Of a DNA stretch of 64,000 nt, positions 1-64,000 are shown in pieces. Location of the stretch: contig OY282558.1 in the NCBI GenBank assembly GCA_958295665.1, positions 353,753,034-353,817,033 of the forward strand, read 5' to 3'. A model generated the notes under the pieces. That model worked only from the letters and a program-made list of their open reading frames with translations, searched no databases and was not told the origin of the DNA. The position numbers and the translations under genes were made by a program. The stretch's first letter is position 1. Each line of letters begins with the position of its first letter. This DNA comes from Tipula vernalis (Eukaryota; Arthropoda; Insecta; Diptera; Tipulidae).

Positions 1-1499
<1,499 letters not shown>

Positions 1500-1534
1500 T
1501 AATGTAAATGGCAGGTAAATAAAATAATTTTAGC

Positions 1535-2596
1535 TTAAAATAAGTGTTCAAAATGATGGCCTGCGACTTCAATGCACTTATTAATACGCATTTTCAATGA
1601 TTGTACACAACTGAGAAGTGTGTTTGGTTGAATTTCAGCACACGCATTTCTGATTCGCTCAATCATGTTCTCACGTGTTGTTGGTTCTTGTTTGTAAACT
1701 TTGTCTTTGAGATAGCCCTACAAAAAGAAATCTGGCGAAGTAAGATCTGGTGATCTGGCGGGCCAATTTATCGGACCAGCTCTACCGATCCAGCGACCAT
1801 TGAAATCACGATCAAGTACCTGACGTGCTACCAACGAATAGTGTGCAGGACAACCATCATGTTGAAACCACATGTTCCGTCTCACTTCTAAGTTCAAATT
1901 TTCAAGTAATATTGGCAGTTCATTTTCCAAAAAGTTTCGGTACATTTGACCATTCAAGTTGCCTTCAATAATGTGGGGGCCGATGAGTTGGTTGCCAATT
2001 ATTCCACACCACACGTTGACAGTCCAAGGGCGCTGATGTTCAACTTGGCGAAGCCAGTGTGGATTTTCAACACTCCAATAATGCATGTTGTGTCGATTAA
2101 CCGTTCCATGGTTTGTAAAAGACGATTCGTCAGAGAACATTACGCAACGAAAAACATTGGGGTTTTGTTGTATTTGTTCACGTGCCCATTGACAAAAAGT
2201 TACCCGATTTTGGAAATCAGCGCCATGAAGATCTTGGTGTAAAGACACATGATATGGATGATACTTGTGCCGTTTTAACATTCTCCAAACACTGGTGAGG
2301 GACAATCCGGAATCGCGAACTATTTCTCGTGTACTAACATGAGGATTATGAGTCACTGCAGCCAATACAGCAATTTCATTATTTTCTCCAGTGACTGTTG
2401 CTCTACGGGTCCTCTTTTTCGGTTGAACATTTCTATAAGTAATAAATTGTTTGATAGTACGGCCAAATGAAGCACGTGAACGAGTCCTATCCGGAAAACG
2501 TTGAGCGTAAATAGCAACAGCATTTTCAAGATTTCTGCCAGCTTCTCCATAAACCAGAACCATTTCAATTTTCTCTGGCACAGTTAAACGGTCCAT
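1535..2596 (-). pseudogene. DD41D Tc1/mariner-like transposase with one premature stop
   Basis: DDE/D transposase acting on the element's own inverted repeats. The ATG is at 2596-2594. Residues 1-140 hold helix-turn-helix type DNA-binding segments, including a basic stretch near 60-66. The catalytic core shows Asp156 (MFSDESSF), Asp247 (FQHDGCPAHYS) and Asp289 (ARSPDLTSPDFFL), with 41 residues between the second and third, a DD41D spacing. Translation halts after residue 292 at a TAG (1720-1718), where related proteins have Trp. The same frame then stays open for 60 more codons to a TAA at 1537-1535, giving a natural length near 353. It is therefore one substitution from an intact frame. A sequencing error cannot be excluded. 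Confidence 0.9.
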
Positions 2597-2684
2597 TCTA
2601 AAGTATTTTATCGTTTATTTTGCAATTACGAAAAACATGAAAATAAGAAATAACACAAACGTTAAATGTGATTTACGAAACTAA

Positions 2685-3084
2685 ATAAAGTGTTTTGATG
2701 ACGAATTTCGAGTATTTCCAATGAAAACGTGATGTTTTTTATTTCAAACGTATTGCAGAATCGAATGCGTGTGTTCTAAGAAGAAGAAATTGAAAAAATT
2801 GAATTTTGTCGATTACAACGCCATCTATCATGAACCGAACAAAATATTTCATTCTAATTATACGTACTTTTAGTCGTAGAATCCGTATCTGCAATAAAAA
2901 ATATGGCTTCCTATCTTAGTTTAAAAGTTACCCCCGCCCCACCTACAAAGCGGGGGGTGGGGGACTATTTTTTTGCACTAATGTATTTCCCCCGCGGTAT
3001 GATTAAATTTTGATTATGGACATTTTTTCCGTAGAGTGGCTATTTTTCGAGATATTTGATCGTCTCAGTTTAAAAGAAACACCC

Positions 3085-3086
<2 letters not shown>
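2685..3086 (-). repeat. Right terminal inverted repeat
   Basis: Reverse complement of 1098-1499. It lies upstream of the transposase start at 2596, so any promoter for the gene would be in or near this repeat. Confidence 0.93.
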
Positions 3087-3163
<77 letters not shown>

Positions 3164-3172
3164 ATATATATG

Positions 3173-3204
<32 letters not shown>

Positions 3205-3220
3205 CAGAGAAAGAGAGGGA
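3087..3220. repeat. (TA)n followed by (GA)n microsatellite, right flank of the transposon
   Basis: TA repeats run from 3087 to about 3184 with a short TG interruption near 3155, then GA/AGAC-type repeats to about 3220. An open frame across it encodes simple repeats and is not a gene. Confidence 0.93.
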
Positions 3221-6060
3221 GACAGAAGGGTTGGTTAAATGTTAGTGACCATTCGACACTAAATTACTTTTGTCGTATTGTAGGTCACAACAAAACAAGT
3301 GGTTTATAATATTCTTAACTCTTCAGAAGGTACTTCCAACATAATTAATGAATACTACGTATACATTTTTTTAACCAACGAAAGACTTAATGATTTCTTT
3401 TGATTTTTAAAACATTTAATATAAATCAAACTAGTTATGCCTACCAAAGCGACCCAAGAGATTTCGGAACTCCTGCTTCTCCGAAGCCAAAACATCATTC
3501 ATTAAATGAAGTCGAAAGCAGTCAAAACATGACCTAGGCACGTATTTCTTTAAATTACATAAATTTTGAAAAAACAACATTAGATGTTCCATATTAGCTA
3601 TCTTAAGCACCGTTATTTCAATTAATACGGTTAAAATAGGTTTAGCTAACCGATAAGCTTACATTAAATCTGTAAGATTTTTTCAATATTGTTTTTTATT
3701 TGGTTAACAAATTTCCCCCCTGTGGGGAAGTAGATTATTATAATTTTTGTACTGCATCGAACCGGTTAGTGTAGCAATAAATTATTTTTCGAAAACATCA
3801 GTTTAATTTTAGTTAAATAATTAGCCAGTGCAAAATGGATGGTTAAATTATTCTTAGTTTAAGGAAATTTATTTTGACTGAAAAACCAATATCGAAAGTT
3901 AAACTCCTTTTAAGAGTTTAATCTCTAAATAACTTTGAATATATAACATTGAGTACTTGCCTTAAGGACCAAAAAACACAAATTAGCCCAAGTACGATTT
4001 TGTGATTATTTAGGTGAGTTTTTAATTAAAAAAAGGTAATATTTGTTTCACAATATGCATTTCACAATATTTCACGATATTTCACTGCTACTGGCAGAGA
4101 AACGGTGATTAAGGACAATTTGTTCGTACAAATTGTAAAGGGAGTGTAAAGAGTAGAGTTTTACTGAAAGCCAGCTTCCACTCATTACATCGAATTTATC
4201 CTACTTGCTTGGTGATACCGGCGGCATGATTCCTACAGCTTAGTCAGGTAGGGGATTGGTGTGGGTAAGGTACCACACAGTTTAGTTAGCCGCCTAAGGA
4301 AAATTATGAGCACATTGCTTAAATTTTGGATGATTTTTGGTGGGGCTAACGCACCCAAAACGTGAGCTGTCAATTGCAACTCGGAAAGGGGTGATGAAAA
4401 CAGTAAAAAAAAAAATGTTTCACTTAGGATAGCATGGCTACCCTAAACTTTACGGTGAGTGAAATAGTTAAAATTTGACCACTGGTCGTGGTTTTAGTGG
4501 CCATTGGTCCCTAACAGTATTAGTTTAGTGAAGACTGGCGAGCGTTGTCGACAGAAAAGCGGATATGGTGGTTAACACCATATGTTCCCTTGCTGCCTCT
4601 TGCGAGGCTGTCGACAGACCTCCGACCAGTCGGTGCCCTTTAGTTAGTATGCATTTGATTTTTATTAGATACTTTCCAGAAAAAAAAACTTCGGTACTTC
4701 AGTATAAACACCAAATACTGAATATGTCTCTAATAAAATGTTAGTAAGGTTTTAATACGATTTTTCTACTGATTGACCAAAAAAAGAAAAATTATTTTCA
4801 CATTATTTGCACGTTTTTGTTCCATGTGTAAACACATGAACTGCCCAACTTGCATACAAAAAAAAAAAAAAAATTAATTCAATTTGGGTTCAAATAGCCA
4901 CAGGTGAATAAACGCTAAATAAACAACAAAAATCGCGTGCGCAACAACAAAAAGAGAAAAATGTATTTACGTTTATTTAATGAAACTTGAGCCTACACTT
5001 TGGTTTGCAGAAATAAATTCGTAAATAAACGTAAATGGAAATAAGATTTGTATGGGCACGTGCCACTAGAATTAATAGAATTTTATGTTAATTTGTTGTA
5101 CAACCAAATTTTATACAACTCAACTAACGTAATTAGAATGGGAACTGCACCCGGACATTGTCATTGAGATTTTTATTTTTTTTTTTGTAAAAAAATATCT
5201 TCAAAAGTGGGATGCAATTTTCTTAGTTTATTTTCTAGAAAATTATTTATATGTATTTTGTAACGGGGATGACAAGCGCCCGTTACAGGAGATTGTATCA
5301 TGAAGCCAAGGCTTATTAATAAATCGTTGAATCGTCACTCATTGAAAAACTGTAATAAATTAAAGCTGCCTGTTTACTGGCGAGCCAATAAAATAGTTTG
5401 GATGACGGCTGATACTGTTTTGTGCCGGATATAGAAAACTAGCTTACCAAGAAACGGTTATGTTTCAAAGTTTTATTTCTGTTAGATAATGCTCTCGAAC
5501 CTACAAAACAGCTATGAAGATTTTATTGATACCAGCGAATACTAAATCACTAATACAGCCCCGTTGGATTAAGGTGTGATTTCAACTTTTAAATAATACT
5601 ACGTGCGATTGATTTTTCAGCCTATTTTGGAGACTGTAGAGTCTGAAAAGAATAAATCACTCACACAAGCTTGGAATTAATTTTCAATCCTAGAATGTAT
5701 AAAACAATAGCTTATGCTATGACAGTCCTTCACCACTGAATGCATGTTGGACAGGTCTCTTACCAGGGGTGTTCAAAAACACTAAATACAATCGTATAAT
5801 TAATGTTAGACGTTTGTTACCTCAAGACGTTGATAAACTGTTTAAACCGGTTCTAATTCTAACACAATGGCAAATATTACTGAACAAGATTTTGAGGATG
5901 AACCTGTCAGAACATTTGAAGGCACCATTTTCCAGTACTGAACATTCAGACAAAAAAATTTCATGCGATGATGATATTCAGTTAAGGAGGAGAGTTAAGG
6001 ACCGCAGATCTAAGCTGATTGAAAGAAAGCAAGAAAAAATCGCAATCAAGAAAAAACTCA
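3221..6060. other. Non-coding stretch, one GC-richer patch inside
   Basis: No confident gene. A 99-residue plus-strand frame at 5769-6068 has a basic C-terminus but no recognisable domain and sits directly against the end of a minus-strand LINE remnant; it is not called. The GC-richer patch at 4140-4650 is listed separately. Confidence 0.5.
4140..4650. other. GC-richer patch with hairpins, possible unclassified repeat
   Basis: Base composition rises sharply against the surrounding AT-rich DNA. It contains a hairpin ATATGGTG-gttaa-CACCATAT at about 4562-4582, two direct copies of TGTCGACAGA (about 4546 and 4609), and a small GCCTC...GAGGC stem near 4595-4608. No coding motif was found. It could be the remains of a retroelement untranslated region or a short interspersed element; this is inference. 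Confidence 0.35.
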
Positions 6061-7000
6061 TTATATGATTTGATTGGCACGTAGATAAAGGGTTCGCAAA
6101 GCCAAGATTAGTTCTTGAATAGGATGGAAGGGTGGAATGGTACATCCAACTTCAAAAAGATCGTTTCGGAACGTTTCAACAAGCAGTAACCTTCTTCTAG
6201 TCCCAAGCAATTGCCGTTCAAATATGTTAAGCCTGACACGACTACCGGAAGGCGTAGTACACTTGTTCATTAAAAAGGCTGCAAGTTGACTGTAAGCCAC
6301 TGAACCCTCTCAATTTGAGCCTTACAAGATTCTAATAAAAACATTAGGATTATTACAAAATTCTTTCCCACGTTCCACGTCTTAGAATAAACCCAAGTAG
6401 TTGTTCTTTTGCACAGGCGGCCGCTAAATGAAGATCAAATTTGAGTTTAGTGATATAAAAAACCATAAGTAAAACAATGTCATTAATGTTGTTTGGAGTA
6501 TTTATGTTGATCGAAGCCAAACAAATCAGACTGAAGTCTAAAGCAGTGATCAGTACCATTATCACTGGTGAAGATTTTTAGATCAACAGCATAAAGTAAC
6601 TATTATGTAGATAGAACGGCAGAGAAAACGTTCATCTATCAGTTGTTTACACCTCGAGAAATATGATTGTAGCCAATTACGAATTTGCCCAGGGAGACCC
6701 ATATGGGCACATTTATTAAGTAAAATTCTGTGAAATACGGAATCAAACACCTTTTCAAAATCAGGGTAAATGCAGTCTACCTATCCGTCCCGTTAGTAAA
6801 AATAAAGTTGGACATATCGATTAAGTTACTAGTAGTAGAACGATTAGAAAAAACCATGCTGCAAAGTGTGTGCCAGAACTGTTTAAAGATATAGGTCTAT
6901 AATTCATTATGCCACTTTCATCAGATTTCTTAATCAATCAATCAATTCACAGAATTACACCGTGGACGATTAAACAAAGAGCAGCAGACACAATTAATTC
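6061..7000 (-). pseudogene. Degraded non-LTR retrotransposon (LINE) reverse transcriptase
   Basis: Read on the minus strand, scattered frames spell out the order of a LINE reverse transcriptase. NYRPIS lies near 6910, YPDFEKVFDSVFHRILLNK (the first catalytic-Asp block) near 6710-6780, a thumb-like segment with LQSDLFGF near 6530, IERVQ near 6310, and a C-terminal block (RRRLLLVETFRNDLF near 6180) down to about 6064. Stops and frameshifts occur throughout and the YADD box is not found, so it is long dead. The order and motifs fit jockey/CR1-like LINEs; the clade is uncertain. Weak upstream similarity may continue to about 7340. Confidence 0.72.
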
Positions 7001-8730
7001 ACGCATCAGTAACATCAGTCGTCCAGAAAGATTCTTCTTGAGAATGTTGTTGCGACATGACCGATGTGTTTAAGCAATAAGTTAAAAATCGCTGATATAG
7101 TCCTACATGACTCAGAGTGGATTTGTTGATGATGAAGATTTGAACATTTAACTCGCCGAAAGATCCAGTACATCTGTATGAAAAATTTCTGGAACACTTT
7201 GTTGACGATATTATTCGCACCTTTCCAGAAGGATACAATACTTAATCTGAAAATCTTTTTAATCGGTTTGGCGGAAACACATTGATTCTCGGCACTGATT
7301 ACAAAAAAAACCATAAGCATAATTCCAAGAGTTGGCATGACTAAAATTTTTAATTTGTGTGAACAGTTCCCGTCTATGGTAAGATGAGTTCAATAAAGAG
7401 GTATTACTTTTGGAAAATGGCGATTTAAGGAGTAGAATTGATGAATTGGATTCTGACAATATTTAAATTCCCTATATCTTCGTAGAGGATCAAAAGTCAC
7501 CAAATCTTTAGATATCGTATCAACACCCAAACAGAGGAGAGCATAGCTGATGTTAGTAAGAAAATAATTTTGATGACGAAAAATATTAGAAGAGCGACCA
7601 GTGGACGTCAATGACTTTTCAGTCGAATTCAGTTAAGCAGCAATGTCCCTTTGGAATGCCCCGCATCTGATAAAACTGGCCGCTTATGCATCAGGCTCTT
7701 AAGAAATTTGAAGCTGAAAAGGACTGTAGAAAGGGAATCGGTTGGTTGTGAAAGCCCACACAGAAAGAAATATAATTGGTAGAATTAAAAAAATGCATTT
7801 CTTATTTCAAGATTTAACTAAAATTCAAATAAAAGTCAGTTTTTGCTTTCCACAATACGAAAAATTATTAATTTAAACGTCATTCTCTTTGAAATTCAAT
7901 TTCATTGAAATTATAGAGTCAAAAATTAGATGTTTAAATGAAGCAACACCAAACCTTACTAATGTAATAACGACTATAGCTCAACACAAGAAAACGATTT
8001 TATCCATAGATTGCTAATTTGAAGCAATCTATTGCTAACGCAGTTTTTATAGAAAATTCTTTTTATTGAGAGGCATTTTAAATTTAAGCAAAATATGTAA
8101 TTAAATAAAGCAAGCGGCTATCTTTACATTAATCAAATTCATAAACAACTCGCTTGGTTCAAAGAAGCTATTTGATCCACAGCCCACTCGTTATACGATA
8201 ACGGCAATTCTAGAATAAATATTTCAATGATTTAATATTTTATAGTGAAATTTGGTTTAAATAAATAATAATAAATATTATCGGCTCTAGAAATACATAT
8301 AAATTTATCGTTTAAAACTTCTTTCACAGGTAATTTGCCCAGTGGGAGTTGCATATTCTAATATTACGAATGACATGAGTTGATATGTTTTATAAATTCA
8401 ATACATGCCGTCTTACTTTGGAAACTGGAATAGTAATTGGTATGAAAATAAAAATGCAAATTATGCTCAAAATGAAAATAAAAAATTATTTTCTTTTTAC
8501 TTTTGTTAATTGAAATTAAAAATTAAATAATAAAACAATACATTTTTTCAAAAATATTGCTAGAATAATTCTATACCAACAAAACTTGGTTTGAAACTGT
8601 TCCAAACGGACTGAAAATATACTGCAATGTTGTTAATTCCCAAAATAAGATACAATAGACGTAGATATTTCGTCACGCAGAGAATACAACTGAATTCAAT
8701 TTTCCCATACACAATTTTATGGCAACGTGA
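7001..8730. other. Non-coding, possible upstream part of the dead LINE
   Basis: Minus-strand frames at 7015-7338 and 7390-7611 may be upstream LINE sequence, but no motif is convincing. From 7760 on it is irregular AT-rich DNA. A segment near 8110-8140 (gcaagcgg...) resembles one near 19938-19968. Confidence 0.4.
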
Positions 8731-8732
8731 TT

Positions 8733-9475
8733 ATTGTAGCAACCCTCTAAACAAAGCGATTCGTTTACGATACGAAAATGATGTTTGCTGTTCATACAAA
8801 ACATCGTTTACGAAACGTTTTTGCGATTCGAAATCGATAAGCGATATATTTACAGATCGTATTTTTCACCGTTGCGATATATTTATTATGGATTTGCAAA
8901 ACTAAAAACGGTTTTATATCTTTTAAAGAATGAGTAAATTTTGTAAATTTATTTAAAGTATGAAATTAAAATTATTACAATATAAATACAAATTGGTTGT
9001 TCACATTTGTTTCCATTTCTTTTGGTTTAATTGTAGCGGGCTCCATATTCCTCCGTTCCTTTAATTACATCAGTAAATTGCTAGTCACTTATCTTCAAAA
9101 GTATAAAATATAAGTATTAAATTAATAATCATATTGGAAAAGAAATATGTATACCTACTTGACTAAGTATCGGTATCACAGACTTGTGAAACTCAGAGCA
9201 CAAAATATTTCTAATTGACACATTGTTTTTACATAAATATTGCCGCCCGCTGTCGTTTCAAGTTAAACTTGAAATGAAATGACGAGACAGAGAATGCATT
9301 ACATTCGATTTATATTTTAGTTGTTTCTACCGCAGTAGGAAAGTAAATGTACATATGTTTGTGTGTCATATAAAAAATATGTATCGTTTACATATCGAAA
9401 TCGCATCGTTCTTTACGAATCGTTTTTTTTGTTTAGAGGGAATATATTGGTTGCTAAACAAAATACTTACAACAT
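8733..9475. repeat. Imperfect inverted repeat pair
   Basis: Sequence at about 8736-8850 (AGCAACC, CTCTAAACAAAGCGATTCG, then repeated GTTTACGA motifs) matches the reverse complement of about 9355-9465 imperfectly. A short hairpin built on AACTTGAAA lies between them near 9250-9285. Frames of 92 and 100 residues here overlap the repeats and have no recognisable domain. Possibly a remnant foldback element. Confidence 0.45.
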
Positions 9476-10649
9476 CAGATTATGACAGCATTATAATATG
9501 TATCATATATATTCCACGTAAATGTATAGTCATGGCAATTAGGAAATACCGAAGAAAAACTAAGCAAACTTCTCAATCAAACAAACTTACAAGAGTGTCT
9601 ATATCAAGAAATGAAATGAATGCATTTAAGGTTAATTTTTTTGACAATTTACAATAGTATTGAATTCCATTTTGGTATTCTTTAAATTCCTACTAAGCTG
9701 AAAGTATTGTAAATCATCGCCGGCGTTGCAAATATTTTGTGACGCTTGACCGTCAGATTGCTTGTCATAATAAAATAAATCGAACAAAAATAATTCATAT
9801 TTTAACTACATATATTTAAAATAATATAATATGGTAAATACATTGCTTTTTTAATGGATATTGGGTTGTATTGGGTAGAGTACACTAATTAAGATTAAGC
9901 AATGAAATTCGGTTTGTTACAAACATTTTGTTTCTGGACCCACTAATGGCGTGAAAATTATATTTAAAACTTGAATAAAATCTTTTTTTCAATAAATGTA
10001 AAGAATTTACAAACTAATACAATTCATATGTAGATATTTAATACTATTATTTTCCTTTTCTGTTGAAATTTTGTCAAAATAAGAAATATAAACTTGAAAA
10101 TACTACCAACTTTTACCAACAAAGGGCTTTATTCAGATTCAATAGCCGCTCGACTAAAAGTTGGTTTCTGTTACTAAATATAGTACGCCATAATTAACAA
10201 TAGATTATTTCCTAGTTTGAACCGACGCACATCTTACAACTCACATGCTATACGCGCTCAGTTTTAAGCAAACTCAAGCTCGCTTCATGGATTTTACACC
10301 AAAATCGTAAATTTATATAAAATACAAATTGAACATAAATTTTTTCAGCCCATTTTCATTTAAACAGTATTCAAATATTTCGTAGTTTCGTACTACATAT
10401 ACATACATACTTATGTTTACGAATGACATTCAGAAAACGCATTTTATAGGTGTACTATTTATTGCGTAAACAAATTAAATTTACAAAAAATGATTTAATG
10501 GTATTTTAATTTTAAATAAATACAATGGAATAAATTACAATAAAACAACATAAAAATTACAAATTTTACAATCTTAATTACTATAAATCGTCTGATTATG
10601 TATGTATGATAATTTCGTTAACAGGGTTTGCGTTCAACGCAATCTACCT
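9476..10649. other. AT-rich non-coding stretch
   Basis: No coding, RNA or repeat signal beyond low-complexity AT-rich sequence. Confidence 0.5.
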
Positions 10650-12470
10650 AAGTATATCAGAATAATTTTAGTTTTTCAATTTGTGTACATGTACCACTTT
10701 TGTTTGTTAGATTGTAGTGGTTGAAAATGAAATTCTTTCTTATTCATCTCATGGGTAATAACAATATTCTTCTCTTGTTTTATGTCTACGTTTCATATTT
10801 CGTATTAAATTAAGCGAGGCCTTGCTTACTTTGTGCATGTGTGTAACATTGTTTTACAGAAAGGATTTGCGTTCACGCGCACAACTTACTTTAATTTAGT
10901 TTTTAGTCATTTTTTGATTTTACTAGAAGCTGTTTTTGTGACTGCACAGTAAAAAAAATATAATAATTAAATATAAATATTTTTGTGTTAAAATTAATTA
11001 GTTTTTTCTATAATTAAAAACTGCAAACAGGTGAAAATTTAATTATTGTAATTAAAATTTGTGGTTTATTGCCTACAAAATAAATTTATATAAAATTTGG
11101 TTGTAATGTTCATTGCCATACCACGTGAAAAATGGCGACCATATTGGACTATTTGTTTTTGCAACAATAATTTGAAATTAGTAACTGATGCTATTATTTT
11201 GTGATTGTGATGATATAGATTGTGGTTTGTAGTAATATGAATATTAGCAAGTAAAGTAAATGGCAAAGATAATCTTTCTTAAAGGAAACGTTACATTAAT
11301 TTTAGTTATTCAATTGTTATGTACTTTTGTTTGTTAGATTGTAGTGGTTTGAAAATGAAATTCTTTCTTATTCATCTCTCATGGGCAATACAAATATCCT
11401 TCTCTCGTTCTACGGCTAGGTTTTATTATATTTCGTATTCAATTAAGCGAGGCCTTGCTTGCGTTTTTGATTTTAATCGAAGCTGATTTTGTAATTTCAC
11501 AGTAAAAAAAAATAATTAAACATAAATATTTTTGGCGTTAAAATTAATTAATTTTTGCTATAAGTAATGACTGTAGTGTAAACAGATCAAAATTTAATTA
11601 TTTTAATTAAAATTTGAGGTTTATTGTCTACAAAATAGTTATTTATAGAATTCTGTAATATTAATTTTCATAACGCAAGCAAAATGGCGACCATATTGGA
11701 ATATTTTTTGTTGCAGCGCATGATTTGGAATGGATAATTGATGTTATCAGTTTGTGATTGATATAGATTATTTTGTGAAGTAAAATTAATATCTACATAG
11801 CTAGTAAAATAAACAGGAAACATGATTTTCTTAAAGGAAACGTTATCTTAATTTTAGTTTTCCAATTTGTGATTTTGCTCGATTGTATTGGTTGAAAATG
11901 ATGAATTTCTTTCTTATTCATCACTCATGCGCAATGATTATATTCTTCTTTCTTTTTATGTCGACGTTTCATTATATTTCATATTAAATTAAGCGGTTGA
12001 AGCTTATTTTGCACATGTGTGTGTAAATGGTGTAACAGAAAGGATACGCGTGCACGCGTAGCTTACTTTAATTTAGTTGTTTTTGATTTTAATAGAAGCT
12101 GATTTTGTAATTACACAGTAAAAAAAAAATAGTTAAACATAAATATTTTTGTGCATTAAAATTAATTAATTTTTGCCATAAGTAATGAATGTAAACAGGT
12201 GAAAATTCATTAATTTTAATTAAAATTTGAGGTTTATTGCCTACAAAATAGTTGTTTATAGATTTCTGTAATGTTAATTATCATAACGCATGCAAAATGG
12301 CGACCATATTGAAATATTTTTAGTTGCAACAATAATTTGAAATTAGTAATTGATGCTATTATTTTGTGATTCTGATATAGATTATATTGTGTAGTAAAAT
12401 TAATATCTAGCGAGTAAAGTAAACGGTAAACATAATCTTCTTAAAGGAAACGTTATCTTAATTTTAGTTT
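10650..12470 (+). repeat. Three-unit diverged tandem repeat (~550-640 bp period)
   Basis: Successive units start at the shared phrase AATTTTAGTT(T/A)TTCAAT near 10665, 11300, 11855 and (fourth, truncated) 12460. Each unit repeats the same landmarks in order: GTTGAAAATG, TTCTTATTCATC, AAGCGAGGCCTTGC or its decay, GAAGCTG...TTTGT, a CACAGTAAAAAAAA block, GGTTTATTGCCTACAAAATA, and AAAATGGCGACCATATTGGA. Units are clearly diverged, so the array is not recent. It ends about 500 bp before the first exon of the SAM-like gene. A small minus-strand frame at 11066-11266 lies in the repeat and is not a gene. Confidence 0.88.
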
Positions 12471-12974
12471 TTCAATTTGTGTTTAATGCGTGATTTACAC
12501 GTTCCAACAATGTTTTTCCAACTTTTTTTGTTGAGACTTAGAGCAATAGAAAAAATTTTCTTGCGATAAAAAGAGAAAAGTATAAAACAAAAATGTCGGG
12601 CATGCTCTAATTTTTTGGTGGTATAAAATCCACGATGCAATATTTTTGATGAATAGGGCGATGATTCTAATTTATTTATCAAAATTACGACTTTTTTTTG
12701 GCTAAAATGAAAACTTTTCAAACGTAAAATTCAATTTTTAAACAATATTTTTAAAAAAATAAACTAAAAATGTCGGACATGCTATAATTTTAAAATTTTT
12801 AAAAAATACAAATAAAACGCTATAAACATTTCACAAATCGCTATTTTGATTGTTTTTGTTTCCATAAAATATACTCGGGACTTTTGCTTTATTTTTCTAG
12901 ATTGATTTATAGTTGTTATAACAACAACAGGTAATAATAGTTAAAAGTAATCGCTTCATTAGGTAACACTTGAA
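12471..12974 (+). other. Upstream region of the SAM-like gene with a duplicated motif
   Basis: Non-coding; should hold the promoter and 5' leader of the gene starting at 12975, but no clear TATA box or initiator was singled out. A ~25-bp motif, AAAAATGTCGG(G/A)CATGCT, occurs twice in the same orientation near 12589 and 12766. A minus-strand frame at 12464-12721 has no domain and is rejected. Confidence 0.45.
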
Positions 12975-15874
12975 ATGTCTAACCAAGAGGGCACAAACGA
13001 TTTATTTGTAAATAACATTTTACGGTTTAATTCTTCAAAATGTTATGATCAAAATGAACCTTACGTAAATAACGGTAATGAATTAACATAGTTTTATAGA
13101 CAATTTTGGTTATAATCATCTTTCTAATTTTAATAATTTAACTATCATTTTTTATCCTCAATTCTCTAAAACAGAGGCCGGTGCGCCAAATACATATCAT
13201 GAGCTTGATAATAGTTTAGCTAATGAGATACCCAACGCACTGCAAAATTTATTAGTTGAATGGGGACTGGAGCAAACTTGGAATATTTTTCAAAGTATTT
13301 ATATTTAATATAGTAATATTTTTAATAGCATTTATTAAACTTTTATTAATGGCCTTAGAATCAAAGCTTGATGACATAATGGATCTTAAAATTTTGACCG
13401 AATCAGATTTAGACCTAATGTTTCCTAACCGAAGTGATCTGAGCATGAAATGTAGGCTGCGCTCTAAAATTGTGGAATGGCGCCATAAACATGTAGGAAC
13501 AATATTAATTAGTTTGACAAAATTAGTTTTGTACATATCATGTTTTATTATTTATTAGGGTTTTCCTGTACATTCCTGTACATTGAGTACAACGGCTATT
13601 TCAATTGAAACGGATATGTCGATGAGCTCCTTGATAACCACTACTTCAAGCGCATCGTTGCCCTCAAATCAAGACGGAACACAGGCAGAATTTCAATTTG
13701 TATACCGTACTAAACCCTACTTTTTAATAAAAATTCTAATTATTTTTAAATTAAACGTCTATAGGAATTAAAAGAATTTCTAAATTCTGAACGGGGTAAA
13801 AGGTTTATTAATATACACAACAAAAATGGTTCTTTGGACGACGAAACAAGAAAATTGTTAACTGAGAGCATCGTGCAGGAGTTCGTGATCCGAGAGAAGA
13901 ATATGAGCGCTCTACTGCTAGAAAAAATTAGTTCAGAAATAGCTACCTATTTCACTGGTGAAGATAAGGCAAATATTTCATCATATTAAATAGTTAATAT
14001 ACATTTTATGTAGATGAGAATATATAAATAAATTAATATTTTTTCGTTATTAAAGTTACTAACTAATACCACAGATAAGATATCAGATGAATCAAGCCCG
14101 AATGATTTTGCCCGAATGAGGTTTTTTGGGTTCCAAAATGAATTGCCCACAATTTGTTCGGCTTGAATCATCTGATATTCTTATATGTGCTAATACATTA
14201 AAAATTATACAATTTACAAATTTTTAGGTAATTTTTCTTTACAACATTGCTGCTCTATATATTTTATCATGTAACACATATTTTCCTTGAAAATTCTCAT
14301 ATTTTAAAAAATTAAACAATTTACATTTTCCAGAAATATTCAATTTTTCCATTTAAATTATATAAAAACATGTGTTTCATTTTACTCTTATTGTTTTTAA
14401 TAAAAACTGATTATAAATACTATATTTATGTAGGTAAACATTTCTAAATAAATACATAAATAATTTTATCGGAAAATATGGGTTGCACTTTCTGAAAACT
14501 ATTTATATTCATAGTCAATTTCACCCTTTCTTGATTCATTATTTAGGAACTCTATTATAAGGGAGGAAAAAAACCATCGGGGAAGTTGTACAACAAATTC
14601 CGCAATAGCTCGTACAAATTGAAAAAAGTTGGTCTCTATAAAAATCAGCCTGCATCGTGTTCCTCAAACGAAACAACACCAGAAATAAACGATCACTTAG
14701 GTATAAAATATGATTTGCTAATTTGAAATTCATAAAATAGTAAGCAATATTGTTTATTTAACTTTTTATCATTTAAAAACAATTTTATCAGAAGAAGAAG
14801 TCGATTTCGAGGAAAATAAGAAATGGTTATCGTACATGCAAGCGCCGTGGGAGACCGTTGAGTTAAAATGGAAGGAAACTGCTAACGGGCGCCAGAGCGA
14901 GTTAAAAACAAGTAAAACCTTAACGGCAACGACTATCCTTAATAGCTGGCCGCTTTTAAAATCAGCCACAGCCTTTAGATTGGTAAATTTATTTATTTGG
15001 TATATACAGTACCGGACATAGAAATCTGGACACCTAAAAAATCTCAGTTTCATTGTTTGATTTTTGTACCCCTCCGAAACATACGGAAAAATTGCATTTC
15101 TATTTGCTGTCCGGGTTTCAATATCCGCCACTGTATTTATTTTGTATAAATTCATTTTCAGATCGAACTTGATTTTGACATCATTTATCCGGACAAATCT
15201 TTTAAATTATATGATAAATGGGATAAGTTTATCAGGAAGATCCCTGGTATTTTAAGCAGCAAAATTAAAAACAAAGCCGTTCTGGCAGAAATAAAAAATC
15301 TACCAAAAGACGAAGGTAATTTAATATTTCATATTATATTGAGCTAAGTTTCAATGTTAATAACTTTTAATATTATATTAATATTAACTTTTCAATTTTA
15401 TTTACAGACTACAAAAACTACAAATTGTTCCAGTACATACACTACATTTTAAAACCTTCAACAAGACTCACAAGTAAATTGAAAACAACCGTGTGGAAAC
15501 CATCAATTCAAAATTCTATAAAATCATTCGCGGTAGAAGTTGGCTCTATGATCGAACTACAGAAAATAATCGAAGAGAAAAAGCAGCATTATCTTAATTA
15601 TAACATCACGCTGCAACCATTAATTGCTGTTATTTCGGATGGTAATCATTACCAATACTCAATTATTTTTGACGGTATTTATTACAAGTTTGACGATTTT
15701 GTTAAATGTCTTGATATTTGTTTTAAAATGTTTTTTGTATTCAACTTAAAATATCCCATTGAAAGTCAAAAAGTTTGGGATTTTATTCAAATTTATCTAT
15801 ACGATATTAGTTTAAATTCGATGGTTATCCCCGAAATTAGAAGTTTTATTTTAGATATCGATAAATTAGAATAA
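12975..15874 (+). CDS. Nine-exon gene for a 554-residue SAM-like protein, first gene of a two-gene cassette
   Basis: Proposed exons: 12975-13074, 13175-13294, 13359-13492, 13559-13699, 13765-13968, 14547-14700, 14792-14982, 15162-15315, 15408-15874. All eight junctions keep frame and the sum is 1,665 nt. Seven introns are GT-AG; the fifth would use a GC donor at 13969. Residues about 54-115 look like a SAM fold (LLVEWGLEQTWNIF, then ILTESDLDLMFPNRSDLS, then RLRSKIVEWR), normally a protein-protein interaction module. Residues 119-165 are Ser/Thr-rich. A basic block with GKLYNKFRNSSYKLKK starts near 245. The last exon carries a compact, well-ordered module (LQPLIAVISDG, YYKFDDFVKCLDICFKMFF). 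To my recollection this arrangement recurs in uncharacterised insect proteins. Function is not known. The zinc-finger gene follows 200 bp downstream. Confidence 0.75.
14079..14180. mobile_element. Short hairpin MITE-like insertion in intron 5
   Basis: GATATCAGATGAATCAAGCC at 14079 is mirrored by the reverse complement ending at about 14180. The arms are about 30 bp and imperfect. It lies in the only long intron of the gene and is a likely reason for that intron's size. Confidence 0.6.
15007..15133. mobile_element. 127-bp Tc1/mariner-type MITE in intron 7
   Basis: Left end CAGTACCGGACATAGAAATC; the right end reverse-complements to CAGTGGCGGATATTGAAACC. TA dinucleotides flank both ends (15005-15006 and 15134-15135). 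It has no coding capacity. It lies wholly inside the intron, between the donor at 14983 and the acceptor ending at 15161. Confidence 0.75.
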
Positions 15875-16074
15875 TAATAATATGAAATAGTGAGGATTTT
15901 TTTTGCATATATGTTACTGTTAAATTTTGAAATATGTGTCGTTTAAATGACTTGTAATTGAAATTTTCAAAGAAAATTGTCAATTTGCCATAATAATACA
16001 TAACAATTATAATAAATATAATTCATTTTCGTGATAAAGAATTCATTTCCTTGATAAAGACACATTTTCTCACC

Positions 16075-18543
16075 ATGTTAAATTGTTCTCTATGTTCTCA
16101 GCAGTTTCAAACAACTGAACTGTATGTATCACATTTAAAATACATTCATTTTCTGAAAACTTCTGATGAGTTTAAATGCCAAACAAACTGTCCATCAGTT
16201 TTTCGAAATATATCAACGTTTAAGAGACATTTAATTAAAAAACACGAGAAAGAGGAAAATACTCTCCCGGTAAACAGTTTCATTCACACATTAAACACTG
16301 AAACCAAACATACTAATATACCTATACTTAATTTTGAGCCAATTTGTGAGGTTGATTCTGAACAAATTTTAAACGAACCTCAAGAAGCTTTGAATATTAA
16401 CATTGTAGAGTTCAAAGAAAAAATCAACAAATCGATACTGGCTTTCGTTACTGAAATGTCAAGCCATAGTAATGTTACAAACACATTACTTGATCATTTT
16501 CTAAAAAATTTAACGGATGTACTTCACGTTATGTTTTCTGAATTACTAAAACTAATTCCTTTTATTGATTCGATTATTCAACCCACAGTCGAAGAAATGT
16601 TAAAATTTTGTTCCGAATCCTTTCAAAAAACGAGCTCAGAATATTTAATATTAAAAAGTTTATCAGATTATAATTTTTATAAACCACCTGAAAAATTTCT
16701 TATTAATTCTGAAATAAAAGAAACAGTGCGAAAAGGTGTATCTGTTTTGGATACTAATAATATAGAAGGAGTTTTAATGCCTATCGAGCATCAAATAAAA
16801 AAAATGTTTGAACAGCCACACGTATTATATCAAACGATAGAAAATACTTCTAACCTTTTAGAAAAGAAAATAGATTTTACAAATAATCTTGGCAAAATTT
16901 CAAATTTTGTTCAAGGTGAGTTATGGCAAAAAAAAATTATATCTTTTAAAGAAAAAATCGTAATACCTTACCATTTATACTATGACGATTTCGAACCTGG
17001 AAATCCTCTTGGCTCGAAATCGGGAGCGCAGTCACTGGCAGCTTTTTATTATAATTTTCCAAGTTTACCTTCCAAATATGCTTCGGCTGAAAACATATTT
17101 GTTGCCATGTTTCTCAAATCAAGAGACCTCAAACGATTTGGAGTTCGAAAATGTTTAGCAAAATTAATTGAGACAATTAAGAAACTTGAAACAGATGGCG
17201 TTTCATTAACAATAGCTAACGAGATTATTACTGTATATTTTGTTCTAGGCCTTGTAATTGGGGATAATCTGGGATTGAATTCAATTCTAGGTTTCTCCAA
17301 ATCATTTAGCCATAACAAATGTTGCCGTTTTTGCAAAGTTTCTAAAATTGATATGTCGAAGCATAGTTGCGAGTCTCCTATGCTTCTGAGAAATGAGGAA
17401 AATTATAAAGTTGACGTATATAAAAATGATTACTTAGCCACTGGAATTTTGGAAGATTCTATTTTTAATGAAATTGAAAGTTTTCATGTTGTATCTAATT
17501 TTTGCGTGGACATCATGCATGATGTATTCGAAGGAATAATAAAATATGGGTTAGCTAATTCTCTTCATTATTTTATAATTGTAAAGAACTTTTTCACTTT
17601 GGAGACATTTAATTATAGATACCAACATTTTGATTTTGGTGAAATGGAGATTAATTCACGTGGAGCGCCATTAAAAATCGATCATATTAAAAAGAAAAAA
17701 TTACATGTTTCTGCTAGGGAAAGTGTGTGTTTATTAAAGTATGTTACATTATTTTTGGGAGATCTTGTTCCAAAAAATGACAGGGTGTGGAAGTACATAA
17801 TAATTTTACAAGATATAACACATAATTTACTTGTAGAATCATTTACCAGTAAAGATATTGAGTGGCTTCATAAAAACATCTCCATACATAATTTACTTTA
17901 TGAAACTTTGTTTCAGGATAACATCAAACCAAAACACCATCTCTTAACCCATTATCCTAATATTATCAAGAAATCAGGGCCTTTAATACATTATTGGTGC
18001 ATGAGGTATGAGTCGAAGCACCGTGAAATGAAAAATTACACGAACTCTACATTTTCAAGGAGAAATCTCTCACTTTCGCTTGCCAAAAAATGTGCAATGA
18101 AATTTGCTTTACGGATACTTAAAAACGATGGGTTAGGTTCAGATGCTTCTTTCATAAAATGTGACCCTTCTGAAATGAAAACAAAACCTTTCTACGCAGA
18201 GTTGAAACAATTTCTCCAGATTGATGCCATAAAAGAATATTCGTCAGCTGTATCACTTGAATTTAAAGGAACTGTTTACAAAAACAATTTCTATATCTTT
18301 AATAAACATAAAAAGGTGTTGCAAAAAATAACTGATATTGTTTATCAAAATTCGAATGTTATACTTGTTACTCAAGAAGTACACATAACTCGATATGATG
18401 ATCATTATCAAGTGTATATTACGAACGGTTCAATTATATCTGATTTATATATTTTTATTGTTCTGAACTCATCTTTTATAAAGCCAATTGTATTACATAC
18501 CTTACCGGATGGTACAAAGTGTATAAAACCAGGATTTATTTAA
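16075..18543 (+). CDS. 822-residue C2H2 zinc-finger, transposase-like protein, second gene of the cassette
   Basis: Single uninterrupted frame. The ATG at 16075 (context CACCATG) is chosen because the open frame upstream has no ATG. Two C2H2 fingers open the protein: C4-C7-H20-H25 and C35-C39-H52-H57. A Cys-rich cluster (CCRFCKVSK...HSC) follows near 420-438. Strong blocks then occur: VDIMHDVFEGI with Asp479 and Asp483, KPKHHLLTHYP from Lys618, and MRYESKHREMK from Met643 (Glu646). I recall the same blocks from a large family of uncharacterised animal proteins that I believe to be transposon-derived (TNP2/CMC- or KDZ-like); this was not verified. Aspartates and Glu646 could form a DDE/D-type site, by inference only. 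Not being interrupted by a stop in an area of dead elements implies youth or selection. Confidence 0.82.
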   Translation: MLNCSLCSQQFQTTELYVSHLKYIHFLKTSDEFKCQTNCPSVFRNISTFKRHLIKKHEKEENTLPVNSFIHTLNTETKHTNIPILNFEPICEVDSEQILNEPQEALNINIVEFKEKINKSILAFVTEMSSHSNVTNTLLDHFLKNLTDVLHVMFSELLKLIPFIDSIIQPTVEEMLKFCSESFQKTSSEYLILKSLSDYNFYKPPEKFLINSEIKETVRKGVSVLDTNNIEGVLMPIEHQIKKMFEQPHVLYQTIENTSNLLEKKIDFTNNLGKISNFVQGELWQKKIISFKEKIVIPYHLYYDDFEPGNPLGSKSGAQSLAAFYYNFPSLPSKYASAENIFVAMFLKSRDLKRFGVRKCLAKLIETIKKLETDGVSLTIANEIITVYFVLGLVIGDNLGLNSILGFSKSFSHNKCCRFCKVSKIDMSKHSCESPMLLRNEENYKVDVYKNDYLATGILEDSIFNEIESFHVVSNFCVDIMHDVFEGIIKYGLANSLHYFIIVKNFFTLETFNYRYQHFDFGEMEINSRGAPLKIDHIKKKKLHVSARESVCLLKYVTLFLGDLVPKNDRVWKYIIILQDITHNLLVESFTSKDIEWLHKNISIHNLLYETLFQDNIKPKHHLLTHYPNIIKKSGPLIHYWCMRYESKHREMKNYTNSTFSRRNLSLSLAKKCAMKFALRILKNDGLGSDASFIKCDPSEMKTKPFYAELKQFLQIDAIKEYSSAVSLEFKGTVYKNNFYIFNKHKKVLQKITDIVYQNSNVILVTQEVHITRYDDHYQVYITNGSIISDLYIFIVLNSSFIKPIVLHTLPDGTKCIKPGFI

Positions 18544-18658
18544 GTATTTAGATGTTTGAAATTTCTAAAATTTTCAAAAGTAATGTTATAATTTACACAT
18601 AAGTCATAAGTTCTATTATTATTTTATGCATGCGTATTTTGAAATATGTATATATATA

Positions 18659-18664
18659 AATAAA
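18659..18664 (+). terminator. Candidate poly(A) signal of the zinc-finger gene
   Basis: AATAAA about 115 bp after the stop codon. In sequence this AT-rich the hexamer is common by chance. Confidence 0.3.
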
Positions 18665-18726
18665 AAATGTTATATTTAAATTAAGCGTATAATCTGTAAT
18701 AATATGTTTTTATTACAAATCAAAAG

Positions 18727-18848
<122 letters not shown>

Positions 18849-19345
18849 TATATGTATATATGTAATACGTATCGAAAAATTAATTATTTTTGCAACAAAA
18901 AAACGTACAAAAACGAAACGATGGTACAACTGAAATCCTAAAATAAGTTTAATTAATTATTTAAACAATAATAACTAATATTTAATAATAATCATTATTT
19001 ATATGCTTATATTGAAATAAATATTATAAATAAAAAAATTTATATTTAAATTTAGATTATAATCTGTAATAATATGTTTTTAATAGAAATCAAAAGACAA
19101 TACATATTGACAAATTAATTATTTTTGCAAAAAAAAACGTACGAAAATCGAGACGTACAACTGAAATCCTAAAATAAATTTAATTAATTATTTAAAAATA
19201 ATAACTAATATTTAATAATAATCATTTACATGCATATTTTGAAATATATATAAATAAAAAATTTTATATTTAAATTAAGAGTATAATATAATCTGTAATA
19301 ATTATTTTTAATAAAAATTAAAAGAAATTTTATTTTAATTATTTA

Positions 19346-20438
19346 AAACAACCAAATGTGTTTTTATTATTTTAATAAAGCCCTTTAATAATGATATTCG
19401 GCAATGGTAAATAATTATTGTTCCCGGTTTGAGGGTTTAAAATATTCGGTTTAAAATATTCATACAAGAAGTTGTTTGTAAGGGTATGTTAGTAAGCTGC
19501 GATTTATGTGAACCTTGTCATAATGAATAATTTACTAATATCAAGCAGAAATGCTATTGAAATGAAGTAAGTATTTTCTTAAGTAAAGCAACCAATTGCA
19601 AGCGACTTTCTTTAAATAAATAAACGGTATATCAAATTATTGCTCTAATTTAATGGTTTTTGTTTTCATATATAGCAAGGATTTTGTTTAAAAAAAGCAA
19701 ACAATTGCTTTATTCGAGATTAGATTTTAATGAAATTTGTGATTAAAGACAGCAAGCAGTTTTCTCGATATTAATCAATGGCGTATTAAAATTATTACTA
19801 TATTTTAATAATTTTTGTTTTCATGTATACCAAGTATTTTGTTCAAATAAGCAAACAATTACTTTATTAAAGTAATTATGTATACTCGATTTTAAGCAGA
19901 GATGTATCAAATTTTAATGAAATTTGTTTAAATATAGCAAGCGGATAGCTTCACATTAATCTTTGATTTATTATAATTATTTCTATGTTTAATAAAGAAG
20001 TTTCTATTATTAATACTAGATGGACATGCTTCAATCGAAATAATATTTCTTAAACCAATAAAATCGAAATATTCTTGGATCATTCAGGCCAGTTCTTGAT
20101 TTAATAAAGTGGCTTGATAGGTTGAATATCATGGTGTAAAAATTATTAATTGAAGCAAGTTTTGTTTGTTTAAAGCAATCTTTTCTTTGTGTGCATTAGA
20201 ACAATATTTTGATGCAGAGATCACTACTGGTCGATTGGCTTTGTGTAATTCCTGTTTTTGCCATAACTATCAGCAAATCTCATTATCAATTTTTCAAGTA
20301 CATTGGTGTATGTTTTCCTAAAATAAATTAAATTTTTTAACTAATTTACTTCGAGGCTGTTTTATTAAAAAAAAAAGAGCAGTCCTTAAATTAAAATGAG
20401 AAACTGTACGCTTATGTACTCTTAGTGTTATCTTTTTC
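19346..20438. other. Non-coding stretch holding a second short tandem repeat
   Basis: No gene. The central part (about 19580-19990) is a diverged two-copy repeat listed separately; the flanks are AT-rich and unremarkable. Confidence 0.5.
19580..19990 (+). repeat. Two-copy diverged tandem repeat
   Basis: Copies near 19650-19790 and 19800-19970 share TTTTTGTTTTCAT, AAGCAAACAATT, TTTTAATGAAATTTGT and GCAAGC(A/G)G...ATTAATC. The end of the second copy resembles 8110-8140. Confidence 0.6.
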
Positions 20439-20446
20439 ATTAGCGG

Positions 20447-23400
20447 CGGTTGCGTAACTAGGTACCCGCACCACCCGCGGCAGCGGGGAGGCCCACGAGA
20501 TTTCCTTTATTAGTTCAAATTTAAGATTAGATGGCTCCCATTAAGCTTAAAGTGCAAATTTGCAGAACGGTACATTTCTAGGAAATTTTTAAGAAAAGGC
20601 GGTGGTCTAATTTTTAGAAAAAGAAGAAATCGTTCCTGTTGCTTATTAATATTTTCTTAAGACAGGCTCAACCATTTATTCTCGGTTCTGAATCCATAGA
20701 AACAAAAATGCCTTTGGGTTCTGACCTATATTTAGATTTAGAAGAAAATTAGCTAAATACGTTTGAAGTCAAAGCTTTGACATCAAACGACAGCGAGTTT
20801 TGTGTTTGCTGGGTTGATTTATTTGTATTATACGTTCTGCGTAACTCCAAATTTATCCCTTTTACATTTATCAAAATTCAACCTTTACAAATCAAGTTTT
20901 GATTAGAAAAGGTTTAATTTGATTTCCAACAGATAAAATTTCTTTTTCATAAGGTTAAATTTGATTTGAAAAAGGGAGGTTATAGTAATCTGCTGGTATT
21001 AGTAGCTTGCGATGTATCATTGCCATGTTCATAAAAATCAAGAAGAAATTAGAAAAATACATAAATAAATTATTGTTTCCCTCACTTAAGCCAAACCATA
21101 GTTAGTCTCTATAGTCAATTAGCGTTCGTTCGACTTCTCATTTAGCGGATATTTTGATTACCAATAAACGGTAAATAAAAATGATATGATGGTAAATATA
21201 AAGAAAATGCAAACGCCAAGTTAATTTTTGTTTTTGGTGGGGTTCTCCTAATTTTGGAAATTCTCGCTTCCCGACTTAATATCCGCTTGCCTCAGGTTTC
21301 ATCTTTTGATTATTTTTTAAAATGTCTCGAGATTTTTGGAGTTTATAATGGAAATGAGATGCGCGATGTTTGAAATTTAATTGGTGAAACAGTCAGGTTA
21401 TTCGAGTATGTTTGGGATTCTCTGCTATATTTGATAGTTCGATGATGATTGTTCGATATTCACGAAATTATCCGAATTTTGTGGGATACCTAGATTTGTA
21501 CAGTCTTTCCGATATTATTTTTAAACATCCAGTTTTTTCGGTATTATTGAAATTGTTCGAGATCCATCGACATTCACATAATATAGAGATTTTTCGAATT
21601 TTGCTGGGGTTATCGAGATTGTTCCGCGTGGTTCATTCTAGATAGCTTAAGTTTTCGTCATTCCTAGGATTATTCGAGGTTTTTAAATATTATCGAATTT
21701 ATTCGAATTTTGTAAGGCAATGTTCTGTGCCTAGCTTTGAGTTGTATGAACTTACAGAGTTACACATTTAAATCGAAATGGTGATATTTAAAAGATTTTT
21801 GAGATTATGCCAAAATTTCGATGTTTCTCCGAACTCCTGTAGGTTATTTAAATTTATTCAAGAGTTTTCAGTTTATTTACGTTGTACATGGCAATGATTA
21901 GCATGTATAGAATTTCCTTTAGTTTTACATACTTACGGATAATTTGATTTTTTGAGAACTTTCAAGAATATTCAAGATATTATGAAAATTCGACATTTTT
22001 GAGATTATTTCCAAATTCTTCAAGATTTTCGTTTTAGGCCATTCAAATTAATCATGTTCTGTTTCATCTACTTTTCAACGATGGCCGGTATATGTCCACA
22101 AAATTAAATCTGAGTAAACCAATTGCTTTTCTTACACATGGAACGCTCAAAAATGGAAACACATTTTGGATGAAGGATATTTATATTGAGAACAAATATT
22201 CTGAAGTTTTTCCGTAATATACCATTTATCATATCAAATTTCTGAGCAAATGATTTGAGTTGAAAAGCTTCGATAAGTGATAGCTCTTAAAACTAAAAGT
22301 TCTTGACATTTCGTGCAAGCTTGAGGCTCATTGAAAACAAATACTCAAAATTAATTTCAAAATACCACCTTCCTTTATAATACCAAATTTGAAAATCAAA
22401 TGGTTTGGTTTGAAAAGCTCTTAATAATTTACATTGAACACAAATATTCTGATATTTAACTACCCAAAATTCCGTCATCCCTTGTAATATCAACTTTCGA
22501 AGTAAAATGGTTTATTTAAAAAGCTTCGATAAGTGGAAGCTCTAAAACTAAAGCTCTTGATAATTTTTTATGCTTCTCAAACATTTTATTTAAAACATTA
22601 AATTATTAAAAGCTCAAAAATGTTAAGTTCAAACACAAAAAGTATGAATTAATTGTCAAACAAATATTCCATTTATAATACGAAGCTTCCTAGTAAAATG
22701 GTTTGGTTTGACTAAAGGCTCTTGATAATTTACATTAAGAACAAATATACTAAATCATCTCTAAATTCCGTTACTCTTTGTAAAATCGATTTATTAGTAA
22801 AATGGTTTGGTTTGAAAAGCTTTTCTAAATAATTCTTGACATTTTTTGCAAAATATAATTTTTTCTCATAAAACATTTTAACAAAAACCTGGAATTATGA
22901 CAAGGTTCACAAATGTTAAGTTCAAACTCAAAAGGTATAAACCAATTATCAAGCTTAAACCCCATTGAACACAAATATTGTACATTTATCCTAAAATACC
23001 ACCTTCTTTTATAATATCAAATTTTAGAGTTAAATGGTTTGGTTTGAAAAATTCTTTAAAAATAAAAGCTTTTGACGATTGATGATTAGCTTTGAGAAAA
23101 ATATTCTAAATGTTAGCCAAAATTCCGTCACCTTTTGTAAAATCATATTTCTGAGTAAAACGGTTTGGTTAAAAAGCTTTGATAACTGGAAGTTTATAAA
23201 ATTAAAAGGTCTTGATTTTTTGCAAGTCCATAAAACATTTTAGCAAGAACCTAACAATATGACAAAGGCGCAACGTTAAAAGTCAAGTTAAAACCCAAAC
23301 TTGTATAAATTAATTATCAAACTTAAAACTAATTGATAATTTTTGCAAATACATATTTGATGCTTACACAATTTTTTTAATTTACGGATAATTCGATATT

Positions 23401-23659
23401 TGACAATTTTCAAGAATATTCAAGAAAATTTGAAAAATCGACATTTTTGAGAATATTTCGAAATTCTTGACATTTTTCAAATTATATTCGAAATTTGTAA
23501 TGCTTTATCGATATACTTTTAATTAATGCGAGACTAGACAATAGGAGTAAATAAGTTTTTCACTGGAAGCTTTACTTGTTTATAAGTACAAGAAGCATTT
23601 TTAGGGGCCCAAAAAATGTTGCCGGCGCGGTGGGCCCGAAATTTGTAGTTACGCCACTG
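20447..23659 (+). mobile_element. Non-autonomous hAT-like transposon, 3.2 kb
   Basis: The left end starts CGGTTGCGTAACTA and the right end reverse-complements to CAGTGGCGTAACTA (12 of 14 match), with GC-rich subterminal sequence on both sides (ACCCGCACCACCCGCGG and GGGCCCACCGCGCCGG). Exact 8-bp direct repeats, ATTAGCGG, lie immediately outside (20439-20446 and 23660-23667), which is the hAT target-duplication length. No transposase frame is present. The interior is AT-rich and includes a tandem array at 22080-23345, itself flanked by ~100-bp direct repeats (about 21940-22030 and 23380-23490). Small frames inside are not genes. Confidence 0.88.
22080..23345 (+). repeat. Tandem array inside the hAT-like element
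   Basis: The phrase AAATGGTTTGGTTTGAAAAG or a close variant recurs near 22398, 22510, 22696, 22800, 23030 and 23160. It alternates with ACACAAATATTC, AAAATTCCGTCA(C/T)C and AAAACATTTTA. Alternating short and long spacings suggest a higher-order unit near 300-350 bp made of two related halves. Confidence 0.78.
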
Positions 23660-23667
23660 ATTAGCGG

Positions 23668-26364
23668 TGGTCATTACGACTAGGGATTAGTAATCTGGTG
23701 CCATTATGAGAAATGCAGTAAAGAAAGAAGTCTACCAAGAGCTTACATTATTCTGTTTTTATTCCCTTCTTTAACATATCAAACATTTCGATTTCTTTGG
23801 ATTGCCGAATATAAACAACTATCGTACAGTATGTGACACAACAATGAATATTATACCGGAGAAGGGGTCTGAAAATGAATTCAATTCTAAAAAATTATTT
23901 TTACAGGGCATATTCTTTAATTAACACTCAGTGTCATATCATTGGAATAATTTAGTACAAATTTTACTGCTGAAATTTTAATTAATGGGCATCCCTCTAA
24001 TAATATACAATATTCAAATTATTTACTAATCAAAATATAAACAATCCTCAATACCGAAAAGAACAAGATAAATGTTTATGCAAAAACAACAGCGTGGAGC
24101 ACCACACAAAAAAAATGTATAATAATTATTATTCATGGAAAAGCACGTCTTCCTATTTTGTCGTTTTTTGTTGTCTCCTCGTCCTGTGTTAGCTATAATT
24201 TTTGTCAAACTTTTTCGTTTTTTTTTTTTGTGTGAAACTTTTGTACGTAAATACATAGGTTTACCCAAAAAATATTTATTTAATGGTTTGGAAATTGCTG
24301 TGTGTGATAGGGTTGCTGTGTAAACAGCAAATCCAAACAAATATTGTCAGTATTTTTTTTTTGTTTTTATGTATTATGCAAAATAACAAATCCATTGTGT
24401 AGAATTTGTTATCCCGAAATTTATTTTTATTGATTATATTTTTAAAAAAACATGTCTATATATACTAGAGGTATGTACATTGAAACGACATAAAATTACG
24501 CGCTTTATCCTGAGGAGTACACGTGAAATGGAATACTTCCGAAATAAACCCAAATAGAAACAACAACATATATAATTCAAATAAATTAAAAATAAAACAA
24601 ATTTAATTTAATTTTTCCCACTTTTTTTTGGTTACGCGTCATATAAACCCATCTTCTGCGAATAACTTTTCCCCCCACGTGTTGAGGTTTTTCACGAACA
24701 AATAAAAATAACAAAATAAACTTTTTAAATTTAGGTGTATACGTATTCCAATTCCAAGCGGCATTTGTACGTACAAACATACATATGGATATGTACATAA
24801 ATATGTATGTACGTGTGGGAGTATTCTAACAATATATCAAAAGAGGTAAAACGTAATTTTCGAGTTAAAATATTTTGCGGTGCATTCAAAGAGGTAGAAA
24901 TTTCTGATTATCCTGTGATATCAAACCAAAATTTACGTTTGGCTGGAGAGAATGGGAATTTTGTGGATTTTTTTTTTTTTTCAGTTGTTGTTTTTGTATT
25001 TATGTATAACAGATTAGAATGTAATATACATACGAGTATTATATAAATGGGATTTAAACAATGAGTTGAAATATTATGCTTTATGGCGAATTGTAGTGCT
25101 GTTTAGATGTTCCTTTTAACGTTTATTCGTTCATATAAAGTGGGTTTCCGCTTCTGGTTGGGTTTGATCTTTCGCTGTCTATGGTATGTGCGGTTTGTTG
25201 TTAGCAATGAAAACGTAACTTTTATATATTGTATTTACATAGATATTAAAGAGCTTCTTGTAAAAAGCCTTTGATCTTTTTTTTTTGTACATTGCATGAA
25301 TCAAAACGTTAACGTATAGAAATTAATAATAAATAATATTCTAATACATTCATTATTAGGTAAAATTGGTCCACCAAATTTTTCAAGTTTTTTGAACTAG
25401 AATTAATGACAGTGAAATCAAATTTAAAGTATCCATTGAAACTGGAAGGATTAGAAATAATCAAATTAATAGTAAGGCACAAAACACTATGTCTATTGGG
25501 CAGTCACAGGAATCTAGAAACAACGAAAATTTCAAATATGAAACGACAAACACCGAAAAACAACAGTCAATGCGTCTTTTTATGGTTAGGCAATTGTACT
25601 CATTTATCGGCGATTGTTCATTAAACAATATCGCCCAAACTAACAAAATTGAAAAAAGACTCAAAAATTTTGGGCGATTTTCAATATGCATAATCACCTA
25701 AAACATAAATGAACAATTTCCCAAACATAGAAGTTTAAATTTCCCAAAATAAAATTAAGAAAAAACTGAAAATGAATAATCACCCAAAATGTTGATTAAT
25801 CTACCATGACATAACCTCTATGAACCTGATCCCCATTTTTTTTTTTTTTTTTAAACCGGCTTAATATCCACTTAGGAAAGACCAACAATAGCCAAATTGA
25901 AAGATATACATATAATAATAACTATAAATGAAAATAGACTCAACATGGAAAAGCAAGAATAATTTTGAAAATATTCCGGAAAAAGAAGATTTTATTTTAA
26001 AATTAGAGTAGCAAACTTCCATTTCCCAGACCATTTTCAAATTAAATCTTCCTTTTCAAAATTTCTGGATTACTCTTCTAAGTGGACATTTTCCCCCTTT
26101 TGGCATTACCCTCAGAGAAAGAAACGGGGCTATCTCACAGGTCCGAACCTTTGAATCGTCAATGAGAGACTTTCCGAATTATAGTTTCAATATTTATTGA
26201 CTGGCGCAACAGGTATTACCATATATCGATAACGTCAAAAATGTGTCTCCTGTGTCACATGTGTCAAAAATATCTCATATCGCCGTAAAGTTCATTTATC
26301 CTTTTTTCAGGAAAATAAAAAAACATGAATAAATTAAGTTTGTGCGACTATAGATATATATGTA
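23668..26364. other. Non-coding stretch
   Basis: About 2.7 kb without recognisable genes. Frames of 60-104 residues at 24026-24340, 24586-25046 and 25406-25701 overlap on both strands and show no domain. T runs near 24343-24362, 24969-24981 and 25838-25852. It could be host intergenic or intronic DNA. Confidence 0.5.
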
Positions 26365-26616
26365 TGTGGTCACAAGGCATAACCGCTTAAGTCGACTTAA
26401 GACAAAAATAATTTTCAGTGTGTAACGTTTTCTAGCTCTTTTCTAACTTCACTAAATGATTGACTTAAGTGGTAAAGGCTTGTGGCCAAATGCTGTGGTC
26501 GCAAGCCGTAGTAGCTTTAGTCGGCATAAACGAAAATGAATTTAATATTCAACTTTTTCTACGTCTCTAGAAAAATTATCAAATTTGACTTAAGCGGTTA
26601 CGCCTTGTGACCACAG
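26365..26616. mobile_element. Two related MITE-like units in tandem
   Basis: Unit one (about 26365-26490) starts TGTGGTCACAAGGCATAACC and ends in the inverted form GGCTTGTGGCCA. Unit two (about 26493-26616) starts CTGTGGTCGCAAGCC and ends GGTTACGCCTTGTGACCACA. Each has AAGTC/GACTTAAG-type inverted arms around a ~60-bp core. The outer ends also pair with each other, so the 250-bp block could be one element with internal duplication. Confidence 0.68.
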
Positions 26617-27462
26617 ATATTCTGATAAAAATTAAAGTCTAATTAATCTTCGTTGATGTGAAATCCTTAAGTTATTAGAACTTACAAATACTTACTACTT
26701 AGAGAACACATATGCGAAATTAACCTAATACAACTGCATCGAATCCCTAGACATAATCCAAAAACTATTAAAGACTATTTTATACATTTAGTGAATCAAA
26801 TAACGCTAATATCGTTAATATATAATTCTTATAAAGTACATATAAAAACGTTGACATGTTTCTAGATGCAGGAAGAGAATAAAAGTGCAAAAATAGTCTA
26901 AAACCACCGCTTAAATTCTTACATATATTCCGATAAAAATTAAAGAATATTTTATAAATTTATTGAATCAAATAACAAAAGATTCGTTAATGTGAAATCC
27001 TTAAAACTTAGGTATTTGAATTTACCCATGTTTTGCAGGAAGAGAACACGAATGCGAAATTGACCTAAAACAACCGCATTGAATCCCTTCCGATAATCTA
27101 AAAGTCATTAAGACAGTTTTATACATATATTGAATAAAATGTCGTTAAAATCTTTGTTGTAAAAGCCTTATAGAGCAAATATTAGAATGTAAACATGTTT
27201 TTACATGCGGGAAGAGAATAAAAATGCGAAATTGGCCTAAAACAGCCGCTTAGGTCCTTAGATATACATATACTATATTCCGAAAATAATTATTGAATAT
27301 TTTATAAATTTATTGAATCAAATGGCACTTATTTCGTTGAAGTGAAATCCTTAAAACTTTGTTATTTGAACTTACTCATGTTTTTACATGCAGGAAGCTA
27401 ACACAAATGCGAAATTGACCTTAAACAACAGTATAGAATCATTAGACATCATCCTAAAACTA

Positions 27463-28672
27463 TTAGGTGTATAACTTAGTTTTTTGGATTTTCTAAGGGA
27501 GGGCGTAACTTTTGTATTAAACGTTCTTTTACAATACTGCCCCCTGCGTTTTGAAGTTTTGACATTCCAATCAAAATTTAGTGCGTCACAATTCGTGAAA
27601 GCGTAAACAACAAATTTTTTGACATGTCGAATTTCGTACCGACAAAACAGCATTTGCGAGAAGCATTACTTTTTTGCTTTAATCAAAGGAAAAAGTCTGC
27701 TGAGAGTTTTCGTTTGCTTCAAGAAACTTATGGTGCACATGCACCAACTCAACAGAGTTGCGAAAACTGGTTTAAACGGTTCAAAAGTGGCGATTTTGAT
27801 ATCAATGACAAAAAACGTTCTGGTCAACCAAAAAAATTCGAAGATGAAGAATTGGAAACATTATTGAAGGAAAACTCAGCTCAAGCAGCCATTAGCAAAC
27901 GATTACATGCCATAAAAATGATTCAAAAAGAAGGAAAATGGGTACCACATGAACTGACTGAAGCCAACATGGAAAATCGCTTGATGGTTTGCAATTCGTT
28001 GCTTACAAGACACCGAAAATGGCACTTTTTGTCTCAAATTGTGACTGCCGATGAAAAATGGATTTACTACAATAACCCTTAACGCAAGAAATCATGAGTT
28101 CATCCAGGCGAACCATCCACATCAACAGCAAAACGAAACGAAATATTCATGGGAGTAGAGCTATGTTGTGCATTTGGTGGCTCAAACCGAACGAAACTAT
28201 TACTGGTGAACGTTATCAACAACAATTGATAGATTTGAACCATCCATTGAACGAAAACGTCCGATTCCAGCCAACAAACATCGTAAAGTAATTTTGCTGC
28301 ACGACAATGCTCGACCACATGTCGCAAAACAAGTAAAAAATACGCTGGAGGAACTGAAATGGGAAACTCTACCGCATGCTCCTTATTCACCAGATTGTGC
28401 CCCATAAGATTACCATTTGTTCCGATCCATGCAATGCGCTCTTCAAGACCAGCGCTTCAAAAACCACGATGAAATAAAAAAATGGCTCGACGAATGGATC
28501 GCATCAAAAGACAAACAGTTTTTTTTCGATGGAATCCATAAATTGCCAGAAAGATGGTCGAAAGTCATAGATAACGATGGAAAATATTTTGATTAAAATA
28601 AAATTTACCATTTCATAGAAATAAACGCGTCTTTTTGTGTGAAAAATCCAAAAAACTAAGTTATACACCTAA
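27463..28672 (+). mobile_element. mariner (DD34D) element, 1,210 bp, inactive
   Basis: Left terminus TTAGGTGTATAACTTAGTTT; the right end is its reverse complement, ending at 28672. TA flanks both sides (27461-27462 and 28673-28674). Rejoining the flanks gives aaactattaaagac, the same string seen in the uninterrupted first satellite unit near 26765, which confirms the insertion site independently. It holds one transposase pseudogene. Confidence 0.95.
27624..28596 (+). pseudogene. mariner transposase pseudogene
   Basis: N-terminal helix-turn-helix part (LLFCFNQRKKSAESFRLLQE, CENWFKRFKSGDFD), the WVPHELTE linker, and three catalytic regions: TADEKWIYY, LLHDNARPHV and SPDCAP-stop-DYHLF, with 34 positions between the second and third Asp. 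Compared with ordinary mariners of about 345 residues, roughly a dozen residues are missing before ISKRLHAI. Stops occur at 28080-28082 and a few codons later, and again just before the third Asp near 28407. Frameshifts fall near 28130 and 28285. The final block (KLPERWSKVIDNDGKYF) ends at a TAA at 28594-28596. Confidence 0.92.
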
Positions 28673-29280
28673 TATTAAAGACGGCTTTAAACATTTATTG
28701 AATCAATTAACGCTAATATACGTAATAATGTTTTAACATGCGGAAAGCGAATAATAATATGAAAATGGCCTAAAACAACCCCATAGATTCCTCGATATAT
28801 TTCAAAAATAAATAAAGAATATTTTAGAAATTTAGTCAATCGAGTGACACTAGTTTTGTTAATGTGAAATCCTTAAAACGTAGTTATTTGAGATTAAGCA
28901 AGTTTTTACATGCAGGAAGAGAACACAAATGCAAAAATGTTCTAAAACGGCTGCATCGAATCACGAGATATAATACAATAATTTTATAAATTAATTATTC
29001 ATAAAATTCCTTATGATGTAGATAGAAGAACGTAAACATGATTTATATATGACAAGAGAATAAAAAAGCGAAACTGGCCTAAAATAGCTGCGCAGGTTTC
29101 TAGATTTATTCCAAAAACAATTAATGACCGTTTTATAAATTTATTGAATCACATGACAGTAGTTTCGTTGATGTGAAATCCTTTAAATGTAGCAATTTGA
29201 GCTTACAAGTATTTTTACATGCAGGAAGAGAATATAATAGGAAATTGATCTAAAATAACCTGGTGGGATTTCAATATTGG

Positions 29281-31140
29281 TGATCCCATATAATGTATGA
29301 TACGGCCGGGCGGCTTAGCCCTGCAAAGAAGAAGAATCATACGTGAATTCAATTTGGAAGTCAACAAAATGTCAGTGTACTTCAATCAATGGAACTCTTT
29401 CCAAGAAGGGAGATCTTCTGAATTCAGGGAAGCGGAAGTAAAGTTCTTTTGAGACCGAAGTGCAATTCCCTATTTTCTATCTCATGTGGAAGCTTCCAAA
29501 ATAACTTTCTGATTTTAAAAAAAAATATAATAGATAGTAACGAAACAATGGGGGCAATCAAATGAATCGTGAATTATTCACGTATATTCCATTTTTCCAG
29601 AATACTTATATTCTGTACTCCATATTGATACTGATAATGCGCATTTTATATGAATCCTAAAAATAAAATCTTAGCCGTGACCTTCCCCAATTATGTTCAT
29701 ATTCATGAAAAGGAAAGAAAATCATTAAAACGAATAATAAGAAAAATAAAAGATGATTATTGATATAATTATGAACTAAATTAAATCATAATTGCTTAGG
29801 TTTAATCATTTGATATTAAAAGACAACAAAACTTTGTTTTTGCCAAACAATGAAAAGTTCGTTTAATTTAAATTATGCGATTATTATGTAGATAAACAGA
29901 TGTTTCTAAGTATGGTAAATTAATAAATAAAAAAAAAGGATTAGCAAAAGTTTCTTTTTTTTTTAATTTATTAGAAACGATAAACTTTGTTTTGTGTTAA
30001 AGAAATTGTCTAAGACAGTTTTGTGCGATATACAATTTTTATTTACAAGTTAATTTATGATTATTTTATTTTTCTCACTTTTAGTTTTGTTCACAATATT
30101 AAACAAAAAAAACTCACAAAACAAACTTTTTCATTTTTATTTGTTTGCAAAGTAATGAATATAAATCACTTTAAACAGTAATTAAATCAGATAGACATTA
30201 ATTTTACCTGGCAATTAACTTTTTGTTTTGTTATATTTTTAATTTACGGATTGTTGAATGTAGATTTTAAGGTTAGTTAATCCGATGAATTTTCCATTTT
30301 GTTTTTCGTTCTGGGGAAATGTGGTATAAACTTTGAAATTACTAAATACGTTTACAGGCAAAAAAAAACATTTTTCATTTTATAATTTTAATTAATTAAT
30401 TGATATACATTATTTTGTTAGCATTATTAAAATAAATGTAATGTGTTAAATCGAATTGAACTTTCAATTTTAGTTTGCCCTTATTCAATATTACCCCAAT
30501 TTATTGTTTGTCATAATTATGAAGACCAAAACACGTGTTTAAAATGCTGGTAAATAATAACCCATTTTATAACCCAAAAACTAAATGAAACTTGTTGGTT
30601 ACCAATCCTGGTGATTCCGTTTCCTGGTTAAACCTTTAAACAAATGGCTTCTCGGCTTGTCCAATATATAAAGGTTCCACCAATCATCATGGATACATAC
30701 ACGGTACAAGTCTTCTTGTATTTTGTGTCATAATCATAAGCGTGGGAAACTCGACACATAGGGTCATTAGGCTGTCAGGCCGTATTAAAATAAACCCAGC
30801 ACGATTTTATCAAAACAATTTACAAATACTGTATCGATCAACATGTCGCTGAAATTTCAATCATTAAAAAATGTCATAAAATGCCTAAAAACGACACAGA
30901 AAGAATTACTTTGGTCTAAAAAGATCAAAGTATTGAAATGAGCAAAAGTTTTGTGGGTCCTAGATGTATGGATGTCTGTACTCATAGTATCTCGAGAACG
31001 GATTGTTCAATTTATAACTTTTTTCGCCAATCGTAGATTTCGAAAGCTTTTGGAACCTGTACGTCAAGAGGATCGGGTACCTACCATACGAATTGGCCCA
31101 AAACACCTGGTTATAGAAATATTTACCAATTTGTTTAGTA
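29281..31140. other. AT-rich non-coding stretch
   Basis: No gene recognised. A small frame at 30951-31151 (66 residues) has no domain. Confidence 0.5.
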
Positions 31141-31375
31141 TGCTGGTTTGAATATTGAGTTGATTATTGAGTTTGGGGTTGAGTTGAAGGTTAAGTTAGG
31201 GGTCAATTTGCGGGTTGAGTTGAAGCTGAGTTGGAGTTGAGTTGGGGTTGAATTAAGACATAGTGAGCAGTTGGCAAATGTTTTGTTTATGCTGGTTTAA
31301 GGATTAAATTGATTTGTTCAGTTGGGGGCCATTTGCGGGTTGAATTGGGGTTGAGTTGAGGTTGTCACTTTTAAT
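31141..31375 (+). repeat. GGTTGAGTTG-type minisatellite
   Basis: Degenerate repeats of GGTTGAGTTGA/GAGTTGGGGTTGA over about 230 bp, with a further short block of the same type at about 32435-32480. Two larger subunits containing TGCTGGTTT and ATTTGCGGGTTGA are visible. Confidence 0.7.
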
Positions 31376-31439
31376 ATCTCAAACTTCAAATTGAACCTTT
31401 AACATTTCAAATTGAACCTTTAGCAAATTATATGAATGG

Positions 31440-32065
31440 CGAATTACGAGTAGCATGTAACTTATCTATTTCTTTACAGATTTTAGTCAAATTTGACATT
31501 CACTCTGGAAATGAGATTCTAAAATGATTTTTAGATGAAGTTCTGGAATATGCCCAAGAATAAGGGAACTTGTCTATTTCTCAAACGATTATGATGAAGT
31601 TCGATATTAGTCTACGTATTGGGATTCTAAAATTATTTTTAGATGAAATTCTGGAGTTCAGGAATACAATTAACCGATTTACCTTAACCGATTAAAATGA
31701 AAGAGATTGGGAATGAGGATTTAAAATAATATTTCTAATTCCGAATTAGGAACTTAAATATTGCTACGGAGAAATTCTTGAACGTTAAGCAATTGATAAA
31801 GTATGTTTAGACTGTCTTAAAAAAACTTCAATAGCTTCATGGTTCACAGAAACCTAAATAGACAACATCTTAGAAGTCATATTGACATACTATATTTCTC
31901 ACAACCTCGCCTAAAAGTAATTTTGAGGTCACATTTCCTGCTATTCGTTGGAAACGTCAAAATCCATCATAATCGGTTAATACCTAATATTACAGAAATT
32001 TACCCAAAAATCATATTAGAATCCCATTTCCAACGCACATGTTTTTCATCATAATCGGTTTAGAT
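31440..32065. repeat. Inverted-repeat block made of a ~115-bp unit
   Basis: Two direct copies (about 31450-31555 and 31570-31665) share CTATTTCT, GGGATTCTAAAAT or its variants, ATTTTTAGATGAA and TTCTGGA. Two more copies in reverse orientation lie at about 31890-31990 and 31985-32060 (rc: CCGATTATGATGAA, GGGATTCTAATATGATTTTT). The whole can fold into a long imperfect hairpin and may be a foldback element. Confidence 0.6.
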
Positions 32066-32159
32066 ATAGCCAAGCTCCAAAAAGGTCAAAGGTACAAGGT
32101 TCAATTTGAAATGTAAAAAGATCAGTTTGAAGTGAAAAAGGATCAATTTGAAATGTAAA

Positions 32160-32420
32160 ACCTGAATGATGGTATGGTATGGACGGTATGATGGTACGAT
32201 GGTATAGTAGTATGATGGTATATTGGTATGATTATATGGTTGTATGATGGTACGATTTAAAGATGATATGAAGGTGTGGTGGATTGATGGTAAGAGATAC
32301 ATCATGGTGTGATGGTGAGATAGTTCGACGTCACTATGGTACAATGGTACGATTGTGTGGTGGTTTAATAGTATGTTGGAATGATGGTACCATCACCTTA
32401 GTACGAAGGTACTTATGTTG
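32160..32420 (+). repeat. GGTATGATGGTA minisatellite
   Basis: About 260 bp of degenerate GATGGTATG/GATGGTACGAT repeats. The complementary-strand version (CATACCATCATA) occurs at 59057-59400 and 61745-61920. Confidence 0.85.
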
Positions 32421-33247
32421 GTATGAGGGTGAGTAGGGTTTGAGTTGAAATTGAGTTGGATTTGAAAGAGAAGTTCGGTTAGGGATTAATTTGAGGTCGG
32501 GAAGGTTAGATTCGATTGAGGTCATACACGCATGTAGTCAAGAGCGAAGTTCTGATCACTTTATGAGGTTTCAGCCCTTTATATTTTATATTTGAAAGCT
32601 TACAAGATATTTTTTATTTGCAAATGTTGACGATATTATTTGTCCCTAGCAAAGTATTTTAGATAAATTTGGGTATTTAAATTCCATATTACACGGTAAT
32701 CTATTCATTTTGTCTTACAGACAGACAACTAGGGAACAATTGTTGGAATTCGGAAAGTGTATTAATTCTCGGAAAATATTTCTTCCAAAAGTTCGACATT
32801 ACCTCCGAAAACAGATCAAAAAATTTATATTTAAAAATATAAAAAAATGAACCGCACGCAATGCTTCAATTAATTTCAAATTTTGTGAACAGGTAGATGA
32901 TGGATTGTCACATTTATCATCAGCATAAAACAAATCGTCGGTCACGTGTTTTAGTTTTCTCCTCCACTACAACCCCTTCTATTCTAGACTCGAATGGACC
33001 TAAAAGTTAACACAAACTGCTTATTACTAATATCTATCTTTGCATAAAATTTCAACCAAAACTATCAATATTTGTAAGAATGGGAGGCAAAACAACAATA
33101 ATAAAAATGTATGACTGGAAAGACGGAAGGACGGATACCACATTTGCATAATCGATGTTTTGAAGTGTTGGTAGCCTAATTAGTCGAGAAATTTGAAAAA
33201 CCAGGAACCAATTTTTTTTCGCGTTATAATACTCATCATCGATCAAT
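32421..33247. other. Non-coding stretch
   Basis: Short GTTTGAGTTGAAATTGAG repeats near 32435-32480, then unremarkable AT-rich DNA up to the BEL/Pao remnant. Confidence 0.45.
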
Positions 33248-35090
33248 TTGGCATCTCTCACAGGGCTAGGTGATTACTCGACACAGGGTCGCAAGCTACC
33301 CTTATCAGCTAAGCTTGAGCTACCTACCAATAAATGTGATGAAACTTATTGGCCGCTAATAAAACACCTAAACTTAACTGATCCAACCTTTAATATTCCT
33401 GGCGTGATTGATATAATTCTAGACAGTGATGTTTTTTAATAAAATTATTCGATCAGAAAAACTGCTAATCAGAGATCATCTTTTCGCGCAACACCCTATG
33501 TATATTTGACTGGGTCAAGTGCGGTAAAATAGCCAACTTTACGGCAGAAGAAGAACCTAGAATTTTCCATACAACTATTTCAAATAATGAGGCTGAAAGG
33601 GAGTTAATTAGTCGGTTTTGGGAAATTAAACAAATTTCTTGTTCTACAACACACCATCCTTATGAAGATGAATGTGAAGACGATTTTCATTGTTGGAGAA
33701 TAAATTCAGAAAAATGATAAATTCAAACAAGAATATCTGGAATTTGTGAAGGAGTACAGAGTACTTGGCCACATGGAAAAAGTTGAGCCTAGTGATAATA
33801 TTTCAAACCAATTTCAAGCGAGCTATCACTTACCTCATTATTGCGTAATAAAAGACTCTAGCAGCACAACTAAGCTAAGAGTCGTTTTCGATCGGTCCTG
33901 TTAGAGCACAACCGGGTGCTCATTGAACGACATTTTACTAGTGGGACTAATAATACAGGATGACCTAACAACGATACTTTTACGATTTCGGATGCACAAA
34001 ATTGCTATTTCAGTCGATATAGAAAAAATGTATTGCCAGATTCAAATTCACAGGGATGATCAAGACGTTCAACGTATTATTTGACGGAATTCACCAGATG
34101 AATAATTTCAACAGTTGCGTCTCACCCAATTGCGTATACCCAGATGACGCTAGCAGATTGAAATCTAGTTTTTATATTGATGATATGTTAACTGGTTGCC
34201 ACGACACAAATAAAGCCATCTAAATATACCGAAATATGTCAAATCAAGTTGCGATTCAAATTGCGAAAATGGATGACAAATGATCCAGTGTTAGCTTTAC
34301 ATATACCAGAGTCCGAAAGGGAAACAAAATTTGTATAATTCACTAGACGGCAAACCCAAACTAACCGAAAGAACTTTGTTCTCAGAAGCTTGCCGAATAT
34401 TCGATCCGCTTGGGTGGCTTTCTCCATGCGTAATATTAATAATAGGTATATTCCAACAACTTTGGTTGCGTAAACTTAACTGGGATGATGAACTGCCTGA
34501 AGATGTTATGCAGAATTGACTAAAAATCAGACCTTCATTATACCACCTTCAAAGCATCCAGATTTCACGATTTGTATTTACATATTGCCCAAAGTTTACA
34601 AATATAACTGCACGGGTTTTCTGATGCATCGGAACTTGCAAATGGTGCAACATTTTCATCAACCTACTTGCTGCAAAGACGAAGGTTGCTCCAATTAAGC
34701 ACATTACCTACCACGCCTTGAATTGTGTGCCGCAGTATCTTTATGCCGTTTAATTAAGTACATACAACAAGCTGCAAAGTTTTAAATCAACTCAATTCAC
34801 TCATGGACTCCCAAATTGTCCTGGTCTGGTTGTCGGATTTACCAACACGGTGGAAATCTTTTATTAGCAATAGAACTTCATACATTTTAGAAACCATTCC
34901 TTGAGATCACTGGATGTATGTATGTCCCTCCGAAACAAAATCTAGCGGATTCAGCATCCCGGGGATCTACTCCGCAATTGCTCCTCACAGATAATTTATG
35001 GATGGATAAAGCAAGATGAACAACATTGGCCCAAAAGTACGCTACGCACCTTTGTGAGTAACAACACAACAAATGATCAGCGGGAGATTC
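33248..35090 (+). pseudogene. Degraded BEL/Pao retrotransposon pol
   Basis: Fragments appear in pol order but in shifting frames. The end of the protease region (FNIPGVIDIILDSDVF) is at 33390-33440. Reverse transcriptase blocks follow: YHLPHYCVIKDSSSTTKLRV near 33825-33890, SVDIEKMYCQIQIHRDD near 34010-34060 with a catalytic Asp, and YIDDM near 34173. Then comes the Pao-typical FDPLGWLSPCVI near 34400, an RNase-H-like segment with AAKTKVAPIK near 34675, and VLVWLSDLPTRWKSFI near 34818. A deletion removes sequence between the two catalytic boxes. No LTRs or integrase were found nearby. Confidence 0.85.
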
Positions 35091-35552
35091 GCCGTAAATA
35101 TATGAAAATCTACTACACCATAGTAGATTCCAGTCATTCTTGCCAAATAGTATTTAGCAAATATTCGTTACAACACTGATAATTTTGTATAACATTTAAA
35201 AGTGTAAAATTGGTAAATCTGATTAGAAGATCTGAATTGTGTTTTCTAAATCATTTTAATCTACATCTACATTTAAAACATTCCAGAAACCTGTTCAAAG
35301 TTATTCTATACCAAAACTCCACTTAACGGAATTGATTGGTCCACAGGAAATTCTCCGTATGTGTAATCTCTAAATGATTCTCATATATAGCCGCAGATTA
35401 TTTTCAAAAATAGAGGTTGTTCGTCCTTAATTTACAGAAATGTTCACTGAAGCATGACGTTGCATGTTTTTAACATTCCCTTGTTAGCAGATACTTGTAA
35501 AAAATTTTCTTGCAATGGTCGTTGTATTTCTTTATTTGATTTGTAGCTATGA
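35091..35552. other. Non-coding stretch
   Basis: No recognisable feature between the BEL/Pao remnant and the maT element. Confidence 0.45.
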
Positions 35553-36846
35553 CATGGTGACTGATACGAAGTGTTACCAACTTCAGACTGTTATTGCTGT
35601 CAAACCAGTGATGACAGAACGCTCAAATTTACACTAATGACAATTCATTCCATTGTTTACAAGCGTACAGAAGCATTTTAGTGGGAAATATTCAGAAAAA
35701 AAGTTATCCGCAATGGAATTCAAGCGTAATAGTGTGATTTCTCTATATTTGGCTGAAAAATCACAGCCGCAGATTGTTAACCAGTTAAAACATCTGCATG
35801 TGAATAAAATGTTTGTGTATCGCACAATAAATCGTTATAACGATACTGGCAGCATTGCAAAACGCCATGATGGTGGACCGAAACGCACTGCAACATCGCC
35901 GTATATCATTCGGAAGGTGAAGGCCAAATAGGTTCGGAATCCGCGCCGTAGCGGCAGAAAAATGGCTCGTGAGGTGAATATTTCGCTCGAACGGATGCAG
36001 CACATATTGAAAGATCATCTTGGACTAAAGGCCTTGAAATTCCATAAAATGCATGGTCTCACCGATGCTCAAAAAAAAAGTTAAAGTGGAAGAGCAAAGG
36101 AGTTTTTACGCTTGCACCAAAGTGGCGATTTGCCGTATTTGGTTTTCTCCGATGAGTCACCGTTCGTTATTGAGCAATATGTGAACAAGCAAAACGACCG
36201 GATTTACTTGCCCGGCCGTTCTACTGAAAATTTTGACCAACGGATTGCCACTCGAAACCAAGCGCCGCCGATGGTGATGGCCGAAAGCCGTTCACCGCTC
36301 GTTTTTTTGAACCGTGGCTTCAAGATAAATCCTCAAATTTATCGGGATCAAGTGTTGGAGGGAGCGTTGAAGCCTTGGGCACAAAAACATTTCAGCCGCA
36401 GGGCCTGGACATTTCAACAGGACTCGGCGCCGAGTCATAAAGCGTGCGTCAATCAAGATTGGCTCAGAAACAACGTTCCGCGGTTCATTTCCACTGCCCA
36501 ATGGCCACCAAATTCACCGGATGCAAATTCGCTAGATTTCTCGGTTTGGGGTATTTTGAAGAGCAAGGTTGGGACCAAAAACTACCAAAGTGTCGATCAT
36601 CTCAAGCAAGCGCTTCGCCGGGAATGGGCCAAAATACCGCAGAGCCACTTTCGTGCTTCATGCAATAGCTTTGTCGGCCGTTTGAAGGTCATAATCGCGG
36701 CTAAGGGTGGCCAAATCGAAAACTGCTAATGCAATTCGAAAATTTAAATATTTGTGAACATTTTTTACTTTGATTCAATAAAATTCATCAAAAAATAAAA
36801 ATTCTGTGACGTTTTGTTTTGGTAACACTTCGTGTCAGTCACCCTG
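35553..36846 (+). mobile_element. maT-type (DD37D) Tc1/mariner element, inactive
   Basis: Left end CATGGTGACTGATACGAAGT; the right end reverse-complements to CAGGGTGACTGACACGAAGT, giving inverted repeats of about 27 bp with few mismatches. TA follows the right end (36847-36848); the left flank reads GA, presumably a mutated TA. It carries one transposase pseudogene. Confidence 0.88.
35713..36729 (+). pseudogene. maT-type transposase pseudogene
   Basis: The frame begins at ATG 35713 (MEFKRNSVISLYLAEK) with an N-terminal helix-turn-helix and a GGPKRTATS hinge. An in-frame TAG at 35929-35931 and a TAA at 36082-36084, just after a nine-A run, interrupt it; the latter lies in a short stretch read out of frame between two compensating indels. 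The catalytic part is open from about 36085: LVFSDESPF, FQQDSAPSHKA and WPPNSPDANSLDFSVWG, with 37 residues between the second and third Asp, which is the maT signature spacing. It ends at a TAA at 36727-36729. Confidence 0.9.
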
Positions 36847-38804
36847 TATATCTATTTACAACAATAAATGCTTTTTACTTCGTTCAGAGTAAGTAACTAG
36901 GAGTGGGGAGAAGTAAACAGATACTAAATAGAAGATAGTCTGGAATCGGGTTGCATAGTTTCCTGAATTCTAATGAAAACTACCGAGACTATCGAGACTG
37001 GTTGACACGTAGTTACAAAATGCGAATTTGAATTATCAGTCCTGGATCAATTTCCAATCAGATCAATTTTTATTGAAATTAGTTAGTTGTTGTGGTTTTG
37101 TTTAAGATAACTACTTAAAACAAGATCTTGAAGAACTGATGTCGGATTGAAAAATTAAAATGGTATTAAGCGTCAGTCTCTATATAGATTTCATAAATTC
37201 ATACTAAATCTGCGAATACGCAAATTTTTTATAAAAAATATAAATTTTTAATTAAATTTTGTTTTGTGTAATGCTAATTAAAATCTCTTCCTTATTAAAA
37301 TCAGCCCTTTTTTTACTAAATCCGTATAATTATTTCTTTCATTTGCCATCATTTAACAAAACAAGAACACCCTAACATAAAATTTAAAAAATCCCCGAAT
37401 CAGCTTAAAGTAAATTAAAAACACCTTAATATGACTATAGAGAGTATACGTACACTGGCACGAAAAAGATTGTGTAAAAGATAATTATCTTCACATTAAA
37501 TCCCCGTACACACACAAATACACATCCAACATTAATTTCCATTTTGTTTTCCTACAAAACGTTACAACAACCTAAAATGTTTGTTTACGTTTTTGTTTTT
37601 GTTGTGTAAATGTCATATCTAACATATTTTATCATTTTCTTAATATCAGGTTTTGAAATAATAATAACACGAAAGCACAATAAAAAAATAATTCTGTAAT
37701 ATAGAATGTAATTTAGAAAATTACATTTTGAAAAAAAAAAAAAAAAAACAAAAAATGTAAAGTTTATGTTTCATTTTTGTTTCCCACTTTATTTACATCG
37801 AAAATTGTACGAAGTTATTCCTAACCAAGATAAACCTCTTTTTATGCTTTCTTCCTTTTTTCTCTCTTAACGACAAAACCATAAACGAGCGAAATAAAAT
37901 GAAAAACTAAAATGTTTCCACAAAAAAACAAAACAAAAAAAAAACAATTGTATACACACACAATGTATTTCCAATTTTCCAAATTCAAAACAATGTAAAG
38001 TATATCGGAAGATGGTAAAAAAAAGAAACACGAAAGAAAGGTAATAAGAAACTGAATTAAAGTTATAAAAGCATTAAGAAAAGAAAAGTTTTCTTGGTGT
38101 CACAAAATCCCATTTTGCAAATAAATGAAAAGTTTTTATTTATTATACATAGTACATATACATTTCGAGTCGAGTCGAGTTTCATTCGCTTTTTATTCGG
38201 GTTGATTTAAGTCCCCCCCCCCCCCCTCCTATTATGTAAGCCGCCAACGCTGTCTTTTGTTTTCTTAATGCATTTCAAACGTATGTACATATATATACCA
38301 GAAAGATATCCTTCGTTTTAAGGTGTATTTTAGCAATAAAGCGTTGATATTTATATATTTCGCTGTCGTACATCAACATTTAAGACAAATATGTATGTAA
38401 CGACTGTCTACCATTTGAAAATTAATCTGCGTTTATTCCTCGTCGTGTCTTATTTGGTGTTCTTTGTTACGTATATTAAATTACTTTCTTGAAACTAAAC
38501 AAGAAACCCTTCAAAACTGTTGTTGAAGCATTTTTTTTTGTGATTATTGAGGTATACAATACATGATACTGTAATGGAAAGTTAATTAATTAGCACGGAA
38601 CCATGACAATAACTAGGTATTGTTAAATATTTCTTTGGTCGCCAAATGCTTACATTGTATTTGAATTCCAAAGCAAATATTCTTGGAAGCGGAAAATTCT
38701 TTTAAAAAAGATTTTTAGTTTATCTAATTTGGTACAATACTTTGTAATTAAGCTTTATTGAACTCTTACATAACGAGACTTATTCCCAACATCAATTGAA
38801 GCCA
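36847..38804. other. AT-rich non-coding stretch with a C14 run
   Basis: No gene. Poly-A tracts near 37732-37748 and 37931-37944, and an uninterrupted run of 14 C at 38213-38226. Confidence 0.5.
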
Positions 38805-38945
38805 ACATCACAACAAAAAAACAAATTTAACAGAACGCACCAATTGATTCAGTTTTAATCATTACGTAGCCCACTGTAACAGCCGGTTACACATACAATA
38901 ATTAAATTGGTAATCAAAAAAGTCAGTCGTCATCGGTCGAAATAA
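38805..38945 (+). repeat. Left direct repeat, candidate 5' LTR remnant
   Basis: Shares CACAACAAAAAAA, TTGATTCA(G/A)TTTTAATCATT, GTAACAGCCGGTTAC and GGTAATCAAAAAAGTCAGTC, then GTCATCG, with 43952-44077 in the same order and orientation. Confidence 0.75.
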
Positions 38946-41900
38946 AAAATTATTACACAGGACATGGTACACAGGAAAGGACAACACAGAAGAACTATAA
39001 AAGTGTTTACTATAATATGTAACGTACATTGTGGGAATCATTCTATGTGTTTTCTATGCAGCTGGAAGTATGCACAGTCTAGTCAGACGATGTACTTGGG
39101 GCTAGTAAAAGCTGTTACGAAGCACACCTCTCCACCATAGTGTATGAAGGGTAGCGTGATTCGCAACAAAAAAAATTTCCCTCGCATGGACTACTACTGC
39201 AGCACTTTTCCTGGACTAGGTGACAATCGTGGGGTAGGGTTAAAAAAAACGTAGTAGTATACGAAAGACTAGTGGATGCTGCAATGGGATGTTAAGGTTC
39301 AAAAAGTATGATAAATCCTATGTAGATATATAAAACAATGCAAACCAAAAAAAAACAAAATGTAGGGTTTTGTTGTATAACACCAGCTTTTAGCTTACTG
39401 TCATATAAAACAAGACCGTTAATGGATTGCCCTTAGTGTCTACGCCTCCCGAACGAAGTGTTATATGATTGGACACTTACCTCCCTTACATTGAACACTA
39501 AATCACGGCATTATTTTTAAGGATATATTAAAATAACATAATTACGGCATTGACTAAGTAGATGTAATACTAACAAATGTAAAGAACATTATTGAATTAA
39601 GTAAAGATGAATAAATAAATAAGATTCTCAACACTGAACAAACGAAGACATACGAACATTCCTCTTATGCATATTAATATTAATGAACGTAAACAATAAA
39701 GTAAATCAACAACGAAAAGAAATTAGGTACTAAAATTCAAGAATTAATTTTACTAAAATTTAAGAATATTTATTGCCAAATAAATTAATAATAATCATAA
39801 TTTAATTAAACGAATTAATCATGCATGCCAAAATTATTGATAATAAACGTAGAATTAATAATAATAAAAAAATAATAATTTGATAATGAAAACTAATACA
39901 TCAATAACGGATCGATCCCCCTAACACCTCAACGCCATAATAATAATATTATATATTAATACTAATATCTCTATTGATATACTAATTTAGAAATTTGAAT
40001 TATTTTCGAAAAATGTACTTTAACATTTTTAGCAAATTATAAGATTCATAAAAGTTTATACATTCTTCATGGCAATAATATGAATAATTAATAAATTTGA
40101 ACAATAGTAATATATAAGTTAATAAATAAGCATTATGCGCTATATGAAATAATTTATATTATTTCCATATAATCTAGATAATTAAATAATAAATTTTGTT
40201 TTGCACTTAGTACAGCTAACAGAATGCACTTAGCTGTAACACCCCTCTAATGCATGACTAATTCATTTGGTCCAAATTTTGTTCAATAGGCGGAACCAAA
40301 TAATGCAGCAATCAAAATTTTCTAGGAAGAGTCTAGAATCCTCAGTTTCTGAAACAGAAACCGTACTCTTAAGTCTTCCGAATCTAAATTGTTCCTTACC
40401 CGGTTCTCTCTGTTTCCAAGAAATATTAAGTAGGATAAAACAGCTCAGTTGTACTGCGAATGTAAAAACAACAAAAAAAAAAACGATGTAATTATGACTA
40501 AGGTTCTACCTTTGAATTCCAAAACGGTGGAATTAAAGAAATACATGTATAAAAGTATCTTTACCGTTTAGGTTAGGTTAGGTTGGAGTGGCTGCTTACG
40601 CACACTTAGATCGGTACGGTCCATCGTGATACCACAGGATCTTTACCGTTTAACTTTCTAGAAAAAGTTGAAGAAACCGTGCTAAAACGATCACGGTCTA
40701 TTCCTTTTCTTAAGACTTGAAAATTAAGGAATCACTGTGTACAAGACAGTACCACTTGGTGAGCAATAAACTCGCAGGAAATTTTAATGTAATATATGCT
40801 CCTCGTTCCTGATGTGGCTGCTCACAATATTTTCTTTTCTCGGGTGAGTTCTCCAGTTTCAAATACAAATTTAATTTATTTAATTTACGATTTTATTTGG
40901 TTATGTTATTTCACAAAGGTCAAGAACGTACTACTTGCTTCCAGAAAAATAATTTATACAAAAAAATTATTTATGGAAAATTCCTAATTATATAAAGAGT
41001 CATCTGTTAATAGATATTATAAACTTAATTGAGCAACATACAATTTTAGTACAAATTTTCTTGGAAATGTAACATCATACCTAATATAATATTTTATGGC
41101 TTGTATTAAAATTGTAAATGTCAAAACAAAGTAAACAAATTAATTTGCAATTTGGTGGTGGTAAGTTTAAACGACTAGATACAATACAAATTTAAACTAA
41201 ATACAATTTTTCATTTCCAGCTAACAAATGATAAGAAAAAACAAAGGAGCATCTGATGGACAAATTATTTCAGATAAGTATAAATAATAATTAAATTGTG
41301 ATCAAACGATTCTTTGTGTTCTCTTCTCTTTTTAAGGTTATGATCCTGGATGTCAAAGTTACATTGAAAAAATATAATTACAGTGAACAACTTATATGGA
41401 AAAAACTTATGGAATACAATATGAGTTAGTATAAATGATTTTAACTATTTTCTATAAGTTAATAATTAGAATACCAAATTATGTTTCAGCGGCTGTTACT
41501 GGATGAGGCGTTGATCAAATCCGCTGAGAAAACTATGTATATGTATACATGTTATTTATTTCCAGGTTTATTTTTCAGGTTGGATTTAATAATGTGAATT
41601 AATTGTTGGTGTTTGCTGCTGGCCCAATTTTGGGTTCAAGGTTTGTAGAGCCCAAACACACTGTATATATAAAAAAAAACTTGATAAAACAAAACCCCGC
41701 ACTGTCACACAAAAAAAATTAACCAAATGTTAATTTTAATTGATTAATTAAACTTACGAAATTTTTAATTGTATTTACATATATTTCACCCACAGGAATT
41801 TAATTTCGATGTACATAAATATTTTATTATTTTTATTTTATTTTTATTTTTTCAAATTTATTACTACAACGAACACTGAAATGCTCTGATACTTGAAAAC

Positions 41901-42440
41901 AGAATGAACGTCGGAGCACATTTTGATCGCTTGCAATTATTTGGTAATAAAGATTACCCGCTATATTATGGAAGTACATAATATAAAAAAACAATTACAT
42001 AGTCAACAAAATATATGACCAGCAAGTACATAACATTTGATGATCATCAAACGACATCATTTGAAAGAAAAAAAAACAAAAAAAAATTTACATTTTTATG
42101 GCCATCCAGTTAATGGTGACAACAAAACAAATAATAATATGTTCAACATTGAATATTCTTACCATTCAACAAAATTCTCATATCTAAATCAAATTTATTC
42201 AACATAAATAGGGTACATGTAAATAATATGCATAAGAGAAAATCACGAAACCTCGATTTCACGCGTATTATTAGGTCAGTGGTAAAATACAGCAAAACAG
42301 AAATTTCAAACTTCAACCATGTAGCAATTTTGAACAACCAAAATTGTCACAAAGCGACAAAAAGCACATACTATATCTAAGACAGTTGCTTAAGAGATTA
42401 GTCGAATTTGGAATAAACATTCAAGTTTTAAAGTGTGAAT
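38946..42440. other. Interior of the gypsy remnant without recognisable genes
   Basis: AT-rich, with no gag or protease motif. Small frames at 40267-40491 and 40796-40987 show no domain. Intron-like signals near 41164 and 41220 could join a short ATG frame, but a stop follows at once. A 68-bp LINE insertion lies at 40571-40638. Confidence 0.4.
40571..40638 (-). mobile_element. 68-bp, extremely 5'-truncated LINE insertion with target duplication
   Basis: The sequence is the reverse complement of the 3' end of the LINE at 54836-58781 (shared phrase AGTGTGCGTAAGCAGCCACT, then CCTAA repeats) with about 6 mismatches. Exact 14-bp direct repeats ATCTTTACCGTTTA flank it (40557-40570 and 40639-40652), proving insertion by target-primed reverse transcription. 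Confidence 0.93.
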
Positions 42441-42619
42441 TTGGTAAATTAGCTCTAGAGTTCCTCAACCATCAAATTTCTCCAGATTGCATATTACCTT
42501 CGCTAAATTGAACAAAATGCCAAAGAACGCCAAAAACTTCTCTTGGCCTGACGCTGTGATGATTCGTTTGTCCAACCCATCCACTTAGCAACTACAGATT
42601 TAATATTACCACATACGCT

Positions 42620-43820
42620 TCTAACATTGCCGTAGGAGCAGTTTTGCAACAAACGCACGAAAGATGTTGGCACCCTTTATGGTTATTTTCCCGCAAATTA
42701 TCCACAGTAGAAAGTTAATATTTAGCCTTTAACAGAGAACTGCTCGCTATGAATTTAGCAATTAAACATTTCAGGGATTTTGTCGAAGGTTGGCAATTCA
42801 TCATCTAAACGGATCAGAAATCTCTTACGACGGCAATTTCCTTCCTGAGCGAGAAGAATCCACGGCAGATTCGACAGTTAGACTTTATCGCTCAGTTTAC
42901 GATGGGCGTACAACATAACACGCAGGCAAACACAACGTGGTCGCTAACACTTTGTCAAAACCGTGCGACCACATTGATCGAATAGATGAAATATCGAAGT
43001 TATCATTTAATGTTTAACTAAGGCTTAAGAGTCTGATGATGAATTGAAAGAACTTCATGATAATTCATCTCGTAATGCGGGTTCGAATTTCAAGATAGAG
43101 TTCACCATCCTCTCCGATTTGCAGATTTATTGTGAAACGTCAACGGGGTTCATCGACCATTTGTTCCAGTGTCCAAGCATCCGCACTATACGAAAATTAA
43201 TTTCCAGTAAGTACTTTTGGCCAAACATGAACAGTGACGTGACGAATTGGGTGCGTAATTGTATTGGAGGCCAATTAAGCAAAGTGCAAAAACATACGAA
43301 GTCATAACAAGGGAATTTTTATTTTCCTTCGGCCAGATTCGAGCATATGCGTATGGATATGATGGATGTAGTGGGATCACTTCCACCATCCGAACGTTAT
43401 GTATATCGGTGGTCGGAGGCACACCCTATTCGAGAAAGTGCCACTTCCACTATTGCTAAGACTTTTGTCGACCAGTACGTTTTAAGGTTTGGAATACCCC
43501 TTAAAATTACAACGGATCAAGGTAGCCTATTAGAGTCAAAACTATTCTCTGAGCCTACTCAGACTTACTTTTATTAGGCGCACACGGAATTCATACTACC
43601 GCCAACCATCCGCAGGCTAATGGTAAGGTCGAATGTTTTCATCGATATATCTCTTGATAATATTATTCATTGGAGCACGGAGCTACCCCTATTTGATTGG
43701 GAATACGAGCAGAAGTCAAACATAAACTGAAACGTTCCCTATATGTTACGTAGTTATGGAGAAGTCCTTAAGCTTCCAGAAGAATTTTTCGCAACCAGCT
43801 CTTAGGATTCAAGTCCCGAT
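42620..43820 (+). pseudogene. Ty3/gypsy pol remnant: RNase H and integrase
   Basis: RNase H segments appear near 42640-42960 (GAVLQQTHERCWHPLW; FNRELLAMNLAIKHFRDFVE; RQLDFIAQFTMGVQHN). Integrase follows: a decayed zinc-binding region near 43170-43290 (RKLISSKYFWPNMNSDVTNW, with the second Cys of the expected CxxC pair lost), then the core with MDVVGSLPPSERY near 43355 and FGIPLKITTDQG near 43490. A tail resembling the post-core region ends with PEEFF near 43785. Frames switch several times and stops are present. Confidence 0.85.
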
Positions 43821-43951
43821 CAATATGTGCAATATAATTCCTCCCGCAACTTAACGTTAGTTAGTTGCGAGTACGTTTTTGTTCGTATTGTCACTTGATT
43901 CGTGAGGAATCTACCTGCAGGGCAGTACTGTGACGTCTTCATAACCTGCGC

Positions 43952-44077
43952 CACAACAAAAAAAAATTATTTATAAAACGCGCCTATTGATTCAATTTTA
44001 ATCATTGCGTAACAGCCGGTTACGCATTAAATAACTAAATCGGTAATCAAAAAAGTCAGTCGTCATCGTAACAATTA
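43952..44077 (+). repeat. Right direct repeat, candidate 3' LTR remnant
   Basis: Counterpart of 38805-38945; identity falls off after GTCATCG. A plausible TGT start (TGTGACGTC near 43930) precedes it. Confidence 0.75.
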
Positions 44078-44540
44078 AAAATATTCATTGAATTTGTTTG
44101 TGTTTTTCTTCGTGAATAGTAAACAGTGCGCAGAAAAAAAATACGCGAACCGACTATTACAGTTTAAATAACTGTTAGTGACATTTGTGTGTCCTAAACA
44201 ATATGTCGGGTATTTGTTAAATCATCTAATACCTACAGTTTTCTCAAATCGAGGAAACCTGTCTTATGTGGAAAAAGAAATGTGGAACTTGAACTCTCGT
44301 TATAGAAGAGACGCGAATTAGGCTAAGTCTAGAGCGAAGAACAGCAAGCCTTTAATAGTAGACGAGGAACAAAACTTGCAGTCCAGTTGATTCAATTCAA
44401 TAAATATTTTTCTGTAAATCTTATACTTTTTAAGATATACAGAAAATAAATTTTCTAGTTCGCAGAAGCTGCTCCACTTCTAGTTGCTCGCTTCCCCTAA
44501 TATTCCCTGGAAGCACCCAATATAAGATAAAAAATTAAAT
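44078..44540. other. Non-coding stretch
   Basis: No recognisable feature. Confidence 0.45.
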
Positions 44541-44544
44541 ACGG

Positions 44545-44860
44545 TATTTCAGTTCGATGAGTTTAACTATCTTGGAAGTAGAGTGGACACAGCTAGACAG
44601 ACAAAAAACACTACGGAACCCCATTTTTCGGACTTAGGGGACCGCAAAATGGAAAAAAAAAACAAAAATATCAAGGTCTAATGTGAGTGTTGGGTGCGTC
44701 TCAATAGGGTAGCTGTTGACCGTCTAAAGCCATAGCTATAGATAGAGAGGAACAAATATGAAAAATAATACCACAGTTAGTAGACCTAATACTTAGATAA
44801 ATTCACGCTCTTCGGAGGTTGGTCTCATGAATTTTAGGGCAGACCAACCATTGTTAAACT
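44545..44860 (+). pseudogene. Scrap of a LINE reverse transcriptase
   Basis: A short frame near 44550 reads FQFDEFNYLGSRVDTAR, the FxYLGS motif of the LINE thumb region. Following sequence near 44680-44850 has only weak LINE-like composition. Too short and broken to classify. Confidence 0.4.
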
Positions 44861-44929
44861 ATAATTATTTTAACCAAACCCAGGACATGTTGGTGAATAA
44901 ACAAGCTCAATTGAGTCTCACCACCATTC

Positions 44930-45225
44930 CACAAACAAAGAAAAGATTTACAATGAATTGTGTAAAGCCAATAATGCACTAGTTGAAGCCAACAATATAA
45001 ACAAGATGTCGGATCGTATGGAGACTCTTGAAAATGAAATTAAAACACTTAGGCCAATGGGGGACATTTGTTTTATTTTTAGCCAGAATACAACTCAACA
45101 AGAGTTCGGATACGGATACGGATGAAGACGAACTACCTCGAGAAACTAAGTGGATAAAAGTTATAAGTCAGAGAAAAAAAGGAAACGGAATAACACGGCC
45201 TCTCCACTCCAATTGTTAGGCGATG
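44930..45225 (+). pseudogene. Scrap of a jockey-like LINE ORF1
   Basis: Frames near 44985-45060 (NNINKMSDRMETLENEIKTL, coiled-coil like) and 45090-45190 (SDTDTDEDELPRETKWIKV, then basic KKRKRN and a Ser-Pro) resemble the N-terminal part of jockey-type ORF1 proteins. A frameshift lies near 45150. No nucleic-acid-binding Cys-His boxes were found. Confidence 0.45.
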
Positions 45226-45252
45226 TTCCTAATATTAATTCCCATGTTTTTA

Positions 45253-45441
45253 CACCCATCCCTCGATTTACGAAATCTCTTTTTACGAATTTCCGAAAAA
45301 ATTTACGAAAAATTGGGCTTACGAAATTTCGATTCACGCACAATTTTTTGGGACGAATTAATTCGTCAAGCGAGGGATGGAAGTAAATGGAATTTTTGTT
45401 AAATTTCGTAAAAAGAAATTTCGTAAATCGAGGAATGGGTG
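45253..45441. mobile_element. 189-bp MITE
   Basis: Left end CACCCATCCCTCGATTTACG; the right end reverse-complements to CACCCATTCCTCGATTTACG, with inverted similarity over about 40 bp. No coding capacity. The interior holds repeated TTTACGAAATT-type motifs. Overlapping open frames are artefacts of the inverted repeat. Confidence 0.82.
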
Positions 45442-45446
45442 ATTAC

Positions 45447-46797
45447 ACCAGGGTATCGATTTTGGTCGCAAAATGAGGATTGAGGATTGAGAATTTTGTA
45501 TATGTACACGGCGTATAATATACATTTTACTATTGTGTGCCGTCAAATATTTTTATTGTATTAGTGTGTTGTCTCATGATGGTAAGTATCAAAAATAAGC
45601 TAAGCGGGTGAAATCGGTTCAACTTTTTTGTTGCTTCCGCTCGCCTTGAGTTATTTTTCCCTACCTTTTATTATGAGGAATTCATGTTTTTCTATCTATT
45701 GTTGTTGTAAACGAGACATTCATTTTACTTCGTTACCAAAAATCGAAAACAATATACGCAATCAACTGCTCGTGGTGATCTTCAATATAAAAAACAAAAA
45801 GCAGCATAAATAAATGGTTTTTAATTTTTACATTCTTCGTCGACCACATTCGTAATATTTTTAACTTTTTTTTTTTTTTTTTTTTGAGTTATGTGAGAAT
45901 AAACATTTGAAAAATCAAAAAAAAAACAATTCAGTGTTATCTCATGCGCGCGAAAGGAATGTTGTACATATTTTTATTTCCAGTAATTTTCTGCAAAATT
46001 TAAAACTCACAAAATTGTTAATTGAAGAATGATTTAAAGATAGGTAAATATTAACTAAAAATGGAAAATAAGTCAGATAAATATTGATAAACTATAATTT
46101 TATTAATAATTTAAAATGATGAAAAATCACACGACGTACATCCACCCTTTCCTGTGCTTGAATTAACACTAAGCCAAAATAACTAATTTACTTCTTATTT
46201 ATTCCACATTATATTTTATATCCCTCTTTTTCGTGTCATTTTATCTCTCTTATTTGCATCATGTTAAACAAAAAACTTTAAAAAACGCCCATTAGACACT
46301 GTCAAATGTGCGTATTTTTTAGTTTTTTGTTTAATATAACATGGTATAAGGTTTTTTTTGTTTAACATCGGATAAGAGGGATAATGTGAAAAATATAAGA
46401 AGTAAATTAGTGATTTTAACTTTTAGTGTTGATCCAAGCGCAGGAAAGGGAGTATGTACGTCGTGTAATTTTTCTAACTTAAAATTATTAATAAAATTAT
46501 AGTTTATAAATATTTTTCTGATTTATTTGCCTTTTTTAATTAATATTTATTTATCTTTAAATCATTATTCAAGTAACAATTTTATTAGTTTTAAATTTTG
46601 CAAAAAATTACTGGAAATAAAAATATGTACAACCTTTCGTACGCATGAGATGACAATGAATTTTTTTTTTATATTATAAATGTTTATTCTCTGTTTTTCT
46701 CTTTTCTTTGGACACCAATACAATTTACCAATACTTTTGCCTTCCGGTAATACTCAACTCAATCCTCAAATTGCGACCAAAATCGCTGTCCAGGTGG
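45447..46797. mobile_element. 1.35-kb foldback (long inverted-repeat) element
   Basis: The outer ends pair: CGATTTTGGTCGCAAAATGA near 45456 with the reverse complement near 46787. The inner arms pair almost continuously from about 45890 to 46290 against 46320 to 46700, including CTCATGCG, GTTGTACATATTTTTATTTC, ACGACGTACAT and CACTAATTTACTTCTTAT. The loop near 46300 is tiny. The left arm carries about 360 bp (45500-45880) without a counterpart. A 61-residue frame in that extra piece has no domain. Confidence 0.8.
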
Positions 46798-46839
46798 TTT
46801 TGCGTTTATTGGAGGGGGGGGGGGCTAAGGTGAGTAGAT

Positions 46840-47312
46840 TAATCTACCAGCTCCGTAACCTTCCAGTAGCGTGCGCATCACGTGAGCTGTTCTGGTCTTG
46901 CCATTAGGCAGCTGCGTGATGGGTACAATTGTGTAAGAGGTAACCTGTTCACATTTCGCAAGTGTACTTACTGCCTCCTCGTGGCAACCACTGGTAACTA
47001 AGGTCATTTGGCACATTTTTGGCCATTTGGCACAGGCTAAAGTACGGCGCTAAAGGAGAAAACCTTGAAAAAAAAAACTAATCTAAGATGGAACAGCATA
47101 TGCCGATGGATTAATGGCTGATAGGTTAATCAGTCCAAAATATGCGGAATCTAGATACCAGGCACCCTCCAGGAGGCAGTATTGTCAGATTCATTAAGAA
47201 CCTGAATATTGACTGGACGGATAACTAAGCAGGGTCCAGCACAATAGATCTTTTAGGTCGCAGTGCGAAGTGGCTGATCGGCCATACAATAATAATAATA
47301 ATAATAATAAAT
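46840..47312 (+). pseudogene. GC-richer segment, probable LINE 3' end with (TAA)n tail
   Basis: GC content rises well above the flanks and the segment stops at (AATAAT)n, about 24 bp, near 47288-47312, as in LINEs with TAA-type tails. A short frame near 47175-47225 (IVRFIKNLNIDWTDN, then a stop) could be the C-terminus. A minus-strand frame at 46825-47016 has a protein-like look but no recognised domain. Confidence 0.42.
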
Positions 47313-49689
47313 AAGTATTACACCAATACGTGTAAACGGGATGCACTTTTAAGACGTCAAAACCAAGTCAAACTGAAGTGGATTTGGCTCCTATAAATAA
47401 AACCTTGTTGATAAATTTGTATTTGCTTAATGAAGATGTTGCAAGTTGGATAAGAAAATTACTGGGATTCCGTTTGTAAAACTGAAGCAAATAAAAGTTT
47501 CGTTGACTCTCCCGGAATGTGAAATTGTGTACCATAATTCCTCAAACTAAGTCATACGTAAATTGTAGCCAACCTCTCTAAAACGTAATCAAAGTACCAA
47601 GCATCAATCCATCCACATGCCGTGTGGTTAATCCCAAATAAAATCAAATAATAAATCATTACAGCTCAAAAAATTAAGGAAGTTATTTTCAAATGCTTAC
47701 AATTTATTGTATAATCCACATCATGAAAACACCGTCAATCACTTACCTAAAACGAAAGCAAAAAAATTTGTTAAAGCTAATTATTCAAAATATTGTCATA
47801 TTCAAAAATACACCAGAAATATAAAAATGTGACGTATTTATCACCATAAAAAATTGAAATAACCATCTTGTGTATTTCAGTATTCCTAACTAATTGACAA
47901 CCACGAACGTGAGAACATTTTCCATTCCCGTGTTTTATGTACGTTTGTAAGGTATACTAATCGTATACATAGACCTTGCCGCAATATTATAGAATACGAT
48001 AAAATAAAATATCGAATATCGTATCTATCTCGTCTCTAATCATAATTTATTACGTTTTTATTAAAAAAGATTTATCTTCAATTAACTAAAATTTACCACG
48101 TCGCACAGTGAATTTGTTTTACCCAAAATTTCTCTAAAAACGTATAAATACGAATAGACGTATAAATATATTTCAAATTTAAAGTGAAGAATAGGAATGA
48201 GCTAACGATGTTTTAAAATTTATTGACTCGATGCTGATTTAGACAGGACACAATATCAATTAATTATGCCAATTAATTATTGCATCTCCTTTCAAGGTAC
48301 TTTTTACGTACGTGTATATTATATTTTTATTTTGTACGCGAATGTATACTGGGTGAATTATTTTCATCAAGAGTATATATCCGGTACGTATTGTTACCGT
48401 TTGACGTTTAATTTTTCAAGTTTATTCATACTTGCGGGTAATTTCACGGAACAAAACAATATTTCTAGTGTTATTTTGGTTTGTGTTTGATCACAAAAAC
48501 GGACTCATATATCGCATAAAATGATCTCTTCAAATATTTATAATTACAAAGATTATTTTTACTAAATTTGCCTGTACGAGGGGCTACCAAAAAATCAATA
48601 ATGTATGACAACAACAAACAATAAACACATTTAAATAAGCAATAATGTACAGCATACAGCAACAACAAATTTCTATATTTCGAATTTGGTTTTTTTTTTG
48701 TATTCATATATTAGAACTTTTCTTCACTTGATAATTAGAAGGGCAATGAGATGAAAATTTCCGTTCTCGTAACCCGATATCGAAAAGCCTCCTTAGCTTC
48801 ATTATATCTCGAGATGACGAAAAATGTTACTTTCGTTTCACATTTTATAAAGAAAGCTTAAATCTAAAAACGGCTGATCCTGTAACTCATTTGGGATCTA
48901 GAGATAAATACCGACCAACAGATTGGTTCGGTCTGTAAAAATCATTTTTTTCACCAGACGATTCCGAAGGTACAAGCCTACTGAAATCCTTGAAAATTTT
49001 CAAAATTCCCGCGTCAAAATTTTTATAGCGATTTATTTTTCCAGCCAACAATCACTGGAAGCAGACGAAAATTTGTGATGGCTCCATTAAAAATTCTTCA
49101 GTTGAATTATGGTATAAGCCCAATGAAATTCTGCATGTGCAAAACAATTTAGAAACAACATTAAAAACCTTGAAAGAAACAAGAGCAAAAACTAGTAAGC
49201 AAACAAACTCCAACATTTGTATAAGATATGGTAAGTTTTTCATAAGTTACTAAATAATTACGCCCTAATATATTCAAAATTAGTCAAATACACCATATAT
49301 TAATTAGTAAACCGTTAAAAGCATATTTAATATCACCTTTTGCATTTTTCGATCTCAAATTGATTTTTTAACCTCCGAAATTGGCCGAAATTTTATTTTT
49401 GTACGAACAATAAATCACATAAAAGTCTTCTTATTGTTTAATTTATTTGGTAAGAACTAGGCGTAGGTCAGGCTTCGTTTTTGCCTCGTTTTAGTCATAA
49501 AAATTTTAAGAATTGTTTTTCGAGTTTTCTCGGTTTAGCTTGTTTTCCATATGCGGAATTTCATTCAAAGTAAATAGGCTATAACTCCTTAAAAGAGTAC
49601 TTAGATGATTTTATACTGCTCATAATTAAGATTTGTACCACTCAAAAAGAGTTTTGTAACTATTTGTTGATTTTCAATTTTAATTATAA
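47313..49689. other. AT-rich non-coding stretch
   Basis: No gene or element recognised. Frames at 48266-48490, 48471-48707 and 49052-49243 are low-complexity or overlap on opposite strands. Confidence 0.5.
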
Positions 49690-50865
49690 TTGATCGTGAT
49701 ATTGATATTGATATTAATATTGATTTTGATAATGATAATGATAATGATAATGATAAATTGATAATGACAATGACAATGACAATGACAATGACAATGACAA
49801 TGACAATGACCATGACCATGACAATGACAATGACAATGACAATGACAATGACAATGACAATGACAATGATAATGATATGGTTAATGTTAATGTTAATGTT
49901 AATGTTAATGTTAATGTTAATGTTAATGTTAATGTTAATGATAATGATAATGATAATGATAATGATAATGATAATGATAATGATAATGATAATGATAATG
50001 ATAATGAGGATGATAATGATAATGATAATGATAATGAAAATGATAATGATAATGAAAATGAAAATGATAATGATAATGATAATGACAATGATAGTGATAA
50101 TGATAATGAAAATGATAATGAAAATGATAATGATAATGATAACGATAACGATAACGATAATGATAATGATAATGATAATGATTATGATAATGCGAATGCG
50201 AATGATAATGATAATGATGATGATAATGATAATGATAGTAATAATGATAATGACAATGCTAATGATAATGATAGTGATAGTGATAGCGATAGTGATAGTA
50301 AAAGTGATAGTGGTAGTGATCATGATCGTGACATTGACCGTGATCGTGATCGTGATAGTGATTGTGATAATGATATTGATAATGAAAATGATATTGATAT
50401 TGATATTGATAATGATAATGATAATGATAATGATAATGATAATGATAATGATAATGATAATGATAATGATAATGATAATGATAATGATAATGATAATGAT
50501 AATGATAATGATAATGATAATGATAATGATAATGATAATGATAATGATAATGATAATGATAATGATAATGATAATGATAATGATAATGATAATGATAATG
50601 ATAATGATAATGATAATGATAATGATAATGATAATGATAATGATAATGATAATGATAATGATAATGATAATGATAATGATAATGATAATGATAATGATAA
50701 TGATAATGATAATGATAATGATAATGATAATGATAATGATAATGATAATGATAATGATAATGATAATGATAATGATAATGATAATGATAATGATAATGAT
50801 GATGATGATGATAATGATAATGATAATGATGATGATAATGATAATGATGATAATAATATTTTTAT
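49690..50865 (+). repeat. 1.17-kb hexanucleotide array, mainly (GATAAT)n
   Basis: Six-base periodicity throughout, in blocks of variants: ACAATG (about 49764-49870), TTAATG (about 49878-49940), ATAATG mixed with GAAAATG, then GATAGTGAT/GATCGT variants near 50270-50370, and a homogeneous ATAATG block from about 50410 to 50800. The period is a multiple of three, so long frames stay open on both strands (Met-Ile, Asn-Asp and Ser-Leu repeats); none is a gene. Confidence 0.95.
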
Positions 50866-52020
50866 TTTTATTTTTAAATTAGATTAAAGTTTAAAAAGAC
50901 ATTAAATTAAAATTAAATTATAATAGTTTAAGTGATGGATATAATGATTCGGAACTTTCGGCTAGTTTTTAAGGCAAGGGAATTAAATAAAATTTTGCTG
51001 AATTGTATGCTTTTTATTTTATTGTAAATAGTGCATAAATTCTAATTGCTTGTTATTTTTATACGTAATTAGGTTAATAAGAAATGCAGATGCATCTAAT
51101 TACTAACGTATTGTAAATGTTAAGCAAAGGTTTTTCTTACACAGATGTCAGTCGAATAAAAAATCTATATCGTCTCCAAATCTATAGTCACCACACAGTT
51201 TATATTGTCAGCTCAAAAGAATTACTATCTTGTTAGAAGCATTTATTACAACAGACTCTCAATACAACCGTAAAACTATCATGTCATTATATAAGGCTAA
51301 CTTTACTAATTTTTACAATTCAACCGAGTATTTCTCAAGTCCTGCGTTGTTGTCACCAATCTCACGATGATTCTATGTTAGACCTATTAATTATTAGTAC
51401 TCTGGATTTTTTCCAGATTTTTGTCATTGGGATGGAATAGCTAAATATGGCTGCGAACTATGTGGGTATTGTGGGAATTTTGTCATTGAGGATGGTATGG
51501 TAAAATCTGGTTTGTGTCAAATATGGCAATCAATCTCATGAAACTCTGAAATTTTTTCAGGATTTTGGTATCATGGAGATGGTATGGTCAAGTCGAAACA
51601 CTGAACTGAAATGTCCTTTTGAGTTATAAATGGTGGTATAAATGTCCTTTTACAATACTTCTAATATTTAACTTTTCGAATAAAGATAGCGCCCCATAAT
51701 GCGGTTTTTCATATTACTAATTTTGCAAAAATCTCTGCTACCAACTTTCAGACTCTGCTTCATCATAAAGTTTTCACGAACTCTAATGCAAACTCATCTA
51801 ATAACCCTGCTGTCACGTAGAAGATTGTTGGAAACCTGAAACATTTTTTAATAGTAGGTTGGTTTTTCTTTCGCCTTACTTCTCTATGCTTAATCCGATT
51901 GCAAATGTAAATTTCGTAAAGATTTGAAAAGATTTGTTAATTTCATTTGCATATTTATTCAATAATGTATCATCATGGCAATATTCAAAATTTTCTTATG
52001 CTCTATTCAAAAATTAGGAA
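50866..52020. other. Non-coding stretch
   Basis: A loose two-copy repeat near 51340-51600 (CAATCTCA, then TTTTTTCCAGATTTTTG or TTTTTTCAGGATTTTGG, then ATGG(A/T)ATGG) is the only structure seen. Confidence 0.4.
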
Positions 52021-52021
52021 T

Positions 52022-52396
52022 GGATATCACGTAAATCAACTTTCAAATGAATCATTCAAAAGGATCTAATTAATTTCAAATTTCGTATTATTTTGATTTC
52101 GATTTTAAAGGCCAACCCCACGTTGCATTACAAACTTAGAATTTTCGTATGACGTCTTCAAATGTTAGGATAGGGTCTCACATACATCAATTTGGCAAAT
52201 TTTTCTAATGAATCATTTTTAACAATGCGAACGTTAAGTTGTCAACCCCAGTTTTGAATATATTCTACGAAAACGTAAGATCGGGTTGGCCTGATAACTG
52301 GAGTTGACAAACTAACTGTTGAATTAATCAGAAGCAACATTCATTCATCATTAATGATTCATACGACAAATTGGAAAGTTGATATACGTGTGTTAT
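52022..52396. repeat. Inverted repeat, possible small foldback element
   Basis: CACGTAAATCAACTTTCAAA near 52028 pairs with the reverse complement near 52375-52392 (CACGTATATCAACTTTCCAA). Inner parts with GGCCAACCC and GAATTTTCGTA pair as well. A third, related copy lies between (near 52180). Confidence 0.55.
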
Positions 52397-52619
52397 TTAT
52401 ATTCTCGGGTAAAAAAAATCAGACACTTACAGCCATGGATCTCATATAATCTTGCCAGTCGATTTAAAAATGGAAACCATTTCGCAAAAAATTAAAAAAC
52501 ATCCAACTGATGCATATCTAATGACAAATTAATATTGATGTTAAGAGTGAGAAAGAACTGTATAACATGAATCGTTTCTCAATTAATGGAGGTGACGTTA
52601 AAAAAAAATTGAAGCTTTG

Positions 52620-53767
52620 TTAATGAAATTTTAACAAAAATGGATAAAGCATTTTCTATTAGCCATATTTTATCCGTTGGCGGTACTCTGCTTACTAATG
52701 AAGTAGACATTTCTAATGAATTCAACTGTTATTTTGCTAGCGTTGCTGACAAGTTTAGAACAAATTTTTTCGCGAATATCATATCAATAATCCAGGACCT
52801 TCCGTATGATTACTGTTCGAAAACATTCTTTATGACTCCGGATTCTAATAGTGAAAGTTTAGCTATTATTGATTCGTTGGAGCTGAAAGAGTCTTTCGTT
52901 AATGAAGGTATAAGTGATAATAATTTGAAAGGTATTTCTAAGTTTATCAACCCTGTTCTTGCGCATATATTCAATCTTTCTTTTGAACAGGGAGTATATC
53001 TAAGAGGCTAAATATGCTACTATTATACCTATTTTTAAAAGTGGTGATCATAGTGATAAAAGTAACTATAGACCGCAGTTAAAGAAATAGTTACCATGTT
53101 CCTTGATCAATGTAAAACACTAAGCGATCACCAACATGGGTTCCGCCAAGGTAAACGTACTGAATCGGCTATGCTGAATTTTTCGGATATTATTCACAAT
53201 AGTTTAAACCAATGGTGAGCGAAGAAAATTAGCATTTTTGACAAATTTTGAAAATAAATAAAGCATTAGAACTCCGATTAGAAAAAAAGTCAACTGGACA
53301 ATGCGGTAATTATTTATGTATCCAGAGTTACAGAGTATATCACTCGGAAATGGATGTGACGACCACCGCAATAGTTATTCCATCTTGCGCCATGCAGCCC
53401 GCGGGCTACGCCAGGTATTCTAATCGGTTTCAAGAACATCGGTTACATTAACAAACCTCCTATAATTTTGCAGCCTACCATCATCTATATGCAGAGATTT
53501 GTAGGCATTCATATTGATGAACAGCTAAAATTTGATAAACACATCAAGCAAGGAGAAAGGTTGTATGATGTATTCAGTTTTGCCGATGTTTCACTAAAAC
53601 TTAATTTTTTTCAATATACACATCTTATTCCGTATTTCACATACTGTTATTCATCATTTTTAGGATTGCGCAAAAAAACAGTTTTCAAAGGTGACCTATC
53701 ATTTAATTTTTGTATTCGGTACGTTTACAAAAAATTGTACCATATTTCGAAATACAAGACTTTATGA
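52620..53767 (+). pseudogene. Degraded LINE reverse transcriptase
   Basis: A 123-residue frame at 52640-53011 holds a pre-RT/RT start (NEFNCYFASVADKF; FINPVLAHIFNLSFEQG). It continues out of frame with IPIFKSGDHSDKSNYR near 53030-53075 and LSDHQHGFRQGKRTESA near 53125-53170. After a gap with an unrelated segment it resumes at about 53470 with FVGIHIDEQLKFDKHI and a thumb-like LIPYFTYCYSSFLGLR. The catalytic YADD portion is missing. It resembles jockey/CR1-type LINEs. Confidence 0.78.
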
Positions 53768-54821
53768 CTTATTTTGCGCCAGGAGAGTGGGCTTGTGGAA
53801 TCCTCAGGTCATGACAACCAAAAGTTATTTTTCAAAGCAGCTGTAGAAAGCATTTAAGTATTATTAATTAATTCAGGTACAATCCTTACGTTGCAAGTTA
53901 ATTTTAATTTTTATAATTTCTAATTTTTAGTTATAAATTATAATTAGTCATAAAGGGAATAAGTTTGCAACTTACATATGGATAAAATATGTCTATATTT
54001 CTGAATATATTTAGGGGTTATAAAAGGAGGAAGCAATGGAAAACTTGTTGCAAATTGTCTCTCAATGATAAATCTGGTGTGGTGTAATAACTAAGTTGAA
54101 GCACAGGAGTGGAGAAATTGGTTCCGGATCGATGCGAACAGTTGAACTACATATTTTCCCTATAACATTTATTCCTCACTGCCACGATTTATATTCCATC
54201 AAAATTTTCATAAATATAAATATACTCGGCGGTAAACCCGGTGTTACCCGGGAAAATATTATTAACTATTTGTGAATGAAAAATATTTTTCAGCCATTTT
54301 CTGAAAATGTATTTACTCATTTAAGTCAGTGTTTTTCTGGTAAAAGTAATAGACCGTATTCCGAATTTTTGATTTTTCAATGCAAATTATAATAGGAAGC
54401 GGGAAAATAACATAATGTAACTTGCGTTTATGATGCCATAATAAAGGCAATGCCTCGTTTCCAGTGCAATGAAATTCATTTTATTTTATTTTAGTTTCCT
54501 GCTTCCTGTTTGAATTTGTCTTAAAAAAACAAAAATTACACTGCATAACATACAATTTTAAATCCCGGAATATGGCCTAATATTTTTCGTTATTTCAATT
54601 TTAAGCAAAGAGATTATCAGCGCTTGAATATGCAACCTTTTCTTCACATTACTGCTAACTATACTTCCAAGGGCTGCTCTTGTATTTCGTTGAAAATTAC
54701 CAACGCTTGGAATGCATATTGGTGGGAATAACTCAAATCCTCGTAATAAAGGCTCATTCTCTTTTACATAGCCACATACTTATGCGTATTATGCGTATAA
54801 TGCTTCATTGTCAGTGTTAAT
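53768..54821. other. Non-coding stretch
   Basis: No gene recognised; includes a short palindromic GTTACCCGGG patch near 54242. Confidence 0.45.
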
Positions 54822-54835
54822 TACTATTTTATTTG

Positions 54836-55047
54836 AGGGTATGGGGGAGAGTGAAGCCGGCGACCTCGGTCGGACAAGGCCTCCCTTGAAGCATAAGGAG
54901 GGGCACATAAGCGAAGGAGCTGGTGTACCGATGGAGGAGGCTGTCGGCAGCCAGGCCAGACGGGTCGGCACTGACAAGTCCTCTAGAGAGGGTATGAGGG
55001 GTGGCGAGACGGGCGGATTCGACGCACCCCAAAATACCGAGAAATAA
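54836..55047 (+). pseudogene. 3' end of a probable LINE ORF1
   Basis: An open frame from the truncation point to a stop at 55045-55047 encodes a Gly/Arg/Glu-rich, low-structure segment (EAGDLGRTRPPLKHKEGH). Position directly before ORF2, shared base composition and the truncation support an ORF1 C-terminus, but no CCHC box is visible, so the coding status is inferred. Confidence 0.5.
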
Positions 55048-55094
55048 TATTCCTGCGGTAGCAGGAATATACCATAGAGATAGGTAGAGGTTAA

Positions 55095-58000
55095 ATGGCT
55101 ATGATTAAGATAACACAAATTAACCTTCACCATTCTAAGGCTGCTTCGGCAGCTCTACTCCTCAGGCTGACTAGTTCGGGTGAGGATGTGATATTAATCC
55201 AAGAACCTTGGATTAACAACAACAGGATCTGTGGCCTCAGAACCAAGGGGTATAAAATTATATCCTCTAGTAAGTCTGGGAAGATCAGATCTTGTATTCT
55301 TGGGAAAAATAATATTAATCTTTTCCTTCTCTCTCAATACAGCAATGGTGACACTACTGCAGTTAGCCTGGAAGTAGGCACTTGTAGATTCTGGCTAGTT
55401 TCAGCCTACATGGACCGGGAGAAGGAGGTTCCTCCGGATAACCTGGAGGAGCTGATCCGTAAAGCGGAACAATCAAAGGTAGGTGTGGTACTGGGAGTTG
55501 ATGCTAATGCGCTTCACACTATCTGGGGAAGCACAGACATTAATGAAAGAGGTGAGTCGCTTTTTGATTATTTGATGAGTACTAACCTTTCAGTGTGTAA
55601 TATTGGGCGGGAACCCACATTTATTACTAGTAACAGGCAGGAGGTTCTAGACGTGACCCTTGCCTCAAATAATATTCTTCATATGGTTAAAAATTGGAGG
55701 GTGGATAAGGAACACTCCTTTTCTGATCATCGATATTTAACCTATAGCCTCGATATTCACCCTGCTACCCGGGAAGCCTTCAGGAACCCTAGAAGGACCA
55801 ACTGGAGCAAATATGGGGAATTATTGGAGGAAATGTTACCGACGAGGGCTATGGAGCACCCGACGACCGTTGGGGAGCTGGAGGACATGGTGGCTAGCGT
55901 TACTAGCGCATGCAACCGCTCCTTTCGCGCTGCCTGCCCACTGGCTAGGCCTAGGGGTAGGCAAAAACCGGTATGGTGGTCCAGGGAACTAGGAACCTAT
56001 CGTAAGGCTTGTAGGATAGTCTTTAATAGAGCCAAAAATACAAGGGAGGCTCAGGATTGGGACTCCTATAAGGAGAAACTCGGAATTTATAAGAAAGAAT
56101 TAAGAAAGGCACAAAGAATGTCTTGGAGAATCTTCTGTGATAATATGGAAGAGGTATCCGAAACCTCCCGCCTTAGGAAGATTCTTTCCAAAAGTACATC
56201 TAGTCCTAGTTTTTTGATAAAACCGGACGGATCTTGGACAGCTTCTAGTGGAGAATCTCTGGAGCTTCTCTTCGAGACACACTTCCCAGGGAGCTTTGAA
56301 GACCTGTTGGTGCGTAGCAATCATCAGGAATCACTGTCAGTAACCACAGAGGATATCGTAACCAGAAAACGGATCCTATGGGCACTGAGGGGTTTTAAAC
56401 CATTTAAATCGGCTGGTCCGGATCAAATTATATCAGCGGAACTTCAAAACAACTCAGTAATTATTCTTCCCTACCTGGAAGCTATATTCAAAGGGTGTTT
56501 GAAGCTGGGCTATATTCCTAGGTACTGGACGGAGGTCAATGTGGTGTTCATACCGAAAGCGGGGAAAAGCTCACATGTCTATCCTAAGGACCTAAGACCA
56601 ATAACTCTATCATCCTTTCTTTTGAAAACCTTGGAAAGGCTGCTGGATGTATACATCAGAGATAAAATAGGTGCCAGGAAGTGGGCATCGTCTCAGCATG
56701 CGTACACAAAGGGTAGATCTGTGGACACTGCTCTGCACGCCTTGGTGTCTACGATTGAGAAATCGATTAATTCGAAGGAATTCTGTTTGGTGGCCTTCCT
56801 GGATATAGAAGGCGCCTTTAATAATGTGAAAGCGGAGGCAATCAAGGAGGGATTGTCATTTTTGGAGGTGGACGTTCCTCTGATAGGGTTAATCAATTAT
56901 ATGCTGGGAAGCAGGATTGTTAGCTCGAAGTTGGGGGACTCCACCTTCAAGAGGCGAGTAACTAGGGGAACTCCGCAGGGGGGGGGTTCTGTCCCCTCTT
57001 CTCTGGAACATAGTGGTAAACGGGTACTACTTGAATTGGAGAGAGAGGGTATTGGAGTTATCGCGTACGCAGATGACGTAGCTTTAGCTGTTACCGGGAA
57101 ATTCCTGGGCACGATTGTAGACGTAATGCAGAATGCGCTTACCATCGTTACGAAATGGGCTGGCAAATGTGGACTTGGTATTAACCCGTCCAAGACAGAG
57201 CTGGTACTCTTTACTAAGAAATACAAAATCCCGGTAGTTGTCCCTCCTACCTTAAATGGCACGAGACTTGCTTTTACTGATAGAGCTAGATATCTGGGCA
57301 TTATCTTGGACAGTAAGCTTAGTTGGAAGCCCAACATGTTGGAGAGAATAAACAAAGCTACTATTGCTTTGTACTCCTGTAGGAACGCCATTGGTCATAG
57401 ATGGGGTCTGAAGCCGGAGCTGGTACACTGGCTCTACACCGCCGTAGTGAGACCTGTACTCATGTACGGGGTGGGTGTTTGGTGGCCAGCTCTGGATAAG
57501 GTAACTTACAAAAGTAAGATTGAGAGAGTGCAAAGAACGGCCTGTATGCTTGTTAGCGGGGCATTGAGGTCGACACCGACAAGTGCCTTAGAGGTTATGT
57601 TGCACCTTCTTCCGGTCGACATTTTTGGCAAACAGATGGCGGCAAATACGGCTGTACGACTTGCAGCCGTCTCTCAGTGGAGGTGTCTTAGTATAGGACA
57701 CTCTACTATTGTCAGATCGTTGAAGGATGAGCTGGCGAATCTTGACTACATTAAACCTACTCTACGCTTCGAGAAGCGATTTCGGACCTCCTTCCCTTCA
57801 AGGGAATCCTGGAGGAATAAACCGTTATCGGAAACCGAAGCGTTGCAATTCTTCACAGATGGCTCCAAGCTAGACGGCAAAGTAGGAGCTGGAGTATTCT
57901 GTGACAAATTAAATGTAAATATGTATTTCTATTCGTCTCCCTGATTACTGCAGCGTGTACCAAGCTGAAGTCGTAGCGATTGAGGAGGTCATGACGTGGT

Positions 58001-58689
58001 TGAAGCATAATGTGTTATCCTCAGACGATATCACAATCTATGTGGACAGTCAAGCGGCGATCCGGTCGTTAGAATCGGTGTCTTTGGCGTCACGGGTGGC
58101 GTTGAGTTGTCACTCATCTCTAAATGAGATGGGTGAGCATTTCAACATCCAGGTAGTCTGGGTCCCAGGTCACTCGGGCGTCATGGGGAACTGCAGGGCA
58201 GATGAACTTGCTAGGCATGGTACGACTCTCCAGCTGCAACCGGAAAGGGCAAGTCTGGGGAGGCCTATCACAGCGCTGAGACAAGCACTTGGGAAGCAGG
58301 CGCTATCCTCAGCGGGGGAAAGGTGGTCTAACACCCTTACCTGTAGAGTTGCAAGACAAGTTTGGCCAAAGCTGGACTTGGGGCGCACTAGGGCATTAAT
58401 ATCCTTACGCAGACGTGAATTAAGAACGGTCGTAGGAATTCTCAAGGGACACTGCCTTTTTGGAGAACATGCAAAAAGGCTGGGTCTGGAGGCTAATGAC
58501 TTCTGCAGAAGCTGCTTGGACGAAGAGGAGGAAGAGACGTTGGTCCACTTCCTTTGCTCGTGTCCAGCATTGGCTCTCAGAAGGCACAAACACTTAGGTA
58601 AGTTCATGATGGACTGCCTCTCGGATCTCGAAAACATTAAAGTGCGGGACGTCTTACGCTACATAAGTAGCTCGAAATGGTTCCAATAG
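55095..58689 (+). pseudogene. LINE ORF2: endonuclease, reverse transcriptase, RNase H; three indels
   Basis: The ATG is at 55095. Endonuclease: Glu37 (LIQEPW), Asp136/Asn138 (GVDANA), SDH at 210-212. Reverse transcriptase: FLDIEGAFNNV (Asp570) and YADD at 658-661. RNase H: FFTDGS (Asp922), then after a break YQAEVVAIEE, IYVDSQAAIRSL and WVPGHSGVMGNCRADELA. A C-terminal Cys-His cluster (CRSCLDEEEEETLVHFLCSC) follows. The frame breaks near 57942 by one base, splitting RNase H. A hidden pair of compensating shifts (extra G in the nine-G run at 56978-56986, one base lost near 57027) scrambles about 14 residues right after TPQGG. The enzyme is therefore not functional as read, though homopolymer sequencing error could explain part of it. 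Confidence 0.9.
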
Positions 58690-58781
58690 GGGTAAAAGGG
58701 GATACATCCTGTTGTATCACAATGGACCGTCACCGGTCTAAGTGTGCGTAAGCAGCCACTCCAACCTAACCTAACCTAACC
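58690..58781 (+). other. LINE 3' region and (CCTAA)n tail
   Basis: Non-coding end of the LINE; the last 20 bases or so are CCTAA repeats. The same 3' sequence makes up the 68-bp insertion at 40571-40638. Confidence 0.88.
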
Positions 58782-58795
58782 TACTACTTTATTTG

Positions 58796-59056
58796 TATGA
58801 GGTTAGGTTCCCAAGAGGTAGATATAGAATGGGAGCTTGTGAGAGAGGATTGCCTTCATGATTCATGTAATTGAGTTCTATGTTTATAAAAATGTTTCCC
58901 TCAAGTTCTTCATTATCTTTACCTTCTTGCTCTTTATAGTGGAATAAGTTGGCATAGGAACACTCTTGATGAGATGCAGAATTGCAGATGAACTCCTGTG
59001 TTGTTATTGAAATTGGTTTGAAAAGCTTCCAAAGGCGGATTTTACCATCACACAAT
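58796..59056. other. Non-coding spacer
   Basis: Between the LINE target duplication and the minisatellite. A minus-strand frame at 58789-59055 lacks any domain. Confidence 0.45.
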
Positions 59057-59400
59057 CATGCCACCATACTATAATCAGACCATCACACCATCATACCTCC
59101 ATACTATAATACAGTCATACCATCAAAACACCATACCATTATGCAATAATAATATCAAACCATCACACCGTTGTACCATGTTACCATCATACCTTCATAT
59201 CATCATAAAATATACACCACCTAATCATCATACCATCATACCATAAAACCATCAAAACCATCATACAATCATTCCATCGTACCATCACACAATTATACCT
59301 CATTTCATTATCCATTCACACCATCATAACATCATACCATTATTGTTATGAACGATTGATTCATACTAATATTCCATCAAACATATCATACCATCATAAC
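59057..59400 (+). repeat. CCATCATAC minisatellite
   Basis: About 340 bp of degenerate CATACCATCATAC-type repeats, the complementary strand of the array at 32160-32420. Confidence 0.85.
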
Positions 59401-59693
59401 ATTACCAACATTCTTGGTAATGTAGCTAGTAGCCTTAGACGGATGTGTCCCATTTTTCTTTTTGTTTTTTTTTCATAGGAAAAAAAATTAAAAATTTCCG
59501 ATTTTGGGACCATAAATTGGTGATTTACATTAACTTGACATTTATTACTTTGGGTAGTTTTTTGTTTCTTTTCGTTTTAGATTTCCAGAAATCCCGTTCA
59601 TTTTGGATGAAGCGTTCCTTATCTGTATTTGTAAGTTTTGCGCATCAATCACAACGCGTCGTATTCACACTTGAGTTGTGATATAAATTTTAA
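59401..59693. other. Non-coding spacer or LINE 5' leader
   Basis: A 78-residue frame at 59445-59681 is hydrophobic and low-complexity; no domain is seen. Confidence 0.4.
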
Positions 59694-59983
59694 ATGTCTT
59701 TTAACAACCCCAATGTAGTTTTAAAATCTATGTTAGTCGATAGGTCATTGTTAAATGTAGCTAGTTTCAACGTGCAAAATTTAGTCCCAAATATTGACGA
59801 GATTCGTCACATTTTTAATGGTGCTGCAATGGACATTCTTTGTTTCTCTGAGACATTTTTAAATCCGAATATCCCTAATACAGCTTTGGCCATCAAAGGT
59901 TATAATATATTTAGGAAAGATAGATCGGTACCTCCCCTTAATTATGGTGGTTTATATATGTTTGTAGGTGATCACATTAAGGC

Positions 59984-60018
<35 letters not shown>

Positions 60019-61020
60019 CAGGTGACTTTAACTTCGATATACTCCAAAATTCCGGCTTCCCTCAGGATTATTTGAATCTTTTAAATAGTCTTAATTTATC
60101 CGTACACAACACTGTGGCACCAACGTTTTCTTGTAAAACCGCTAGCGGGGCCTCTTTTTCCCTTATTTATCATATCATCTCTTTTAGTAATAACTCTATT
60201 TGTTTTTTCAATCAGTTGTCTCTCGGTATGGGATCCCATCATGATCTTTTAATTTTTTCTGTGCACTATTACACTCCACCTAAACCTAATAGTTTTAGCT
60301 TTAGAGATTTTTCAAGTATATATAATTCCCGCCTTTACTTAGTTTGTAACTCGGTTCCTTGAGAGGATATTTTTTGCCTTAGTTCTGCAACTAACCAAAT
60401 AGAATTTTTCAACTCATATATTAGTTTGGTGTTTGGTAGTTGTGTTCCGCTTAAAAAGGTTACTTGCAAAGCAAAATCTCCGCCTTGGTTGTCTTAGGAA
60501 ATTTCGAATGCCATAAATATTAGAGATAGTTAATATCGTTTATGGAAAAGGTGTCCTAATAGGCAGTCTGATTTAGATTACAAGCAGGCTGGTAACAGAG
60601 TTGTAGGGTTAATTCGAATAGCTAAAGGTAATTTTTTCAAGGAAAAGTTAGACTCCTCTCTTCCTCCCAAGGTTTTCTGGCGTAATGTTAGTAATTTAGG
60701 CCTAGGCAGATGCAAGAGTAGTTCTAGTGGGGTTTTCAAACACAATGACATTAATAGTTATTTTTGCTCTGGTCTGAACTCGGGCAGTAGTACCGTCAAT
60801 TTGTTCTCTAGTGCGTCCTCTAATTCGTTTTCGTTTTCAAATATTTCTCTTGAGGATATACAATCTGCTATTTGGAAGGTCAAATCGGAATCTTCTGGTC
60901 CGGATAACGTCAATTTAAAATTCGTTAAGCGAGTTTTCCCTTTCGTCTCAAAATACTTGTTACATATCTTCAATTATATTCTCATGTCCTCTTCCTATCC
61001 AGATCAGTGGAAGCTATACA
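59694..61020 (+). pseudogene. Degraded LINE: endonuclease and start of reverse transcriptase
   Basis: Endonuclease blocks: NVASFNVQNL, ILCFSETFLNP, YNIFRKDRS, then SGDFNFDIL and SLGMGSHHDLLIFSVH. A ~40-bp AT microsatellite (about 59982-60016) replaces the stretch between the middle blocks, so part of the nuclease is lost yet the frame stays open. Stops at 60361 and near 60496 follow. A frame to about 61016 then carries IWKVKSESSGPDNVNLKF and YLLHIFNYILMSSSYPDQWK, the start of the RT. The similarity ends abruptly at ACAGGGTGTCC (61018). Confidence 0.82.
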
Positions 61021-61744
61021 GGGTGTCCGGGTTTGGGATGCTGTACCGTCATTGGGTGATTCCTTGGTTCATTCTGAGAAACAAATCGTATGTGGAGGGG
61101 GGATCCATTTTTAATATCCTTTGAGATACAGGGTGTTTAAAAAATTTGGTTCAGAAAAAAAGTACACCCAAATATTAAACTGTAACTTCCAAAATATTTA
61201 TCGGAGAGCAACCAACTTAGTCTTATTTGGTTGGTAATCGTATAGGCTATTATTAAGGTTTAAGTGGTTATCTTGTATCTGCATCCATTTGAGAGCTATG
61301 GTGATTTAAAGTAAAAAAAAAATATTTGTTTTTTATAAAATCGAGTTTTTCTAAAAAAAAAAAAACGTTATAATTTTTTCTTTTGTTTATTTAATTTTAA
61401 TTTGTCATGATCTCCTCTACAATCCCCCAATACATTACTTGTACCCACGTGCCATAGTTTTCTTCGTATTCTGTTTATTCTCAATCTAATTAAGAGATGT
61501 TATAGTGTTAATATTTTACCAATTTTATTTTGATCTGTAAAACAGTAGGCGATGATTATCAACTCATTTGTTTAAATGTTGAAAAAACAAAAACTAAATA
61601 TTTTCAGATTCAGTCATTAGTTTCGAGATAATATCTAGTGTTGTATCAGTGTTGTGAATCAAAATTTTAATTAATTTAATAAAATTAATATTATAATGGC
61701 ACAGTTCTCAGGTGAGGAGTACATTGATATCCATTTTGTTTACG
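61021..61744. other. Non-coding, with Tc1/mariner-like terminal motifs
   Basis: CAGGGTGTCCGGGTTTGGGA at 61019 and CAGGGTGTTTAAAAAATTTG at about 61131 look like the outer ends of Tc1/mariner elements in the same orientation, but no matching inverted end or transposase was found. Confidence 0.35.
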
Positions 61745-61920
61745 GATAACCATCGTACTATCATACAATCGTACCATCAATATGTACAATCAAACCATCT
61801 TTCATCATACCATCAGACCAATCACACGATCACACCATAATACCACCACACCATCATATAATCGTGCATCATCACCATCACCCTCACCATCCCCATCACC
61901 AACACCATTACTGTATTCTT
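61745..61920 (+). repeat. CATCATAC minisatellite
   Basis: Third locus of the same degenerate repeat, changing to CACCATCAC(C) near its end. Confidence 0.82.
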
Positions 61921-64000
61921 AATTTTGCACTAAATATCCAAAAATCAGCTTAATAGGTGAAGTTTTAGAAATTCCTCCATGGTAACTTTGGATTTGATTA
62001 TTACCCTACAAGGAGGACATGGAGTTGTGAGATATCAACAGTTTCCTTAGGTCTTAAACAATAACTGTGTGCAGATTGGTACAAATTGGTCAACGCGTGT
62101 GGATTTGTATAAATATCACACATACAAACACTCACTTTTATATACATATAGAGATAGATTTCCCAATACATGTAGCAGTTGTTGTTATGATTCTACAGCC
62201 GCACGCAAATTCTCCTAAACATAAATTTTTAATAAACCAAATTATATATTTTATGATTTCAAAATCTGAATATGAAAATAATTTCCATAAATGCCACCAA
62301 ACATGTTGTGTAAATAACGGTTTATATACGATATATACGGTCGGCATAAAATGTACCCCACCGACATATACCCTACAACATATAGTATAAATCCATTTCA
62401 TTTAATGCTGCTCATATCTTTTGTACATAAATTCACTGAATTCTACTGAATATGGTGATATTCCATTGATTTATAATATCCCTCAGGATTTTGTTCCAAA
62501 ATTTTTTGTATAAAAATGTGAAACGTAAATTAAAACGTAGGTGTTGTTAAAACTGAGATTTGTTGTGTGTATTTCAAATGCAACAACAAAATATAGGTTG
62601 CCAATTTTGTCGACAATGTCATGCAAAATTTATCCGCACTGTATATCGTTTATATTTTATATAAATTACCAATTGAAATAGCAACAAAATTAATGGATGT
62701 ATGATGTATGTATACACACACACACACAGATTTCATCGAAACAAGGGTAAGAGCGGAATATTAAAAAAAAATCCGACTTATTTTATGTATGAAAAGCTAA
62801 TGAATGATACATGTTTGGTAAGGCAATAAAAAAAGGATTTCGCAAAAATGATTGAATTTTTCAATTTTTTACAAAAGGTCATAATGGTTAATAAACAATA
62901 TGTAATGTTTGTCGAAAAAAGGATTATAATAAGAGGCCATACACAAATTACAAGCATTACATAAAAGCTAAAAATTTAAATGGTCCTACATGACAGCATT
63001 ATGACGTTTGACCTTATTAAATAAATCTTCGCAAAAAATTTCCAATTATCATTTAAATTGAGGCATTTTGGACTCAAAAATGTTTTTTTTCCTACTAGCT
63101 GCATGTGCTGTACATACTCTCCTCGTACAATTATTTAGTATTCAAAATATGTAGCTGGCACAAAGATGATTTGAAGCAACTAAATTATTATAAACAGTGT
63201 CTATGTTGCGTGATCGAAATATTTAATAACCTTTATTTTTGTGGAAGATGTACTCAATATATGATAAATCGGCCATTATGTGCGTGTGTGCATATAAAAT
63301 GGAAGGAGGAATTAAATTGTACTCTTTAAATTTTTCCGTGAAAATCCCAAAATAAATAAATCTTTAACGTACAACACTCTTCTCGTTGTTTACGGAAATA
63401 ACAACGGTATAATAATAACATATTTTGCCACATTTAGAGATTTCCGCTTTTTATTTTTTATTGTTGTTTTGCATCTAAATCGTAACACAATAACAGCTGG
63501 AAATTTATTCTAAATGGGGGAAATTCATCCGCAGTATAGACTGTAGGCGCCTATTTTACGTTTTGTGTTTTATTTTAAACTCGCGGTTGGATGTGCTATA
63601 TAGAAGATGAGTGATTCAAAAATAGTTGTAAAACAGGATCGATTTTCAACTAAAATTTGCATTTAAAGTATTTATGTAGTCGGCTGCTGTTGGGAAGTAT
63701 GTTTCCGCCTTAATGTAACTTGATTTTGGGAATGCTACGTACTATATAAAAACTTAATTTCGTCGTGCACCCGGGTTTGTTCAATTTAATAAATAATTTT
63801 GAAACGTTTGTACTTTATTAAAACTAAAGACGGTAGTAAAGTGCTATATGGAATTCCATACGAAAAATGTAAATTAAATTTACTTCACATTCATTTGTTA
63901 TTCCACTAAATTGTGTTTTTGCTTGAAACTCACTATTTGTAGGAAAGCCGTTTTATTAGTTCGGTGACACCACGCACATTGAAGATACTGTATTAAATTA
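61921..64000. other. AT-rich non-coding stretch to the window edge
   Basis: No gene. An (AC)n tract lies near 62713-62728. Frames at 62067-62401 overlap on both strands and carry no domain; a 74-residue frame at 63105-63329 is Cys-rich without a recognisable pattern. Confidence 0.5.

Follow-up and report, generated by a model that had tools for sequence, protein, structure and literature searches.

RAG1-RAG2 is the textbook transposon-derived recombinase, a catalytic protein with an unrelated partner encoded alongside it, and RAG1 is the enzyme that cuts immune-receptor genes. The clade of RAG1, CMCT (CACTA/EnSpm-Mirage-Chapaev-Transib), is set out in PMC12730594. Its members are recognised by a D-D-E triad, by C(2)C and H(3-4)H motifs between the second D and the E, by a RAG1/Transib fold, and by termini that in most cases read 5'-CA..TG-3', with a target-site duplication of 2-5 bp. 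The transposons related to CACTA (TRC), which include SmTRC1 of Schistosoma and elements in Tribolium and Aedes, are described in PMC1636069. The literature searched contained neither a SAM-domain partner of a CACTA/CMC-type transposase nor the domain make-up reported below, although these may be catalogued in transposon databases (e.g. Repbase).

We analysed a stretch of Tipula vernalis DNA of 64 kb (the window), in which the gene of a predicted SAM-domain protein (gene 1) is followed by that of a predicted transposase (gene 2), and compared this pair with the systems above.

Organisation of the gene pair

Both genes lie on the + strand, gene 1 first, and 200 bp separate its stop codon from the gene 2 ATG (Table 1). 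An earlier note, made from the letters alone, had described a nine-exon gene and an intronless one arranged head-to-tail with this gap, and reading frames, splice sites and relatives all agree with that description. The frame of gene 1 is kept at 8 of 8 junctions, yielding 554 codons and a stop, and the splice sites are GT-AG in seven introns and GC-AG in intron 5. GC content is 0.22 in the introns, whereas the three codon positions of the gene average 0.35. In BLASTP comparisons, gene 1 matched seven relatives (E 6e-32 to 7e-9) across exon junctions, starting at residue 59; residues 1-58, encoded by exon 1 and the start of exon 2, are placed by frame and splice sites only. A search with gene 1 aligned to residues 1-545 of P0119 retrieved the relatives P0121-P0126. 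Gene 2 is a single ORF that starts with the ATG at 16075, runs for 822 codons and ends with the stop codon at 18543; its nearest relative found, P0001, is 41% identical, with 100% of the gene 2 length aligned. Because of this full-length match and the alignments of gene 1 across its junctions, chance is an unreasonable account of either gene.

Table 1. Features of the gene pair (positions in the window; domain and catalytic assignments are predictions)
Feature	Position	Strand	Basis or location
Gene 1, spliced SAM-domain protein, nine exons, 554 aa	12975..15874	+	frame-consistent splice sites, relatives
Gene 1, exons 1-5	12975-13074, 13175-13294, 13359-13492, 13559-13699, 13765-13968	+	
Gene 1, exons 6-9	14547-14700, 14792-14982, 15162-15315, 15408-15874	+	
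Gene 1, SAM domain (approximately residues 56-118, interrupted by intron 13295-13358)	13240..13492	+	
MITE-like palindrome, imperfect, ~120 bp (about 14070-14189), 7-bp flanking direct repeat CTAATAC	14063..14196		intron 5 of gene 1
Gene 1, conserved C-terminal module (residues 400-554, encoded by the last exon)	15408..15871	+	relatives
Gene 2, CMCT-type DDE transposase, intronless, 822 aa	16075..18543	+	single ORF, full-length relatives, fold
Two C2H2 zinc fingers, gene 2 N-terminus (C4 C7 H20 H25; C35 C39 H52 H57)	16084..16245	+	alignment columns, profile matches
RAG1-like catalytic core of gene 2, residues 113-685	16411..18129	+	predicted model
Predicted catalytic D1, D304	16984..16986	+	93/93 rows
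Predicted catalytic D2, D397, GDN motif	17263..17265	+	93/93 rows
C(2)C motif, C417-x2-C420	17323..17334	+	93/93 rows
H(3)H motif, H622-x3-H626 (KHHLLTHYP)	17938..17952	+	93/93 rows
Predicted catalytic E, E646, MRYESKH	18010..18012	+	93/93 rows
BAH-like C-terminal domain of gene 2, residues 690-817	18142..18525	+	predicted structure only

The window holds 24 ORFs of at least 100 aa, three of which come from gene 1 and gene 2; five of the other 21 were tested and look like cut or frame-broken pieces of a LINE and of mariner/Tc1-like elements. The earlier note had called the pair the only undamaged coding regions, a statement that fits these five broken frames and falls short of proof for the window as a whole. 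A nearly full LINE lies at 55095-58689; its endonuclease and reverse transcriptase share a frame, and a break separates them from a second ORF that encodes RNase H. Pieces of mariner/Tc1-like transposases occur at 1718-2596 (-), 27624-28082 (+) and 36112-36729 (+), and a long low-complexity repeat with overlapping open frames on both strands covers 49600-50900. Elsewhere in the 64 kb, tblastn at E<=1 detected no second copy or relative of either gene.

Around the pair, neither a terminal inverted repeat nor a target-site duplication was found above chance, the longest perfect flanking inverted repeat being 15 bp when low-complexity rows were excluded, in a search that shorter or imperfect ends would escape. 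TRC-type terminal repeats starting with CCC were likewise not found above chance. Direct repeat units that are 82-88% alike lie upstream of gene 1 (10824-11315, 11463-11875 and 12002-12484), and downstream of gene 2 there are direct repeats between 18615 and 19328 that are 85-86% alike and include an AT microsatellite at 18729-18861. SmTRC1 likewise has a tandem-repeat region near its ORF (PMC1636069), and for this reason the flanking repeats may belong to the element.

The palindrome in intron 5, the intron with the GC donor, gave a self-inverted score of 63, higher than in any of 100 shuffles, the best of which reached 59. Intron 7 holds a TA-bounded stretch (15005-15135) with CAGT...ACTG ends, perhaps a mariner-like MITE, of which 22 of 28 end bases match by eye; its repeat score of 29 is not above that of shuffles (43). 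MITE-like insertions were not seen in exons, and exons and splice sites are clean. An insert in one, perhaps two, of eight introns beside clean exons would suit a long-resident, constrained locus.

Gene 2 is a predicted transposase of the CMCT clade

The predicted model of gene 2 has a RAG1/Transib-type fold, with 9% identity to RAG1 over aligned residues. D304, D397, C417, C420, D479, H482, H622, H626 and E646 are invariant in all 93 rows of the gene 2 alignment, and the distances from D397 to C417 and from H626 to E646 are always 20 residues. The assignment of the D-D-E triad is based on order, spacing and the RAG1 fold match rather than on a residue-by-residue structural table. In RAG1 the motif residues are D600, D708, C727, C730, H937 and H942; RAG1 E962 is named in PDB titles. 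Since the order and approximate spacing of the motifs match those of RAG1, gene 2 was filed in the CMCT clade, of which it is a predicted transposase possessing the D-D-E, C(2)C and H(3-4)H motifs and, in the predicted model only, the RAG1/Transib fold. The nuclease-like core on which the transposon reading of the earlier note turned is present as a predicted fold with an invariant D-D-E. The motifs quoted in that note, MHDVFEG, KHHLLTHYP and MRYESKHREMK, are also present (IMHDVFEG at 480-487, KHHLLTHYP at 620-628 and MRYESKHREMK at 643-653), and its zinc fingers correspond to two C2H2 fingers at the N-terminus. This region gave profile matches to TFIIIA and other zinc-finger chains, and the final histidine of the pair is retained in only 56 of 93 alignment rows.

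A Pfam scan of gene 2 returned 0 families at E<=10, and hence no match to Transposase_21 (PF02992). Of seven relatives scanned for this family, P0107 reached 27.6 bits, slightly short of the 28.6 required, and P0114 fell far short with 18.8 bits; a precomputed table nonetheless lists PF02992 for P0107.

Gene 1 is a predicted SAM-fold protein

For the relative P0121, the only good matches of the predicted structure are SAM domains, in a model with a pLDDT of only 69. Gene 1 is tied to this fold of P0121 by alignment and to P0125 by BLASTP (residue 59 onward), and the Pfam scan detected no SAM domain in gene 1 or in P0121-P0126. The assignment of a SAM fold to gene 1, already made in the earlier note, is upheld as a prediction through the modelled structure of P0121 and the alignment. 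Behind the SAM domain of P0121, comparison of the predicted model with the PDB gave no convincing fold. The C-terminal module of gene 1 is the part located behind gene 2 in P0110 of Lucilia.

Linkage and phylogeny of relatives

Gene 1 and gene 2 profiles were run over all 126 proteins fetched, 121 of which match gene 2. Gene 1 sequence was also present in 3 of these 121, namely P0119 of Exocentrus (gene 1 at 16-551, gene 2 at 567-1021), P0126 of Psylliodes (gene 1 at 5-383, gene 2 at 380-867) and P0110 of Lucilia (gene 2 at 4-488, C-terminal module of gene 1 at 480-613, E 3.3e-24); the profile found none in the other 118 (117 leaving out P0082). The homologues, whose adjacency elsewhere the earlier note had put forward as a check, are thus joined in three species from two insect orders, as read from annotated gene models. 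Gene 1 precedes gene 2 in the beetles, as in the window, and the order is reversed in the fly Lucilia, which two adjoining elements in the fly could also yield. The gene models seem to merge neighbours, and we therefore take them as evidence for adjacency on a contig and not for a real fused protein. In Brassicogethes, the listed gene 1 and gene 2 proteins are on contigs of unequal size.

In P0082 of Lucilia cuprina, gene 2 runs into a tail that matches Pfam DUF4769 (PF15992; residues 769-836, E 6.8e-6). The best SAM stretch of P0082 reaches 7.5 bits, where shuffled proteins give 4.0. When whole-protein E-values are compared, however, the top one of 605 shuffles equals it, and the likeness of the tail to SAM is therefore weak. 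The tail may be the fly version of the partner gene, and the Pfam scan found no DUF4769 match in gene 1 of the window.

Very divergent copies of the family occur within one species (33% identity in Photinus, 55% in Lucilia). A tree of 26 rows places the Photinus copies in two distant clades, one of them with the wasp Chelonus (98/99), and the firefly Pyrocoelia with the hoverfly Eupeodes (99/98); several long branches are flagged in this tree and the join of fish and starfish is uncertain. The divergent copies and the groupings across species count in favour of a transposon.

Discussion

In our view, the pair is probably what codes for the two proteins of a cut-and-paste DNA transposon in the CMCT clade, and this view is based on the predicted fold, the invariant residues and the three fusions. 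In such an element, the C2H2 fingers of gene 2 would bind the element ends, and the RNase-H core, which is RAG1-like and carries D304/D397/E646 together with a C(2)C/H(3)H zinc site, would cut and join DNA, while the BAH-like tail may touch chromatin. Gene 1 would be the accessory subunit in a complex with the transposase, its SAM domain serving oligomerisation (self-association) or docking and its C-terminal module contacting the transposase or the ends, so that its role would resemble that of RAG2 for RAG1 or of TNPA for TNPD, a likeness proposed for function; kinship to RAG2 was not visible in the searches made. The earlier note had envisaged a DNA-binding catalytic subunit plus an accessory one; predicted fingers and core do share gene 2, and gene 1 stands as a possible accessory subunit. 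The pair would once have been mobile, and the copy in the window may no longer be so.

Several observations count against a two-protein transposon: ends above chance and a second copy in the 64 kb are lacking, a MITE-like insert sits in an intron, 118 of the 121 gene 2 proteins show no gene 1 sequence by profile, the Brassicogethes proteins are on separate-sized contigs, the fusions come from annotated gene models, and the tree has long branches. Some of these would suit a domesticated pair, in which a CMCT transposase and its SAM partner were kept by the host after the element had lost its ends. Both frames are intact where the five other coding stretches tested are broken, no inverted repeat was found at the edges, the MITE-like sequence is confined to intron 5 and perhaps intron 7, and the copy is single within the window. 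A lone good transposon copy would, however, look identical in 64 kb; moreover, the catalytic residues are all kept, and no orthologous host gene is visible, since identity to the closest relative found is just 41% and the gene tree departs from a species tree. We consider host retention possible though improbable. The reading of the earlier note, which had left the choice between a two-protein DNA transposon and a host-retained pair, is supported in that it withstood both refuting conditions set there: homologues are neighbours in other species, as far as gene models show, and gene 2 has a predicted nuclease-like core.

The scarcity of gene 1 sequence among the gene 2 proteins fetched, and the reversed order in Lucilia, would also be expected if two independent transposons, or one transposon and some gene unrelated to it, had become neighbours by accident. 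This is very unlikely, as both genes are joined in the gene models of three species that belong to two insect orders; in Lucilia P0082 gene 2 also continues into a tail, that of DUF4769, even if its SAM likeness is weak. Large intact reading frames in a repeat-rich region might also be part of an endogenous virus; this we find scarcely credible, as the viral contigs scanned contained no confirmed relative and the phage records searched none, and gene 2 had no match at E<=1e-3 among predicted viral structures. Returning to the two-protein transposon, a bolder extension would be that insects possess a second independent two-subunit RAG-type system, with fingers that recognise the ends and a BAH-like tail that reads chromatin in the catalytic subunit and a SAM-scaffold partner unrelated to RAG2, and that the pair was host-kept in this lineage after loss of its ends, a combination that we offer tentatively and regard as doubtful.

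A widespread animal lineage with the same predicted catalytic fold and another partner would provide an independent case in which to ask what purpose the partner serves. Through these assignments, proteins that currently carry labels such as 'uncharacterized', 'hypothetical' or 'C2H2-type domain-containing' gain names that can be tested.

Comparison with known systems

Gene 2 resembles the TRC transposases in being an animal, CACTA-like transposase with a CxxC, and the TRC sequence D-x-[LM]-H-x3-L-G is close to D-I-M-H-D-V-F-E-G of gene 2 (TRC motifs as in PMC1636069). However, motif I of TRC reads D-G ... W-P, whereas gene 2 has D-D-F-E, the position after D304 being occupied by D (87 of 93 rows), E (4), S (1) or G (1). 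TRC box A, [LVI]-D-x-[LM]-H-x3-L-G, compares with VDIMHDVFEG in gene 2, with E for L in 87 of 93 rows and L in 6. Gene 2 gave no match to Transposase_21, the domain of TRC elements, and the results section of that paper describes no SAM partner. As D-G...W-P is absent (G follows D in 1 of 93 rows), gene 2 was not classed among the TRC elements defined by DeMarco 2006 (PMC1636069).

Like ProtoRAG and RAG1-RAG2, the pair has a predicted RAG1-fold catalytic protein encoded beside a second protein. In ProtoRAG the gene order is tail-to-tail (PMC8289069), whereas the window pair is head-to-tail with both genes on the + strand; the partner here has a predicted SAM domain, and the searches made showed no likeness to RAG2. 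Plant CACTA En/Spm (TNPD and TNPA) likewise has more than one protein, one of them with a transposase core, but the TnpA-D transcripts come from one locus by splicing (PMC1636069), and the window has two separate genes; gene 1 is likened to TNPA in its proposed role. DUF4769 forms a tail behind gene 2 in Lucilia P0082, and differs in having no match in gene 1. Within the CMCT clade, gene 2 shares the RAG1/Transib fold as predicted and differs by its C2H2 pair, its putative BAH-like tail and the linked predicted SAM-domain protein; the transposase clade is already known, and the SAM partner and the domain make-up are the new part, as far as the literature searched extends.
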